From: Candidatus Kryptonium thompsonii
GTDB lineage: Bacteria; Bacteroidota; Ignavibacteria; Kryptoniales; Kryptoniaceae
Length of the DNA: 64,000 bases
Direction: 5' to 3'
Assembly (NCBI GenBank): GCA_001442925.1
Contig: LDXX01000004.1
Coordinates: 313,001-377,000 of the forward strand
Position numbers and translations under genes: made by a program. Shown here piece by piece: positions 1 through 64,000 of the stretch. The notes below the pieces were generated by a model. It did not search any database. It was not told the DNA's origin and was given only the letters and a program-made list of their open reading frames with translations. Positions within the stretch are counted from its first letter, which is position 1. Every line of letters begins with the position of its first letter.

Positions 1-2
1 TT

Positions 3-395
3 AATTATCCCTTTGTTGATGTTGCGATTTGTGCTGAGGTTGGTCCGGAGGTGATAATGGGTTCAACGCGAATGAAATCGGGAACAGCGCAGAAGTTAAT
101 TCTTAACATGATTTCAACGACTGCTATGATACGGCTTGGAAAAGTTTATGAAAATCTTATGGTTGATCTTCAGATGACAAGTGAGAAGTTGAAGGAAAGA
201 GCAAAGAGAGTTGTCATGATAGTCACTGGGGTTGACTATGCGACAGCTGAAAAATACTTAAAAGAAGCAGGTGGTCATGTAAAGACAGCTATTGTGATGA
301 TAAAGGCAGGTTGCTCTGCTGAAGAGGCGCGGGAGAGACTGAGAAAAGCAGATGGATTTGTGAGGGCAGCGATTGAAGGTAAAACATTGATTTAA
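3..395 (+). CDS. murQ: N-acetylmuramic acid 6-phosphate etherase, C-terminal part (cut by window start)
   Basis: This is the last ~130 residues of a MurQ-type etherase, which removes the lactyl group of MurNAc-6-phosphate during peptidoglycan recycling in the cytoplasm. The reading frame is open from the left edge and contains the family signature [20 protein letters not shown] followed by [18 protein letters not shown]. The last ~50 residues form the small helical UBA-like tail ([21 protein letters not shown]). The family is about 300 residues long, so more than half lies outside the window. The GTG at 51 is internal, not a start. It ends 10 nt before mfd on the same strand. Confidence 0.9.
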
Positions 396-405
396 GTTTG
401 AGACA

Positions 406-3400
406 ATGGATTTTGTTGAGAAAATTTTCAAAATAGATAAGTTTGAAAAGTTAGGTGAGTTTCTGGGGAATCAGGAGAAAAGCATAAACTTAAAAAATGT
501 TGCAGGCTCTCTTTTTAGTTTTGTTGTTGCTTATGTGTATCGGGGTATTAAAAATAGGGTTATAGTTCTTGTTCAAGATGAGGAGTTTGGGCGCAAAGTC
601 GCGGATGACCTGAATTTTATCCTTGGCGAGGGCAAGGTTTTTGAGTTTATTCCAGATGAGGACATGCTGGCAGATGATATTGATGTTTTAAGGGTTAAAT
701 TTGCCCATGAATATGCGCGGGCTGATAAAGTTATAATTCTTTCGATAAAACAAATCGATGAGAGAATTCCTTTAAGTAAAGAACTTAACAATCACTCTTT
801 TGTTCTTTCGGTCGGCGAGAAAATAAATTATGATGCGTTTATTTCTTACCTTGTTAAGGAGGGTTTTGAAAGGAAGAAGTATGTTGAATCGAGAGGAGAT
901 TACAGCGTAAGGGGAAGCATTATCGATGTTTTTGGATTTGTTGGTGAGTTCCCTATAAGGATTGAATTTTTTGATGATGAAGTAGTATCGATAAGGGAGT
1001 TTGATATTTTTACGCAGAGGTCGTTGAAAAATTTAAGTCGAACCGTTATAGTTCCAAAGCTTACAAATTTAAATTTTGAGACGGTCGAGGTTTCGAGGTT
1101 ATTGAATGATTCGGTATGTATTGTTGAGGACAAAAATCTTGTGATTCAAGCGGTCGACGAGGATATATTTGAGGGGGTTGAGTTTAAGAAGTTTATAAAT
1201 ATCTTAAAGTTAGAGGCAGGGGACTTAAACGGGAATGTTGTGAATTTTTCGTCAAGAGCACAACCATTTTTCAATAGTAGTATAACTTTTTTCTCAGAGG
1301 AAGTTGCAAAATTGCTAAGGGATGGGTTTGAGGTTTTCGTTTTATGTGATGGAAAGGAACAGATGGAAAGGATGAAAGAGCTTGTTGAAGACGCAATGGG
1401 CTTTGAAGAGGCGATGAAGATTCATTTTAAGGAAAAATCAGTAAATTTGGGTTTCATTTTAACTAAGGATAAAATTGCTGTCTTCACAGAGCATGAAATT
1501 TTTAACAGGGTTAAAGCTAGGAATTTTTTAAAGTACAGAAAGTTTAAAGGGATAACACTTCATGAACTTGAAATGCTTAAACCAGGTGATTTTGTTGTTC
1601 ATGTTGATTATGGGATTGGGAAATTTGCAGGGCTTCAGAAGATAAGTATAAATGGGATTGATCAGGAAGCTGTTCGGCTTGAATATGCTGATGGAGGAGT
1701 TTTATATGTGAATTTGAATTACATTAACAGGATAAAAAAGTATCGTGGGGAAGAAGGGATTGTTCCAAGGTTAAATAAGCTTGGCTCGGCGGAGTGGGAA
1801 AAACTTAAAGAGCGGGCGAAGGATGGCATTAAAAAGGTTGTGAGAGATTTTATATGGCTTTATGCAAAACGAAGTTATGTAAAGGGTTTTAAATTTTCTC
1901 CAGATAGTTATCTGCAGAAAGAAATGGAAGCGTCTTTCATTTATGAGGATACACCTGATCAGCGAAGGGCAACGATTGAAGTCAAGCAAGACATGGAAAG
2001 CGAAAAGCCGATGGATAGATTAATATGCGGTGATGTTGGATTTGGAAAGACGGAGGTTGCGATAAGGGCAGCATTTAAAGCTGTTTTGGATAAAAAACAG
2101 GTTGCGGTGCTTGTTCCGACGACAATTCTTGCACATCAGCATTATAAAACATTTACAGAAAGGTTGAAAAATTATCCTGTAAGGATAGAGGTTATTTCAA
2201 GATTTATTCCAAGAGCAAAACAGGTAAAGATAATCGAAGATCTTGAGAAAGGAGAAATTGATATAATCATCGGGACACATAGGTTGCTTTCAAATGATGT
2301 GAGATTTAAAGATCTTGGTTTATTGATTATAGATGAAGAGCACAGATTTGGAGTTGAAGCTAAGGAGAAGTTGCGGAAAGTGAAGGTTAATGTTGATACT
2401 TTGACTTTAAGTGCTACTCCCATTCCAAGGACGCTGTATTTTTCGCTTATGGGCGCAAGGGATATGTCGATAATCAACACTCCGCCACCAAATCGCCTTC
2501 CAATAATTACGAAAATAATAACGGTCAATTCTCTAAAGTTTGCTGATATTGTTAAAAACGCAATTTATCACGAAGTAAGCAGAGGAGGGCAGGTTTATTT
2601 TGTGGTTGATAAAATAGCAGAGATTGAAGATATAGCGAAATTTTTAAAGGAAATTGTTCCAGATTTAAAGTTTGATGTTGTTCATGGGAAAATGAAACCG
2701 TCTGCGATTGAGAAAGTAATGCTTGGGTTTCTTGAGCAAAAATTTGATATTTTAATTTCAACGAAGATAATTGAGGCTGGAATTGATATCCCAAATGTAA
2801 ATACAATTTTCATTTACAACGCACATACATTTGGTCTTGCGGAGATTTATCAACTTCGCGGTAGAGTTGGGCGTTCAAATAGGCAGGCATACGCTTATCT
2901 TGTGATACCACCAGTTGAAACGATTGGAACGAATGCAATTCGCAGGTTATCAGCGATTGAGGAATTTACAGAGCTTGGTTCAGGTTTAAATCTTGCCTTA
3001 AGGGATATGGAAATTCGAGGTATAGGGAATTTGTTTGGTAAGGAGCAAACAGGTTTTATCAACTCAATTGGATTTGATCTTTATTGTAGGATACTTGAAG
3101 AAGCTGTTGAGGAACTGAAACAGCGTGAGTTTAAAGATATTTTTAAAGGCGAAAGGAGGTTGAGAAGGAAATTTGATGCCATAGTTTCTGCTGAGGTAAA
3201 TGCTTTTATTCCAGATTATTATGTTGACTCTGATTCTGAACGGTTCAGCTATTATCAAAAATTGTATGAGGCTGAGAGTTTAGAGGAAATCGAAGCAATA
3301 AAAGATGAACTTGAAGATAGATTTGGAAAATTGCCAGAGGAAGTGGAGAGTTTAATTTTAATTTCAAAGGTAAAGCATTTATCTGAAAAGAATCATATTC

Positions 3401-3663
3401 GACGCGTCGAGATCACCAGGGAACATGTTGTCGTTACTCCAGGAGATAGCTTAATAAATTCGGAAATTTTCAGGGAAGTTGTGGATGTTTTTTCGAGGGG
3501 TTCGGGTTTAAAGTTTGAGAAAGTAGGAGGAGAAACAAAGTTGGTTTTGAAATTCAAATATTCAGCCACAGCAAGACAAAATCTCGTTAAATTTTTAAGT
3601 TTGCTTGAGGAGTTAACGCTTCAGTTTTCTTATGATGAAGGAAACTTCACCACCAATCCATAA
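406..3663 (+). CDS. mfd: Transcription-repair coupling factor Mfd
   Basis: A 1085-residue SF2 DNA translocase that removes stalled RNA polymerase and recruits UvrA to transcribed-strand lesions. Domains in order: a UvrB-like N-terminal region (GSIIDVFGF, then PIRIEFFDDEVVSIREFD, near 170-200), the CarD-like RNAP-interaction domain near 390 (LKPGDFVVHVDYGIGKFAGL), Walker A GDVGFGKTE near 541, DEEH box near 642 (LLIIDEEHRFG), helicase motifs SATPIPRTL and QLRGRVGRS, and the C-terminal TRCF domain. Length is close to the usual 1100-1150. Its last 51 nt overlap the convergent lexA-like gene. Confidence 0.97.
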   Translation: MDFVEKIFKIDKFEKLGEFLGNQEKSINLKNVAGSLFSFVVAYVYRGIKNRVIVLVQDEEFGRKVADDLNFILGEGKVFEFIPDEDMLADDIDVLRVKFAHEYARADKVIILSIKQIDERIPLSKELNNHSFVLSVGEKINYDAFISYLVKEGFERKKYVESRGDYSVRGSIIDVFGFVGEFPIRIEFFDDEVVSIREFDIFTQRSLKNLSRTVIVPKLTNLNFETVEVSRLLNDSVCIVEDKNLVIQAVDEDIFEGVEFKKFINILKLEAGDLNGNVVNFSSRAQPFFNSSITFFSEEVAKLLRDGFEVFVLCDGKEQMERMKELVEDAMGFEEAMKIHFKEKSVNLGFILTKDKIAVFTEHEIFNRVKARNFLKYRKFKGITLHELEMLKPGDFVVHVDYGIGKFAGLQKISINGIDQEAVRLEYADGGVLYVNLNYINRIKKYRGEEGIVPRLNKLGSAEWEKLKERAKDGIKKVVRDFIWLYAKRSYVKGFKFSPDSYLQKEMEASFIYEDTPDQRRATIEVKQDMESEKPMDRLICGDVGFGKTEVAIRAAFKAVLDKKQVAVLVPTTILAHQHYKTFTERLKNYPVRIEVISRFIPRAKQVKIIEDLEKGEIDIIIGTHRLLSNDVRFKDLGLLIIDEEHRFGVEAKEKLRKVKVNVDTLTLSATPIPRTLYFSLMGARDMSIINTPPPNRLPIITKIITVNSLKFADIVKNAIYHEVSRGGQVYFVVDKIAEIEDIAKFLKEIVPDLKFDVVHGKMKPSAIEKVMLGFLEQKFDILISTKIIEAGIDIPNVNTIFIYNAHTFGLAEIYQLRGRVGRSNRQAYAYLVIPPVETIGTNAIRRLSAIEEFTELGSGLNLALRDMEIRGIGNLFGKEQTGFINSIGFDLYCRILEEAVEELKQREFKDIFKGERRLRRKFDAIVSAEVNAFIPDYYVDSDSERFSYYQKLYEAESLEEIEAIKDELEDRFGKLPEEVESLILISKVKHLSEKNHIRRVEITREHVVVTPGDSLINSEIFREVVDVFSRGSGLKFEKVGGETKLVLKFKYSATARQNLVKFLSLLEELTLQFSYDEGNFTTNP

Positions 3664-4242
3664 GTTTTTATCCCCTTCTTTAAATTTCAGGGTTTCGTAA
3701 CCCCTGCTTGATGGTATAAGGTAAATTTCGTTATTTTCGTTTTTATAGTGTCTAATTAAACCTTCGTTTTTAATTACGGCGAAGACGATGCTTCCATTTT
3801 TGATTTCTAAACTTTGGGTTATAATCGCTATATCTCCTTTGAAGATTCCATCCTTTTGCATTCCATCGTCGGTGACTTCAACTGCGAAAGATGGCAAGGT
3901 ATCAAAGATTTTCATATCAAGTTTTATGGTTCCATTTAAGTTTGTAAACATTCTCAATGGATTTTGAGCATCGAAGGTTGAGATAAGAGGTATTTCTTTG
4001 AGATCAATTTGGGTTTTGTCAAGTTTAAAATCGTTAATATTTATATTCCTTGCTTTCAAGTTTGTTCTTTGAATATATCCTTTCCTTTCCAAAGCTTTTA
4101 AAACCGAGTAAGCGGAATTGGTTGATTTAAAGTTAAATTTTTTACAAATCTCTCGTATCGTCGGTGGCTTGTGATTTTCAATTGTATATTTTTTTATGAA
4201 TTCGAAAATCTGATTTTGTCTTTTGGTCAACGCTTCTTTCAT
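3613..4242 (-). CDS. lexA: LexA-like repressor without self-cleavage residues
   Basis: A 209-residue protein with LexA architecture. The N-terminal winged helix (residues 1-65: LTKRQNQIFEFIKKY, PPTIREICKKFNF, LKALERKGYI) matches the LexA DNA-binding domain closely. The C-terminal S24-like domain keeps the hydrophobic framework, but the catalytic serine position is Gly127 (DDGM instead of GMSM), the catalytic lysine position is Arg164 (LIRHY instead of TVKRL), and the Ala-Gly cleavage site is Ala92-Gln93. It probably binds DNA and dimerises but cannot autodigest as classical LexA does. It is divergent from mraZ and convergent with mfd (51 nt overlap). Calling it the SOS repressor is inference; it may answer to another signal. 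Confidence 0.8.
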   Translation of the reverse strand: MKEALTKRQNQIFEFIKKYTIENHKPPTIREICKKFNFKSTNSAYSVLKALERKGYIQRTNLKARNININDFKLDKTQIDLKEIPLISTFDAQNPLRMFTNLNGTIKLDMKIFDTLPSFAVEVTDDGMQKDGIFKGDIAIITQSLEIKNGSIVFAVIKNEGLIRHYKNENNEIYLIPSSRGYETLKFKEGDKNLWIGGEVSFIIRKLKR

Positions 4243-4281
4243 TGGTTTTTAAGCTTTTGTTCTCTTGGTTTTCCATGTGGC

Positions 4282-4310
4282 AATATACTGAACATTTGTT
4301 TAAAAATCAA
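4282..4310 (-). promoter_or_regulatory. Candidate promoter of the lexA-like gene with internal operator
   Basis: On the minus strand, TTGATT (complement of 4305-4310), a 17 bp spacer and TATATT (complement of 4282-4287) lie about 40 bp upstream of the ATG at 4242. The spacer contains GAAC-ATTT-GTTT at 4290-4301, one mismatch from the GAAC-N4-GTTC box used by Gram-positive-type LexA proteins. The promoter match is good; the operator role is inference. Confidence 0.55.
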
Positions 4311-4389
4311 ATCCCCGCATTTCTCTTTCCCACGGGGTTCTATGTAAAGCAGAAATAACGCACTTATATCGATTAGGCTGGGTGGGGGC

Positions 4390-4417
4390 TTGACTAAACG
4401 ATTTAAAAATGTATATT
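4390..4417 (+). promoter_or_regulatory. Candidate promoter of the mraZ/dcw cluster
   Basis: TTGACT at 4390-4395 and TATATT at 4412-4417 are separated by 16 bp. The expected transcription start near 4424 falls at the edge of the GTGGT repeats, so a protein bound there would block initiation. This is the only good sigma70-like match seen upstream of mraZ. Confidence 0.65.
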
Positions 4418-4427
4418 TAAGAGTGCA

Positions 4428-4452
4428 GTGGTAAATAGTGGTGATTTGTGGT
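4428..4452 (+). promoter_or_regulatory. MraZ operator: three GTGGT repeats at 10 bp spacing
   Basis: GTGGT occurs at 4428-4432, 4438-4442 and 4448-4452, each followed by a 5 bp spacer, giving an exact 10 bp (one helical turn) period. MraZ proteins are known to bind short G-rich direct repeats with this period (TGGGN-N5 in E. coli, GTGG/GTGT repeats in Mollicutes) upstream of their own gene. Position just after the promoter and before mraZ fits autorepression. Confidence 0.75.
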
Positions 4453-4476
4453 AAAAATTTTAAATTATTTATGCTT

Positions 4477-4920
4477 ATGCTATCGTTTATAGGAAGATAC
4501 AAATATGCAGTGGATGAAAAAGGTAGAGTGAGTATTCCGGCGAGGTGGCGTAAGTCTCTTTCGCCAGAGGCAAATGAAACCTTTGTGATCACGAGAGGTT
4601 TGGATCGGTGTCTTTTTCTTTATCCACTTGATGAATGGGAGAAGATTGAAAAAAGATTAAGAGAACTGAACACGTTCAATCCTGAGCATCGTTATGTTAT
4701 GAGAGTTCTTTTGATGTGGGCAAATGAGGTTACGCTTGATAATCAATCCAGAATTATGATCCCGAAAAATCTTCTTGAGTTTGCGAAGATAGATAGAGAA
4801 GCGGTTTTGATCGGCACGCTTGATAAAATTGAAATCTGGAATCCGGAAGTTTATGAAGAATATGAAAAAGGTCAACCTGATTACGAAACTGTTGCAGCAA
4901 AAGTTCTTGGTTCAAGATAA
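4477..4920 (+). CDS. mraZ: Transcriptional regulator MraZ
   Basis: A 147-residue MraZ, the double AbrB/SpoVT-fold regulator that heads dcw clusters and represses them by binding direct repeats at their promoter. The two half-domains show FIGRYKYAVDEKGRVSIPARW at the N-terminus and VTLDNQSRIMIPKNL near residue 85; the second has Ser where DxxGR is usual. ATG 4477 gives the family-typical start MLSFIGRY. ATG 4471 is also possible; a GTG at 4438 lies inside the operator repeats and is unlikely. The stop is 2 nt before rsmH, so the two are almost certainly co-transcribed. Confidence 0.93.
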   Translation: MLSFIGRYKYAVDEKGRVSIPARWRKSLSPEANETFVITRGLDRCLFLYPLDEWEKIEKRLRELNTFNPEHRYVMRVLLMWANEVTLDNQSRIMIPKNLLEFAKIDREAVLIGTLDKIEIWNPEVYEEYEKGQPDYETVAAKVLGSR

Positions 4921-4922
4921 AT

Positions 4923-5855
4923 ATGGAAAAAGGTTTTCACATACCCGTAATGGTTGAAGAAGTTATGAAATATTTGATAACTCGTGATGATGGAATTTAT
5001 GTTGATGGGACGATCGGTGGCGGAGGACATAGCGAGGAGATCTTGAAAAGGACCAAGGCAAAGGTTATTGGATTTGATATTGATCCGGAAGCGGTTAAGT
5101 TCGCCAGTGAAAGATTAAAAAGTTTTGGGGACAGGATTTTAATTCTTAACAGAAATTATGCGACTTTGAAGGAAAGTTTATCTGAGATTGGAGTTGAGAA
5201 GATAACAGGTTTTCTGCTTGATCTTGGAGTCTCATCGTTTCAGCTTGATCATGGTGGTGGTTTTAGTTTTAGACTTGATGATAAGTTGGATATGAGGATG
5301 GATAGGAGCTCTGAACTGACGGCGGAGCATATTTTAAATAATTATTCTGAGAAGGAGATTGCGGATATAATTTTCAAATTTGGCGAGGAACCAAGAGCAA
5401 AGATGATTGCGAAGGAAATTGTCCGATACAGAAAGAGAAAAAAGATAGAAACGACGGGTGAGCTTGTAAAAATTGTTGATAAAGTTGCGAGCAAAAAATA
5501 TAGATTGAAGGTTCTTGCTAGAGTCTTTCAAAGTTTGAGGATTGCAGTTAATAGAGAGCTTGACAATTTAAAAATTGCACTTGATTCCGTTGTGGATGTT
5601 CTCGAGAAGGGTGGACGGATTGTTGTGATTTCGTATCATTCACTTGAGGATAGAATTGTTAAGATGTTTTTTAAGAGTAATGAAAAAAGGTGCATATGTC
5701 CACCGGATGTTTTCGAGTGCAGGTGTGGTAAGGTTGAAGTGATAAAAATTCTTACGAAGAAACCCGTAGCGCCGAGTGAGAAAGAGATAAGTTTAAATCC
5801 GAGAGCGAGGAGTGCAAAACTGAGGGCTGGAGAAAAAATGGTTGAGTTTGCATGA
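4923..5855 (+). CDS. rsmH: 16S rRNA (cytosine(1402)-N4)-methyltransferase RsmH
   Basis: A 310-residue SAM-dependent methyltransferase (formerly MraW) that modifies C1402 in the ribosomal decoding centre. It starts HIPVMVEEVMKYL, has the SAM-binding motif YVDGTIGGGGHSEEIL near residue 30, LLDLGVSSFQLD near 100 and VISYHSLEDRIVK near 235, all RsmH hallmarks. Length is normal. It is the second dcw gene, and its last 4 nt overlap the start of ftsL (ATGA), which suggests coupled translation. Confidence 0.97.
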   Translation: MEKGFHIPVMVEEVMKYLITRDDGIYVDGTIGGGGHSEEILKRTKAKVIGFDIDPEAVKFASERLKSFGDRILILNRNYATLKESLSEIGVEKITGFLLDLGVSSFQLDHGGGFSFRLDDKLDMRMDRSSELTAEHILNNYSEKEIADIIFKFGEEPRAKMIAKEIVRYRKRKKIETTGELVKIVDKVASKKYRLKVLARVFQSLRIAVNRELDNLKIALDSVVDVLEKGGRIVVISYHSLEDRIVKMFFKSNEKRCICPPDVFECRCGKVEVIKILTKKPVAPSEKEISLNPRARSAKLRAGEKMVEFA

Positions 5856-6139
5856 GTAAAGAAAAAGATAAAATAAGTGGCGCGAAAATTTTTATTTTTC
5901 TTTTGATCGCCGGCGTGCTCATAGTTGCTTACATTTGGAATTCTTTTATCGTTGATAGGCGTGCAGATGAAATTATCAAACTTGAGAAGAAGCTTGAGCT
6001 GTTGAAGATGGAAAGGTTACTTCTTGAAGCAAGATATGAGAAGCTCGTTTCGGTGAACTATGTGGTTCCATATGCTCAGCAGAGGCTTGGTCTTGTCTTT
6101 CCAAAGGAGAAGCCCAAAGAAATTGAGGTGAAGGAGTGA
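5852..6139 (+). CDS. ftsL: Cell division protein FtsL
   Basis: A 95-residue bitopic membrane protein, called FtsL from its topology and place between rsmH and ftsI. A short cytoplasmic tail is followed by one membrane span (IFIFLLIAGVLIVAYIW, about residues 12-30) and a periplasmic coiled coil (ADEIIKLEKKLELLKMERLLLEARYEKL), then a YAQQRLGLVFP stretch typical of FtsL tails. FtsL joins FtsB and FtsQ to activate FtsW-FtsI at the septum; no ftsB is seen in this cluster. It overlaps rsmH by 4 nt and ftsI by 4 nt. Confidence 0.85.
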   Translation: MSKEKDKISGAKIFIFLLIAGVLIVAYIWNSFIVDRRADEIIKLEKKLELLKMERLLLEARYEKLVSVNYVVPYAQQRLGLVFPKEKPKEIEVKE

Positions 6140-8175
6140 AGATTAAAGTCAGAAATAATTACGGGTATGAGAGAGATTTAGAAACGGTGTTCAAAGTGAG
6201 ATTAGATTTTTTATTTTGGGTTTTTACGGCGCTCCTTGTGCTTATTGTCTTGCGACTTTTGAAGGTTCAAGTTTTTGATCACAATTATTATTCTTCGCTT
6301 TCAAATGCTCAGTATTATACAAAGGTAACTTTGTTTGCTAAAAGAGGTTTGATTTTTGACAGGGAGGGCAGGATTCTGGTGACTAATCTTGTTGAAACTC
6401 AGATCGGAGCGGACCCATTTTATTTGAAGAAAGTTGGCGCAGATATAAATAAAGTTTCAGAGGAGTTAGCTAAAATTTTTGGCGGGGGAAAAGAATATTA
6501 TTTCGAAAAATTGAGAGATACAAGTAAAAGATTTGTTTGGCTTGTTAAAAATGCAACTACGGAAGAAGTTTCGAAATTCGATGCGTTTGTAAGTGCTTTA
6601 AGAGAGCCGAAGGAGAAAAAAATTTATAAAGGTATAGTTAAAGTTGAAAAGTTTAAAAGGTATTACCCTTATAGTAAACTTGCAAGCCATGTGCTTGGAG
6701 TGACCAACACTGATGGTAAGGCTTTGATGGGGGTTGAGCTTGAGTTTGATAAAATTTTAAGAGGTAAAGATGGATTTATGAAATTGACAAGGGATGCGCG
6801 TGGTGTTATGAAGGCATCTATTGAGGTTGAAAGAGTTGAGCCTGTCGATGGGTATAATTTGAAGTTATCTATTGATGTTGGGGTTCAAACGATTATTGAA
6901 AATGAGCTTGAAAAAGCTGTGAAGGAATTTGAAGCTGAAAGCGGAGTTGTAATAGTTGTTGATCCATGGACTGGGGATATACTTGGTCTTGCAAATTATC
7001 CAAATTTTGATCCAAATAATTATTGGTTATTTGATGTTGAGAATTTCAAGAATAGGGCGCTTCTTGATGCCTTTGAGCCCGGTTCAACTTTCAAAGTTAT
7101 TCCTGCTTCGCTTTTGCTTGAAAAGGATCCGAACAAGTTGTATTCGAAAATAAATGTTGATGGTGGTAAAAGCATCATTAGAGGTGTTAAAGTGGTTGAT
7201 TTTAAACCGAACGATGTTTTGAGCTTTACAGATGTTTTAAAGTACTCGAGCAATATTGGTATGGCTAAACTTGGGCTTGAGCTTGATAAGGTTGAGTTTT
7301 ATAAACATATTAGAAATTTTGGTTTTGGGGCTTATACTGGTATAAATCTTCCAGCTGAATCAAGGGGTGAGGTGAAAACGCCTGATAAGTGGACACCAGC
7401 GACCAAGATTTACATGTCTTTTGGTTATGAATTGAGAGCAACAGCTCTTCAAATTGCGATGGCTTATGCAAGCATTGCAAATGGTGGGGTTTTAGTTCAG
7501 CCCAGAATAGTAAAGGAAATACTTGATTCGGAGGGTAAGGTTGTTAAAAGTTTTCCTGTTGTTAGAGTCAGACGAGTTATTTCAGAGAGAGTAGCAAAGA
7601 TTTTAACAGAGATATTGGAAAAGGTTGTGGATGAAGGAACGGGAATACAGGCAAAAGTTGAGGGTTTAAAAGTTGCTGGAAAAACTGGGACGGCACAGAT
7701 TTATGAGTTTGGGTTTTATTCAAAGGCACGCTATCGAGCTTCTTTTGTTGGATTTTTCCCGGCTGAAAAGCCAAAGTTTGTTTGTTTTGTCATGCTTGAA
7801 TCTCCCAAGAAAAATTATGCTGGAGGAATTGTTGCTGCACCCGTTTTTAAGAGAATTGCGGAGCAGTTAATTAAACTTTCACCCGTTGAAACCGAGCCCC
7901 AAGAACTTGAGATTGCTAAGAATGAAAGTGAAGTATTTTCATCTGATGAAAACACTATCATGATTAGAGTCGGAGATGGTAAAATGCCAGATTTGAGGGG
8001 TTTGGCTCTTCGTTCGGCGCTTTCGAAAATTTCACCTCTTGATTTGAAAGTTAACATTATTGGTTCCGGCGTGGTGATTGATCAGGTACCAGCGCCGGGT
8101 ACAAGAGTAAAAGCAGGAATGAAATGCGTTCTTTATTGTCGTGATGATTCAAAGATAAGCCTAAATGAAAGATGA
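6136..8175 (+). CDS. ftsI: Division transpeptidase FtsI (PBP) with C-terminal PASTA domain
   Basis: A 679-residue class B penicillin-binding protein that cross-links septal peptidoglycan. One N-terminal membrane span (about residues 26-44), a PBP dimer domain, then the transpeptidase domain with all three active-site motifs: STFK near 317, SSN near 371 and KTG near 516. A PASTA domain follows at about 613-672 (MPDLRGLALRSALSKI through APGTRVKAGM). This layout resembles SpoVD/PBP2x more than E. coli FtsI, which lacks PASTA. It begins with GTG at 6136 inside the ftsL stop (GTGA overlap) and overlaps murE by 4 nt. Confidence 0.95.
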   Translation: MKIKVRNNYGYERDLETVFKVRLDFLFWVFTALLVLIVLRLLKVQVFDHNYYSSLSNAQYYTKVTLFAKRGLIFDREGRILVTNLVETQIGADPFYLKKVGADINKVSEELAKIFGGGKEYYFEKLRDTSKRFVWLVKNATTEEVSKFDAFVSALREPKEKKIYKGIVKVEKFKRYYPYSKLASHVLGVTNTDGKALMGVELEFDKILRGKDGFMKLTRDARGVMKASIEVERVEPVDGYNLKLSIDVGVQTIIENELEKAVKEFEAESGVVIVVDPWTGDILGLANYPNFDPNNYWLFDVENFKNRALLDAFEPGSTFKVIPASLLLEKDPNKLYSKINVDGGKSIIRGVKVVDFKPNDVLSFTDVLKYSSNIGMAKLGLELDKVEFYKHIRNFGFGAYTGINLPAESRGEVKTPDKWTPATKIYMSFGYELRATALQIAMAYASIANGGVLVQPRIVKEILDSEGKVVKSFPVVRVRRVISERVAKILTEILEKVVDEGTGIQAKVEGLKVAGKTGTAQIYEFGFYSKARYRASFVGFFPAEKPKFVCFVMLESPKKNYAGGIVAAPVFKRIAEQLIKLSPVETEPQELEIAKNESEVFSSDENTIMIRVGDGKMPDLRGLALRSALSKISPLDLKVNIIGSGVVIDQVPAPGTRVKAGMKCVLYCRDDSKISLNER

Positions 8176-9668
8176 AACTTTCCGAAATTTTAAAATATCT
8201 TAGGGTTAAAAAGTTTGTTGGCGATGAAAATGTGAATATAAGCGGAATTGCTTATGATTCCCGAGAGGTTGAGGAAGGTGATCTTTTCGTTGCGATAAGA
8301 GGTTTAAATGTTGACGGGCATAGATTTATTCCAGAGGCGGTGCTTGCAGGTGCAGTTGCAGTTATTCTTGAGAACGATATAATTGATGATAACTATTTTG
8401 TCGAGAGAAATGTGGCAAAGATCGTCGTGCCAGATTCGAGAAAAGCGCTTGCAGTTGTTTCATCAGCTTTTTATGGTTTCCCATCCAAGAAGTTAAAACT
8501 TGTCGGTGTGACCGGGACAAACGGTAAAACGACAACGACTCATCTTATTAAATCAATTCTTGAATTTGGGGGATTGAAAGCTGGTTTGATCGGGACGATA
8601 AATTATGTCATCGGTGATGAAATTATCCCTGCAGGTCAAACGACACCTGAATCGCTCGAACTTAACAAGTTTATCAGCAAAATGGTTGAAAAGGGAATTT
8701 CAGCTTGCGTGATGGAGGTTTCATCGCATGCTTTAGCGCTTGATCGGGTTTATGAGCTTGATTTTGATGTTGGTGTGTTTACGAATTTAACACATGATCA
8801 TCTTGATTTTCATCAGACTTTTGAGGCTTATTTTCAAGCGAAGAAAATTTTATTTGATTCACTTAAACAATCTGCTTATGCGGTTTATAACATCGATGAT
8901 CCATACGGAGAGAAAATCATCGCGGATACAAGGGCTGAAAAGTTATCTTATGGGAGGAGTGAAAGAGCGGATGTGAGAATCAAAGAATTTAAATTTGGTT
9001 TCGATGGGACACGCGTCGTCGTTCAATTTCCGAACGGGGCGGAGTTGGATATAAATTCAAAATTGATTGGCGAGTTTAATGTTTATAACATCTCATCTGC
9101 TGTCGCTGTTGGTTATGCGCTTGGAATTGAGTATGAAGACATAAAAAGAGGGATTGAGGCTGTTGAGAATGTAAAGGGGCGATTTGAAAAAATAACTTCT
9201 CCAGACGGTTATACGGTAATAATAGATTATGCGCATACGCCGGATGCGCTTGAGAAGTGTATTGATGCGATTTTAAAGGTGAAAGAACAGGTAGGTGGTG
9301 GAAGATTAATAACGGTTTTCGGTTGCGGTGGCGATAGAGATAAGAGCAAAAGACCAATAATGGGGAAGATTTCAACAGAAAAAAGTGATATCACCGTTAT
9401 AACATCGGATAATCCAAGATTTGAAGATCCAGAGGAAATTATTTCCGATATTCTTGAGGGGGTTAAGGAAAATTCTGTTTATTATGTTTTTGTTGATCGT
9501 AGAGAAGCTATTGAGCGAGCGCTTGAGATGGCTGAAAAAAATGATGTTGTTTTAATAGCTGGAAAGGGACACGAAGAGTATCAAATCATAAGAGATGTTA
9601 AGGTTCCATTTAGCGATAGTCAAGTTGTATTTGAATATTTCAAAACCAAGGTAAAGGGGCAAAGTTGA
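8172..9668 (+). CDS. murE: UDP-MurNAc-tripeptide synthetase MurE (meso-DAP type)
   Basis: A 498-residue Mur ligase that adds the third residue to UDP-MurNAc-L-Ala-D-Glu using ATP. The ATP loop GVTGTNGKTTTTH lies near residue 112 and the ligase signature EVSSHALALDRV near 180. The DNPR motif near residue 413 (TSDNPRFEDPEEI) is diagnostic of meso-diaminopimelate specificity, as opposed to lysine-adding enzymes, so the wall is predicted to be mDAP-type. It overlaps ftsI (ATGA) and murF (TTGA). Confidence 0.97.
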   Translation: MKLSEILKYLRVKKFVGDENVNISGIAYDSREVEEGDLFVAIRGLNVDGHRFIPEAVLAGAVAVILENDIIDDNYFVERNVAKIVVPDSRKALAVVSSAFYGFPSKKLKLVGVTGTNGKTTTTHLIKSILEFGGLKAGLIGTINYVIGDEIIPAGQTTPESLELNKFISKMVEKGISACVMEVSSHALALDRVYELDFDVGVFTNLTHDHLDFHQTFEAYFQAKKILFDSLKQSAYAVYNIDDPYGEKIIADTRAEKLSYGRSERADVRIKEFKFGFDGTRVVVQFPNGAELDINSKLIGEFNVYNISSAVAVGYALGIEYEDIKRGIEAVENVKGRFEKITSPDGYTVIIDYAHTPDALEKCIDAILKVKEQVGGGRLITVFGCGGDRDKSKRPIMGKISTEKSDITVITSDNPRFEDPEEIISDILEGVKENSVYYVFVDRREAIERALEMAEKNDVVLIAGKGHEEYQIIRDVKVPFSDSQVVFEYFKTKVKGQS

Positions 9669-11065
9669 GTTTAAGCATTGAGCACATAAGAAGGATGGGT
9701 TTTGTTGATGCCTTAAATCTTGAGAGGATAAGAAGAAAAAAGATTGTTGGGGTTTCAACGGATTCAAGGAAAATAAGAAAGGGTGAGATATTTTTTGCGA
9801 TAAAGGGTGGGAAGTTTGACGGGCATGATTTTGTTAGTTCTTCTTTTAAAAAGGGAGCTGTGGCATGTGTCGTTAATTTCGAGTGGTTTGAAAGGAATAA
9901 AGAAAAGTTTAAGACAAAAATTTTGATCGCTGTTGAAGACACATTAAAAGCACTTGGTAAGCTCGCAAATGTTTATAGAAAAGATTTTGATATCCCGGTG
10001 ATAGCTGTTGCAGGGAGCAATGGTAAAACGACGACGAAGGAAATGATAGCATTTGTTCTTGGGCAGAAATATAAGGTGTTAAAGTCTGAAGGAAATCTTA
10101 ACAATCAAATTGGTGTTCCATTGACGCTTTTCCGACTTAGGAAATCGCATCAAATTGCGGTTATTGAGTTTGGGACGAATCACTTTGGTGAAGTAAGGTA
10201 TTTGTGTGAGGTTGCTGAACCGGATCACGGTTTGATAACGAACATTGGGCGGGAGCATATTGAATTTTTTGGTGATGTTGAAGGCGTTGCAAGGGAAGAG
10301 GGTTCTCTTTTTGATTATCTTTATGAAACAGGTGGATTTGTCTTTGTTAATATTGATGATCCATATTTGAGAAGGATGGGGGAAAAATTCAAGAATAGAA
10401 TCACATTTGGTTTCGCTGAAGATGCGGATGTTAGGGGTGAGATAGTTGATGTCGACGATTTTGCGAGGGTTAAGTTTAAGGTTAGATTTGACGGGAAGGA
10501 GCAGATTTTAAAGTTAAAAATCCCGGGTGAGCATCTTGTGATGAATGCAATTTCAGCATTTGCTGTTGGGTTAAAATTTGGAGTTTCTGCAAATCTTATA
10601 AAGAAAGCTTTGCAGTCGTATAAGCCATTTTCAAAGCGGATGGAGATTTTGAAAGTTAAAGGGATAACGATAATAAATGATACATACAATGCAAACCCAG
10701 ATTCGGTTATAGCCTCTCTTAAAACTCTTGTGCAAATGAAGTGTTCTGGCAAGAAGATTGCGGTGCTTGGTGATATGCTTGAACTTGGTTCATATGCTGA
10801 GGAAGCTCACAGGGAAATTGGTCGGAAGGTTGTGGAGTTTGGCATTGATTATCTTTTTACTTATGGCTCGGATATGCATTATGCTTATGAAGTGGCTTCG
10901 GATTTGATTAAACATTCGATGCATTTTGACGATAAAGATCTTCTTGCTTATCATCTTTTTGAAGTCGTTGAGAAAGGTGACATAGTGCTTGTCAAAGGTT
11001 CAAGAGGTATGCAGATGGAGGATGTAGTTGAAAAATTTGTAAATAAAATTAAGGGTCTGGCATAA
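9665..11065 (+). CDS. murF: UDP-MurNAc-tripeptide:D-Ala-D-Ala ligase MurF
   Basis: A 466-residue Mur ligase adding D-Ala-D-Ala to complete the cytoplasmic pentapeptide precursor. The ATP loop AVAGSNGKTTTKEM lies near residue 115; the central domain shows EFGTNHFGEVRYLCEVAEPD and the C-terminal domain INDTYNANPDSV, both typical of MurF. It begins with TTG at 9665, overlapping the murE stop by 4 nt; no better upstream or nearby ATG gives the family-typical N-terminus. Its stop overlaps the mraY ATG by one base (TAATG). Confidence 0.96.
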   Translation: MSLSIEHIRRMGFVDALNLERIRRKKIVGVSTDSRKIRKGEIFFAIKGGKFDGHDFVSSSFKKGAVACVVNFEWFERNKEKFKTKILIAVEDTLKALGKLANVYRKDFDIPVIAVAGSNGKTTTKEMIAFVLGQKYKVLKSEGNLNNQIGVPLTLFRLRKSHQIAVIEFGTNHFGEVRYLCEVAEPDHGLITNIGREHIEFFGDVEGVAREEGSLFDYLYETGGFVFVNIDDPYLRRMGEKFKNRITFGFAEDADVRGEIVDVDDFARVKFKVRFDGKEQILKLKIPGEHLVMNAISAFAVGLKFGVSANLIKKALQSYKPFSKRMEILKVKGITIINDTYNANPDSVIASLKTLVQMKCSGKKIAVLGDMLELGSYAEEAHREIGRKVVEFGIDYLFTYGSDMHYAYEVASDLIKHSMHFDDKDLLAYHLFEVVEKGDIVLVKGSRGMQMEDVVEKFVNKIKGLA

Positions 11066-12180
11066 TGTTATATTATCTTTTCGATTGGATAAACAGGTTA
11101 TATGCTCCACCCGGGTTTGACGCTTTTAGGTTTATAACCTTTAGAAGCGGTCTTGCAGTGTTAACTTCTTTAATTATTTGTTTCTTGTTCGGACCGAAGA
11201 TAATAAGAAAGTTAAAAGAACATCAAATTGGTGAGACAATTCGTGAAGAGGGACCTGAAAGACATAAGGCGAAAGCTGGAACTCCGACAATGGGTGGTTT
11301 AATAATTCATCTTGGGGTTCTTGTTCCGATTTTGTTATGGGGTGATTTGAAAAATATGTATGTGTGGTTAGCGATTCTCGTTACCGTATGGCTTGGGATA
11401 GTTGGTTTCATTGACGATTATCTTAAAGTTGTTAAGAAGTATCCAAATGGTTTAATCGCAAGATATAAGTTAATGGGGCAGATAAGCATTGGTTTAATTG
11501 TTGGGGTTGTGCTTTATAATTCGCCTGAATTTGATGGGATAGAGACGATAACGACATTGCCATTTATAAAAAATTTGAATTGGGATTATGTTTATTGGTG
11601 GATTTATATTCCCGTGATCGTTTTTATAATAACGGCGACATCTAATGCAGTTAATTTAACCGATGGTCTTGATGGGCTTGCGATTGGGGTAGTTGGGATT
11701 TCAGCTCTTACGCTTACTATTATGGCTTATGTTTCGGGGCATATTGAATTTAGCAGATATTTGAGCATAGTTTATCTTCGAGGTTCGGGCGAGCTTGCGG
11801 TGTTTCTTTCAGCTCTTGTTGGGGCGTCGCTTGGTTTTCTATGGTTCAATGCGTACCCAGCTCAGGTTTTCATGGGTGACACAGGTTCGCTTGCGCTTGG
11901 TGGAATAATTGGTGCCGTTTCAGTGATGATAAAAAAGGAACTTTTGCTTCCTGTTTTCGGTGGGGTTTTTGTAATTGAAACATTGAGCGTTATAATTCAA
12001 CGCCTTTATTTCAAGTACACAAAGAAAAAGTATGGTCAGGGAAGAAGGGTTTTTAAAATGGCGCCGATCCATCATCATTTTGAATTGCTTGGATGGGAGG
12101 AGCCGAAAATTGTCACAAGATTTTATATAATTGCGATAATTTTTGCCATTTTAAGCTTGGTTACATTTAAACTTAGGTAA
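11065..12180 (+). CDS. mraY: Phospho-MurNAc-pentapeptide transferase MraY
   Basis: A 371-residue polytopic membrane enzyme that transfers phospho-MurNAc-pentapeptide to undecaprenyl phosphate, making lipid I. It shows the hallmark motifs RHKAKAGTPTMGG, GFIDDYLKV (catalytic Asp pair), NAVNLTDGLDGLA, NAYPAQVFMGDTGSLALGG and APIHHHFE. About ten hydrophobic spans are visible and the length is normal. It is placed between murF (1 nt overlap) and murD (10 nt gap). Confidence 0.97.
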   Translation: MLYYLFDWINRLYAPPGFDAFRFITFRSGLAVLTSLIICFLFGPKIIRKLKEHQIGETIREEGPERHKAKAGTPTMGGLIIHLGVLVPILLWGDLKNMYVWLAILVTVWLGIVGFIDDYLKVVKKYPNGLIARYKLMGQISIGLIVGVVLYNSPEFDGIETITTLPFIKNLNWDYVYWWIYIPVIVFIITATSNAVNLTDGLDGLAIGVVGISALTLTIMAYVSGHIEFSRYLSIVYLRGSGELAVFLSALVGASLGFLWFNAYPAQVFMGDTGSLALGGIIGAVSVMIKKELLLPVFGGVFVIETLSVIIQRLYFKYTKKKYGQGRRVFKMAPIHHHFELLGWEEPKIVTRFYIIAIIFAILSLVTFKLR

Positions 12181-12190
12181 AAAGAACTTT

Positions 12191-13558
12191 ATGGGTTTGA
12201 TCGTTCAAAATATCGAAGGTAAAAAAGTTACCGTAATTGGTGGAGCAAGGAGTGGTCTTGCGGTGGCAAGGCTTTTAAAAAAGATGGGTGCGGATGTTTT
12301 CATAAGTGATATGAAAAAACCTGAAGAAATAAAATATGTTAAGTTCACACCTGAGGAGCTTAACTCAGCTGGGATAAAGTATGAGTTTGGCGAACATAGT
12401 GAGAAGGTTTATGATTGTGATTTTATGGTGATAAGTCCGGGCGTTCCATCAAATGCACCTGTTGTTCAGAAAGCAATGGAGCTTGGGATAAAAGTATGGA
12501 GCGAGATTGAAGTTGCATCGTGGTTTTGTAAAGCGCCGATCATTGCTGTTACAGGGACGAATGGTAAAACAACCACAACGAGTTTAATTGGGCATATTTT
12601 TAAAACAGCTGGTTTTAAAACCATCGTCGCTGGGAACATTGGAGCACCTTTTTCGGATTTTGTTCTTGATGCTGACGAAGGAAGTATCGTTGTTTTAGAG
12701 GTCAGCAGTTTTCAACTTGACCATATTGAAAATTTTAAACCGAAGGTTGCTGTCCTTTTAAATATAACACCTGATCATCTTGATAGATATGATTCGTTTG
12801 GAGATTACATTCTTTCAAAATTTAGAATTTTCAAAAACCAAAAAGAAGATGATTTTGCGGTTTACAATTACGATGACGAGATAGTTCAGCCATATGTTGA
12901 AAGTTTAAATGTTATCAAATTGCCATTTAGTGTCAGGGATAAACTATCCTGTGGTGGATTCATTGAGGATGGGTATATCACTTTAAATTTCAAAAATAAA
13001 AAAGAGAGGATTTTAAAGATGAACAATTTAAGAATCAGGGGGATTCATAATGTTTATAACTCACTTGCTGCTGCACTTGCAGCAAGAGCAATGGAAGTTA
13101 AGGATGAAATAATAAGGGAAAGTTTGCAAAGTTTTGAAGGGGTTGAGCATCGGCTTGAGTTTGTGCGTGAGATAAACGGCGTTAAGTTTATCAATGATTC
13201 GAAAGCGACAAATGTAAATTCCCTTTGGTATGCGCTTGAGAGTTTTGATGAACCAATAATTTTGATCGCTGGTGGAAGGGACAAAGGCAATGATTATTCA
13301 AAAGTTTATGATCTTGTGAAAAGGAAGGTTAAGCTTATAATTGCTATAGGTGAGTCCAAAAATAAGATTTACAATGAGTTTAAAAACTTGACGAATGTAA
13401 TTGAAGTTGATTCAATGGAGGAGGCGGTTAAAAAGGCTTATGAGAATTCAGCCCCTGGAGATGTTGTTTTACTTTCGCCAGCGTGTGCAAGTTTTGATAT
13501 GTTCAGGGATTACGAGCATAGGGGTGAGGTTTTTAAAAAACTTGTAAATGAACTGTGA
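12191..13558 (+). CDS. murD: UDP-MurNAc-L-alanine:D-glutamate ligase MurD
   Basis: A 455-residue Mur ligase that adds D-glutamate to UDP-MurNAc-L-Ala. The N-terminal Rossmann domain starts GKKVTVIGGARSGLAVA, the ATP loop AVTGTNGKTTTTS lies near residue 120, the central motif EVSSFQLDHI near 175, and the C-terminal ligase motif FINDSKATNVNSL near 335, which is characteristic of MurD. The start ATG is 10 nt after mraY. Its stop overlaps the ftsW start. Confidence 0.96.
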   Translation: MGLIVQNIEGKKVTVIGGARSGLAVARLLKKMGADVFISDMKKPEEIKYVKFTPEELNSAGIKYEFGEHSEKVYDCDFMVISPGVPSNAPVVQKAMELGIKVWSEIEVASWFCKAPIIAVTGTNGKTTTTSLIGHIFKTAGFKTIVAGNIGAPFSDFVLDADEGSIVVLEVSSFQLDHIENFKPKVAVLLNITPDHLDRYDSFGDYILSKFRIFKNQKEDDFAVYNYDDEIVQPYVESLNVIKLPFSVRDKLSCGGFIEDGYITLNFKNKKERILKMNNLRIRGIHNVYNSLAAALAARAMEVKDEIIRESLQSFEGVEHRLEFVREINGVKFINDSKATNVNSLWYALESFDEPIILIAGGRDKGNDYSKVYDLVKRKVKLIIAIGESKNKIYNEFKNLTNVIEVDSMEEAVKKAYENSAPGDVVLLSPACASFDMFRDYEHRGEVFKKLVNEL

Positions 13559-14649
13559 TGAAAACTTCAGAGCAACATATCGACAGGATTTTATTTACAT
13601 TTGTCGTCCTTTTAATGTTTATTGGGCTTTTTGTTGTTTTTTCTTCAACTATTTACATCGCAGGCTCAAAGTATAACTCTGGGATTTATTTCCTTGGGAA
13701 ACATTTTCTTCGTGTTTTGCTTGGGCTTGCAATCATAATTTTCTTCGCTGTTTTTGTCGATTACTCAAAGCTCAGGGAATATGCGCCCCATATTTTTATC
13801 ATTGTTTTGCTTTTGTTGATCTCTGTTTTAATTTTTGGGACTGGAGAGGCAAAGAGATGGCTTCAAGTTGGTCCATTGGGTTTTCAAGTTTCAGAGTTTG
13901 CCAAGATTGGGACAATAATTTTCCTATCTTATTTGCTTGAAAAAAATCGTGATAGAATTTGGGATTTTAAATTTGGTTTTTTGCCTTTGTTTGGCACTGT
14001 TGTTCTTGTATTCATCCTTGTTTTATTGCAAAAGAGTTTTACGATGGCGTTTTTAATTTTTTCCGTTGGGATTCTTTTAATTTTTATTGCTGGTGCCAAA
14101 TTTAAACATCTTGCCTTAAGTATTTCAGGAGGTTTACCTTTGCTTGTCTTTATGTTTTTCATTGAACCATACAGATTTCAAAGATTGCTTGCTTATATTA
14201 ATTTCAGTGAGGCTCCAAATGATGCTAAACATCAAGCGTTGCAGGCATTGATTGGACTTGGCACAGGTGGATTATTTGGAATTGGTCCAGGACATAGCAG
14301 ACAGCGTGAGTTTTATCTACCACTTGCGTATAACGATTATATATTTTCAATTTTTGGTGAGGAATATGGTTTCATCGGCTCTTTGATTTTACTTTTTATT
14401 TTCTTTGTCATTTTTTATCGAGGTATCAGAATTGCAAGATATGTAGTTGACGACTTTGGTAGATTTCTTGCGGTTGGGATCACATTTTTAATTTTTTTAA
14501 CTGCGGTTGTTCATATCGGCGTTGTCTCGAGACTTTTACCGCCAACTGGGATACCACTTCCTTTTGTAAGTTATGGCGGTAGCGCTATGATTGCAAATTG
14601 CATTGGTGTTGGGATACTGTTGAACATTTCAAAGCAAATTAAACATTGA
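13558..14649 (+). CDS. ftsW: Septal peptidoglycan polymerase FtsW (SEDS family)
   Basis: A 363-residue, about ten-span SEDS protein that polymerises lipid II at the septum with FtsI. Typical SEDS segments are visible: RWLQVGPLGFQVSEFAK, the extracytoplasmic loop YINFSEAPNDAKHQALQALIGLGTGG cut short here at its conserved core, FGEEYGFIGS, and the C-terminal signature PPTGIPLPFVSYGGSAM. ATG 13558 overlaps the murD stop by one base (TGATG); a GTG one codon earlier (13555) would add one Met. FtsW is favoured over RodA because of its place between murD and murG. Confidence 0.95.
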   Translation: MKTSEQHIDRILFTFVVLLMFIGLFVVFSSTIYIAGSKYNSGIYFLGKHFLRVLLGLAIIIFFAVFVDYSKLREYAPHIFIIVLLLLISVLIFGTGEAKRWLQVGPLGFQVSEFAKIGTIIFLSYLLEKNRDRIWDFKFGFLPLFGTVVLVFILVLLQKSFTMAFLIFSVGILLIFIAGAKFKHLALSISGGLPLLVFMFFIEPYRFQRLLAYINFSEAPNDAKHQALQALIGLGTGGLFGIGPGHSRQREFYLPLAYNDYIFSIFGEEYGFIGSLILLFIFFVIFYRGIRIARYVVDDFGRFLAVGITFLIFLTAVVHIGVVSRLLPPTGIPLPFVSYGGSAMIANCIGVGILLNISKQIKH

Positions 14650-14650
14650 A

Positions 14651-15757
14651 ATGGTAAGAATAATGATAACAGGTGGCGGAACAGGTGGACATATTTTCCC
14701 AGGGATAGCAATTGCTGATGCAGTGAAAAGAATTGAACCTGAGGCTGATATAATTTTTGTTGGAACGAAAGGAAAGATTGAATCAAGGGTTGTTCCCAAA
14801 GCTGGTTATAAATTCGTGCCCATTTGGATTTCTGGATTTAGGCGTTCGTTTGACTTAAGGAATTTGTTATTTCCACTGAAGTTAATTGTAAGTTTAATTC
14901 AATCTTTCCTGATCCTAAAAAAATTTAAACCTAATGTTGTTGTCGGAACTGGTGGGTATGTAAGTGGTCCAGTTGTATTTGTTGCTTCTTTACTTGGTGT
15001 GCCAACTTTAATTCAGGAGCAAAACAGTTATCCTGGAATAACCACTCGTCTTCTTTCAACGCTTGTGGATGAAGTTCACATAAGTTTTGAGTCAAGTCGC
15101 AAGTATTTGAAAAGAAAGGACAATGTTTTTCTTACTGGAAATCCGGTAAGAAGCAGTTTAAAAATTTATCCAAAGGGTGAGGCTTTAAAGTTTTTTGGGC
15201 TTGATGAGGGCAAGAAGACTTTGTTTGTGTTTGGAGGGAGCACTGGAGCAAGGTCAATAAATGAGGCGATGCTTGAGATAATTGATGAACTTGTCAAAAG
15301 AGATATACAAGTGATCTGGCAAACTGGTATGCTTGACTTTGAAAGAGTTAGAAATAAATGTGAAGGCGTGCGTGGAGTTAAAGTTTTCCCGTTTTTAGAT
15401 GAAATTGATTATGCTTATTCAGCCTGCGACCTTGTTGTGTGTAGAGCTGGAGCGACAACGATCTCTGAGATCACTTATTTTGGAGTTCCGTCAATTCTTG
15501 TCCCGTATCCATTTGCGGCTGCTAATCATCAATATGAGAATGCAAGGGTTTTGTCCGAAAATGGGGCGGGTGAGATTCTTCTTGATTCAGAATTGAAATC
15601 GAAATTAAAAGAGAAAATTTTAAATTTAATCGCTGATGACCAGAAGTTGAAGATGATGCGAGAAAAGGCAAAATCATTGGCTAATCCCGAGGCAGGAGAT
15701 ATGATTGCAAAGTCAATTTTAAAATTGGCGAGAGGAAGAAATGTTCAGCACCGTTAG
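14651..15757 (+). CDS. murG: Lipid II synthase MurG (GlcNAc transferase)
   Basis: A 368-residue GT28 glycosyltransferase that adds GlcNAc to lipid I on the inner membrane face. It has the N-terminal glycine-rich motif ITGGGTGGHIFPGIAIA, the loop VVGTGGYVSGPV near 98, FGGSTGARSIN near 195 and the donor-binding motif CRAGATTISEI near 265. It starts 1 nt after the ftsW stop and its end overlaps murC by 17 nt. Confidence 0.97.
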   Translation: MVRIMITGGGTGGHIFPGIAIADAVKRIEPEADIIFVGTKGKIESRVVPKAGYKFVPIWISGFRRSFDLRNLLFPLKLIVSLIQSFLILKKFKPNVVVGTGGYVSGPVVFVASLLGVPTLIQEQNSYPGITTRLLSTLVDEVHISFESSRKYLKRKDNVFLTGNPVRSSLKIYPKGEALKFFGLDEGKKTLFVFGGSTGARSINEAMLEIIDELVKRDIQVIWQTGMLDFERVRNKCEGVRGVKVFPFLDEIDYAYSACDLVVCRAGATTISEITYFGVPSILVPYPFAAANHQYENARVLSENGAGEILLDSELKSKLKEKILNLIADDQKLKMMREKAKSLANPEAGDMIAKSILKLARGRNVQHR

Positions 15758-17132
15758 AAAAATACATTTCGTTGGAATCGGTGGAATTGGGATGAGTGGA
15801 ATTGCAGAGATTTTACTTGATCAAGGTTTTAAAATTACTGGCTCAGATAAACAGTTGTCCGATATAACCGAACGACTTGCGAATCTTGGAGCAAAAATTT
15901 ACGAAGGTCATTCTCCTGAACACGTTGAGCCAGATGTTGATGTTGTCGTTTATTCTTCTGCTGTGAAATTGGATAATCCCGAAATTCAGGAGGCTATGAG
16001 ACGTAAAATTCCTGTGATCCGCAGGGCTGAGATGCTTGCGGAACTTATGAGATTAAAATATGGAATCGGGGTAGCTGGGACGCATGGGAAGACAACGACG
16101 ACATCGATGGTCGGACTTGTTTTAATAGAAGGTGGATTTGATCCAACTGTTGTAGTTGGCGGCGTGTTGCGTGATCTTGGTGGAACAAACGCACGGCTTG
16201 GACATGGAGATTTTATAGTTGTTGAGGCTGATGAGTTTGACAAATCTTTTCTTCAACTTACGCCAACAATTGCTGTCATTACAACGCTTGAACCTGAACA
16301 TCTTGACTCATATGGAAATGTTGAAGAGTTAAAATCAGCTTTTGTTGATTTCGCAAATAAAGTTCCTTTCTATGGTTTTGTTGTTCTTTGTCTTGATGAG
16401 CCAATGATTCAAGATATCATGCCACGGATAAAGAAAAGAGTTATAACTTACGGATTAAATGCCCAAGCTGATGTTCAAGCAATTGAACCTGAATTTGAAG
16501 AGAGGCGCTCGTCTTATACTCTAATTTACAAGGGTAAAAACTGCGGAAGGGTGAATTTACAAGTTCCGGGGCTTCACAATGTAAAAAATTCGCTTGCGGC
16601 GATCGCTGTAGGAATGGAGCTTGGGATTGACTTGGATAGAATTAAAAATGCACTTGGGAAATTTAGAGGAGTTTATAGGCGTTTTGAGATAAGGGCTGAA
16701 GTAAATGGTATAATTGTCGTGGATGATTACGCTCATCATCCAACGGAGATAAAAGCAGTTTTGCAGGCAGCAAAAGATAGTTGGAAAAGACATGTAATCG
16801 CTGTATTTCAGCCGCATCTTTATTCGAGGACGAGAGATTTTTATCAGGAATTTGGGCGTTCGTTCTTTAATGCTGATGTGTGCGTTATAACTGATGTTTA
16901 TCCAGCAAGGGAAGAGCCAATCGAAGGTGTAACTGGAGAATTAATTGCAAACTCGGCGAGAAATTTTGGACATAAGGAAGTTCATTATGTTCAAGATAAG
17001 ACTGAAATCCCAGATTACGTTTTGAAGCTCGTAAGCCCTGGGGATATGGTTATATTTATGGGAGCTGGTGATATAACAAAAATTTGCGGTGATTTCATTA
17101 AAAAACTTCGAGAAAAATTTAAAGATGATTAA
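15741..17132 (+). CDS. murC: UDP-MurNAc:L-alanine ligase MurC
   Basis: A 463-residue Mur ligase that starts pentapeptide assembly by adding L-alanine to UDP-MurNAc. The N-terminus IHFVGIGGIGMSGIAEIL is diagnostic; the ATP loop AGTHGKTTTTSM lies near residue 115, VEADEFDKSF near 163, and YAHHPTEIKAVL near 333. It overlaps murG by 17 nt and murB by 8 nt. Length is normal. Confidence 0.97.
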   Translation: MFSTVRKIHFVGIGGIGMSGIAEILLDQGFKITGSDKQLSDITERLANLGAKIYEGHSPEHVEPDVDVVVYSSAVKLDNPEIQEAMRRKIPVIRRAEMLAELMRLKYGIGVAGTHGKTTTTSMVGLVLIEGGFDPTVVVGGVLRDLGGTNARLGHGDFIVVEADEFDKSFLQLTPTIAVITTLEPEHLDSYGNVEELKSAFVDFANKVPFYGFVVLCLDEPMIQDIMPRIKKRVITYGLNAQADVQAIEPEFEERRSSYTLIYKGKNCGRVNLQVPGLHNVKNSLAAIAVGMELGIDLDRIKNALGKFRGVYRRFEIRAEVNGIIVVDDYAHHPTEIKAVLQAAKDSWKRHVIAVFQPHLYSRTRDFYQEFGRSFFNADVCVITDVYPAREEPIEGVTGELIANSARNFGHKEVHYVQDKTEIPDYVLKLVSPGDMVIFMGAGDITKICGDFIKKLREKFKDD

Positions 17133-18042
17133 ACTCGAAGAAATAAGAGAAATAGTTAAGGGAGAAATTTTGATCAACGAACCACTTGCTAAGTATTCAA
17201 CTTTTAAGATAGGTGGACCAGCTGATATATATATTGCTCCAAGGGATGTTGATGAGTTGTTAAGGTTGATTCAATATTTAAAGGAGGAAGGAATTGATTT
17301 TATAATCCTTGGGAATGGGAGCAATGTGTTGATAAGTGATGAGGGTTTTAGAGGTGCGGTGATAAATCTTGAGGCTGGTTTAAACTTTATCAAAATTGAA
17401 GGGGAGTATGTTGTTGCGGGTGCTGGTGTTAAGCTTGCAAAGTTTGTTGATTTTTGTATTGAAAATGGTTTTCGAGGTGTTGAAATGATGGCGGGAATAC
17501 CCGGAACTTTGGGAGGAGCGATAGTGATGAACGCAGGAGCTTACTCAGCTGAGATTTCAGATCATCTTGTTGATGTGGATGTGATAAGGGATTTGAATCT
17601 TGTTAGATTAAAGAAGGAGGAATGTGGCTTTGGATATAGGACTTCGAATTTAACAAAGGATGTTGTTATCCAAGCGAGATTTAAGTTTCCGCCTGGTGAT
17701 ATTGAGGAAATGAAGAGGAGGAGGCGTGAAATTTTAATTAAACGAAATCAAGCGCAGCCCGTTAATTTCCCCAATGTTGGTAGCATTTTTAAAAATCCAC
17801 CGGGAAACTACGCGGGTAAGTTAATCGAAGAGGCGGGATTGAAAGGGATTCAAATTGGTGGTGCACAAATTTCGGAAAAGCACGCAAATTTTATAATCAA
17901 CAAAGGAAATGCAACAGCAAGCGATGTGCTTGAATTGATAAAGCTTGCACAACGAAAGGTTTACGAGAAATTTGGAGTAAAGCTTGAGCTTGAAGTTAGA
18001 TTAATTGGTTTTGAAGAAGAAGAAATTCAAGATTTGATATGA
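17125..18042 (+). CDS. murB: UDP-N-acetylenolpyruvoylglucosamine reductase MurB
   Basis: A 305-residue FAD enzyme that reduces UDP-GlcNAc-enolpyruvate to UDP-MurNAc. It contains YSTFKIGGPADIYIAP, ILGNGSNVLISDEGFRGAVI, the FAD-pyrophosphate region GIPGTLGGAIVMNAGAY, and the active-site segments GYRTSNL and PNVGSIFKNPPGNYAGKLIE. ATG 17125 (8 nt overlap with murC) gives a normal N-terminus; a start at 17089 would overlap murC by 44 nt and adds a lysine-rich tail with no family match. No ddl follows, unlike in many dcw clusters. Confidence 0.95.
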   Translation: MIKLEEIREIVKGEILINEPLAKYSTFKIGGPADIYIAPRDVDELLRLIQYLKEEGIDFIILGNGSNVLISDEGFRGAVINLEAGLNFIKIEGEYVVAGAGVKLAKFVDFCIENGFRGVEMMAGIPGTLGGAIVMNAGAYSAEISDHLVDVDVIRDLNLVRLKKEECGFGYRTSNLTKDVVIQARFKFPPGDIEEMKRRRREILIKRNQAQPVNFPNVGSIFKNPPGNYAGKLIEEAGLKGIQIGGAQISEKHANFIINKGNATASDVLELIKLAQRKVYEKFGVKLELEVRLIGFEEEEIQDLI

Positions 18043-18776
18043 AATTAGCCGAGAGAGAAATAAGAATATGGACTTTTGTGGCTTTAGGTGGATTTTTTAT
18101 TGTGTTGATTTTTAGTGCCATGAGTTGGCGTGAAAATAGAGTTTTGAATAAAATAATTGTTAAAGGGAACGAAGTGATACCAGACAAAAAAATAATTGAA
18201 CTTGCTAATGTCAAACCGGGTGTCAAACTTACAGATATTGATCTTTCAAGAGTGAGAGCAAATATTGAAAAACATGGGTTTATAAAATATGCCGAGGTTT
18301 ATATAAATTTGCCCGATGTTCTTTTCATAGAGGTTGTCGAAAGGGAGCCAGTAGCTATGTTAACATATCAAGGTAAGATCTATTACATCGATTCTGATGG
18401 TGTTGTTATTTCTTTTGATGAGGTTAATAAAATATTTGCAGTGCCCCTTCTCAGTGGGGTTAATTATAAGCCCCTTTATGTTAATTTAGATACTGTGGGT
18501 CAATTGAGAAAACAGTTTGAACTTATCAAGGCTTCGATTGATAAAAAGATTTATGGTTTAATTTCAGAGGTGAAGTTCAAGGATGGTGAATTTATTTTAT
18601 TGACATCGGATGGCGCAGTTACTGTTTTTCTTAGTGACGATGAGTTTGAAAGGAAGCTTGCTTTGCTGAGGGAATTTTGGACACAAATTATCCCAACGCG
18701 TGGATATCCGAGTTATATTGATTTGCGTTATCATGGAAAGTTATATGCAAAATTTAGTCAAAAAATTAACGAGTGA
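18039..18776 (+). CDS. ftsQ: Cell division protein FtsQ/DivIB
   Basis: A 245-residue bitopic division protein. One membrane span (about residues 11-30) is followed by a POTRA domain (NKIIVKGNEVIPDKKIIELANV to VFIEVVEREPVAML in outline, about 45-115) and a beta domain. FtsQ scaffolds FtsL and FtsB and controls the FtsW-FtsI synthase. Sequence similarity in this family is low; the call rests on topology, the POTRA pattern and the place between murB (4 nt ATGA overlap) and ftsA (3 nt gap). Confidence 0.88.
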   Translation: MKLAEREIRIWTFVALGGFFIVLIFSAMSWRENRVLNKIIVKGNEVIPDKKIIELANVKPGVKLTDIDLSRVRANIEKHGFIKYAEVYINLPDVLFIEVVEREPVAMLTYQGKIYYIDSDGVVISFDEVNKIFAVPLLSGVNYKPLYVNLDTVGQLRKQFELIKASIDKKIYGLISEVKFKDGEFILLTSDGAVTVFLSDDEFERKLALLREFWTQIIPTRGYPSYIDLRYHGKLYAKFSQKINE

Positions 18777-18779
18777 AGT

Positions 18780-20009
18780 ATGACATATATAGTTGGACTT
18801 GACATAGGAACAAGCAAAGTTTGCGCACTTGTTGCTTCCCTTGAAGAAAATGGGAACATTCATATCCTTGGTCTTGCAAAAAGCCCAACCCATGGACTTG
18901 TTCATGGTGGAATAGTTAACATTGAAAGGACAGCTGAAGCGATACGCGGCGTTATAAACATGGTTGAGAATCAGTCGGGGGAGCGGATAAAAAAAGTAGT
19001 TGTTGGAGTAGCTGGCGAAGACATAAGTGGAATTTCGAGCATAAGCGTAGTTACAACACGAGCTCCAAATCATGTTATCACAGAGGGAGATGTTACGCGT
19101 TTGATAGAAGATGCCAAAAATATTCGCTATCCATCTAACAAGGTTATTCTGCATACATTGCCCCAAGAGTTTAAGGTAGATGGAGTTGAAGGGATAAAGG
19201 ATCCTGTTGGAATGGTTGGGATAAGAGTTGAGGCAACAGTTCATATCGTTATGGCTCCGGTATCTTTGATTGAAAATTTCAGAAGGACGGTTGGCAAGGC
19301 GAGGCTTGAAGTTGAAGAATTTGTTTTTCAGCCACTTGCTTCAGCGTACTCTGTACTTGAGCCTGAAGAGATGGAAATAGGCGTTGCTTTAATTGATATA
19401 GGAGCGGGCACAACAGATGTTGCGATATTTGAAGACGGTATAATAAGATATTCGGGAAGTTTGCAAATGGCTGGTGAGCAAATAACCAAAGACATAAGAA
19501 AGGCATTTGGGATTCAGAGAGAACTTGCGGAAAAATTGAAGGTAACGGAGGGGTATGCTTACATAGATGCGATCACAGAGGATAAAAGCATTATAGTTCA
19601 CGGAATTGGAGGTCGGGAGCCATTTGAAATTACCAGAAGCATGCTTTGTAGGGTAATTCAGCCGAGGGTTGAGGAAATATTTGAAAATCTTTATGTCAAT
19701 CATTTGAAAAATCAAGGCTTTACGAGAAGAAACATACCCGCTGGAATTGTTTTAACTGGGGGCACCGCGCTTTTGAAAGGGATAGTTGAACTTGTGAGTG
19801 AAAAATTTGAACTGCCAGCGCGCATTGGGATACCAACGGGATTTGCAGGTGGACTTGTTAATGAGGTTCAAAATCCAATCTATTCGACTGTTGCAGGTTT
19901 AGTTTTGTATAGAGCTGAGAATATTAAGAAAGGTGAGGCAGTTAAATCGAGCAATGTCAAAGGTTTAGTGATGAAGTTAAAAGAATTCTTTAAAGGGATC
20001 TTTAGTTAA
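18780..20009 (+). CDS. ftsA: Cell division protein FtsA
   Basis: A 409-residue actin-fold ATPase that tethers FtsZ to the membrane. It shows the phosphate-1 loop YIVGLDIGTSKVCALVA at the N-terminus, the 1C/SHS2 region (VVGVAGEDISGISS and following), phosphate-2 ALIDIGAGTTDVAIFEDG near 205, and adenosine motif GIVLTGGTALLKGI near 320. The C-terminus MKLKEFFKGIFS is a short amphipathic helix, the usual membrane-targeting element. It lies 3 nt after ftsQ and 22 nt before ftsZ. Confidence 0.96.
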   Translation: MTYIVGLDIGTSKVCALVASLEENGNIHILGLAKSPTHGLVHGGIVNIERTAEAIRGVINMVENQSGERIKKVVVGVAGEDISGISSISVVTTRAPNHVITEGDVTRLIEDAKNIRYPSNKVILHTLPQEFKVDGVEGIKDPVGMVGIRVEATVHIVMAPVSLIENFRRTVGKARLEVEEFVFQPLASAYSVLEPEEMEIGVALIDIGAGTTDVAIFEDGIIRYSGSLQMAGEQITKDIRKAFGIQRELAEKLKVTEGYAYIDAITEDKSIIVHGIGGREPFEITRSMLCRVIQPRVEEIFENLYVNHLKNQGFTRRNIPAGIVLTGGTALLKGIVELVSEKFELPARIGIPTGFAGGLVNEVQNPIYSTVAGLVLYRAENIKKGEAVKSSNVKGLVMKLKEFFKGIFS

Positions 20010-20031
20010 AAAAATAAATTTGGAGGCTATT

Positions 20032-21213
20032 ATGATGATTCTGGCTGATGAATCGGAGCAATTATCGAATCTTGGTGCTAAGATAAAGGTTGTCGGCATT
20101 GGAGGATGTGGATGTAACGCTGTTAATACTTTGGTTAAAAAAGGAATCACTGGAGTTGAACTTATAGGGGTGAACACTGATTTACAATCCCTATCCCAAT
20201 GCAAAGCGCCAATTAAAATTCAGGCAGGAAAAAATTTAACAAAAGGACTTGGTGCTGGCGCAAGACCTGAAATTGGGCAAAAGGCAGTTGAAGAAGTGCA
20301 GGGTGAACTTGAAAAACTTTTACAAGGTAGCGATCTTGTCTTTGTCACTGCAGGAATGGGAAAAGGAACAGGAACAGGCGGAGCTCCCGTGGTTGGTAGT
20401 ATAGCTAAAAAGTTAGGTGCGCTTGTCATCGCCATAGTTTACACTCCATTTGGCTATGAGGGTTCTCTTAGGATGAAAATAGCTGAGGAAGGTTTGAAGA
20501 ACCTAAGGGAGGTTGTTGATACGCTCATTGTTATAAGCAACCAAAAATTGCTTACTCTTTTGGGTGATGCTGATATCCTTTCTGCGATTGAATTTGGAAA
20601 TGAAGTTCTTTACAATGCCACTCGTGGTATTACTGACATAATAACAAAGCCTGGTGTTATCAATGTTGATTTCAATGATGTGAGGACAATTATGCGAGAC
20701 ATGGGTGATGCTGTTCTTGGGACAGGTGTTGCGCGGGGTGAACATAGGGCGGTTGAGGCAACTCAAAAAGCGATATCAAATCCACTTATCGAGGGGTTAT
20801 CGATAGTTGGGGCGAAAGGCGTTTTAGTTAATTTTGTTGGAAAGGGCATTTCAGGTAATGAGCTTAGAGATGCTGTGAAAGTTATAACTGAAAAAACAGG
20901 TGAAGATGTGAATTTGATTTATGGAGTCGTTGATGATGAGTCTATGAACGATGAACTTAGAGTTACTGTTATAGCAACTGGTCTTACTACATCAACTTAT
21001 TCTCCAAAAAAAACACCAACCCCGTCTAAAAAGATAACTTCGGTTTATGAGAAAGCAGAAAATGTTCAACTAGGTGAGAATTTAAATGTTCCAACATTTA
21101 TTCGCAGGGGCATTATACTTAATAAAGATAAAAAAACCAGTGAAATTGAAAATGAAAAAGGTAACGAAAACGAAAATGACAACCCAACTTTTCTAAAACA
21201 AGTTATGGATTAA
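20032..21213 (+). CDS. ftsZ: Cell division GTPase FtsZ
   Basis: A 393-residue tubulin homologue that forms the Z ring. It has the GTP-binding signature GMGKGTGTGGAPVVG near residue 105 and KVVGIGGCGCNAVN near the N-terminus. ATG 20032 is preferred because GGAGG lies at 20022-20026; a TTG at 20020 is inside that ribosome-binding site. The C-terminal conserved peptide NVPTFIRRG is not terminal: about 33 more residues rich in Lys, Glu and Asn follow, ending NPTFLKQVMD. This is the last dcw gene; PCD starts 3 nt later. Confidence 0.97.
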   Translation: MMILADESEQLSNLGAKIKVVGIGGCGCNAVNTLVKKGITGVELIGVNTDLQSLSQCKAPIKIQAGKNLTKGLGAGARPEIGQKAVEEVQGELEKLLQGSDLVFVTAGMGKGTGTGGAPVVGSIAKKLGALVIAIVYTPFGYEGSLRMKIAEEGLKNLREVVDTLIVISNQKLLTLLGDADILSAIEFGNEVLYNATRGITDIITKPGVINVDFNDVRTIMRDMGDAVLGTGVARGEHRAVEATQKAISNPLIEGLSIVGAKGVLVNFVGKGISGNELRDAVKVITEKTGEDVNLIYGVVDDESMNDELRVTVIATGLTTSTYSPKKTPTPSKKITSVYEKAENVQLGENLNVPTFIRRGIILNKDKKTSEIENEKGNENENDNPTFLKQVMD

Positions 21214-21216
21214 AGT

Positions 21217-21495
21217 GTGAAGTTGAGCAAATTTGAAATAGATGACAAATTAAAAAATTTAAATGGCTGGATTTACGATAGCGAGAGAGATGCAATTGTT
21301 AAGGATTTCAAATTTAAAAATTTTCGTGATGCGATTACTTTTGTGTTAAGGGTTGCCTTTGAATCTGAAGAAATGGATCACCATCCTGATATATTGATAG
21401 AATATAATCGGGTTCGTTTCACTTTGAGGACACATAGTGAAGGTGGGGTGACTGAAAAAGATTTTGAGCTCGCATATAGGATCGATAAGATTTGA
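21217..21495 (+). CDS. 4a-hydroxytetrahydrobiopterin dehydratase (PCD/DCoH family)
   Basis: A 92-residue protein of the pterin-4a-carbinolamine dehydratase family, which recycles oxidised pterin cofactor. The family core is present: LNGWIYD, DFKFKNFRDAITFVLRVAFESE, the active-site MDHHPDILIEYNRV, and the C-terminal TEKDFELAYRID. It starts with GTG 3 nt after ftsZ, so it is probably co-transcribed with the dcw cluster. No phenylalanine hydroxylase is in the window, so the substrate here is open; some bacterial members act with molybdopterin or other pterins. Confidence 0.88.
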   Translation: MKLSKFEIDDKLKNLNGWIYDSERDAIVKDFKFKNFRDAITFVLRVAFESEEMDHHPDILIEYNRVRFTLRTHSEGGVTEKDFELAYRIDKI

Positions 21496-21520
21496 TTTTA
21501 AATTCTGAAAATTTTATATT
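21492..21520 (+). promoter_or_regulatory. Promoter of tRNA-Leu(GAG)
   Basis: TTGATT at 21492-21497, a 17 bp spacer and TATATT at 21515-21520, placed 12 bp before the tRNA. The same layout precedes the other two tRNA genes of the window. The -35 element overlaps the PCD stop codon. Confidence 0.65.
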
Positions 21521-21532
21521 TATTTCAGTCAA

Positions 21533-21614
<82 letters not shown>

Positions 21615-21680
21615 CAAATCTTTCCGAAAAATTAATTTTTATTAATTTTTTAGACGCCTTCCTTTTTATGCAATTTTCGC

Positions 21681-21709
21681 TTGACAAAATGAAGAGAATT
21701 TCACAAATT
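21681..21709 (+). promoter_or_regulatory. Possible promoter of the TonB-dependent receptor gene
   Basis: A consensus TTGACA at 21681-21686 is followed after 17 bp by CAAATT (21704-21709), a weak -10. The gene has its own strong ribosome-binding site GGAGG at 21737-21741. No operator for iron or sugar regulators was recognised. Confidence 0.35.
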
Positions 21710-21748
21710 AAAAGTGCATTAAAAAAATAAATTTGCGGAGGTGTGGTT

Positions 21749-24505
21749 ATGCGTTATTTTAAAATCGCTTTAATCTCCCTCCTCAGTTTAATCCTTCTCA
21801 CTTCTTTAACCCTTGCTCAGGGTAGCGGTGCTTATACCGCTTCTGTTACGGGTAAAATAGTTGACAATGAAGGTAAGCCTATACCTGATGTTGAGGTCAT
21901 TGCAAAAAATGTTGAAACAGGTTATACCAGAGGTGCTATTACAACGGCGGGTGGAATTTACAACATTTTATCAGTGCCACCTGGAACTTATGAAATCAGC
22001 GCTTTACATATCGCTTATGGAAAGCAAACAAAGGTTGTTGAATTAGGGGTTGGGGAAAGAGTTACAGTTAATTTCACGCTTGTTTCGAAGGAGCTTCAAG
22101 TTGGTGAAGTTGTTGTAACGGCTGAGGCGCTTGATTACGAGGTAAAGAAAGCGGAGCTTTCAGTTCCATTAAGACCTCAGCAAATCTCTGCTTTGCCGGT
22201 TAACACGCGGAATTTTCTTGAGCTTACAAGTCTTGTTCCAGGTATGAAACCAATCGGTGCAACTTTTGGGAGTGGTGCACTCCAACCAACATGGGTTGGA
22301 TTTTATTTTGAGGGAACGGAATTTAAAAATGAAATCGTCGAGGGTGGTCTTGCTGGACAATTTTTAAGTGGCGGTAATCCATTCCCGCTTGATGCAGTAA
22401 AAGAAGCTAGAGTGATAACTCAGCTTTATAAAGCAGAATACTCAAAAGCAGCAGGTGGAGTTGTATCAGCTGTTTCTAAATCTGGAACAAATGAATTTCA
22501 TGGCTCGGTGTTCTTTACATATCGTGATAAGCAACTTAACGCTCGGGGACCTTTTGAGAAAGAAAAACCTGGATTTAAACGGCGCCAAACAGGTGTAAGT
22601 TTGGGTGGACCAATTATAAGGGATAAACTTCATTTCTTTGTTTCGTATGAAGGAACTTTTCTTGATAAGTTTGCAACCGTAGTTGTTGGTCCTTTGTTTT
22701 CACAGTATGCTGGAACATTCCATGTTCCATTTGGCGGGCATGTTGGTCTTGCAAGGTTAACATTCCAGCCGTCAGTTAATCATTTCTTCGATTTTAGTTA
22801 CTATGGGAGATTCGACAGGGATTATATGGGTATCGGAGGTTTATCTGTTTATGAAAGAGGGCGTTTGTTTTATAATCGAGTTTATAACTATGTTTTGAAA
22901 CATCAGTACATCATTTCTCCAAATTTGATGAACGAACTAAGAATTAACTTCCAACGCTATAATTGGGAAATAGCAAACATTGCTCCATTTCCAACACCTG
23001 GGAAAATTTATCCATCTGCATATATAGGTGCTTTCTCGCATGCTCCGCAGAATTGGTTCCAAGATCGCTATGCTCTTTATAATGACATAACTTATGCAAT
23101 GGGTAACCATGTCTTTAAGGGCGGATTTTTCATCCAGAGACTAAGATATGAAGCAAACCAAAAACTTTATCTTCACCCGATATTTTACTTCCAGTATGAC
23201 ACAAGCACCGCACCATATCAAGCAAGGGTTGGCGTTGGTACACCAACTGTTGAGAAATGGAACACGCAACTTGGGATTTATATCCAAGATGATTGGAATG
23301 TGACTCCTTATTTAACCTTAAATCTTGGGATAAGGTGGGATTATGAGTCGAATATGATAAATAATGATTTCGCTGTTCCTGACACAGTTAGAAGAGATTT
23401 GCAACAATTTTTCCCGGCGAAATATTTTTCGACTGGCAAGGATAGAAAGCCATATTTGAAGGCTTTTCAACCAAGGTTTGGATTTTCATATGATATAAGC
23501 AAGGAAGGGAAAACTGTTATCTTTGGTGGAGCTGGAATTTATTACGATAGGCATGTTTGGAATGTTGCTTCTGATGAAATTTTAAGGTACACTTGGAAAG
23601 TTTATTATCTTGATTTTGGTCCGGGTAAACTCACTTGGGATAATAGATATTATAACCGTGATGAACTTCTCAATTTAATTGCGCAAGGTAGAGTTCCAGC
23701 CCCCGAGATTTTCTTGATTCCAAATGATTTAAAGCCACCAATGACGGTTCAGTTTAGTGTTGGCTTAAGGCAAAGAATTAGCGATGTGCTTTTGAGTTTA
23801 AGTTATACGAAGGTTCTTGGATATAATGAAATCACCACCTACAATGCTAATTCGAAGTCAAGGTTAACAAAGAAGTATGGCCCAATACAAGTTTGGACAG
23901 ATGCTGGTAATTCGTGGTATGATGCTATATACTTTACATTTGATAAACCTTATAAGCCTGGTTCATGGGGATTGAACATAGCTTATACGGTCTCATGGAC
24001 TTATGATGAATTTGATAACACGATTTATTATGGTTACTTATACTACACAAGCCCTGACATGCTGAAAAAAGCACCATCGTCACTTGATGAGAGACATCGT
24101 ATTTCAATTAATGGAATATTTGAGCTTCCATTCGGATTTAAATTAAGCGGTTGGGGAACATTTGCAACTGGAAGACCTTACCTTGTGTTTACTGGAACTG
24201 ATGATAATGGAGATGGGGTTATCGGGAATGATTATCCAGCTGGGTTAGGTAGGAATGCGGGTAGAGTTCCCGGGCAAAGGTTCATATTTAAATATGTATT
24301 TGCTGAAAGGAACTTTAATTTGCGTTTGTCAAGGGACTTCTCATATCGTGGTTTTACTTTGACTTTAATGCTTGAGGCATTTAATGTTTTCAACTGGACT
24401 AACTTCGGAGGATATGTTGGAAATATGAAGTCAGCATTGTTTGGCAAACCGACAAGTGCTGGTGCCCCAAGACAAATTCAACTTGGAACGAGAATTAGCT
24501 TCTAA
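21749..24505 (+). CDS. TonB-dependent outer-membrane receptor with carboxypeptidase-like domain
   Basis: A 918-residue outer-membrane protein. A signal peptide (MRYFKIALISLLSLILLTSLTLAQ, cut after Gln here in outline) is followed by a carboxypeptidase-regulatory-like beta-sandwich (VTGKIVDNEGKPIPDVEV to about residue 105), a plug domain (LPVNTRNFLELTSLVPG, later AEYSKAAGGVVSAVSKSGTN) and a long beta-barrel ending LGTRISF with a terminal Phe, as needed for BAM insertion. It resembles Oar/SusC-like transporters of the FCB group. ATG 21749 has GGAGG 7 nt upstream. No TonB, exbB or SusD neighbour indicates the ligand. Confidence 0.88.
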   Translation: MRYFKIALISLLSLILLTSLTLAQGSGAYTASVTGKIVDNEGKPIPDVEVIAKNVETGYTRGAITTAGGIYNILSVPPGTYEISALHIAYGKQTKVVELGVGERVTVNFTLVSKELQVGEVVVTAEALDYEVKKAELSVPLRPQQISALPVNTRNFLELTSLVPGMKPIGATFGSGALQPTWVGFYFEGTEFKNEIVEGGLAGQFLSGGNPFPLDAVKEARVITQLYKAEYSKAAGGVVSAVSKSGTNEFHGSVFFTYRDKQLNARGPFEKEKPGFKRRQTGVSLGGPIIRDKLHFFVSYEGTFLDKFATVVVGPLFSQYAGTFHVPFGGHVGLARLTFQPSVNHFFDFSYYGRFDRDYMGIGGLSVYERGRLFYNRVYNYVLKHQYIISPNLMNELRINFQRYNWEIANIAPFPTPGKIYPSAYIGAFSHAPQNWFQDRYALYNDITYAMGNHVFKGGFFIQRLRYEANQKLYLHPIFYFQYDTSTAPYQARVGVGTPTVEKWNTQLGIYIQDDWNVTPYLTLNLGIRWDYESNMINNDFAVPDTVRRDLQQFFPAKYFSTGKDRKPYLKAFQPRFGFSYDISKEGKTVIFGGAGIYYDRHVWNVASDEILRYTWKVYYLDFGPGKLTWDNRYYNRDELLNLIAQGRVPAPEIFLIPNDLKPPMTVQFSVGLRQRISDVLLSLSYTKVLGYNEITTYNANSKSRLTKKYGPIQVWTDAGNSWYDAIYFTFDKPYKPGSWGLNIAYTVSWTYDEFDNTIYYGYLYYTSPDMLKKAPSSLDERHRISINGIFELPFGFKLSGWGTFATGRPYLVFTGTDDNGDGVIGNDYPAGLGRNAGRVPGQRFIFKYVFAERNFNLRLSRDFSYRGFTLTLMLEAFNVFNWTNFGGYVGNMKSALFGKPTSAGAPRQIQLGTRISF

Positions 24506-24519
24506 TCACCGATAATTTA

Positions 24520-24557
24520 CTACCCCCTCTTTCTTAGAAAAGAGGGGGGTAGTTTTT
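24520..24557. terminator. Terminator between converging genes
   Basis: CTACCCCCTCTTTC and GAAAAGAGGGGGGTAG form a long stem (24520-24552) with a short TTA-type loop, followed by TTTTT at 24553-24557. It ends the receptor gene on the plus strand; the U-tract is poorer on the minus strand, where the lipoprotein gene ends next to it. Confidence 0.85.
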
Positions 24558-25293
24558 AGCTTACTTTATAACCCGTTAGTTCACGCCTTATTCCTTTTTC
24601 AGAACCGGTTGCAGGGGTTTCATGCTTAACTGGTCCAATACCTGGAGAAAACCAAATATAGTTTTTTGAAGTAAAACTTGCAACTGTGACTCCCCCAACA
24701 CTTACAGAACCTGTCATAAGTGCCTCAAATTTATACGAATCATATTTGCCAGCTGGTAGTTGAATTTGTTCGTGAGTTACAATATTACCAGTTATGTTGA
24801 TTTTTATGTTTAGTGGGACAAGCTGTCCTTGATAATTTACAGTAATCGTTGTGTCCAAGTTTAGGATAGTATATGGTTCATTTAGATTCCCAGAAGCTTT
24901 TACAAATGGAACCCATCGTCTATATTCAAAACCTGGAATCCCAACCTCTCCTGTTAAATCTATCCATGCGTAAAGATATCCTCCCTCAAGATAAACGAGA
25001 AGTGTATCAACCTCAATGCTTCTATTGGCGTATTTAAATGAATCAATCACAACATATGGATTTTTTCCTTGGAACTGAATTTGTCCAACTATTGTCGTTG
25101 ATGAGTTAAATTCCGTGCCACTGATTTTAGTTCCAGCGGTGTCAATTTCATACCCTGAATAATACCAAACATTGCCAACTTTAAGTGGGAAAAGATTTGA
25201 TGGAATTGTTTCAATGATCGGCGTGGTCTCTTTTTTGCAACCCCCAAAGATAAAAGCAAAAAATATTAAAAGGGTTATTACTTTTCTTGCCAT
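24556..25293 (-). CDS. Predicted lipoprotein of unknown function
   Basis: A 245-residue protein with a lipoprotein signal: a basic start (MARKV), a hydrophobic stretch and lipobox FGGC, so Cys19 is the predicted lipidated residue. The mature part begins with a threonine/proline linker and then NLFPLKVGNVWYYSGYEID, a beta-rich pattern seen in many FCB-group surface lipoproteins. I do not recognise a specific family or activity. It lies downstream of mdh but is separated from it by a terminator, so it may have its own promoter or depend on read-through. Confidence 0.75.
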   Translation of the reverse strand: MARKVITLLIFFAFIFGGCKKETTPIIETIPSNLFPLKVGNVWYYSGYEIDTAGTKISGTEFNSSTTIVGQIQFQGKNPYVVIDSFKYANRSIEVDTLLVYLEGGYLYAWIDLTGEVGIPGFEYRRWVPFVKASGNLNEPYTILNLDTTITVNYQGQLVPLNIKINITGNIVTHEQIQLPAGKYDSYKFEALMTGSVSVGGVTVASFTSKNYIWFSPGIGPVKHETPATGSEKGIRRELTGYKVS

Positions 25294-25326
25294 ATTTTGC
25301 CCCCATTAATTTAGTTTTAAAATAAA

Positions 25327-25350
25327 AAGCGGGCAAATTCTTGCCCGCTT
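25327..25350 (-). terminator. Terminator downstream of mdh
   Basis: AAGCGGGCAA and TTGCCCGCTT form a perfect 10 bp stem with a 4-nt loop. Read on the minus strand it is followed by TTTATT, ending mdh transcription. Confidence 0.8.
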
Positions 25351-25358
25351 AAAAATTT

Positions 25359-26589
<1,231 letters not shown>

Positions 26590-26616
26590 ATTGATTCACC
26601 TCACTTTTTTAGTTTT

Positions 26617-27075
26617 TTATTTTATCAAACTTGCAACTTTTGATTCAAGTGCAGCGAGTCGTTCTCTTATTTGAATTGCAATATCGATCTTTTCGTCAAG
26701 ACGTTTTATCTCTGTCCTAAACTCAGTCTTAAATGCGTCTAATTCGCTGCGAACATTATCAATATCTTTTTTCAGTCCGGAAATATCGGCTTTTAATTCA
26801 TTTTTTAATCCGGAAATCTCAGTTTTTAATTCATTACGAACAAGTTCAATTTTTTCATCAACTCGCCTAAGCCCAGAATCAATTTTTTCATCGAGTCGAG
26901 TAAGTCCAGAATCGATTTTTTGTTCAAGTCGTCCAAGTCCAGAATCAATTTTTTCATCAAGTCTTTTAATTTCTGAATCAAATCTCGTCCTTAACTCCTG
27001 AATGCTTGATTTAATATCGTGAAGTTCTGGAACTATAAGCTCTTGAATTATTTTTGCTACATCTACCTTTGGCAT
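26617..27075 (-). CDS. Coiled-coil protein of hendecad repeats inserted between rplU and rpmA
   Basis: A 152-residue soluble protein of unknown function that is almost entirely coiled coil. From residue 38 it is built of 11-residue units: [66 protein letters not shown], then a looser unit and [11 protein letters not shown] at 125. The 11-residue period implies a right-handed or mixed coiled coil. There is no signal peptide or membrane span. Its ATG overlaps the rplU stop (TAATG) and it ends 27 nt before rpmA, so it should be made together with L21 and L27. Confidence 0.8.
26767..26964 (-). repeat. 33-bp tandem repeat within the coiled-coil gene
   Basis: Six consecutive 33-bp units encode residues 38-103 of the hendecad protein. 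The first three units are most alike at DNA level, which suggests recent duplication; the later ones have diverged. Confidence 0.7.
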
Positions 27076-27392
27076 TAACTTTCAAAGTAAATTTTATTGA
27101 TTTCGATTTGGGTATAGTTTTGGCGATGTCCTTTTGTTACTTTATAACCTTTGCGACGCTTTTTCTTAAAAACGATAATTTTTTCTCCCTTTACATGGTC
27201 AAGAACCGTTGCTTCAACAAAAGCTCCGGGTACATATGGATTTCCGATATAAGTTTTTTCGCCGTCTTGAAGTAAAAGGACATTCTCAAGTTTAATTTTG
27301 CTTCCGGGTTCTTCTTCAAGTTTTTGAACGAAAATTTTATCGGACTCCTTCACCTTGTATTGATGCCCACCAATTTTTATAACTGCAAGCAT
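27075..27392 (-). CDS. rplU: 50S ribosomal protein L21
   Basis: A 105-residue L21 of normal length, with MLAVIKIGGHQYKVKESDKI at the N-terminus, VLLLQDGEKTYIGNPYV in the middle and the family C-terminal KKRRKGYKVTKGHRQNYTQIEI core. AAGGGA lies just before the ATG. It is the first gene of the minus-strand run rplU - coiled coil - rpmA - mdh and is divergent from der, with about 145 nt between them. Confidence 0.97.
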   Translation of the reverse strand: MLAVIKIGGHQYKVKESDKIFVQKLEEEPGSKIKLENVLLLQDGEKTYIGNPYVPGAFVEATVLDHVKGEKIIVFKKKRRKGYKVTKGHRQNYTQIEINKIYFES

Positions 27393-27537
27393 CTTTCCCT
27401 TGCATTTGTTTTGAATTTAATGTAACTAAATTTAGTAAATCGAGCCCAAAAAAGCAATAAATTTTGATTATCTTTTTGTTCTTTTTAACTTTAAAACTCT
27501 GGACAGTAAACCCAACTAAATTTCTTCGAATTTTTAA

Positions 27538-28851
27538 ATGGGAAAGAGCGTAATCGCCATAGTAGGAAGACCAAATGTAGGGAAATCGACGCTTTTCAAC
27601 AGAATTATTGGTGAACGAGACGCCATTGTCGATCCAAAGAGCGGTGTCACCCGAGACAGACATTATGGGACAGCTGAATGGAACGGCAAAAGATTTTCAA
27701 TTATAGACACGGGCGGATATGTCCCTGATTCTGACAATGTTTTTGAGGCAGCCATAAGAGAGCAGGTTCAAATTGCAATTGATGAGGCGGATGTGATAAT
27801 TTTCGTCGTCGATGCGATTTCTGGGGTTACACCTATAGACATTGAAATAGCAAAGATGTTAAGACAAACAAAAAAGAAAGTTGTGCTTGCGGTGAATAAA
27901 ATTGATAACGAAAGACTTGAACTGTATTCAGCTCAATTTTACGAACTTGGGCTTGGGGATCCATTCCCAATATCAGCACTTCATGGGAGAAAGGTAGGTG
28001 ATTTTCTTGATGAGGTAGTCAAAGATTTGCCTGAGGTGAGTGAAGAAGTTCAAGGTGTTGAAAACCAGATAAAAGTTGCCATCGTTGGGCAGCCAAATGT
28101 TGGAAAATCTTCGTTTGTGAACGCTGTTCTCGGCGAAAATAGAATAATTGTAACCGATATACCTGGAACAACTCGAGATTCCATTGATACATCTTTTGAA
28201 TATAACGGGGTTAATTTTGTTCTCATTGATACAGCTGGATTGAGAAGGAGAAGCAAAATTAAAGAAAGTATAGAATTTTACAGCGCTATAAGAGCTTTAA
28301 AGGCACTTGAAAGATGTGATGTTGCAGTTGTCATGCTTGACGCAACATGTGGTCTTGAAAGGCAGGATTTGAGAATCGTTGGAGAAGCTGCAGATTTGAA
28401 GAAGGGAATTATAATTGCCGTAAACAAGTGGGATCTTATCGAGAAGGATTCAAATACCGCCCTTGAATATGAGCATGCCCTTAGGGAAAGGTTAAAAGTC
28501 TTTGATTATGTTCCCATTTTATTCATATCGGCGAAGACAAAACAAAGAATTTTTAAAGTTCTTGATTTTGCAAAGGTTGTTTATGATGAAAGAAATAAAA
28601 AAGTAAAAACAAGCGAACTCAACAAAGTTTTATTCCCAATCGTTAAGGAAACTCCACCGCCAGCGGTTTCTGGTAGGGAGATAAAAATTAAGTATGTCAC
28701 ACAGGTTAAAACCGCACCACCCGTATTTGCGTTCTTCGCAAATTTCCCCGACGATATTCCAGAACATTATAGGAGATTTCTTGAAAACAAGATCCGAGAG
28801 CATTTTGGGTTTGTTGGTGTGCCCTTGACTATTGTATTTAAAAAGAAGTGA
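27538..28851 (+). CDS. der: Ribosome assembly GTPase Der (EngA)
   Basis: A 437-residue double GTPase needed for 50S subunit maturation. The first G domain has GRPNVGKSTLFN at residue 10 and NKID; the second has GQPNVGKSSFVN near 182, DTAGLRRRSKIKE and NKWD. A C-terminal KH-like domain follows (PPAVSGREIKIKYVTQ). Length is typical. It converges on dtd with only 6 nt between the stop codons and no visible terminator. Confidence 0.97.
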   Translation: MGKSVIAIVGRPNVGKSTLFNRIIGERDAIVDPKSGVTRDRHYGTAEWNGKRFSIIDTGGYVPDSDNVFEAAIREQVQIAIDEADVIIFVVDAISGVTPIDIEIAKMLRQTKKKVVLAVNKIDNERLELYSAQFYELGLGDPFPISALHGRKVGDFLDEVVKDLPEVSEEVQGVENQIKVAIVGQPNVGKSSFVNAVLGENRIIVTDIPGTTRDSIDTSFEYNGVNFVLIDTAGLRRRSKIKESIEFYSAIRALKALERCDVAVVMLDATCGLERQDLRIVGEAADLKKGIIIAVNKWDLIEKDSNTALEYEHALRERLKVFDYVPILFISAKTKQRIFKVLDFAKVVYDERNKKVKTSELNKVLFPIVKETPPPAVSGREIKIKYVTQVKTAPPVFAFFANFPDDIPEHYRRFLENKIREHFGFVGVPLTIVFKKK

Positions 28852-28857
28852 TGTTTT

Positions 28858-29310
28858 CTATTTTTCTTTGCTTTCAACTAGTAAAGTTACAGGACCATCG
28901 TTTATTATCTCAACAATCATCATCGCCTTGAAGACGCCCGTTTTTACTTTTTCTTCTCCCATTGCTTGCTTGAGGTATTCAACAAATTTATTGTACAAAA
29001 TTTCTGCCTCTTCTGGCTTTGAGGCTTGTGTAAAGTCAGGTCTATTACCATGTCTTGTATCTCCGTAAAGTGTGAATTGTGATACCACGAGAGCTTCTCC
29101 ATTCACATCTTTTACAGATAAATTCATTCTTTTGTTTTCATCGTCGAAAATTCTAAGATTTGCACATTTGTTCGCAAGATATTTTGCATCTTCCTCCGTA
29201 TCCCCATTTTTTACGCCGAGCAAAATTACAATTCCTTTTCCAATTTGACTATAAATTGAACCATCAATTGTCACGCTACCTCGAATAACTCTTTGGACAA
29301 GCGCTCTCAT
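28858..29310 (-). CDS. dtd: D-aminoacyl-tRNA deacylase
   Basis: A 150-residue DTD that hydrolyses D-amino acids (and glycine) from mischarged tRNA. Both active-site signatures are present: SQFTLYGDTRHGNRPDFTQA near residue 78 and the cross-subunit Gly-cisPro motif in NDGPVTLLVESK near the C-terminus. It begins MRALVQRVIRGSVTIDG, as usual. It overlaps prmC by 4 nt and is the last gene of a three-gene minus-strand operon. Confidence 0.96.
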   Translation of the reverse strand: MRALVQRVIRGSVTIDGSIYSQIGKGIVILLGVKNGDTEEDAKYLANKCANLRIFDDENKRMNLSVKDVNGEALVVSQFTLYGDTRHGNRPDFTQASKPEEAEILYNKFVEYLKQAMGEEKVKTGVFKAMMIVEIINDGPVTLLVESKEK

Positions 29311-30209
29311 CTTTTTTCAACCTTTATTTTTGCAACCCTTTCAATTCCAAGATAATCGTTAAAAATTTCAATTTGATTGCATCCGATGTCATTGAAGATT
29401 TTTTTAACTTTTTCAGATTGACCGTAAGCCATTTCAACAAAGATGAAACCAACATTTGAGATGATTTCCCTTCCGACATCGGCAATTCTTTTATAAAAAC
29501 TCAATCCGTTTGCCCCGTTGGTAATTGCAATTTTAGGCTCAAAATTCTTTATCTCATCCTGTAAACTTTCAAATTCATCAATGGCTACATATGGCGGATT
29601 AGAAACAATTATGTCAAATTGATTTTTAAATTTAGATGCGAATTTTTCATCAAACAGATCAAACTGGATAAATTGAACATTTTTGACATCGTTTAAGATG
29701 GCGTTTTCATTTGCAACTTTAATTATCCCTTCGCTTATATCAATTCCGACCACAAAAACTTTATCTTTCAGAAACTTCGCCAGACTTATGGCTATGTTTC
29801 CGCTTCCAGTTCCGATATCAAGCACTTTAACTGGCGTGTTAGGAAATTCTTTTTTAATTGTCTCTATCGCTTTCTCAACAAGGATTTCGGTTTCTGGTCT
29901 TGGGATTAAAACATTGGGCGTCAATTTAAACTCAAGCCCCATAAACTCAGCTTTACCGATAATATATTGAAGTGGTTCTCTTTTCACCCTTCTCGTTATC
30001 AATCCCCTTAATTCTTCAAGCTCTTTTTTTGCGAGAGGTTTTTCAAAATTAATGTATAAATCAACCCGTTTGCAGTTTAGAACATGGCAGAGCATTAATT
30101 CAATTGTTAATCTTGACTCATCAATTCCTTTTGATTTAAGGTATTCAGTTCCCCAGTTTATTATGTCAATTATTCGCCAAGTCTTTGTTTCAGTTTTATT
30201 TTTATCCAT
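29307..30209 (-). CDS. prmC: Release factor glutamine methyltransferase PrmC
   Basis: A 300-residue SAM-dependent methyltransferase that modifies the GGQ glutamine of release factors. It has the N-terminal helical domain, motif I VLDIGTGSGNIAISLAK near 125 and the catalytic NPPY motif (IVSNPPYVAIDEFESL) near 195. It overlaps the Mut7-C gene by 8 nt and dtd by 4 nt. Its substrate RF2 is encoded elsewhere in this window (53519); prfA, its usual neighbour, is not here. Confidence 0.96.
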   Translation of the reverse strand: MDKNKTETKTWRIIDIINWGTEYLKSKGIDESRLTIELMLCHVLNCKRVDLYINFEKPLAKKELEELRGLITRRVKREPLQYIIGKAEFMGLEFKLTPNVLIPRPETEILVEKAIETIKKEFPNTPVKVLDIGTGSGNIAISLAKFLKDKVFVVGIDISEGIIKVANENAILNDVKNVQFIQFDLFDEKFASKFKNQFDIIVSNPPYVAIDEFESLQDEIKNFEPKIAITNGANGLSFYKRIADVGREIISNVGFIFVEMAYGQSEKVKKIFNDIGCNQIEIFNDYLGIERVAKIKVEKR

Positions 30210-30657
30210 TTTTAATTTCGTTTAAAATTTTAACGATTCTTGTAGTATGTGAACCATTCCAATAAATTTTGCCACATTTTGGACATTGATAGAACTCTTC
30301 AAATGACTTAGCCGTCTCTTCGGGAATTAGATTTATAATGCTTGATTTCTCAACTTCAACTATTTCAGTGTTGCAAATTGAACAGCGAGAAAACAAATTT
30401 GTTTCGGTGTCAAGGTGTAAATTTTTGATGACTTCATTTAGCTGTTCTTTAAACTTCTCAGCTTTTATGATGTAGAAATTTTTTGCTCCAAATTCTTCAG
30501 CAACTCTTTTGCTTCGGGTTAGAAAAACTCTTTCTTCTTCATTTGCGATTTTGACGAGTTCCTTTGTTGAAAGTTTTGGATTATAAATTGTATCGTATCC
30601 AAGTAGTCGCAACCACCTTGCAAGTTTGCCAAGCATTACATCTGCAACAAATCGCAT
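30202..30657 (-). CDS. Mut7-C RNase domain protein (DUF82)
   Basis: A 151-residue protein of the Mut7-C family. The N-terminus MRFVADVMLGKLARWLRLLGYDTIY with VFLTRSKRVAEEF is the PIN-like core carrying acidic residues, and the C-terminus holds a zinc ribbon (CSICNTEI with CPKCGKIYW). The family is regarded as a nuclease related to PIN domains, but the RNA target of bacterial members is not established. It is first in an operon with prmC and dtd, both acting in translation, which suggests an RNA-related role (inference). Confidence 0.85.
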   Translation of the reverse strand: MRFVADVMLGKLARWLRLLGYDTIYNPKLSTKELVKIANEEERVFLTRSKRVAEEFGAKNFYIIKAEKFKEQLNEVIKNLHLDTETNLFSRCSICNTEIVEVEKSSIINLIPEETAKSFEEFYQCPKCGKIYWNGSHTTRIVKILNEIKNG

Positions 30658-30739
30658 AGATGTGAGATTTACTTTTGTTTTTCAGGTTTTAAATTAAAAA
30701 ATTAGCGATGGATTTGCAATAGAGTTGGATTTCAAATTT

Positions 30740-31297
30740 ATGACGAAAAAGAACGCAAAGAAAACACATAAAACTGCTGTTGTTATAATTCCACCAGAAG
30801 ATGTGTGGGATCCAATTCAAAAGATAAGAGAAAAGTATGACAGACAATTTAGAAGATGGATGCCACATATAACATTGATTTATCCGTTTAGACCTTTTGA
30901 GGAGTTTGAAAGGGTTTATGTGGAATTTGAAAATGTGTGTAGGGGTATCAAAAGTTTTGAGGTTGAGCTTGTCGAGATTAGATTTTTTCAACATTATAAG
31001 GAAAGTTATACGATGTGGCTTGCACCCCAACCCTTTGATGAAATTGTGAAGTTACAGGAGAGATTGCAGGCTATCGTTCCAGATTGTGATGATGTGCGTA
31101 GGTTTGAGGGTGGTTTCACTCCACATTTGAGCATTGGGCAGGTTAAGGGGAAGGATAAACTTAAAAATTTGTTGAGGGAACTTCAAAGTTCTTGGAAGCC
31201 TGTCAAGTTCAATGTAAGCTCTATTTTCTTTATTTGGAGGGACGATCCACCTGATGATGTTTTTAGAGTTTGGAGGGAAGTGAAATTTGGGAGTTGA
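30740..31297 (+). CDS. 2H phosphoesterase (2'-5' RNA ligase / CPDase-like)
   Basis: A 185-residue protein with the two HxS/T motifs of the 2H phosphoesterase superfamily: PHITLIYPF near residue 50 and PHLSIGQ near 135. Family members hydrolyse or form 2',5' or 2',3'-cyclic phosphodiester bonds in RNA or nucleotides; the substrate here cannot be told from sequence. ATG 30740 is chosen over a TTG at 30725, which would only add five residues. It stands alone between the minus-strand prmC operon and eno, which has its own promoter. Confidence 0.82.
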   Translation: MTKKNAKKTHKTAVVIIPPEDVWDPIQKIREKYDRQFRRWMPHITLIYPFRPFEEFERVYVEFENVCRGIKSFEVELVEIRFFQHYKESYTMWLAPQPFDEIVKLQERLQAIVPDCDDVRRFEGGFTPHLSIGQVKGKDKLKNLLRELQSSWKPVKFNVSSIFFIWRDDPPDDVFRVWREVKFGS

Positions 31298-31301
31298 ACA
31301 A

Positions 31302-31330
31302 TTGTTTTTTCTGATTTTTGTTGGTATAAT
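31302..31330 (+). promoter_or_regulatory. Promoter of eno
   Basis: TTGTTT at 31302-31307, a 17 bp spacer and a perfect TATAAT at 31325-31330. The ATG of eno is 38 bp further on. Confidence 0.75.
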
Positions 31331-31362
31331 TAAAAGGTTTCACTTAAAAACAAAATTTGTAA

Positions 31363-32658
<1,296 letters not shown>

Positions 32659-32741
32659 AGGGTTAGCAAGTTTGATTTTGCCCCCGATTTTTATTATTTT
32701 TACAAAAATTTTGCAGGAAAACCCAAAAGTTTTTGATTTTT

Positions 32742-34661
32742 ATGGAGAAAATAAAGGTTAAATTGCCTGATAATAGTGTTTTGGAGGTAGATAAAGGGAC
32801 GACACCTTTGCAGATAGCTGAAATTTTAAGCAAGCGGCTTGCTAAGGATGCAGTTGCGGCAAAAGTTAACGGTGTTGTGATAGATCTTACTCGTCCACTT
32901 GAGGAGGATTGCGAACTTCAAATCTTGACTTTTGATGATCCTGAAGGTAGGGAAGTATTTTGGCATAGTTCAGCTCACCTTATGGCACATGCGATTGAAG
33001 AACTTTTCCCAGGTGCAAAGTTTGGCGTTGGTCCACCAATTGAAGATGGATTTTATTACGATGTTGATGTTGATAAACCGCTTACAGTGGAAGATCTTGC
33101 TAAAATTGAGGAAAAGATGAAAGAGCTTGCACAAAGGGATGAGCCTTATGTTAGAAAAGTTGTCACGAAAGAAGAAGCGCTTGAATTTTTTAAAAAGAAG
33201 GGCGATCCATATAAAGTTGAAATCATAGAGCAAATTGAGGATAATGATATAATAACCTTATATAGCGAGGGAAGTTTTACTGATCTATGTCGTGGCCCGC
33301 ATTTGCCATCAACTGGGAAGATAAAATATGTTAAGTTGCTAAGCATTGCGGGAGCTTATTGGCGTGGCGATGCAAAGAATAAAATGTTGCAGAGGGTTTA
33401 TGGCGTTGCTTATCCGAAAAAGGAACTCCTTGATGAGCATCTAAGACGACTTGAGGAGGCGAAGAAAAGGGATCACAGACGGCTTGGGAAGGAGCTTGAG
33501 CTTTTTGTTTTTCATGATATTGCTCCAGGTGCACCTTTTTGGTTGCCTAAGGGGATGATCATTTTCCGTGAGCTTGAGAAATTTATTCGTGAAGAACTCG
33601 ACAAGCGTGGTTATGAGGAAATTTCAACTCCAATCCTTGTAAAGAAAGATCTATGGGAGAAATCGGGACATTGGGAGCATTACAAAGAAAATATGTTTGT
33701 GCTTGAAGTTGAAGATGAAATTTATTCTTTAAAGCCGATGAATTGCCCTGAGAGTACGTATGTCTATAAGATGCGAACAAGGAGCTATAGAGATTTACCA
33801 CTGCGACTTGCGGAGATAGGAAGATTACACAGGAATGAAATTTCGGGTGCTCTTGGTGGAATGTTTCGCGTTAGGCAAATAACGATGGATGATGCGCATA
33901 TTTATTGTAGGCCAGATCAAATTTTAAACGAGATAAATGAGCTAATTGATTTTATAAATTATGTTTACGGAATTTTCAAGTTTCAACCAGCGTATTATCT
34001 TTCAACGAAGCCTGATAACGCAATGGGAGATCCAGCCTTGTGGGAGCAGGCTGAACAAGCGTTGAAGATGGCACTTGAGCAAAACGGGATAAAGTATGGG
34101 TTAAAAGAGAAAGAAGGGGCATTTTACGGTCCTAAAATAGATGTTCAAATTAAGGATGCGCTTGGCAGAGATTGGCAGGTTGCAACGATTCAGCTTGACT
34201 TTGTGATGTTGCCTGAAAGATTTGATTTAACTTACATTGATGTTGATGGCCAACCGAAGCGACCAGTTGCAATTCATAGAGCGATATTTGGTTCTTTTGA
34301 AAGATTTGTTGGGATTTTGACTGAACATTTTGCAGGTAATTTCCCGGTTTGGCTTGCGCCAGTTCAAGTTGCGGTTTTGCCGATAACTGATGCACAAAAC
34401 GATTATGCAAAAACAATTTGGGAGAAACTTAAACAGCAGAAAATTCGGGCGGAAATCGATTTGAGAAATGAGAAGATAACTTACAAGATAAGGGAAGCAG
34501 AGACCAAAAAGATTCCATATATGCTTATAATTGGTGAGAAAGAGAGAACAAGTGGGACAGTTTCGATAAGAAGGCATGGCAAGGGAGATCTTGGAGTGTT
34601 TGATTTGGAAAGTTTTATATCCCGAATTAAATTTGAGATAGAAAGCAAAGTTGTGGAGTGA
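32742..34661 (+). CDS. thrS: Threonyl-tRNA synthetase
   Basis: A 639-residue class II synthetase with all domains: N-terminal TGS (IKVKLPDNSVLEVDKGTTPLQIA), the editing domain with HSSAHLMAHAIEE and CRGPHLP, the catalytic core (motif 1 onward, MNCPEST zinc cysteine, FRVRQITMDDAHIYC, AIFGSFERFVGILTEH) and the anticodon-binding domain. ATG 32742 is preferred to TTG 32733. No T-box or operator-like leader was recognised in the 83 nt upstream. It begins the translation block and ends 3 nt before the coiled-coil membrane gene. Confidence 0.97.
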   Translation: MEKIKVKLPDNSVLEVDKGTTPLQIAEILSKRLAKDAVAAKVNGVVIDLTRPLEEDCELQILTFDDPEGREVFWHSSAHLMAHAIEELFPGAKFGVGPPIEDGFYYDVDVDKPLTVEDLAKIEEKMKELAQRDEPYVRKVVTKEEALEFFKKKGDPYKVEIIEQIEDNDIITLYSEGSFTDLCRGPHLPSTGKIKYVKLLSIAGAYWRGDAKNKMLQRVYGVAYPKKELLDEHLRRLEEAKKRDHRRLGKELELFVFHDIAPGAPFWLPKGMIIFRELEKFIREELDKRGYEEISTPILVKKDLWEKSGHWEHYKENMFVLEVEDEIYSLKPMNCPESTYVYKMRTRSYRDLPLRLAEIGRLHRNEISGALGGMFRVRQITMDDAHIYCRPDQILNEINELIDFINYVYGIFKFQPAYYLSTKPDNAMGDPALWEQAEQALKMALEQNGIKYGLKEKEGAFYGPKIDVQIKDALGRDWQVATIQLDFVMLPERFDLTYIDVDGQPKRPVAIHRAIFGSFERFVGILTEHFAGNFPVWLAPVQVAVLPITDAQNDYAKTIWEKLKQQKIRAEIDLRNEKITYKIREAETKKIPYMLIIGEKERTSGTVSIRRHGKGDLGVFDLESFISRIKFEIESKVVE

Positions 34662-34664
34662 GTG

Positions 34665-35171
34665 ATGAGCTTTTATGAGATACTTACGCTTGGTGGAGTG
34701 ATGGCGACAATTCTTGGCATATTTTTAACTTTGTATGCAATTATAAACAATAAAACTTTGAAAGCTGAGGCAAGGAACACGAACGAGCTTATAAATCAAT
34801 TCAGGAAGGAACATCACGAGACAGTGCGAATTATGTCCGGAAATCTTGATGAGTTTAGAAAAGAGCATCGTGAGACGATGCGAGTTATGTTGGAAAATCT
34901 TGAAGAGTTCAGGAAGGAGCATCGCGAGACGATGCGGATTATGTTGGAGAATCTCGATGAGTTTAGGAGGGAGCATCGTGAAACGATGCGGGTTATGTTG
35001 GAAAATCTCGAAGAGTTTAGGAAAGAGCATCGCGAGACAATACGAGTTATGTCTGAAAAGCTTGATGAGTTCAGAAAATCGCATGAGGAAACCATTAGAT
35101 ATATTGCAAATTTGATTGTCACAAACGGTGAGAGGACGAGACAGCAAATAAGGAAAAAAGCAAAGCGTTAA
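34665..35171 (+). CDS. Membrane-anchored coiled-coil repeat protein between thrS and infC
   Basis: A 168-residue protein of unknown function. The N-terminus has one membrane span (LGGVMATILGIFLTLYAII, about residues 7-27). After a short basic linker come six 18-residue units of the type LDEFRKEHRETMRVMLEN (residues 43-150), then a basic C-terminus (RTRQQIRKKAKR). The regular EFRKEHRET pattern with spaced hydrophobics predicts a long charged helix or coiled coil projecting from the membrane; orientation is not clear, but the basic C-terminus and absence of cleavage site favour a cytoplasmic tail. It starts 3 nt after thrS (GTG 34662 is an alternative) and ends 26 nt before infC. Confidence 0.8.
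   Translation: MSFYEILTLGGVMATILGIFLTLYAIINNKTLKAEARNTNELINQFRKEHHETVRIMSGNLDEFRKEHRETMRVMLENLEEFRKEHRETMRIMLENLDEFRREHRETMRVMLENLEEFRKEHRETIRVMSEKLDEFRKSHEETIRYIANLIVTNGERTRQQIRKKAKR
34791..35114 (+). repeat. Six 54-bp tandem repeats
   Basis: Units run 34791-34844, 34845-34898, 34899-34952, 34953-35006, 35007-35060 and 35061-35114. The middle four are closely alike; the outer two are degenerate. The array is free of stops in several frames on both strands, which creates spurious open frames. Confidence 0.85.
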
Positions 35172-35184
35172 ATTTCAAAACAAC

Positions 35185-35200
35185 AAGGGGAGCTGCCATA
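35185..35200 (+). promoter_or_regulatory. infC ribosome-binding site and AUA start codon
   Basis: AAGGGGAG at 35185-35192 is a strong ribosome-binding site, followed after 5 nt by ATA at 35198-35200, in frame with infC. No ATG, GTG or TTG is in frame between the preceding stop and the ATG at 35282, which lies too far inside the conserved N-terminal domain. Confidence 0.75.
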
Positions 35201-35812
35201 GAGAAAGAATTACGCGTTAATGAACAAATCAAGGTCCCACGAGTTAGAGTAATAGATGAAAATGGGCAGTCAATTGGTATAATGAGCACGCGTGACGCGT
35301 TAAGGTTAGCTGAGGAGAGAGGTTATGATCTTGTTGAAGTTGCTCCCCAGGCTAATCCGCCTGTTTGCAGGTTGATGGATTATGGGAAGTACAAGTATGA
35401 AAAGCAAAAGGAAGAGAAGCTTCACAAAAAGCAAAGAGCAGCTGCTGTTCTGAAAGAGTTGAGGTTTCATCCAAATATGGGCGAGCATGATTTTCAGTTT
35501 AAAGCGCGTCATGCGAGAGAATTCATACTTGATGGACACAAGGTTAAAGCGCAGGTTATTTTTAAAGGTAGAGAAATTTTGCACACGGAGTTTGGAGAAA
35601 AGATATTAAAAAGATTGATCGAGTTTTTATCCGATGTTGCACGGGTTGAACAAGATATAAAGCTTGAGGGAAGTTCAATGAGTGTTTTATTTGCACCGGA
35701 TAAAAGGAAAATTCAGATGTTAAAAGAGCAGGAAGAAAAAAATAAACAATCTGGAGGACAAAAGAGCAATGCCGAAGGTGAAGAGCAATCGCGCAGCAAT
35801 GAAGCGCTTTAA
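35198..35812 (+). CDS. infC: Translation initiation factor IF-3, predicted AUA start
   Basis: A 204-residue IF-3, which binds the 30S subunit and rejects non-canonical start codons. The first ATG (35282) would remove the conserved N-terminal segment, but the frame continues upstream with [20 protein letters not shown] and [16 protein letters not shown], exact family features. The only plausible start with a ribosome-binding site is ATA at 35198. IF-3 genes commonly use AUU or similar rare starts for autoregulation. The C-terminal domain ([29 protein letters not shown]) is intact, followed by a Glu/Lys/Gln-rich tail that overlaps rpmI by 44 nt. Confidence 0.93.
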
Positions 35813-35963
35813 AGTTACAGCGACTGGAAAGATAAAAAGACAAAAAGCTGGTAGAAGTCACCTTGCTACAGGTAAATCAAGAAAAAGAAAAAGGCAGCTT
35901 CGCAAGCCAACGCTTGTGCATCCATATGAAGAGAAAAGAATTAAACAATTGATTCTGGCTTGA
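35769..35963 (+). CDS. rpmI: 50S ribosomal protein L35
   Basis: A 64-residue L35 with the canonical start [20 protein letters not shown] and body [22 protein letters not shown]. The ATG lies inside the infC reading frame, so the first 44 nt are shared with the infC tail in another frame. GGAGG at 35753-35757, also inside infC, serves as its ribosome-binding site. rplT follows after 31 nt. Confidence 0.96.
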
Positions 35964-35994
35964 TTTTTTAAAATTAAATTTGGTGAGTGAAAAG

Positions 35995-36339
35995 ATGAGA
36001 GCAACAAATAAACCTGCTTCAAGGAGAAGGAGAAAGAAGATACTTGAAAGGGCGAAAGGATTCTGGGGAATGCGTGGCAATACCCTAAGGCAAGCTAAAG
36101 ATCATGTTGCAAAGGCACTTCAATACTCATATCGCGACAGAAGAACAAAGAAGCGAGAATTTAGAAGACTTTGGATAGCAAGGATAAACGCAGCAGCAAG
36201 ATTAAATGGAACCACTTATTCAAAACTTATTTCAGCTTTAAGAAAGAAGCAGGTTGAAATTAATCGAAAGATGCTAGCTGATCTTGCTGTGAATAATCCT
36301 GATGCTTTTTCAGAAGTCGTGAAATTTGCATTTAGTTAA
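35995..36339 (+). CDS. rplT: 50S ribosomal protein L20
   Basis: A 114-residue L20 needed for early 50S assembly, and in many bacteria the autoregulator of the infC-rpmI-rplT operon. It shows [47 protein letters not shown] and the C-terminal [19 protein letters not shown] 35995 has GGTGAG 7 nt upstream; a TTG at 35980 would add five residues. A strong hairpin terminator starts 7 nt after the stop. Confidence 0.96.
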
Positions 36340-36346
36340 AATTTTG

Positions 36347-36401
36347 CTCCCATCATTCGGGTTATTTGATGTTGTTTAATCCCGAAGATGGGAGTTTTTT
36401 T
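36347..36401 (+). terminator. Terminator or attenuator between rplT and pheS
   Basis: CTCCCATCATTCGGG (36347-36361) pairs with CCCGAAGATGGGAG (36381-36394), about 14 bp with one bulged A, a 19-nt loop, and seven T directly after. It separates the ribosomal-protein genes from pheST, as the pheST attenuator does in E. coli. Complete termination would cut off pheS unless a promoter lies after it, so attenuation or partial read-through is likely (inference). Confidence 0.85.
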
Positions 36402-36444
36402 ATTTGAATTGACAAATTTGAACAAAGATCGGCATAAATTGAAA

Positions 36445-37455
36445 ATGATTAATCAGATTGAAGAAGTTAAAAAGAAGTTCCTTGAGGAAATTGAAACCGT
36501 AAAAGACGAGAAACAGCTTGAGGAATTTAGAGTCAAATACCTTGGGCGAAGGGGGATAATTCAAACATTATTTGATAAGCTTAAAGAAATTCCACGCGAG
36601 GAAAAACCAACGATTGGGAAATTTTTAAACGAATTTAAAGAACTTGCGCAGATAAAATTTGATGAGAAAAGGAAAGAAATTGAAAGTGGGAAACGAAAGG
36701 TTGGTGAGTTAGTTGACTTAACGATTCCGGGTAGGTTTAAATACACCGGTAGAAAGCATCCGCTTACGCAGACACTTGAAGAAATAAAGAAAATTTTTGT
36801 CGCGATGGGTTTTGAAATTGCTTCAGGTCCGGAGATTGAAGATGACTATCACAATTTTGAGGCACTTAATATCCCCCCTGAACATCCGGCGAGAGATATG
36901 CAAGATACGTTTTTTATCAAAGAGAATATAATTCTGCGAACCCACACATCGCCAGTTCAAATAAGGGTTATGGAATCAAAACAACCGCCAGTTAGAATCA
37001 TTGCCCCGGGAAGGGTTTACAGGAATGAGGCAATAAGTGCAAGAAGCTATTGTTTATTTCATCAAGTTGAGGGTTTGTATGTTGATGAAGGTGTTTCTTT
37101 TGCGGAATTGAAGGGGACATTGCTTTCATTTGCAAAACAAATGTTTGGAAGTAGTGTCAAGTTGAGGTTCAGGCCAAGTTTTTTCCCATTCACTGAACCA
37201 AGCGCGGAAGTTGATGTAAGTTGCTTTATCTGTGGGGGCAAGGGCTGTAGGGTTTGTAAATACGGTGGATGGCTTGAAATTCTTGGTTGTGGTATGGTTG
37301 ATCCAAATGTTTTTAAGTTTGTTGGTTATGATTCTGAAAAATACACCGGCTACGCCTTTGGGATGGGAGTTGAAAGAATAGCAATGTTGAAGTATGGAAT
37401 TGATGACATAAGATTGTTTTATGAGAACGATTTTAGGTTCCTTGAGCAGTTTTAG
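36445..37455 (+). CDS. pheS: Phenylalanyl-tRNA synthetase alpha subunit
   Basis: A 336-residue catalytic subunit. The N-terminal coiled coil is followed by the class II core with [19 protein letters not shown], the motif 2 region [28 protein letters not shown], and the C-terminal [31 protein letters not shown] 36445 is chosen; an in-frame ATG at 36388 lies within the terminator stem. An unusual [16 protein letters not shown] segment near residue 258 holds four cysteines that could bind zinc, as seen in several PheS lineages. pheT follows. Confidence 0.96.
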
Positions 37456-37482
37456 TTTTGAAAATAAAATTAGACTTTGAAA

Positions 37483-39915
37483 GTGAAGATTTCGCACAAG
37501 TGGTTGAAAAATTATATTGATCTTGAAGCAGAGCCTGAAGAGGTCAAGGAGAAACTTACAATGCTTGGGCTCGAGGTTGAAAGTGTTGATTATCCTGGGG
37601 AAAAGTTTAAGAATTTTTATGTTGGTGAAGTTCTTGAAGTTAGCAAGCATCCGAACGCGGATAAATTAACAGTTTGTAGAGTTAGGGTTGGGAAAGATAC
37701 TCTTCAGATAATTTGTGGCGCGCCGAATGTCGCTGCGGGTCAAAAAGTCCCTGTTGCTTTGGTAGGTGCAGTTATCCCGCGAAATCAACATGACCCGGAG
37801 GGGAAGCCGTTTGTTTTAACGAAAGCGAAAATCCGCGGGGTTGAATCATACGGGATGATTTGTTCGGAATTTGAACTTGGGCTTGGGGATGATAAGGAGG
37901 GGATAATGGTTCTTGAACCCAATGCGCAAGTTGGTCAACCGCTTGCGGAATATTTTGGGCTTGACGATGTTATTTACGATATTAGCGTAACTCCAAATCG
38001 CCCAGATTGTTTAAGTCATATCGGGGTTGCTCGTGAGCTTGCGGTTGCTTTCGGATTGAAGCTAAAAAAACCCGAATTTAAGGTTGTTGAATCCGACAAG
38101 CGAATTACAGATTACGCTTCTGTTGAAATTATTGATACATTAAACTGTCCAAGGTATGCAGCGAGGGTTGTTTTAAATGTTAAGGTTGAACCTTCCCCGA
38201 AATGGTTGCAGGATTACCTTAGGGCTGTTGGTTTAAGGCCGATAAATAACATTGTTGATATAACTAATTTCGTTCTTTATGAAGTTGGTCATCCACTCCA
38301 TGCGTTTGATTATGATAAATTAGCGGGGCATAAAATTGTTGTTAAGTGCGCTAATGATGGAGAAGTTTTTATAACGCTTGATGGTAAGGCGAGGGTGTTA
38401 AGAAAAGACACCTTAATGATATGCGATGCTGAAAAGCCAGTTGCAATTGCAGGTGTAATGGGAGGAGCCAATACAGAGATAACAGATGAAACCAAAAATG
38501 TTCTGATTGAGAGCGCCTATTTTAACCCAATTAGCATAAGAAGAACTTCAAAATATCTCGGTTTATCAACAGATGCATCATACAGGTTTGAAAGGGGCGC
38601 TGACCCTGAAGCAGTGATATGGGCGGTGAACCGAGCAGCTCAACTTATGGCTGAAATCGCTGGCGGCGAAGTTCTTCAGGGCGTAATTGATGTTTATCCA
38701 GTTGAGATTAAACCTAAAGTTGTTAGCCTAAGGTTTTCAAGGTTGAATTCCGTTATCGGGTTTGAATTTTCGCAGGATGATGTTGTAAAAATACTTGAAG
38801 GGCTTGAACTTGAGATTTTAAATCGTGATGAAAAAAGTTTAACTGTAAAAGTTCCAACTTTTAGAGTTGACATTGAGAGGGAAATTGACCTAATTGAGGA
38901 GGTTGCAAGAGTTTATGGGTATGATAGAATTCCCGATAAAATGCGATCCGTGGTTCATTTTTCTACCGAGAAGGTAAAGGTAGATTTCCATAATTTTGTT
39001 CGTGAAAGGTTGATCGGGGCTGGCTTTAAAGAGGTCGTGACAAACAGCATGCTTGACGAAGAAAAAGCAAGTCTTCTCGGAGAAAATTTTGTCAAGGTTT
39101 TAAATCCGTTGAGCCGAGAGATGTCAGCTCTGAGGACAAGCTTGATTCCGAGTGCGCTTGATGTGGTTAAGCATAACTTTGGATATGGTGTGAAGAATTT
39201 GAAATTTTTTGAAATAGGGAAGGTTTTCAGGCTTGCTTTTGATGAAGATGAGAAGCCGAGGTATGTAGATAATTATGTCGAGGAAGAAAGACTTTTAATT
39301 TTGATGACTGGGGTAGCTGAGCCAGTTTCTTATGATTTGGGTGAGAGAATTTTTGACATCTATGATTTGAAGGGTGAAGTGGAAAATTTATTCAGAGGCA
39401 TTTTTCTTGAAAATTATCGGTTTATTTATTATTCTAATAATAGTGATATTGCGGAACTTGAAATAGGCATTGAGATTGGCGGAAAATACGCTGGAAGGCT
39501 GATAAAGGTAGGTGATGAGATTTTGAATAAGTTTGATATTAAGGCTGATATCTATATTGCAGAGATTGATTTTGATTTACTCTGTAAGAATTCAAGGTTT
39601 GAGGAAAGGCATTATATAGAGTTGCCAAGATTCCCAAGTGTTTTCAGAGACCTTGCGTTTGTAGTTGATGAAAGTGTTCCAGTTGGAGAGGTTGAAAATG
39701 CAATAAAAGAAAAAGCAGGTGCGGTTTTAAAGTCCATTCGTCTTTTTGATATTTATAGAGGTGAAAGAATCGGAGAGGGAAAGAAAAGCGTTGCTTTCTC
39801 TCTCGAGATTCTATCGAAGGAAAAAACATTAACTGATGAGGAAGTAAATGAGTTAATTCAGAAAGTCGTTAAGTATGTTGAACAAAAGTTTGAGGCTAAA
39901 CTTAGGAGTTATTGA
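37483..39915 (+). CDS. pheT: Phenylalanyl-tRNA synthetase beta subunit
   Basis: An 810-residue subunit with the tRNA-binding EMAP-like domain (VGEVLEVSKHPNADKLTVCRV, ICGAPNVAAGQKVPVALVGA), the B3/B4 editing domain (ISVTPNRPDCLSHIGVAREL), B5, the pseudo-catalytic core (VYGYDRIPD, NPLSREMSALRTSLIPS) and the C-terminal anticodon-binding fold (ELPRFPSVFRDLAFVVDE). GTG 37483 gives the family-like MKISHKWLKNYI; TTG 37477 would add two residues. Its stop overlaps the next gene by 4 nt. Confidence 0.96.
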   Translation: MKISHKWLKNYIDLEAEPEEVKEKLTMLGLEVESVDYPGEKFKNFYVGEVLEVSKHPNADKLTVCRVRVGKDTLQIICGAPNVAAGQKVPVALVGAVIPRNQHDPEGKPFVLTKAKIRGVESYGMICSEFELGLGDDKEGIMVLEPNAQVGQPLAEYFGLDDVIYDISVTPNRPDCLSHIGVARELAVAFGLKLKKPEFKVVESDKRITDYASVEIIDTLNCPRYAARVVLNVKVEPSPKWLQDYLRAVGLRPINNIVDITNFVLYEVGHPLHAFDYDKLAGHKIVVKCANDGEVFITLDGKARVLRKDTLMICDAEKPVAIAGVMGGANTEITDETKNVLIESAYFNPISIRRTSKYLGLSTDASYRFERGADPEAVIWAVNRAAQLMAEIAGGEVLQGVIDVYPVEIKPKVVSLRFSRLNSVIGFEFSQDDVVKILEGLELEILNRDEKSLTVKVPTFRVDIEREIDLIEEVARVYGYDRIPDKMRSVVHFSTEKVKVDFHNFVRERLIGAGFKEVVTNSMLDEEKASLLGENFVKVLNPLSREMSALRTSLIPSALDVVKHNFGYGVKNLKFFEIGKVFRLAFDEDEKPRYVDNYVEEERLLILMTGVAEPVSYDLGERIFDIYDLKGEVENLFRGIFLENYRFIYYSNNSDIAELEIGIEIGGKYAGRLIKVGDEILNKFDIKADIYIAEIDFDLLCKNSRFEERHYIELPRFPSVFRDLAFVVDESVPVGEVENAIKEKAGAVLKSIRLFDIYRGERIGEGKKSVAFSLEILSKEKTLTDEEVNELIQKVVKYVEQKFEAKLRSY

Positions 39916-40199
39916 GCTTGGAAGGGATGGAGAGTAAAAATAGTAAGTTAAATTTTACGAATCTGATCGAAGAGCTTCAAGGGAAATTTGATAGAGTCTT
40001 TGAGTATGTGCAGAGCTTGAAGAGTGAGAATGAAAGTTTGAAGCATAAAATAGAATCACTTGAAACAGAAATTGAAAAGTTAAAACGGGAAAATGAAGAA
40101 CTGAGAAAGAACGGAGTTGTTTTGTTTAGTGAAGTGGAAAGAGAGGAGTTAAAGAAGAAAATAGCATTTTTGTTGGAAAGAATTAATCAGTATCTTTGA
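39912..40199 (+). CDS. Small coiled-coil protein, ZapB-like candidate
   Basis: A 95-residue cytoplasmic protein with a central heptad coiled coil of about residues 30-68 (VQSLKSENESLKHKIE, LETEIEKLKRENEELRKN). No catalytic motif is present. Small all-coiled-coil proteins with this composition include ZapB, the FtsZ-ring partner of ZapA, and here the next gene is zapA, which supports a division role (inference). The start is uncertain: TTG 39912 overlaps the pheT stop (TTGA, as in murE-murF), TTG 39918 and ATG 39927 are alternatives. Confidence 0.7.
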   Translation: MSLEGMESKNSKLNFTNLIEELQGKFDRVFEYVQSLKSENESLKHKIESLETEIEKLKRENEELRKNGVVLFSEVEREELKKKIAFLLERINQYL

Positions 40200-40264
40200 A
40201 AAATTTTTCTGACGCTGGTTTCTTCCTAGTTTTAAAAATTTAGAAAATAAACTTTGAAGAGAAC

Positions 40265-40558
40265 TTGGAACTTCCACACTCAAAGATCGTGAAGGTAAAA
40301 ATCTTTGATAGCGAATACACCTTGAAAGTTGAGGATGAAGAACTCGCATATAAGGCTGCGGAATATGTTGATAAGATGATGAGAGAATTGCACGATAAAT
40401 TGCCGAATCAATCCATCTTGACAATTGCAATTTTGACGGCTTTGAATATAGCTGAAGATTTATTTCGCGAGAGAAGAGATGTGGGATGTATTGAAGGTGA
40501 GATAGAGGATTTGTTGCGCGGTCTATCTTCCAAGGTTGATAAAATGTTAAGCTTATAA
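40265..40558 (+). CDS. zapA: Cell division protein ZapA
   Basis: A 97-residue ZapA, which bundles FtsZ filaments. The family pattern is visible: KVKIFDSEYTLKVEDEELAYKAAEYVDKMM (globular head; split here only in outline), then LPNQSILTIAILTALNIAEDLF and a C-terminal helix. Start TTG 40265 is the longest option; GTG 40289 would give MKVKIFDSEY and is equally typical. It is directly followed by the 6S RNA gene, an arrangement also known in Proteobacteria. Confidence 0.88.
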   Translation: MELPHSKIVKVKIFDSEYTLKVEDEELAYKAAEYVDKMMRELHDKLPNQSILTIAILTALNIAEDLFRERRDVGCIEGEIEDLLRGLSSKVDKMLSL

Positions 40559-40779
40559 CCGCGCTGTCAGCTTAGTTTAAGCTTAGGGGAGAACCAGCGT
40601 CAGTGCTCGAAGGGTAGCCTGGCTCTTGGATGCGGATTACAGGCCACGATCCCACGAAGAAGAAGTGGGATTCCGCTGTCCTGGTTTAGCCAGGACTTAA
40701 AAAGGCGGACGGTGGAAGTAAGAAGTATCCAGGCAGGCACCGGTTCTCACTGTTAAGCTTGCTAAGCTGGCAAGCGCGG
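40559..40779 (+). ncRNA. ssrS: 6S RNA
   Basis: A ~221-nt structured RNA that begins at the zapA stop. Its ends pair in a long closing helix (CCGCGCT with AGCGCGG, CAGCTTAG with CTAAGCTG, AAGCTT, GAGAACC with GGTTCTC), followed by TTTTATTTTT as terminator. The interior has a hairpin ATCCCAC/GTGGGAT followed by TCCGC, a second hairpin GTCCTGG/CCAGGAC, then CTTAAAA and GGCGGAC. E. coli 6S RNA shows the same order: a CCAC/GUGG hairpin, CUCCGC, a hairpin, CUUAAAA, GCGAC. 6S RNA binds the sigma70 holoenzyme by mimicking an open promoter. The zapA neighbour also matches. Confidence 0.8.
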
Positions 40780-40827
40780 TTTTATTTTTAAAGTTATTTG
40801 AAAAAAAATTTTCGGAGGAATAAGGAT

Positions 40828-42378
40828 ATGGTTGTATACATAATTGTTTCTGTCATCGTTTTGTTTGCATTCTTTCTTGGATGGTTTTTCCATTCAAAGG
40901 TTGAAGAAAAAAAGATTGGAACTGCTGAAGCTAGAGCTCAAAAAATAATTGAAGACGCTGAACGTGAGGCAAACAATATTAAGAAAGAGAAACTTCTCGA
41001 GGTAAGAGATGAATGGTTTAGAAAAAAACAAGAATTTGAAACAGAAGTAAATCAAATAAAGCAGAAACTCCAATCTTATGAAAAACAACTTTTGGCAAAG
41101 GAAGAAAAATTAAATGAAAGGGCTGAGGAATTAAATCGAAGGGAGCGTGATCTTAACAAAGTTCAACAACAGCTTGAGGAACAGAGAAAATCAATTGAAC
41201 TTAGACAAAAAGAGATTGAGCAAATAATTGAAGAGCAAAAAGCTCAGCTTGAAAAAATTGCTGGTTTAACTCGCGATGAAGCAAAGAAGATACTTATTGA
41301 AAGTATGGTTTCTGAAGCGAAAGCTGAAGCAGCCAAGATAATTCGAGAAATTAGAGAACAAGCAAAAGAGGAAGCGAAGAAGGAAGCTCAAAAAATTATA
41401 GTTCAAGCAATTCAAAGAACAGCTGCTGACCATTCCGTTGAGACGACAGTCACCGTTCTTCATATTCCGAATGATGAATTGAAAGGAAGGATAATCGGCA
41501 GAGAAGGGAGAAATATTCGAGCTTTTGAGCAGCTTACGGGTTGCGATATAATTGTTGACGATACGCCTGAAGCAGTTATAATTTCAGGTTTTGACCCATT
41601 TAGAAGAGAAGTTGCGAAGATTGCGCTTGAAAGGTTGCTTGCCGATGGAAGGATTCACCCAGCTCGAATCGAGGAGGTAGTTGAAAAAGTCAAGCAGGAA
41701 CTTGAAGAGGAGATGATAAAAGTCGGAGAGAATACTTTACTTGAGCTTGGAATTCATAATGTTCATCGTGAGATTGTTCGACTTGTTGGTAAGATGAAAT
41801 ATCGCTCAAGCTATGGTCAAAATGTTCTGCAACACAGCATAGAAGTTGCATATCTTGCAGCGATAATGGCGTCGGAACTTGGGCTTGATTCGCATCTTGC
41901 GAAGCGAGCTGGATTATTCCATGATATAGGTAAAGTCGTCGACAAGCAAGAGGGACCCCACGCGTTGATAGGTTATGAAATTTTAAATAGATATGGAGAG
42001 CATCCTATTGTTGTCAATGCAGTTGGTTCTCATCATGAAGATATACCGATGGAATCACCGATCGCTGCAATAGTTCAAGCAGCTGACGCGATAAGTGGAG
42101 CAAGACCTGGTGCAAGAAGAGAATCTGTCGAAGGTTATGTCAGAAGATTGCAAAAACTTGAAGAGATAGCAAAATCATTTGAAGGCGTTGCAAAAACTTA
42201 TGCAATTCAAGCTGGTCGTGAGGTCAGAGTTATAGTTGAACCTGATAAGGTTGATGATAATCTCGCTGATCAACTTTCGAGGGACATTGCGGCGAAAATC
42301 CAAGAAGAGATGGAATATCCAGGGCAGATCAAAGTTACAGTTATAAGGGAAGTTCGTTCTGTGGCTTATGCGAAGTAA
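40828..42378 (+). CDS. rny: Ribonuclease Y
   Basis: A 516-residue membrane-bound endoribonuclease that starts mRNA decay. It has an N-terminal membrane span (residues 1-24), a long charged coiled coil (about 30-165), a KH domain ([26 protein letters not shown]) and an HD domain ([32 protein letters not shown]). ATG 40828 has GGAGG at 40814-40818; a TTG at 40798 would start beside the 6S terminator. A terminator follows. Confidence 0.96.
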
Positions 42379-42385
42379 AGTTAAC

Positions 42386-42410
42386 GGCGGGGGTTAACCC
42401 CGCTTTTTTT
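42386..42410 (+). terminator. Terminator of rny
   Basis: GCGGGG and CCCCGC form a stem around GTTAA, followed by seven T. Confidence 0.85.
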
Positions 42411-42458
42411 ATTTTCTTTGCAAAAATTTTAATTTTCAGAAAAAAATAATTTGAAAAG

Positions 42459-43094
42459 TTGCAGTTCAAGCATGGAATACTGACAGTTGGAGTAACTGGG
42501 GGGATTGGATCGGGTAAAACAACCGTGTGCAAAATTTTTGAAGAATTTGGGGCAAAGGTGATTTACGCTGATGAAGTGGCAAAGAGAATTATGGAGGAAG
42601 ATGAAAAGTTGAAAAGAAAAATTAAGAAACTTTTTGGCGATGAAGCCTACATCGGGGGAAAGCTTAACAGAAAATTTATATCTGATGTCATCTTCTCAGA
42701 TGAGAAAAAGAGAAAAGTACTTGAATCCATTGTTCATCCAGAGGTTATAAAGAAAATCATAACGGAGTTTAAAAAAATTTCAAAGAATGAAAACCAAAGT
42801 TTTGTCATAGTTGAAGCTGCACTTATATTTGAATCTGGGTTCGATAAAGAACTTGATTATGTTGTTGTGGTTGATGCTGATGAAGAGTTAAAAATTAAAA
42901 GAATTATGGAGCGAGATAATTGCACAAGAGAGGAAGTTTTAAAAAGGATGAAGGCGCAAATGAGCCAATCTAAAAAGAGAAGCCTTGCTGATATCGTGAT
43001 ACAAAATGATGGGGATATTGAGGCATTAAGGGAAAGGGTAAAATTTCTTTATTCACTTTTTCAAAAGATTTCAAAACCAATTGGAGAGAATTAA
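42459..43094 (+). CDS. coaE: Dephospho-CoA kinase
   Basis: A 211-residue P-loop kinase for the last step of coenzyme A synthesis. It has VGVTGGIGSGKTTVCKIFEEFGAKVIYADEVAK in sequence at the N-terminus (P-loop GGIGSGKT near residue 14), HPEVIKKI near 88 and the lid region RIMERDNCTREEVLKRMKAQMS. No ATG is near; TTG 42459 gives the only sensible N-terminus. Its stop overlaps the next ATG (TAATG). Confidence 0.93.
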   Translation: MQFKHGILTVGVTGGIGSGKTTVCKIFEEFGAKVIYADEVAKRIMEEDEKLKRKIKKLFGDEAYIGGKLNRKFISDVIFSDEKKRKVLESIVHPEVIKKIITEFKKISKNENQSFVIVEAALIFESGFDKELDYVVVVDADEELKIKRIMERDNCTREEVLKRMKAQMSQSKKRSLADIVIQNDGDIEALRERVKFLYSLFQKISKPIGEN

Positions 43095-44287
43095 TGCAAG
43101 TTTTGGAGATTGAGAGAGATTTACTTTTTCAAACTTACAGACGGCTTAGGATTTATGTTAAGTATGGTGAAGGGGTTTACCTTGTCGATTTTGATGGCAG
43201 AAGATATCTTGACATGATAGCTGGCATCGGAGTTAATGCGCTTGGTTATGGAAACGATAGAGTTAAAAGAGCGATTTTGGATCAGGTTGAAAAATATATT
43301 CATTTATCAAATCTTTTCGTTCAAGAGCCGCAACTTGAGCTTGCGGATTTACTTCTAAAAATATCGGGTTATAAAAAGGTTTTCTTTACAAACAGTGGCA
43401 CTGAGGCGATTGAGACGGCGATTAAACTTACAAGAAAATGGGGAAAGAAATTTGGGAAGAATGAAATTGTAGCGTTTTCAAATTCATTCCACGGTAGGAC
43501 GATGGGTGCGCTTTCGCTTATGGATAAGATAAAATATCGTGATGGGTATGAGCCATTTCTGCCAGAAATTTATATCGCAAAGTATAACGATGTTGAGGAT
43601 ATAGAAAAGAAAGTTAACCACAGAACAGCGGGGGTTTTTCTTGAGTTTGTTCAAGGTGAGGGAGGGATAATACCTGCTGATGAGAGATTTGTGCAGAAAA
43701 TTTTTGAGCTTCGGGAAAAGTTTAATTTTCTTGTCGTCGCAGATGAAATTCAAAGTGGCTTATGGAGGACTGGAACCTTTTTTGCTTTTGAGCATTACGG
43801 TGTTAAGCCAGATGTCGTTGCGCTTGCAAAACCTCTCGGCGGTGGATTACCGCTTGGGGCTGTGCTTGGGAATGAAAGGGTTGCTGATGTATTTACACTT
43901 GGGACACATGGTTCAACTTTTGGTGGAAATCCCGTAGCTTGTTCAGCAGGTTGCGCAGTCATAAAGGAAATTCAAAATGGAATAATTGATAATGTTAAAG
44001 AAATTGGAAACTATCTCCGTGAAAGGCTTTTAAAGCTAAAAGATAAACATGGCGAAATTGTAAAAAATATTCGCGGTATCGGTTTGATGATTGGGGTTGA
44101 ACTTAGCACTGAATGTTTCAACATTGTTGATCGTCTCATTGAGAAGGGTGTAATTGTAAATTGCACAAGCAACAATGTTATAAGGTTATTGCCACCACTT
44201 ATCATAGAAAAAGAACATGTTGATTTATTTATTGAAAAATTTGACGAGGTTTTAAACGAAATCAAACAACAAAGTTTAAGGAGTTGA
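43094..44287 (+). CDS. argD: Class III aminotransferase, acetylornithine aminotransferase-like
   Basis: A 397-residue PLP enzyme of the ArgD/ornithine aminotransferase group. It shows DFDGRRYLDMIAGIGVNALGYGN, FFTNSGTEAIETAIKLTRKW, SFHGRTMGALSLM, DEIQSGLWRTGTFFAFEHYG, the PLP lysine in ALAKPLGGGLPLGAVL and HGSTFGGNPVACSAG. ArgD (N-acetylornithine) is most likely by sequence, but no other arginine gene is near, so a related substrate such as LysW-linked or 4-aminobutyrate-type compounds cannot be excluded. It is coupled to coaE and followed by another aminotransferase after 1 nt. Confidence 0.85.
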   Translation: MQVLEIERDLLFQTYRRLRIYVKYGEGVYLVDFDGRRYLDMIAGIGVNALGYGNDRVKRAILDQVEKYIHLSNLFVQEPQLELADLLLKISGYKKVFFTNSGTEAIETAIKLTRKWGKKFGKNEIVAFSNSFHGRTMGALSLMDKIKYRDGYEPFLPEIYIAKYNDVEDIEKKVNHRTAGVFLEFVQGEGGIIPADERFVQKIFELREKFNFLVVADEIQSGLWRTGTFFAFEHYGVKPDVVALAKPLGGGLPLGAVLGNERVADVFTLGTHGSTFGGNPVACSAGCAVIKEIQNGIIDNVKEIGNYLRERLLKLKDKHGEIVKNIRGIGLMIGVELSTECFNIVDRLIEKGVIVNCTSNNVIRLLPPLIIEKEHVDLFIEKFDEVLNEIKQQSLRS

Positions 44288-44288
44288 A

Positions 44289-45275
44289 ATGAAGGGAAAG
44301 AAATTAAAAATCTGGACCGAGAAGGATTATCTCGATTGGGTTAAACAAGAAACACCTTTAAAAGAGAAATATTTTGCGATGTATTCAACGGTATGGGATG
44401 CGGTTGTGACAAACCCGAACCTTATGACGATCCCGTTTGATGACCATATGGTTCACCGTGGCGATGGGGTTTTTGATAATTCTCTCGTCGTCAATGGAAA
44501 AGTTTACCTTCTTGATGAGCATCTTGATAGGATCATTCGCTCTGCGACTGCCATCGGCATTAAAATTCCGCTGTCAAAGCAAGAGATGAAGGATATAATT
44601 CTCGAAACGATTGCGATAACAGGAAAGCGGGATTGCATGGCTAGATTCTGGATTTCAAGAGGGACTGGTGGTTTTAGCGTTTATCCTGATGAATCGCCAA
44701 AGGGGCATTTTTATCTTATCATAACTTCATCACCAAATTACCCTGCGAGGTATTATGAGGAAGGTTTAAGTGTTGTGACAAGTCCATTTCCATTAAGACA
44801 GCCGTTTACGCCTCAAGTAAAAAGTTGCAATTACCTTGCGAATGCAATGATGGAATTCTTTGCGCATAATGTTGGTGCTGATACAGCAATTGCAATTGAT
44901 TCTGAAGGTTATCTTACGGAAGGTTCAAATAAAAATGTTGCAATTGTAACTCGGGATGGGATTTTTAAATATCCACGGCTTGAAAAAGTTTTACATGGGA
45001 CGATGCTTAAGAGAGCAATCTATTTTGCCAACTTGCTCAAAGGTGAGGGAATTTTAAAAGATGTAATTTCAACGGACATTCCAATAAGTGAAGCATATAA
45101 CAGTGCTGAGATGATGTTTTTCAGCACAACGCTTATTGTGGCTCCGATTGTAAAATATGACGGCATCACGATTGGCGACGGTAAACCAGGTGAAATTTAT
45201 AAACGACTTAGAGAAATGTTTAAAAAAGATATGACTGAAAACAGTGAAGTTTTAACCCCGGTTGATTATGACTAA
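44289..45275 (+). CDS. Class IV aminotransferase (branched-chain/D-amino acid type)
   Basis: A 328-residue fold-type IV PLP enzyme. Visible features are HMVHRGDGVFDNSLVVNGKVYLLDEHLDR (cut here at its core motif RGDGVFD), the PLP lysine in QVKSCNYLANAMMEF, and EGYLTEGSNKNVAIVT. The family includes branched-chain aminotransferase, D-alanine aminotransferase and aminodeoxychorismate lyase; sequence alone does not separate these. The partner aminotransferase upstream suggests an amino acid biosynthetic operon. It ends 3 nt before the antisense tRNA-Lys. Confidence 0.8.
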   Translation: MKGKKLKIWTEKDYLDWVKQETPLKEKYFAMYSTVWDAVVTNPNLMTIPFDDHMVHRGDGVFDNSLVVNGKVYLLDEHLDRIIRSATAIGIKIPLSKQEMKDIILETIAITGKRDCMARFWISRGTGGFSVYPDESPKGHFYLIITSSPNYPARYYEEGLSVVTSPFPLRQPFTPQVKSCNYLANAMMEFFAHNVGADTAIAIDSEGYLTEGSNKNVAIVTRDGIFKYPRLEKVLHGTMLKRAIYFANLLKGEGILKDVISTDIPISEAYNSAEMMFFSTTLIVAPIVKYDGITIGDGKPGEIYKRLREMFKKDMTENSEVLTPVDYD

Positions 45276-45278
45276 ATG

Positions 45279-45350
45279 TGAGCCCGGGAGGGATCGAACC
45301 TCCGACCTCCTGCTTAAAAGGCAGATGCTCTACCACTGAGCTACGGGCCC
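45279..45350 (-). tRNA. tRNA-Lys(TTT)
   Basis: A 72-nt tRNA on the minus strand: acceptor GGGCCCG pairs with CGGGCTC (one G-T pair), D-arm GCTCAGTGGTAGAGC, anticodon loop CTTTTAA giving UUU, T-arm GGAGGTTCGATCCCTCC, discriminator A. CCA is not encoded. Confidence 0.96.
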
Positions 45351-45361
45351 AAAGCATTGTA

Positions 45362-45390
45362 AATATACAAAATTTTTACTTCCTACGCAA
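45362..45390 (-). promoter_or_regulatory. Promoter of tRNA-Lys
   Basis: On the minus strand TTGCGT (complement of 45385-45390), a 17 bp spacer and TATATT (complement of 45362-45367), 11 bp before the tRNA. Confidence 0.65.
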
Positions 45391-45464
45391 ATTCCACCCC
45401 TTGAAAATTTGGCATTTATTTTGTTATAGGTTATATTTTAAACAAATACAAAACTTTGCGGTTT

Positions 45465-46493
45465 ATGGAAGACCCAAACCTAAAAATTGAAAGGATTAGA
45501 CGGAAGCTTGGGATTGATACAAGACTTTGCGTGTTTGAGTTATCTGAAGGTTTCCTTAAAATATCTGATGCAAAAATAATTAAAAGCGCTGGTAAGCTAA
45601 TCAAACATTATTTTATCAAAACCCCCGTTAAACTTTTACCTGATAAGGAACTATCTCTAAGGTATGGCGTTTGCAATGTTGGAACTGCTCCCGTCTTTAA
45701 AGAGCCATCTATGAGAAGCGAACAAACAACCCAAATTATATTGGGTGAAACTTTTGATGTCCTTGAAATTAAAGATGATTGGGTTAGGATAAGGTTGCAT
45801 TTTGATGGATATATTGGTTGGGTTTACAAGCCGCAAATGGCTTTAATGGATTCGGGTAAATTTTCAGAGTATATGAATAAACCCAAAGTTGAGTTTACTT
45901 CGAATTTCGGCTTCGTTTATTCAAAACCTGATGTTAATTCAACTACTTTAAGAGATGTTGTCGTTTGTTCTGTTTTAAATTATCTTGGTTCAAAAGATGG
46001 TTGGTTGAAGGTTGAACTTCCTGATGGAACTTATGGATTTATCAGAAAATCGGAAGCAAAACAATTCAAAGCTGTGAAGAAACAAAATATAAGCGATATA
46101 ATCCAAACGGCGAAGAGGTTTCTTGGTGTATCTTATGTGTGGGGCGGAAAAACTCCAAAAGGTTTTGATTGTTCTGGATTTGTCCAAACTGTTTACAGGA
46201 TAAATGGAATTCAATTGCCGAGAGATTCGGATATGCAGTGGGAGGTTGGAAAATATATTGGGAAAAATTTTTCAAAGTTTAAAAAGGGCGACCTTTTGTT
46301 TTTTAGTTCGGATGGCAGAAGGATAACACATGTTGGAATTTTTACAGGTAGAGGTAAAGAAATAATTCACGCTTCAGGGTTTGTAAGGTTAAATAGCCTT
46401 GATAAAGGAAGCGGTCTTTATAGCGAACGTCTTGAGAGAACTTTTGTGGGTGCAAGAAGAGTTTTTAATTTTAAAAAACAGGAAATAGTTTAA
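45465..46493 (+). CDS. NlpC/P60 cysteine peptidase with SH3-like domains
   Basis: A 342-residue protein with an N-terminal region, two bacterial SH3-like stretches (GVCNVGTAPVFKEPSMRSEQ with WVRIRLHFDGYIGWV, and GFVYSKPDV with GWLKVELPDGTYGFI) and a C-terminal NlpC/P60 domain: YVWGGKTPKGFDCSGFVQTVY with catalytic Cys near residue 235, DLLFFSSDGRRITHVGIF with the His near 290. The layout matches gamma-D-glutamyl-L-diamino acid endopeptidases of the YkfC type, which trim wall peptides. No signal peptide is seen, which suggests cytoplasmic muropeptide recycling (inference). ATG 45465 is chosen over TTG 45456. Confidence 0.86.
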   Translation: MEDPNLKIERIRRKLGIDTRLCVFELSEGFLKISDAKIIKSAGKLIKHYFIKTPVKLLPDKELSLRYGVCNVGTAPVFKEPSMRSEQTTQIILGETFDVLEIKDDWVRIRLHFDGYIGWVYKPQMALMDSGKFSEYMNKPKVEFTSNFGFVYSKPDVNSTTLRDVVVCSVLNYLGSKDGWLKVELPDGTYGFIRKSEAKQFKAVKKQNISDIIQTAKRFLGVSYVWGGKTPKGFDCSGFVQTVYRINGIQLPRDSDMQWEVGKYIGKNFSKFKKGDLLFFSSDGRRITHVGIFTGRGKEIIHASGFVRLNSLDKGSGLYSERLERTFVGARRVFNFKKQEIV

Positions 46494-46583
46494 ATTTTTC
46501 AGTGGAGGTGAGTTAAATTCAAGGGAGAAGTTCAATTCAAATTTCGTTTATACGAGAAAAAAGGAGATGGGATATCAAGCCCG

Positions 46584-47084
46584 TTGGACAAAAAGGTTCT
46601 CGTTTTAAATCAAAATTATGAGCCGATGAGTATATGCCCTGTTAGAAAGGCAATTAATTTGATTTATCTTGGCAAGGCAGAACTTATCGCAGCGAAGGAA
46701 GGACAATACATAAGGTCTGTTTCGTATTCGATTCCTTTCCCGACGGTTGTCAGGCTTGCATATTATATTCATATGCCATATCGGAGGATAATTTTAACTC
46801 GGAAAAATATTCTCAAAAGGGATAACCATAGGTGTCAGTACTGTGGGCGCACAGGCGTTCCGCTTACAGTTGATCATGTCATCCCTAAGTCAAAAGGTGG
46901 GGAAGACACATGGGAAAATCTTGTTTGTGCATGTGTGCAATGCAACAATAGAAAGGGCGATAGAACACCCGAAGAGGCAGGGATGAAGTTGTTGAGGAAG
47001 CCAATGCGACCCAATCCAATTCTTTTTATCAAGAATTTTGTCGGTGAGATCGACGAAAGTTGGAAGCCGTATCTATTCTTGTGA
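46584..47084 (+). CDS. HNH endonuclease family protein
   Basis: A 166-residue protein of a housekeeping-like HNH family common in the FCB group. It starts KKVLVLNQNYEPMSICPVRKA and carries the HNH module near residues 83-125: CQYCGRTGVPLTVDHVIPKSKGG, then NLVCACVQCNNRKGDR, with both zinc CxxC pairs. Targets of these proteins are not established. The start is uncertain: TTG 46584 is used here, but the frame stays open upstream to a TGA at 46509, and a strong ribosome-binding site lies at 46504-46511 without an in-frame start codon. An ATA at 46572, 5 nt after AAGGAG, is another option. Confidence 0.8.
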   Translation: MDKKVLVLNQNYEPMSICPVRKAINLIYLGKAELIAAKEGQYIRSVSYSIPFPTVVRLAYYIHMPYRRIILTRKNILKRDNHRCQYCGRTGVPLTVDHVIPKSKGGEDTWENLVCACVQCNNRKGDRTPEEAGMKLLRKPMRPNPILFIKNFVGEIDESWKPYLFL

Positions 47085-47087
47085 GAA

Positions 47088-48473
47088 TCAAACAGTTCTT
47101 GAAAATATAGGTTTTTCCCTCATCATTTTTTCGATGTACGCATCAAAGCACATGGCGATATTCCTTATCACGAGTCGCCCCATCAGGGTTACGATTATTT
47201 TATCATCTGTTAATTCAACAAGCCCATCTTCAATGAACTCTTGAAGCTTCGGAATTGAATCGGCAAAGTATTCATCAAAGTTTATATTGAACTTTTTCTC
47301 AACTTCACTTTTCGTGAGTTCCATATCGCACATCAATCGCATTATTACATGTTTTCTTATGATGTCGTCCTGATTCATTCTATAGCCGATGGCTGTCGGA
47401 AGTTTACCTTCGTCAATCCTTGCGTAATAATCTTTCAATTCCTTATAATTTTGTGCGTATATGTTTTGAAATTGGCTTATCGCAGACATTCCGAAGGCAT
47501 AAAGATCAGCTCCAGCTCTGGTTGAGTATCCTTGAAAATTTCTATAAAGTGTTTTTTCCTTTTGGGCAATTGCAAGTTCATCATCTGGTTTTGCGAAGTG
47601 GTCCATTCCAATGTAGATGTAGCCAGCGTCGGTGAGTTTTTCTATCGTCATTTTCAAAATTTGCAGTTTAATCTCAGGTGCTGGCAAATCTTCTTTTTTT
47701 ATGACGCGTTGATGTGGTTTAAGCCATGGTACATAAGCAAAGTTAAAAACCGCAAGTCGTTCGGGGGAAAGTTCAATCACTTTATCGATTGTTTTCTCAA
47801 ATGATTCAAGAGTTTGAAAAGGCAAACCGTAAATTAAGTCAAGGTTTATGCTCTTAAATCCAAGTTCACGCGCCCAATCTATCGCTTGTTTTGTGATCTC
47901 CTCGGGTTGGATTCTGTTTACTGCTTTTTGAACTTTTGGATCAAAATCTTGTACCCCCATGCTTATTCTGTTAAATCCAACCTCGCGAAATGCTTTCATA
48001 TGTTCGTAAGTTAAACCGCGCGGGTCAATTTCAACCCCAACTTCAGGGTCATCAACATATTGAAATCTCTCGTTTATAAATTCCCCAAGTTCCTTTATCT
48101 CATCTGGATTAAGATAAGACGGAGTTCCACCGCCCCAATGTAGTTGGGTTACTTTTCTTTTGGGTGAAATTAATTTCCAAACCATATCAATTTCTTTTTC
48201 AAGATAGTCAAGATATTTTCTTATCGTTTCGCGTCTGTGTGTTACAAGCATATTGCACCCGCAGAAATAGCAGAGCGTATCGCAAAAGGGTATATGGAAA
48301 TAGAGCGATAAATCAGCAGTTGAATTTTGGAGATTATTTTCAACGATTGCATTTTTGTAATCATCTGGACCAAAATCTTTTGAAAAAGCAGGGGCTGGTG
48401 GGTAACTCGTATATCTTGGTCCAGGACGATCGTATTTTTTCAAAAGCTCTATATTGATATTTTCAAACTTCAT
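47088..48473 (-). CDS. hemN: Oxygen-independent coproporphyrinogen III oxidase HemN
   Basis: A 461-residue radical SAM enzyme that decarboxylates coproporphyrinogen III without oxygen. It begins with the HemN-type PGPRYTSYPPAPAF, has the cluster motif CDTLCYFCGC (CxxxCxxC plus the fourth Cys of true HemN) near residue 62, and LHWGGGTPSYL, GVQDFDPKVQKAVNRIQP and AFGMSAISQF. This separates it from the HemW homologues. It is the last gene of the heme operon and overlaps hemE by 4 nt. Confidence 0.95.
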   Translation of the reverse strand: MKFENINIELLKKYDRPGPRYTSYPPAPAFSKDFGPDDYKNAIVENNLQNSTADLSLYFHIPFCDTLCYFCGCNMLVTHRRETIRKYLDYLEKEIDMVWKLISPKRKVTQLHWGGGTPSYLNPDEIKELGEFINERFQYVDDPEVGVEIDPRGLTYEHMKAFREVGFNRISMGVQDFDPKVQKAVNRIQPEEITKQAIDWARELGFKSINLDLIYGLPFQTLESFEKTIDKVIELSPERLAVFNFAYVPWLKPHQRVIKKEDLPAPEIKLQILKMTIEKLTDAGYIYIGMDHFAKPDDELAIAQKEKTLYRNFQGYSTRAGADLYAFGMSAISQFQNIYAQNYKELKDYYARIDEGKLPTAIGYRMNQDDIIRKHVIMRLMCDMELTKSEVEKKFNINFDEYFADSIPKLQEFIEDGLVELTDDKIIVTLMGRLVIRNIAMCFDAYIEKMMREKPIFSRTV

Positions 48474-49528
48474 GGCTCATTTGCATTTATTTTGTGGTAA
48501 TTTTTGCTTTTCGTTTTAACTGTTTCGACAAGAACTTTCACATTTTCAACTGGGGTGTCAGGCAGGATACCATGACCAAGGTTGAAAATATGTCTGTTGC
48601 CAATTCCATATTTTTCAAGAATTTTCATTGCCTCATGTGCAACTATCTCTGGCTCGGAAAGGAGAATCACTGGATCGAGATTTCCTTGAATTGAGATTTT
48701 TTCATGAGATTTTTCTCTTGCTTTTTTTATATCAAATGTCCAGTCAATACTTATAACATCGCACCCTGTATTTATGATTTCCTCAATCCATTGCCATGTC
48801 CCCTTGGAAAATAAGATCACAGGGATTTCATCAAATTTTGATTTAATCCTTTCAATTACATACGCGATGTATTTGAGAGAGAATTCTTTAAATTCATCGT
48901 AACTTAAAATTCCACCCCATGTATCAAATATCTGAACTGCGTCAGCTCCATATTCAATTTGTGCGATTAAAAAATCTGAAACCGCAAGTGTGATTTTTTC
49001 AAGTAATTTGTGTGCGAGTTTGGGTTTTAGGTAGATTAACAATTTTGCATTTTTGAAATCTTTTTCCTGCTCACTTTCAACCATATACGCAAACAATGTC
49101 CAAGGCGAGCCAGCGAAACCAATTAATGGAACATCAATATTTCGTTTTGTTAATTCAATGGCATTTAACACATATTTTAATTTTTCAGTTGGATCGGGAA
49201 TGCAAAGATTTGCGATGTCAGATTCACTTTGAATATATCTCTCAAATCGTGGTCCTTTACCCTCATCGATATAAAGTTTTAATCCCATCGCTTCGGGTAG
49301 GACGAGAATATCGGAGAAGATTATTCCTGCGTCAACCCCGATTATTTCGATAGGTTGGATCGTTATCTCCGATGCAAGTTCGGGAGTTTTTATCATTGTA
49401 AGAAAGTCGTATCTCTGCCGTATCTTTCTATATTCAGGTAAATATCTCCCCGCCTGACGCATTATCCATATCGGCGTTCTCTCTATTTTCTCACCTTTGC
49501 ATGCCTTTAAAAATATATCGTTTTTCAA
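48470..49528 (-). CDS. hemE: Uroporphyrinogen decarboxylase
   Basis: A 352-residue enzyme that converts uroporphyrinogen III to coproporphyrinogen III. The N-terminal signature PIWIMRQAGRYLPEYR is present, with IIFSDILVLPEAMG, GFAGSPWTLFAYMVE, the catalytic region IFDTWGGILSYDEF and the C-terminal FNLGHGILPDTPVENVK. It overlaps hemD and hemN by 4 nt each (ATGA), so translation is likely coupled. Confidence 0.96.
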   Translation of the reverse strand: MKNDIFLKACKGEKIERTPIWIMRQAGRYLPEYRKIRQRYDFLTMIKTPELASEITIQPIEIIGVDAGIIFSDILVLPEAMGLKLYIDEGKGPRFERYIQSESDIANLCIPDPTEKLKYVLNAIELTKRNIDVPLIGFAGSPWTLFAYMVESEQEKDFKNAKLLIYLKPKLAHKLLEKITLAVSDFLIAQIEYGADAVQIFDTWGGILSYDEFKEFSLKYIAYVIERIKSKFDEIPVILFSKGTWQWIEEIINTGCDVISIDWTFDIKKAREKSHEKISIQGNLDPVILLSEPEIVAHEAMKILEKYGIGNRHIFNLGHGILPDTPVENVKVLVETVKTKSKNYHKINANEP

Positions 49529-50301
49529 TTTTGAGCGAGCAATTTTGTTTTCTCTTCATTCATAAGTTCAGCTAAAAGTTTGGCGTTTGGCTTCGGTGAA
49601 AATTTCATCGGATTTATATCAACATTTAATCCAAATTTTTCGCATTCTTTTAGCGTTGTCTGGCCAATCACTGCTATTTTTTGACCGTTGAATTTTATAT
49701 TATTGAAAATCTCAAAAAAATTTCTCACGCTTGACGGGCTGAAAAAGGTTATAAATTTTATCTCACCATTTTCAATCATTCTCTCGATGTTTTCTTTTTC
49801 CACTTCGCTTATCTCTGGTTTTATCGTTTTATAAACGATCACATCATCAATAGCAAGACCTTTTTCCTTAAAAATTTTTATGAAGTTTTCATCGGTGAGA
49901 TTGCCTCTTGGGAATAAAAATTTTGCCTCCTTTTTCTCTGAAATAATCTTCAAAAACAAACTCTCTTTATCAGATTTTTCGGGTAGTATTTCAACATTGA
50001 AGCCATATTTTTCGATTTCTTCTTTCGTTTTTGTCCCAACAGCGTGAAATCTTTTCCCACGCAGTTTTTCAAGTGCGTGGAATTTTGTAAATCTATCGAA
50101 GAAAAATTTAACTGCGTTTGTGCTTGTAAAAATTATGTCAGTATACTTGTCGATTTGTTTGATTTTTTCATCGACCTCTTCCCATGAATCTGGTTCAACT
50201 ATCTCAATTGTTGGAAAGAAGACACAGGTGAAGCCATACGATTCAAGATATTGGGCGAATTCGGTCGCTTGCGATTTTGCTCGTGTTATGAGAACTTTCA
50301 T
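49525..50301 (-). CDS. hemD: Uroporphyrinogen-III synthase
   Basis: A 258-residue two-lobed enzyme that closes hydroxymethylbilane to uroporphyrinogen III. HemD sequences are weakly conserved; typical pieces are MKVLITRAKSQATEFAQYLE, IIFTSTNAVKFFFDRF, FHAVGTKTKEEIEKYGF, ITFFSPSSVRNFFE and KIAVIGQTTLKECEKFGL. The position between hemC and hemE, with 4-nt overlaps at both ends, supports the call. Confidence 0.92.
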   Translation of the reverse strand: MKVLITRAKSQATEFAQYLESYGFTCVFFPTIEIVEPDSWEEVDEKIKQIDKYTDIIFTSTNAVKFFFDRFTKFHALEKLRGKRFHAVGTKTKEEIEKYGFNVEILPEKSDKESLFLKIISEKKEAKFLFPRGNLTDENFIKIFKEKGLAIDDVIVYKTIKPEISEVEKENIERMIENGEIKFITFFSPSSVRNFFEIFNNIKFNGQKIAVIGQTTLKECEKFGLNVDINPMKFSPKPNAKLLAELMNEEKTKLLAQN

Positions 50302-51239
50302 TTTTTATCATTTGCTTTTCTTACCTCATCAAGTATTTTAGCACCACCTTGCTCAAGGAGTCTTTCAGCGAGTTCAATACCAAGTTTTTCAGTATCTCCA
50401 TTTACATCTCCTTCAATTGAGTCACGAACGAGAAGTGAGCCGTCAAGGCTACTTATCATTGCTGAGAGCTTAACTTTCCCATTTGAGATGCAAGCAAATG
50501 CTCCAATTGGAATTTGGCACCCACCCTCAAGATGCTTTAGGAGTGCTCGCTCAGCTTTCGTTGCAAGTTCAGTTTCCAAATGATTTACTTTCCTCACAAT
50601 TTCGAAAATTTCTGTATCATCCTCCCTTATTTCAACCGCTATCGCACCTTGACCGACGGCAGGTAAGATTATATCCGTTGGGATCAATTCAGATATTCTG
50701 TTGGTGTAGCCCATTCGTTTTATTCCAGCGTACGCTAAAACCATTCCGTTCCAGTTTGATTCATCAAATTTTTTAAATCTCGTGTCAACATTACCGCGAA
50801 TGTCAACGAACTGAAAATCAGCTCTGAAGTGAAGAAGTTGTGCTTTTCTTCTCAGGCTGCTGGTTGCAATGGTTGAATTTAGGGGAAGTTCTGCGAGTTT
50901 TAAATTATCTTTGGAAATCAGAGCATCTCTCACATCTTCTCGCTCTAATACGGCACCAATTATTAAGCCATCTGGCAATTTTGTCGGTAGGTCTTTTAAG
51001 CTATGAACTGCAAGATCAATTTCACCATTTAAAAGTTCAATTTCAATTTCCCTTGTAAAAATTCCTTTATCTCCAATTTTTGAAAGCGGTGAGTCAAGAA
51101 TTTTATCCCCTTTGGTCTTGATGATTCTTACTTCAAATTCAAGGTCTGGGAAAATCTTCAAAAGTTTTTCCTTTACAAATTCCGTCTGCCACAGCGCAAG
51201 CTTACTACCACGCGTACCTATGATTATTTTTTGCTTCAT
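50298..51239 (-). CDS. hemC: Hydroxymethylbilane synthase (porphobilinogen deaminase)
   Basis: A 313-residue enzyme joining four porphobilinogens. It begins IIGTRGSKLALWQTEFVKE, has AVHSLKDLPTKLPDGL, the active-site arginines in TSSLRRKAQLL and the cofactor-binding Cys in HLEGGCQIPIGAFA near residue 240, to which the dipyrromethane is linked. Length is normal. It starts 11 nt after hemA. Confidence 0.96.
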   Translation of the reverse strand: MKQKIIIGTRGSKLALWQTEFVKEKLLKIFPDLEFEVRIIKTKGDKILDSPLSKIGDKGIFTREIEIELLNGEIDLAVHSLKDLPTKLPDGLIIGAVLEREDVRDALISKDNLKLAELPLNSTIATSSLRRKAQLLHFRADFQFVDIRGNVDTRFKKFDESNWNGMVLAYAGIKRMGYTNRISELIPTDIILPAVGQGAIAVEIREDDTEIFEIVRKVNHLETELATKAERALLKHLEGGCQIPIGAFACISNGKVKLSAMISSLDGSLLVRDSIEGDVNGDTEKLGIELAERLLEQGGAKILDEVRKANDKK

Positions 51240-51250
51240 TTCGTAGCGGT

Positions 51251-52516
51251 TTATTTTTGTTCAAGTCCAAACAACTCCCTTACAAACTGTATAAACTTTA
51301 TTCTTTCTGACTCAGGTTTTCCATTTGATGATTCTCGGATGTTTACCGTTGGTGTGTGAAGAAGTTTATTTATAAGCGATTTTGTAAGTGCATCAACTTT
51401 TTCAAAATCTTCGGGAGAGAATTTATTTTTATATTTTTCAATCTCAAGTCGCCTTATCTCTTCGAATCGATCTCTCAAAAGTTTTATCGTCGGCGCGACT
51501 TGATGAGCTTCATACCATTTTATTAATTTCTTAAGCTCTTCATCAATTATCTGTTGAACCTTGGGAATTTCATTTAACCTTCTTTCGTAGTTTGATTTTG
51601 CTATTGATTCGAGGGAGTCGATATCTTCAAGAAATACATTTTCGATATCTTTGATTTTTGGCTCAACATTTCTGGGAACTCCGATATCTATGATCAGGAT
51701 TGGTTTATTTCCTCTTTTTGAAATGGCGTTTTTTACTTGGTGGAAGGTGAGTATATAATTATCGACCGTTACGGAGCTTATGACGATGTCAACTTCAGCA
51801 AGCTTATCTGGGATTTCTTCAAGTTTTATAACTTTTCCATTAAATTGCTCAGCGAGTTTTTGAGCTCTTTCAATTGTTCTGTTTGCGATGTAAAGCTCAC
51901 TTATACCGTGAGCTACGAGATGTTTTGCTGTAAGTTCAGCTGTTTCGCCTGCCCCGATGAGCATTCCTTTCTTTTTGGAGAGATCTGCAAAAATTTTTTC
52001 TGCAAGTTCGACAGCTGCGTAGCTTACTGAAACCGCACCTTCGCTTATTGATGTTTCCGATTTCGCTCTTTTTCCTGTTCTAAAGGCGGTGTGAAAAACT
52101 TCGTGTAAAAGCGTTCCAACCACGCCACATTTCACAGCAACTTCGTAAGCATCTTTCACCTGTCCAAGAATTTGAACATCACCGATTAACATTGAGTCAA
52201 TGCCTGAGGCAACTTCAAGCAGATGTCTGATTGCATCGTAAGAGCGCATTATATAAAAGTGAGACGGATCTACAAATCCAGTGGCTTCTTTTTTAGAAAT
52301 CAAGAAATCTATCAATTGTTCGGGTTTAATTTCTTCGCTTTTTAAAACTCCGTAAAGCTCGGTTCTATTGCAGGTTGAGAGGAGAACCCCTTCTTTTAGA
52401 AACAGATAAACAATTTCAGGCAGTATCTTTTCTGTTTCTTCAAGTGTATAGTAAATTTTTTCTCTTACTTCAACGCTTGCCGTTTTATGATTTAATCCAA
52501 CAAGCAATAGATCCAT
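51251..52516 (-). CDS. hemA: Glutamyl-tRNA reductase
   Basis: A 421-residue NADPH enzyme that makes glutamate-1-semialdehyde, so heme is made by the C5 route. It shows LVGLNHKTASVEVREKI, the nucleophile Cys in LLSTCNRTELYGV near residue 48, GEVQ-like GDVQILGQVKDAY, the Rossmann loop MLIGAGETAELTAKHL and the dimerisation tail. The partner hemL and the next enzyme hemB are not in the operon. It lies 22 nt after the ccsA/hemX-like gene. Confidence 0.96.
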   Translation of the reverse strand: MDLLLVGLNHKTASVEVREKIYYTLEETEKILPEIVYLFLKEGVLLSTCNRTELYGVLKSEEIKPEQLIDFLISKKEATGFVDPSHFYIMRSYDAIRHLLEVASGIDSMLIGDVQILGQVKDAYEVAVKCGVVGTLLHEVFHTAFRTGKRAKSETSISEGAVSVSYAAVELAEKIFADLSKKKGMLIGAGETAELTAKHLVAHGISELYIANRTIERAQKLAEQFNGKVIKLEEIPDKLAEVDIVISSVTVDNYILTFHQVKNAISKRGNKPILIIDIGVPRNVEPKIKDIENVFLEDIDSLESIAKSNYERRLNEIPKVQQIIDEELKKLIKWYEAHQVAPTIKLLRDRFEEIRRLEIEKYKNKFSPEDFEKVDALTKSLINKLLHTPTVNIRESSNGKPESERIKFIQFVRELFGLEQK

Positions 52517-52538
52517 CGAAAGAAGGGGGATTTAATTG

Positions 52539-53363
52539 TTAATAAAATCTGTGAAATCCTGACATCGCATTTGCAAATCCCATAAGAATGAAGACAAGTA
52601 TAAAGCCAACTATTGTCATAGTGGCTGTCTTTTTACCCGATAGGTTTGCTATTTTTCTAATCCCTAAACCGCCACCGTAAACAAGCCATATTATTAAAGT
52701 TCCAATAAGTTTTGCATCTGTGTAGGAGAAATTTTTAAATGCTTTGGGTAGCCAGATAAACCCAACGGTGATGACAAATGTCAATGCGAAAAAGCCAACG
52801 GTTGCTGATTTGCAAAGCATGGATTCAATTTTTTCAAGGTTTGGCAGATTTTTATAAACCGTATCAAATGTTTTGCTTTTGATTTTGTTATAAAGCATTA
52901 TGTAAAGAAGTCCGTAAATTGCTGAAAGGGCAAAAGCAGAATATCCAACGAGGGCTGAAGTTACATGTAGCGCAAGAAGCTCATTTTTTAAAACATCATA
53001 TTCAAAACCATAAATATCCCTTGAGAAAATCCCCGACACTATCACAAGAACTGAGGCGATAAGAATTGCAAAAAAGCCTGTATTTTTAATTTTTGTTATA
53101 AATTCAATTATGACATAAGCAAGTGCAAGCGAGAATCCAAGCACATTCAAAAGTTCAAAAACCGATGTCACGGGTGGGTGTTTAAGTTCCGCTGTCCTGA
53201 TGATAAGGTAAATAAAGTGGAGTGTTAAGGTAAAGATGAGAGACTTGGTTTTTAGTCTTCGTGCTATTTTGTCGTCTTTAAAGAACGCACGACCATAAAG
53301 CCAACTTGTTATTATGTATAAAATCGACAAGGTGATTTTGAAAATTTTCAGAACCAGAAGCAC
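52539..53363 (-). CDS. CcsA/HemX-like membrane protein, first gene of the heme operon
   Basis: A 274-residue polytopic membrane protein with about eight spans, of the cytochrome c assembly (CcsA/CcmC/HemX) superfamily: RTAELKHPPVTSVFELLNVLGF and HVTSALVGYSAFALSAIYGLLYI are characteristic. The tryptophan-rich heme-handling motif (WGxxWxWD) is not preserved; the corresponding stretch reads WLPKAFKNFSYTDAKLIGTLIIW in outline, with Phe/Tyr instead of Trp. This fits HemX, a protein encoded next to hemA that lowers glutamyl-tRNA reductase levels in Bacillus, better than a cytochrome c synthetase. Function here is inference from position. Confidence 0.78.
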   Translation of the reverse strand: MLLVLKIFKITLSILYIITSWLYGRAFFKDDKIARRLKTKSLIFTLTLHFIYLIIRTAELKHPPVTSVFELLNVLGFSLALAYVIIEFITKIKNTGFFAILIASVLVIVSGIFSRDIYGFEYDVLKNELLALHVTSALVGYSAFALSAIYGLLYIMLYNKIKSKTFDTVYKNLPNLEKIESMLCKSATVGFFALTFVITVGFIWLPKAFKNFSYTDAKLIGTLIIWLVYGGGLGIRKIANLSGKKTATMTIVGFILVFILMGFANAMSGFHRFY

Positions 53364-53518
53364 GATAATTGAATCGTTAGTTTTTACAGATGTAAATATA
53401 ACTTGTTTTCAAGATTGAAGCAAGTTTTGGCAATTTAAGGTGCTATTGCAACGGGGAGTTTGTAAAATCAAAAAATTTTATTATTTTTAAATCCAAAAAT
53501 AAAAGATGGCGTCCAAAG

Positions 53519-54632
53519 ATGTTTGAGAATTTTAGGGCAAAAGTTGAAGAAATCTCCGAAAGGTTTGAAACTTTAAGGAGGTTTCTTTGACATAGAGGGA
53601 AAGAGGAATTATTTGGCTGAACTTGAGGGGAAAACTGCAAATCCTGATTTCTGGAACGATTTACCATCGGCACAAAAGACTATGCAGGAGATAAGCAGAA
53701 TTAAAGATTGGCTAAACGAGTGGGAGAGCGTTCAAAAGATGCTTGAGGATGTAAAAGTTCTCGTTGAACTTGCGGAGGAGTCGCAAGATATTGCATTTAC
53801 GAGTGAACTGCAAAGGGAGATAAAAAAGCTTGAGAAAAAGATTGATGAGCTTGAGCTTAAAAATCTTCTGAATGGTGAAGATGATCCTAAAAGTGCGATT
53901 TTAACAATTCATTCAGGAGCTGGAGGAACGGAAGCGCAGGATTGGGCGGAGATGCTTTTGAGAATGTATCTGCGCTGGGCTGAAAGAAATGGATACAATG
54001 CAACTGTGGTTGATATACTTGAAGGGGATGGCGCAGGGATAAAAAGTGCTGTTGTTGAAATTGAAGGTCCTTATGCCTATGGCTATTTAAAGGCAGAAAG
54101 TGGCGTTCATAGACTTGTGAGGATTTCACCTTTTGATGCGAACAAAAGAAGACACACATCTTTTGCTTCAGTTTTTGTTTACCCAGAACTTGACGAGGGA
54201 GACACAAAAATAGAGATAAATCCAGATGATTTAAAAATTGAAACATTTAGAGCGGGAGGACATGGCGGTCAAAATGTTAATAAAGTTGAAACCGCCGTTA
54301 GAATTACGCATATACCAACTGGAATTGTCGTTCAATGTCAAAGCGAACGATCACAATATCAAAATAAGATGAGGGCGTTGCGTTTGCTCCAGTCAAGGTT
54401 GTATCAACTGCAGAAAGAGAAGGAGAGGGAGAAACTCGACGAGTTTGAGAAGCAAAAGAAAAAAATAGAATGGGGAAGTCAAATCCGTTCGTATGTCTTC
54501 CACCCATATAATCTCGTCAAGGATCACAGAACTGGCTATGAGACATCAAACATTCAAGCAGTTATGGATGGTGAAATAGATGAGTTTATAAAGGCATATC
54601 TTTTGAGTTCTGTTAAGGCAAATTCCAACTAA
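53519..54632 (+). CDS. prfB: Peptide chain release factor 2 with programmed +1 frameshift
   Basis: RF2, about 370 residues, which terminates translation at UGA and UAA. The gene begins at ATG 53519 ([23 protein letters not shown]), meets an in-frame TGA at 53588-53590 and continues in the +1 frame from GAC 53589 with [15 protein letters not shown]. The body has the SPF anticodon-like tripeptide ([15 protein letters not shown]), and the catalytic GGQ ([17 protein letters not shown]). Without the shift the product would lack its first domain. It stands alone between the divergent heme operon and yicC. Confidence 0.95.
53575..53590 (+). promoter_or_regulatory. RF2 programmed frameshift site
   Basis: AAGGAGG at 53575-53581 (internal Shine-Dalgarno), a 3-nt spacer, then CTTTGA at 53585-53590 followed by C. 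This is the classical RF2 arrangement: low RF2 lets the ribosome pause at UGA and slip from CUU to UUU. Confidence 0.93.
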
Positions 54633-54650
54633 AGTTTCTCTTCATCGCAG

Positions 54651-55532
54651 ATGCTTTCAAGCATGACAGGTTTTGGCAAGGCTGAGATTAAACAGGATGG
54701 AGTTTCTGTTTCTGTTGAAGTGAAAAGTTTAAATTCTCGTTTTCTTGAGGTTATTCCAAAAATTCCGAGGATTCTTCAATCAAGGGAGTTTGAAATCCGA
54801 GAGTTAATTCGCAGGAAAATCGCAAGAGGTAAGATTACGATTTTAATTGATCTTGAAATTGATCCAGCGTATTTAAGAACATTTGAAGTTAATTTTGACA
54901 TTGTAAATCACTTTGTGAAATTGCTTCGTGAGATCAAAAAGAAAGCTAAAGTGAAGGGCGAGATAAAGCTCGAACATCTTCTTATGTTTCGTGAAATTTT
55001 TGAGTCAGGTTTGACTAATGATATCTCAGACGAACATTGGGAAATTGTTAAAAGTGCGATTGATGAAGCGCTTGATAAACTTGTTGAGGCGAGAAAAAAG
55101 GAAGGACTTGAACTTTCAAAGGATATTGAGAACAGAATTAATTTGATTTCGGATCACCTTGAGAAAATTTTAACTCTTTCCGAGCAAAGTTTAAAAAACA
55201 AACAAAGCACTCTAAAGCAAAAGATTGAAAAAATTTTCGAAGATGTTGAATTTGACAAGAATCGTCTTGAGATGGAACTTGTCTTGCTTGCTGATAAACT
55301 TGATGTGACGGAGGAATGTGTCAGGTTAAAAAGTCATTTGAAGTTTTTCCTTGAGACATTAAAAAGTGATGAAGTTGCTGTTGGGCGAAGATTAAATTTT
55401 TTACTTCAGGAGATGCTCCGTGAGGCAACGACAATAGGTGCAAAGACGGAAGACGCTGAGATAACTTATCTTGTCATCGCTGTTAAGGAAGAAATTGAAA
55501 AAATCAGGGAGCAATTACAAAATATTGAATAA
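54651..55532 (+). CDS. YicC family endoribonuclease
   Basis: A 293-residue member of the YicC/YloC family, some members of which are ribonucleases acting on small RNAs. It has the N-terminal signature SMTGFGKAEIKQDGVSVSVEVKSLNSRFLEV (core MTGFG and SLNSRFLE) and the C-terminal GRRLNFLLQEMLREATTIGAKTED. It is usually found upstream of gmk, as here (19 nt gap), forming the run yicC - gmk - rpoZ. Confidence 0.92.
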   Translation: MLSSMTGFGKAEIKQDGVSVSVEVKSLNSRFLEVIPKIPRILQSREFEIRELIRRKIARGKITILIDLEIDPAYLRTFEVNFDIVNHFVKLLREIKKKAKVKGEIKLEHLLMFREIFESGLTNDISDEHWEIVKSAIDEALDKLVEARKKEGLELSKDIENRINLISDHLEKILTLSEQSLKNKQSTLKQKIEKIFEDVEFDKNRLEMELVLLADKLDVTEECVRLKSHLKFFLETLKSDEVAVGRRLNFLLQEMLREATTIGAKTEDAEITYLVIAVKEEIEKIREQLQNIE

Positions 55533-55551
55533 ATCTTAAAGCTTGTGAAAG

Positions 55552-56145
55552 ATGAACAGAGGTAAGTTAATAGTTGTTTCGGCGCCAAGTGGCTCTGGGA
55601 AAACAACGATTGCTAAAAAGATATTGGAAAAATTTCCTTTTATGAAATTTTCGGTTTCTGCCACTACAAGACCAAAACGAAATGGTGAGGTTGACGGAAA
55701 AGATTATTTCTTTTTGAGTCGGGAGGAATTTGAGAAAAAGATACAAAATGGTGAGCTTTTGGAGTGGGAGGAAATTTATGGAAATTACTATGGGACATTG
55801 AAAAGCGTCGTTGAGAGTGCGTTAAAAAATGGCGATATCTTGGTTTTTGATGTCGATGTAAATGGTGCAATCTCAATAAAAGAAAAATTCCCTGAAGATT
55901 CCGTTTTGATTTTCATTAAGCCCCCAAATATGGAAACGCTCAAAGAAAGATTAAAGCGGAGGAAGACTGAATCGGAAGAGCAAATTAAAAGAAGGCTTGA
56001 ACGAGTTCCGATGGAACTTGAAAAAGCTAAATATTTTGATTATATTTTTATCAATGATAACCTTGAAAGCACGGTAAAATCCGTTGTAAGAGCGATTTTT
56101 GATGAAATTGAGAAGTGGAAAGCTATTCAAAAACATGAATATTAA
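55552..56145 (+). CDS. gmk: Guanylate kinase
   Basis: A 197-residue enzyme phosphorylating GMP to GDP. It has the P-loop SAPSGSGKTTIAKKIL at residue 9, the GMP-binding SVSATTRPKRNGEVDGKDYFFLS near 35, GNYYGTL near 78 and DVDVNGAISIKEKF near 95. Length is typical. rpoZ follows after 24 nt. Confidence 0.97.
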   Translation: MNRGKLIVVSAPSGSGKTTIAKKILEKFPFMKFSVSATTRPKRNGEVDGKDYFFLSREEFEKKIQNGELLEWEEIYGNYYGTLKSVVESALKNGDILVFDVDVNGAISIKEKFPEDSVLIFIKPPNMETLKERLKRRKTESEEQIKRRLERVPMELEKAKYFDYIFINDNLESTVKSVVRAIFDEIEKWKAIQKHEY

Positions 56146-56169
56146 AAACAAAATGAAATAAACTTTGAG

Positions 56170-56517
56170 ATGGGGATCAAACCACTTGACTTAAAGAAGA
56201 TTCAGGAACTTGCTGGGAACACATATGAAGCAATTGTCATAATGGCGAAGAGAGCAAGACAGATAAATGACGAGAGGAAAATAATGTTCAATAAACGACT
56301 TGAAGAGATGAAAGCGCTCAAATCGCAACAGCAGAGTACACCGCCGGCAGAGGAGGAGAGCATTAAGTTGATTGATGAGGAACAAGTTTTGAGAGTACCT
56401 GTAGAACAACTTAAAATTGCGGAAGAGTTTGACCAGTTGCCAAAGCCGGTAGATGTTGCAATAGAAGAATACCTTAATGGAAAGCTTGTGTGGAATTATG
56501 AGAAAAGACGTTATTAA
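56170..56517 (+). CDS. rpoZ: RNA polymerase omega subunit
   Basis: A 115-residue omega subunit, which assists assembly of the beta-prime subunit. The conserved part is NTYEAIVIMAKRARQINDERK, equivalent to the Rpb6-like core, followed by a longer acidic/glutamine-rich region than in E. coli and an unusual C-terminus (VDVAIEEYLNGKLVWNYEKRRY in outline), seen in FCB-group omega proteins. The gmk-rpoZ neighbourhood supports it. Confidence 0.85.
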   Translation: MGIKPLDLKKIQELAGNTYEAIVIMAKRARQINDERKIMFNKRLEEMKALKSQQQSTPPAEEESIKLIDEEQVLRVPVEQLKIAEEFDQLPKPVDVAIEEYLNGKLVWNYEKRRY

Positions 56518-56520
56518 AGG

Positions 56521-57570
56521 ATGTTTAAGATTGAAAGGTTAAACTCCAGAAGACCAATACTTGAAGTAGTTGAAAATAATCCGTGGGAAAACAAGGTTGT
56601 TTTTAATCCCGCCTGTGTTCTTGTTGAAGATAGGGATGAAATAGGGGAAATAATTGAATCAATTAAACCCGATAAAGAGACTTTAACTGAAATTCAAAAA
56701 CATGATGCTATATGTTTCTTGATTTATAGAGCTCAAGGGAGAATGACGCAAAATTACGATTACAGACGTTCTTCCCTTGGGCTTGCTATTTTATCACCCG
56801 ATTTAAACCTTATCAAAAGATTTCCTTACCCAATTTTAAAGCCAGAGGAAAAGTTTGAAGACTTAGGGGTTGAAGATCCAAGAATTACAAAGGTTGGTGA
56901 TAGATACTACATGTTTTATACAGGGTATCAAAGTGGGAAAGAGAAAAACAAAATTAACATTTGTATAGCTGAGACTAAAGATTTTGTGCACTGGACAAAA
57001 CATGGAATTTTAAAGGGCAGGCTTAACGAGGTTGATAATAAAAACGCTGTCCTTTTCCCCGAAAAAATAAATGGGAAATTTGTTTTGCTACATCGACCGA
57101 TGGAAGGAGAGGGGGCAATGTTTATTCATTATGCGACGAGCGATAATATACTTGGGGAGTGGAATGATGAGGGTGTTTTGTTTGAGTCAATTTCAAGGTC
57201 TGGATTTATAAAAACATGGAATGGTGCTGGCGCTCCACCGTTGAAAGTCGGGGAGGGGAAATATGTGATGATTTACCATATTGGAAATTTAAAAATGGAC
57301 GGAACAAGGGAATATGATCTTGGCATTGCAGTTATAGATGAAGATAGAAATCGTTATATAAAGTTTGTTAAAAAATTTGAGCCATTCATGTGTCCTGAAA
57401 CTGAGTTTGAGACGAGAGGGGATCCAGAGCTTGGTGTAAATAATGTTTTGTTTATTTGTGGTTCGTATTTTTACAGTGATTATCTTTATTTTCCATATGC
57501 TGGAGCTGATAGTGTAATTCTTGGTGGAAGAATTTCAAAAGACGAAATTTTACGCTGGGCTTTAACATAA
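56521..57570 (+). CDS. GH130 family glycoside phosphorylase
   Basis: A 349-residue five-bladed beta-propeller protein of glycoside hydrolase family 130, whose members are mostly beta-1,4- or 1,2-mannoside phosphorylases. Typical segments are [56 protein letters not shown] (with the family acid Asp), [20 protein letters not shown] and [21 protein letters not shown]. There is no signal peptide, so it acts in the cytoplasm. It lies 3 nt after rpoZ and 23 nt before pta, an odd place for a sugar enzyme. The exact disaccharide substrate cannot be read from sequence. Confidence 0.88.
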
Positions 57571-57593
57571 AAAAATTTAATGGAACAAAGCAC

Positions 57594-58577
57594 ATGGCAA
57601 TTGGAATAACTTTTCTGGAAAAAATCAAAGAAAAAGCGAAACAACTTAAAAAGCACATTGTCCTGCCTGATGCACTTGATGAAAGAACCTTGAAAGCTGC
57701 AAGGATTATTACCGATGAGAAAATCGCAAATGTAACTTTAATCGGTGATGAAGAGAAAATTTATTCTCTTGCGGAAAAGATCAATGTTGACTTATCAGGT
57801 ATAAGAATTGTAAACCCACTGCGTTCGGAAAAATTAAGCGATTTCGCTCATATATTTTACAATTTAAGAAAGCATAAAGGGATTAGCTTTGAAGAAGCGA
57901 AAGAAACGATGAAAAACCCGTTGTTCTTTGGTGCGATGATGGTAAGGGAGGGATTGGCGGATGGAAGCGTCGCTGGTTCGATTTCAACAACTGCTGATGT
58001 TTTGAGGGCTGGAATTCAAGTTGTTGGGTTGATGGATGGGATTTCAATTGCTTCAAGTTTCTTTTTGATTGTTTTCCCAAACAAGGTTTATTCATTTGCT
58101 GATTGTGCAGTTGTTCCAGATCCGACAGCGGAGCAATTGGCTGATATTGCTATTTCAACAGCAATAAATCATAAAAAGCTCACTGAAGAGGAGCCCTATG
58201 TTGCAATGCTTTCATTTTCAACGAAGGGAAGTGCAAAACATGAGATGGTAGATAAAGTTGTTCAAGCAACGCAAATAGCAAAGAGCAAAAAGCCCGATTT
58301 GATAATTGACGGTGAGCTTCAACTTGATGCTGCAATCGTTCCTGAAGTCGCAAGAAGGAAAGCACCAGATAGTCCTATTCAAGGCAATGCAAATGTGTTA
58401 ATTTTCCCAAATCTTGATGCTGGGAATATTGGATATAAGATGGCTCAAAGGATGGCTGGAGCGGAGGCGCTTGGTCCAATCGTTCAGGGGTTGAAGAAAC
58501 CATGTTTTGATCTTTCGAGAGGTTGTAGCGTTGAAGACATTGTTAATGTTGTCGCTATAAATTGTGTTATGGGTTAG
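57594..58577 (+). CDS. pta: Phosphate acetyltransferase
   Basis: A 327-residue short-form Pta interconverting acetyl-CoA and acetyl phosphate. It has [73 protein letters not shown] and the C-terminal [22 protein letters not shown]. Length fits the catalytic domain without the N-terminal regulatory domain of E. coli Pta. No ackA is adjacent. Phosphate butyryltransferase is a weaker alternative. Confidence 0.92.
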
Positions 58578-58606
58578 CACATCGAAATGTAAAGTTTTTC
58601 AGTTAT

Positions 58607-58635
58607 TTGCAAAAATTTTTCTCGGTTTTTATATT
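58607..58635 (+). promoter_or_regulatory. Promoter of tRNA-Leu(CAA)
   Basis: TTGCAA at 58607-58612, a 17 bp spacer and TATATT at 58630-58635, 11 bp before the tRNA. Confidence 0.65.
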
Positions 58636-58646
58636 TTAAATGCAAA

Positions 58647-58735
<89 letters not shown>

Positions 58736-58789
58736 TTCTTATTTTTTATTTTTTAAAATCCCTTGATTGGCAAATTAAAACGATTAAAA

Positions 58790-59455
58790 ATGGAAACCCT
58801 TTATTTAATCCCAATTCTTCTCTTCAGCGTTGTCGTCCATGAAGTAATGCATGGTTATGTCGCGCTGAAATGTGGTGATCCAACCGCAAAGTATGCAGGG
58901 CGGTTGACATTAAATCCAATTCCACATATTGACCCTGTGGGTTCAATTCTCGTGCCTTTGTTTTCGATTCTTGTTGCGGGGCGTGTTTTTATCGCATGGG
59001 CTAAACCTGTTCCTGTTAACCCGTTGAATTTTAAAAATTATAAGAGGGATTCTATTCTCGTTTCAGGTGTTGGTCCTTTTTCAAATCTTTTTCTATCCCT
59101 TTGTTGTACTTTTGCCGTGATCATTCTTTTAAAGTTTGAGGGATTTTTTAACTCTTTTAATTCGGAGACAGTTAAACTTGCTTATGAATTTATTTTAAAG
59201 ATGTTTTACGGAGGAATTTATCTTAACATAATTCTTGGTGTCTTTAACTTAATCCCTGTTCCCCCGCTTGATGGTTCGCATATTCTTGCGTCAGTTTTAC
59301 CTGATAGAGTGAGTGAAAGCTACAGGCAGATCGGTTTCTTTGGAATTTTCATCGTAATATTTCTAATGCGTGTGCCTGTTTTTTCGCATATCTTCTTCTC
59401 AATAGTTCGGGCTATAGCAAAGCCGATGGAGTTTCTAATTCAAATTCTGGCTTGA
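58790..59455 (+). CDS. Site-2 protease family membrane metallopeptidase (M50)
   Basis: A 221-residue polytopic protein with the intramembrane protease motifs: HEVMH (zinc-binding HExxH) near residue 18 and NLIPVPPLDGSH (the NPDG-like third ligand segment) near 155. About five hydrophobic spans are visible. It belongs to the short YwhC-like group without PDZ domain, whose substrates are mostly unknown. ATG 58790 is chosen over TTG 58763. A terminator follows. Confidence 0.9.
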   Translation: METLYLIPILLFSVVVHEVMHGYVALKCGDPTAKYAGRLTLNPIPHIDPVGSILVPLFSILVAGRVFIAWAKPVPVNPLNFKNYKRDSILVSGVGPFSNLFLSLCCTFAVIILLKFEGFFNSFNSETVKLAYEFILKMFYGGIYLNIILGVFNLIPVPPLDGSHILASVLPDRVSESYRQIGFFGIFIVIFLMRVPVFSHIFFSIVRAIAKPMEFLIQILA

Positions 59456-59486
59456 TAATTTACAGAAGTTTTATTTAAGTGAAGGT

Positions 59487-59512
59487 AAGGGCGGTTTTAA
59501 ACCGCCCTTTTT
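59487..59512. terminator. Bidirectional terminator
   Basis: AAGGGCGGTTT and AAACCGCCCTT form a nearly perfect palindrome with T-runs after it on the plus strand and a T-containing tail on the minus strand. It serves the site-2 protease gene and the converging nupC-like gene. Confidence 0.8.
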
Positions 59513-59518
59513 GTTAAG

Positions 59519-60874
59519 TTAGCCCACAAGAACTCCTGCGATAGTTGCTGTCATTAAGTTAGCAAGTGTTCCACCCAAAACAGCTCTTAATCCGAGTCGT
59601 GCCAAATCAGCTCTTCTATTTGGAGCCATTGGACTTATTCCACCAATTTGAATTGCAATTGATGAGAAATTAGCGAAACCACAAAGTGCAAACGTTGTCA
59701 TCGTGATGGTTTTTTCTAAAACAATTTTATTTTGGGCTATTAGTTCAGAAAATTTCAAATATGCGACAAATTCATTTAGAACTATCTTTGTCCCCAGTAA
59801 ACTTCCAAAATTAAGCGCATCACTCCAAGGGATTCCAATTGCCACACCAAGGTATTGAAGTATAAGGCCGAAGATGAGCTCCAGTTTAAGGGGAGAGCCA
59901 AATTTTTTTATAAGGAAATCGTTAAGTCCACCAATTGTTCCAATTTTTTCAAGACCCCAGTTTGTCATAGCTATAAGAGCGATGAAAGCAATTAACATTG
60001 CGCCGACATTTAAGGCGAGATGTAAGCCATTTGATGCTCCTTCAGCAGCTGCTTCTATAACATTTTGTGCTGTCTTTTCAACTTTCACTTTTACAGTTCC
60101 TTTTGTCACTGGTTCCCCAGTTTCGGGGATCATAATTTTCGCCATCACGAGTGCAGCTGGTGCAGCCATGACGCTTGCTCCAAGAAGTTGCTCGGCAAAT
60201 TTCACTTGCGCAGTCATTATGTCAAGGTTATGTGCTTGAGCAAAGGAATAACCGAGCATTTGAACATAAGCAGCCATAACTCCGCCTGCTATTGTAGCCA
60301 TTCCGCCAACCATCACTGCGAGAAGTTCCGAGATCGTCATCATCGCTATGAATGGTCTAACCATCAATGGTGCTTCAGTTTGACCGACAAATATATTTGC
60401 GGTGCATGATAAACTTTCAGCTCCGCTTGTCCCCATAAGTCGAAGCATGATCCAAGCCATCGCTTGAACAACTCTTTGCATAATTCCAAGGAAGTAGAGC
60501 ACGGACATCAAAGATGAAAAGAATATGATAGTTGGTAGAACTTGAAAGGCAAAGAAAAAACCAAGTGAATTGTTTTGTCCTGGACTGATTGCTAAATCTC
60601 CAAAGACAAATTTTGCTCCTTCAATTGTAAAGCCAAGTATGATAACGAAAGCTTTGCTTATCCACTCAAACAAAATTTTGGGCCAGCCAAGTGGTGCCCA
60701 TAAATTAGCAAGTTCACGACCCTTCAAAATAAAAACAGCAAAAATGATTTGAATTAAAAGTCCTGAAATAACAAGTCGCCAGTTAACCCTTTTTTTATTG
60801 TTTGAGACAAGGAAAGCTATTCCTACTATGACCACCATCCCCAATAGACCATTGAGAAAGGAAAGTAGCTTCAT
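59519..60874 (-). CDS. Concentrative nucleoside transporter (NupC/CNT family)
   Basis: A 451-residue, multi-span CNT transporter importing nucleosides with Na+ or H+. It shows the family core segments GQTEAPLMVRPFIAMMTISELLAVMVGGMATIAGGVMAAYV (outline; key motif GQTEAPL), the C-terminal NEFVAYL and TFALCGFANFSSIAIQIGGISPMAP (key motif CGFANFSS). It is last in the minus-strand group cdd - tdk - nupC, 22 nt after tdk, forming a pyrimidine nucleoside salvage unit. Confidence 0.93.
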   Translation of the reverse strand: MKLLSFLNGLLGMVVIVGIAFLVSNNKKRVNWRLVISGLLIQIIFAVFILKGRELANLWAPLGWPKILFEWISKAFVIILGFTIEGAKFVFGDLAISPGQNNSLGFFFAFQVLPTIIFFSSLMSVLYFLGIMQRVVQAMAWIMLRLMGTSGAESLSCTANIFVGQTEAPLMVRPFIAMMTISELLAVMVGGMATIAGGVMAAYVQMLGYSFAQAHNLDIMTAQVKFAEQLLGASVMAAPAALVMAKIMIPETGEPVTKGTVKVKVEKTAQNVIEAAAEGASNGLHLALNVGAMLIAFIALIAMTNWGLEKIGTIGGLNDFLIKKFGSPLKLELIFGLILQYLGVAIGIPWSDALNFGSLLGTKIVLNEFVAYLKFSELIAQNKIVLEKTITMTTFALCGFANFSSIAIQIGGISPMAPNRRADLARLGLRAVLGGTLANLMTATIAGVLVG

Positions 60875-60896
60875 TAGATGTTTTCTCCGTTAGTTT

Positions 60897-61481
60897 TTAT
60901 TCCTCAGGGGGTTCAAAACATTTTCTACACCTTGCTTCATAAATATCGGATGCCCCAACGACTATTCTTTCACCAGCTTTTATTTTCCTTTGAGTTTTGC
61001 TTGCTGGATTGCCGCATACAACACAAATAGCGTGCGTCTTTGTTATGTATTCCGCTATAGCGAGAAGTTGTGGCATCGGCTCAAAAGGTTTTCCTCTGTA
61101 ATCTTGATCAAGCCCAGCGACGATTACCCTTTTACCTTCGTTGGCAAGTTGTTCACATACATCAACTAAATCCATGTCAAAGAATTGAGCTTCATCGATC
61201 CCAACAACTTGTGCATCTTTTGCAAGTTCAAGGATTTGTTTTGCGTTATCAACCACCATTGATGGAATTGATATATCACTGTGCGAAACGATTCTGTCGA
61301 TGCTATACCTTGTATCAATTCTTGGTTTGAACACAGCTACTTTTAGCTTAGCAATTTGAGCTCTGCGTATTCTTCTTATTAATTCCTCTGTTTTACCGCT
61401 GAACATACTTCCAGCTATAACTTCTATCCAGCCTGTTCCCTTTGAACCTTGTGGGACTTTTTCAAACTCTGTGATGTCCAT
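60897..61481 (-). CDS. tdk: Thymidine kinase
   Basis: A 194-residue type II thymidine kinase that salvages thymidine (and deoxyuridine). It has the P-loop [18 protein letters not shown] near residue 25, the Walker B DEAQFFD near 97, and a zinc site from CVVCG near 155 and CRKC near the C-terminus. Length is normal. Its start overlaps the end of cdd by 20 nt. Confidence 0.96.
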
Positions 61482-61893
61482 GAATTATTCCCCCTTTTGT
61501 TTTAAGGTCTTTTGAGCTGAAGGGTAATGGAAGTAATTCTTTCAATTTTAGGATTTTTTTCCTTCCTTTTGAATTCGTTAAGATAACCTCAAGTTCTTCG
61601 CCAGCTAAATCCATCAACACCTGCCTACATGCGCCACAAGGTGATGTATAATTTTTTGCGTCCGAGACAATTGCGATTGATTTGAATTTTCTTTTTCCAG
61701 TTGAATAAGCTTTAAAAATTGCCACTCTTTCGGCACAGATGGTCAATGAATATGAGCTATTCTCAATATTGCAACCCGTAAAAACTTCCCCATCGTCGGT
61801 TAAGATAGCTGCTCCGACTTTAAATTTTGAATACGGAGCGTAAGCAAATTCTTTTGCTTTGAGGGCAAGTTTAACCAATTCATCATGTTTCAT
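61462..61893 (-). CDS. cdd: Cytidine deaminase
   Basis: A 143-residue zinc deaminase converting cytidine to uridine. The zinc motifs are CAERVAIF near residue 55 and [12 protein letters not shown] near 88, with [14 protein letters not shown] near the N-terminus. The start at 61893 ([17 protein letters not shown]) matches the family; an open frame to 61965 adds 24 residues without similarity. First gene of the salvage operon with tdk and the nucleoside transporter. Confidence 0.95.
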
Positions 61894-62045
61894 CAAAATT
61901 CTCTGTTTAATTTTGGATACAGGTAAAAATATATTCAAAGTTGCCGATAAAATCAATTTGGTCATGCTTGGGGTTGTCTTCAGAATGCAAAAACTTTTTA
62001 GTATATTTGCAAGGAGAAAAGTAAAAAGAAAAGTTTAGTAGAACA

Positions 62046-63173
62046 ATGAACATAGGGATACCTAAAGAAAGCAGGGACGCTCAAAAAATCCTTGAAAGAA
62101 GAGTCGCTCTTACACCAGCGGGAGTAAAAGCACTTGTCGACCGAGGGCATGAGGTTTATGTGGAGACATCTGCGGGGGAATATAGTGGTTTTAGCGATAT
62201 TGAATATGAAAAGATGGGAGGAAAGATTGTTTTTTCACGCGAGGAAGTTTATAAAAGATCGCAAATGATAGTCAAAGTTTCACGACCGATGGAGGAGGAC
62301 TACGATTATTTATGCGAAGGTCATATTTTGTTTGGTTTTCTTCATCTTGCTGTTGCACCGAAAAGGTTTATTGAAATTTTGCTTGAAAGAAATATCACTG
62401 CAATAGGATATGAGATAATTGAACTTCCCGACGGGCGCCTTCCTATACTTCAGGCGATGAGTGAAATTGCAGGACAAATGGCAATTGTAGTTGCGGCAAG
62501 ATACCTGCAAAACGAAGATGGAGGTCGGGGTATCATTTTGGGTGGAATTCCGGGTGTTCCCCCTGCAACCGTTGTAATACTTGGTGCTGGCGTCGTTGGG
62601 CAAAATGCGATAAGAGCAGCTCTCGGACTTGGAGCACATGTCATGGTCCTTGATAATAACATCGATAAACTGAGGGAAGTTGAGAAGTTGTTTGACAAGA
62701 GAGTTGAAACTGCGATCGCAAGTGTTTATAATATTGAAAAAGCAGTTCAGTTTGCGGATGTATTAATAGGTGCTGTTTTAATTCATGGTGCGTTAACCCC
62801 TAAACTTGTAACGGAGGAAATGGTTAAAAAGATGAAGCCAGGATCTGTAATAATTGATGTTTCAATAGACCAAGGTGGTTGCGTTGAAACCAGTAGACCT
62901 ACGACGATTGCAAATCCTGTTTTTGTAAAACATGGTGTAATCCATTATTGTGTCCCGAATATGGCATCAAATGTTGCAAGAACGGCAACCCATGCGCTTA
63001 CCAATGTGAGTTTACCTTATATACTTGAAATTGCTGAAAGGGGCTTCCCGCAGGTAGCCAAGGAAAATCCCTACTTTAGTAAAGGTGTTTACACACATGC
63101 TGGCTATTGCACTAATAAAAATATAGCGGAAATTTTCAACCTTAAATATAAAAAAATTGAAGAACTGTTATGA
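62046..63173 (+). CDS. ald: Alanine dehydrogenase
   Basis: A 375-residue NAD-dependent enzyme interconverting alanine and pyruvate plus ammonia. It starts IGIPKESRD, has RVALTPAGVKALVDRGHEVYVE, the Rossmann loop VVILGAGVVGQNAIRAALGLGAHV near residue 178, and the catalytic-region VSIDQGGCVETSRPTT and VPNMASNVARTATHAL. Length matches the family. It overlaps the next gene by 4 nt. Confidence 0.95.
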   Translation: MNIGIPKESRDAQKILERRVALTPAGVKALVDRGHEVYVETSAGEYSGFSDIEYEKMGGKIVFSREEVYKRSQMIVKVSRPMEEDYDYLCEGHILFGFLHLAVAPKRFIEILLERNITAIGYEIIELPDGRLPILQAMSEIAGQMAIVVAARYLQNEDGGRGIILGGIPGVPPATVVILGAGVVGQNAIRAALGLGAHVMVLDNNIDKLREVEKLFDKRVETAIASVYNIEKAVQFADVLIGAVLIHGALTPKLVTEEMVKKMKPGSVIIDVSIDQGGCVETSRPTTIANPVFVKHGVIHYCVPNMASNVARTATHALTNVSLPYILEIAERGFPQVAKENPYFSKGVYTHAGYCTNKNIAEIFNLKYKKIEELL

Positions 63174-64000
63174 GCTGGACAAAGCACTTTAAAGAAAGAA
63201 TTGTTACCGCTGAAGAAGCAGTAAAAGTTATAAAATCCGGAGACAAAGTCTGGGTTCATCCCGGATGTGCTACCCCGGAACCTTTGTTAAAAGCACTTGT
63301 TGCAAGAAAAGATGAACTTGAAAATGTTGAAATAGCACATATTTTAACGTTTGGCGAAGCTCCCTATGTAAACCCTGAAATGCAAGGACATTTTAAACAC
63401 CGTGCATTCTTCACTGGTCCAAATGTCAGGGATGCTGTAAATGACGGTAGAGCTGAATTTGTCCCAATTTTCCTTTCTGAAATACCAAAATTATTTTATA
63501 GTGGAGAGTATAAGATTGATGTTGCGTTGATAACTGTTTCTCCGCCTGATGAATATGGTTTTTGCAGTTTCGGTGTTGGTGTTGAATGTACCAAAGCAGC
63601 CGCTGAAACAGCGAGGATTGTCATCGCTGAAGTGAATTCCAATATGCCGAGAGCACTTGGTGATAGTTTCATCCATGTCAGCAAAATTCATTATTTTGTC
63701 GAATCTGATCGACCACTTTTTGAACTTCCGAAGGAAGAGATAACAGATCTTCACAGAAAGATTGCTGGTTATATTGCTGAATTGATTGAGGATGGTTCAA
63801 CTTTGCAGATGGGAATAGGCGGTATTCCAGATGCAGTTTTACTTTTCATGAGGGATAAAAAAGATCTTGGAATTCATACGGAAATGTTCAGCGATGGTTT
63901 GCTTCCACTTATAGAATCTGGCGTGGTGAACAATGAGAAAAAAACTTTACATAGAGGAAAAGTTATAGCGAGCTTTGTTCTTGGTACTAAGAAACTTTTT
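63170..64000 (+). CDS. Acetyl-CoA hydrolase/CoA-transferase family protein (cut by window end)
   Basis: The first 277 residues of a protein of the acetyl-CoA hydrolase/4-hydroxybutyrate CoA-transferase family, open to the window edge. It begins MSWTKHFKERIVTAEEAVKVI, then GDKVWVHPGCATPEPLLKAL, VALITVSPPDEYGFCSFGVGVE and TLQMGIGGIPDAVLLFM. The family usually has 430-550 residues. The ATG overlaps the ald stop (ATGA), so the two are co-translated; an operon with alanine dehydrogenase suggests fermentation or amino acid catabolism (inference). The acyl-CoA substrate is undetermined. Confidence 0.88.
   Translation, partial: MSWTKHFKERIVTAEEAVKVIKSGDKVWVHPGCATPEPLLKALVARKDELENVEIAHILTFGEAPYVNPEMQGHFKHRAFFTGPNVRDAVNDGRAEFVPIFLSEIPKLFYSGEYKIDVALITVSPPDEYGFCSFGVGVECTKAAAETARIVIAEVNSNMPRALGDSFIHVSKIHYFVESDRPLFELPKEEITDLHRKIAGYIAELIEDGSTLQMGIGGIPDAVLLFMRDKKDLGIHTEMFSDGLLPLIESGVVNNEKKTLHRGKVIASFVLGTKKLF

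Follow-up and report, generated by a model that had tools for sequence, protein, structure and literature searches.

Rods of α-helix held at the membrane by an N-terminal anchor belong to several described systems. In the peripheral stalk of the F-type ATP synthase (PMC6131620), subunit b has an N-terminal span with N-out/C-in topology; its long cytoplasmic helix shows an eleven-residue periodicity and ends in a partner-binding C-terminal tip. The tail of ZorA, from the Zorya defence system, is likewise a membrane-anchored, long cytoplasmic helical rod, and in small signal-anchored coiled-coil proteins such as DUF948 a single span at the N-terminus leads into a cytoplasmic coiled coil. Here we describe a gene of Candidatus Kryptonium thompsonii, found in a stretch of 64,000 nucleotides (the window), whose predicted product would resemble all three in general layout and differs from each of them.

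Unlike subunit b, the protein is encoded outside any atp operon, changes length by tandem repeats and ends in a different tail. Among the matches shown for this 168-aa protein, the best 25 of 39 from Pfam and those from NCBIfam, there was no subunit-b model, and one paralogue (L002) gave a single weak subunit-B match (E 0.18). Its stalk is built of 11+7 modules with a period of 3.60 and would be nearly straight, as judged from the sequence and from a monomer model that is blind to supercoil sense. In contrast to ZorA, it has a single span and lacks the MotA/ExbB/TolQ membrane domain; the PADLOC matches to ZorA are weak, cover the rod only and look compositional, and no ZorB neighbour was seen in the thrS-infC loci. 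Unlike the DUF948 proteins, with which it has no tail in common, it scores 13.5 bits against that Pfam model, short of the gathering cut-off of 37.2.

Results

A repeat gene between thrS and infC

The first-pass annotation had placed a small gene 3 nt from thrS and 26 nt from infC, and the open reading frame coordinates bear this out. The thrS stop codon lies at 34659-34661, the ATG-initiated frame of 168 codons ends with its stop at 35169-35171, and infC begins at 35198 (ATA GAG AAA GAA). The features of the locus, in window coordinates, are the following.

32742-34661, + strand: thrS, the upstream gene of the operon (from the list of open reading frames; direct neighbour of infC in the order relatives G007 and G010)
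34655-34658, + strand: GGAG, a likely ribosome-binding site within the end of thrS (read from the sequence)
34665-35171, + strand: gene of the membrane-anchored repeat protein, 168 aa (MSFYEIL...KKAKR), supported by an open frame, same-locus orthologues in five other genomes of the genus, third-position bias and dN/dS
34689-34745, + strand: codons of the single membrane span (residues 9-27, LGGVMATILGIFLTLYAII), from hydropathy
34800-35069, + strand: five units of 54 nt, or 18 residues, starting at 34800, 34854, 34908, 34962 and 35016 (repeat finder and motif positions)
35070-35168, + strand: conserved tail with a sixth, degenerate unit, FRKSHEETIRYIANLIVTNGERTRQQIRKKAKR (alignments, and a tail profile that finds all paralogues above shuffled controls)
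35198-35812, + strand: infC (IF-3), start codon ATA; its I-E-K-E-L-R start is conserved across the genus

Since the GGAG overlaps the end of thrS, the two genes may be translationally coupled. From the short spacing on both sides, and from a promoter scan in which promoter-like sites were not in excess, we infer that the repeat gene is co-transcribed with infC. The rare ATA start codon of infC (window 35198-35200) occurs in all seven genomes of the genus; in G007 and G010, infC apparently starts with ATC.

Because the repeat period is divisible by three, the 54-nt array is open in several frames, on both strands, and the open frame proves little by itself. When the five repeat copies are compared, their differences split 10/18/73 over codon positions 1/2/3, and dN/dS of the non-repeat ends, in pairwise comparisons of orthologues, is 0.03-0.12 where computable, with dS near saturation in most comparisons. 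Given this third-position bias and the low dN/dS on the ends, the + frame is translated as protein and the gene is real. The purifying selection acting on the ends speaks against a purely neutral gene.

A role at the RNA level was also considered. The repeat hairpins of the window's species are stronger than those of synonymous codon shuffles; however, the excess is absent in the other five orthologues, and an RNA role was rejected as not conserved. Rfam gave no match in window 32000-37000.

Span, repeats and tail

The single membrane span that had been claimed was recovered as the best 19-residue hydropathy window, with a Kyte-Doolittle mean of 2.20. An N-terminal span lies within the first 30 residues of all nine proteins tested (Kyte-Doolittle maximum 1.75-2.66). 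It is preceded by E and followed by NNKTLKAEAR in the 168-aa protein, and in every family member examined the flank is negative or neutral on the N-side and basic on the C-side. An N-out/C-in topology is predicted.

Tandem Repeats Finder detects 5.1 copies of a 54-nt repeat between 34803 and 35078, with a score of 328. In the protein there are five full 18-residue FRKEHRETMRVMLENLDE units, with motif positions exactly 18 residues apart, which read FRKEHHETVRIMSGNLDE, FRKEHRETMRVMLENLEE, FRKEHRETMRIMLENLDE, FRREHRETMRVMLENLEE and FRKEHRETIRVMSEKLDE. The conserved tail opens with a sixth unit, FRKSHEETIRYIANLIV, which merges into the C-terminal YIANLIVTNGERTR, so that the six units claimed earlier are reached if the tail unit is counted; only five are full. 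In each unit F1, H5, M9, M12 and L16 recur, with minor substitutions and a 4-4-3-4-3 spacing. About half of the rod residues are charged or His, and the C-terminus is rich in K and R. The tail, or tip, has the consensus Y-I-A-x-L-I-V-x-x-G-E-R-T-R and a hydrophobic moment of 0.54-0.61 in the thrS-infC proteins. AlphaFold2, run as a monomer on a 4-sequence alignment, gives one continuous helix over residues 3-166 with a mean pLDDT of 91.

Length and helical phase within the genus

Seven genomes, the window's genome among them, make up the genus sample; their lineage, known from hot springs, has been described under the name Ca. Kryptonia (PMC4737851). The repeat gene is found between thrS and infC in six of the seven, with product lengths of 115, 131, 150, 161, 168 and 190 aa. 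Neither of the outcomes that the first-pass annotation had named as counter-evidence, a lack of conservation of the gene or its frame in relatives and repeat changes that break the frame, was seen for the thrS-infC gene. The one genome without the gene is that of the closest relative, G002, where infC follows thrS directly on an intact contig with both flanks intact. Since G002 and G000 are sister species (93% identical across their concatenated proteins, bootstrap 88, nodes deeper than this pair being weakly supported), the simplest reading is loss, which shows that the gene is dispensable in G002. In the order relatives G007 and G010, thrS adjoins infC with no gene between.

Successive FR motifs in the six orthologues are separated by only 7, 11, 18 or 29 (18+11) residues. 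Steps of 7, 11 and 18 residues correspond to about two, three and five turns of α-helix, so the rotational position of the tail would stay nearly constant at any length. The hydrophobic period is 3.58-3.61 in all six, a peak at 3.6 being partly built in for any 18-residue repeat. Rod length ranges from about 56 to 132 residues between species and is not conserved; it is helical phase, rather than length, that is preserved. The proposal of a charged, membrane-anchored rod varying by repeat number thereby gains support, with the frame conserved. As for a structural ruler, the variation by repeat number holds, whereas a fixed length is disfavoured by this range and by a relative that has no repeats.

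A family defined by tail and span

A profile of the tail, made from the six thrS-infC proteins and no others, gives 24-43 bits on relatives at hemB, at tig, in Nitrospinota and in G686 (87 aa), against at most 8.3 bits for shuffled controls. Alignments and this profile together identify the YIAxLIVxxGERTR C-terminal tail as a family feature. Paralogues of 205-207 aa lie between hemB and a sodium-dependent transporter gene (hemB-SNF) in G000 and G003. This paralogue is also absent from G002: at the junction (L072 in G002, L070 in G000), G002 keeps sequence similar to both the upstream and the downstream flank, and the paralogue frame is missing. G001 has a tig-clpP paralogue on the minus strand (L078) with its own near-identical 54-nt array, in which one 55-nt unit shifts the frame, either a real breakage or a single-cell assembly error. 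The hemB match in the same genome (L076/L077, G001:C41:220-1288) is split in two, and its first part contains a TGA, through either a frame change or an assembly error.

Outside the genus, the Nitrospinota MAG G433 encodes two family proteins, near nitroreductase and ileS genes. The second contains an 18-residue pair, WREESREDHRIHEETMKK and WRDESREDHKTHEETLKY, spaced as in the Kryptonia units, and HIYQTRILRRW directly follows the span of a Nitrospinota protein. A lone tail fragment in this MAG, MFYEETIRYIANLIASEG (L049 1495-1563), is probably the remnant of a lost copy. In G686, from another family of the same class, the 87-aa relative has no tandem repeats; a 78-aa single-span protein of that genome (L096 775-1011, minus strand), ending in ...KIAELIVTEADKTRELIK, scores 13.8 bits and is a possible, weak distant relative. 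A 22.7-bit match in G095 (L046) was not counted, as it lies in a 43-aa frame. Altogether, the profile finds the tail in the Kryptonia genus, in one other relative of the class and in one of 77 Nitrospinota genomes. None of the relatives outside thrS-infC, at hemB, at tig, in Nitrospinota or in G686, adjoins infC. Because these relatives lie in different contexts, we take the family to be defined by tail and span, and not by the repeats or by proximity to infC.

No match to the 168-aa protein reached its cut-off in Pfam (best 25 of 39 shown) or in NCBIfam, and the matches in PHROGs were all weak, almost every one being to a family whose function is unknown. Known families in Pfam, NCBIfam, PHROGs and PADLOC were rejected, since the matches were sub-threshold or of a composition-like coiled-coil kind, and profile matches to solved structures (designed bundles, apolipoprotein A-I, MotB) were read as coiled-coil noise. 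A phage or plasmid origin was likewise rejected, as no relatives were found in the viral and plasmid collections. We found no paper on the gene in the literature. By these comparisons, the repeat protein is a member of a small, scattered and previously unnamed family.

A second expandable gene

Another expandable coiled-coil gene lies in the window at 26617-27075 on the minus strand, between rplU (27075-27392) and rpmA (26320-26589). It occupies this position in the six genomes with a readable locus (G000-G004 and G006), has conserved ends, and ranges among intact copies from 78 aa (G004) to 319 aa (G003); there are two tandem copies in G001, and the copy in G006 is partly N. Like the thrS-infC gene, it combines conserved ends with an expandable helical middle and is inserted in a translation operon of the same genus. 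It differs in its termini, no membrane span was noticed in it, and the tail profile does not match its product; as judged from these sequences, the two genes are unrelated.

Discussion

The best reading of our results, in which we have moderate confidence, is that the protein is a membrane-tethered cytoplasmic helical stalk with a conserved tip, constrained in phase and co-expressed within a housekeeping operon. A short N-terminal signal anchor is predicted to leave the N-terminus outside and the remainder in the cytoplasm. The helical stalk, which may be absent or lengthened by tandem repeats, would associate with its like through the F-H-M-M-L stripe (18 residues per five turns); the resulting straight bundle would rise from the inner face of the cytoplasmic membrane, with the tip about 10-20 nm away, and could serve as a tether or scaffold for a partner of the tip. 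Rod length would be loosely constrained; insertions or deletions rotating the tip out of phase were not seen. Alternatively, the tail could bind the membrane as an amphipathic helix, or do no more than cap an oligomer. The position between thrS and infC most likely provides co-expression in a strong housekeeping operon and not a role in translation initiation. The protein is probably not a translation factor; an operon-linked role retains some likelihood, given that six species keep the gene at this locus.

In a more direct partnership, the gene would lie beside infC because the two work together, the rod fastening ribosomes, IF-3 or the nucleoid to the membrane or serving as a ruler; the first-pass annotation had suggested a tether for ribosomes or the nucleoid, or a ruler. 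The retention of the operon position in six of seven species, the basic end of the tail, and the occurrence of the rplU-rpmA gene and the tig-clpP paralogue near translation and folding genes would agree with it. Yet the gene was lost in G002 and is absent at this locus in G007 and G010, its paralogues occur at hemB-SNF, those of Nitrospinota lie close to nitroreductase and ileS genes, and a roughly two-fold variation in length is unexpected for a ruler. With no relative outside thrS-infC lying beside infC, nothing that we found links the protein to IF-3, ribosomes or the nucleoid beyond the presumed co-transcription, and we regard this proposal as very unlikely. Patchy presence, including the absence from G002 with intact flanks at two loci, would also suit a gene that is selfish or close to neutral, encoding a low-cost membrane-anchored helix without important function; such a gene would duplicate, move into housekeeping operons, expand and disappear again. 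Paralogues at several sites, the copy broken by a 55-nt unit in the G001 assembly and the lone Nitrospinota tail fragment point the same way. However, dN/dS of 0.03-0.12 and ends strongly conserved in six species indicate purifying selection, and neither mobile-element features nor plasmid or viral collection matches were seen, which makes this origin rather unlikely in our judgement.

The structural premises of the stalk have their own competitors. Were the topology reversed, an inner-membrane-anchored rod could cross the periplasm and set or bridge the spacing of the envelope as Lpp does, its basic C-terminus resting on the cell wall; the predicted lengths of about 10-24 nm would fit the periplasm, and the C-terminus is indeed K/R-rich. 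Such an arrangement has a slim chance, as the positive-inside rule puts the rod in the cytoplasm in all members examined, with Nitrospinota the clearest case; by eye, neither a lipobox nor a cleavable signal was seen, and length is not conserved. It is equally doubtful that the rod acts as a monomeric charged single helix, a stiff spacer in place of a coiled-coil bundle. The abundance of charged or His residues and the high confidence of the isolated AlphaFold2 helix speak for it, but that helix came from a monomer-only prediction, and the hydrophobic stripe of F, M, M and L is conserved in each repeat. A regular stripe of this kind is unusual for a monomeric single helix.

The tethered stalk with a conserved tip remains our preferred account, and the gene family is real and conserved, with an unusual, phase-preserving variation in length. 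It defines an undescribed family that has no adequate Pfam, NCBIfam or PHROG match. An infC-adjacent gene with paralogues beside hemB or tig also calls for caution in reading function from operon position. The most intriguing fact that we saw is that one genus holds two independent expandable helical genes in translation operons. That the thrS-infC, rplU-rpmA and tig-clpP genes form a Kryptonia set linking protein synthesis to the membrane, with length tuned by phase-keeping steps of 7 and 11 residues, has a very slim chance indeed of being correct. The natural series of 115-190 aa at one locus offers a probe of how much variation in length a helical stalk tolerates while its phase is kept.
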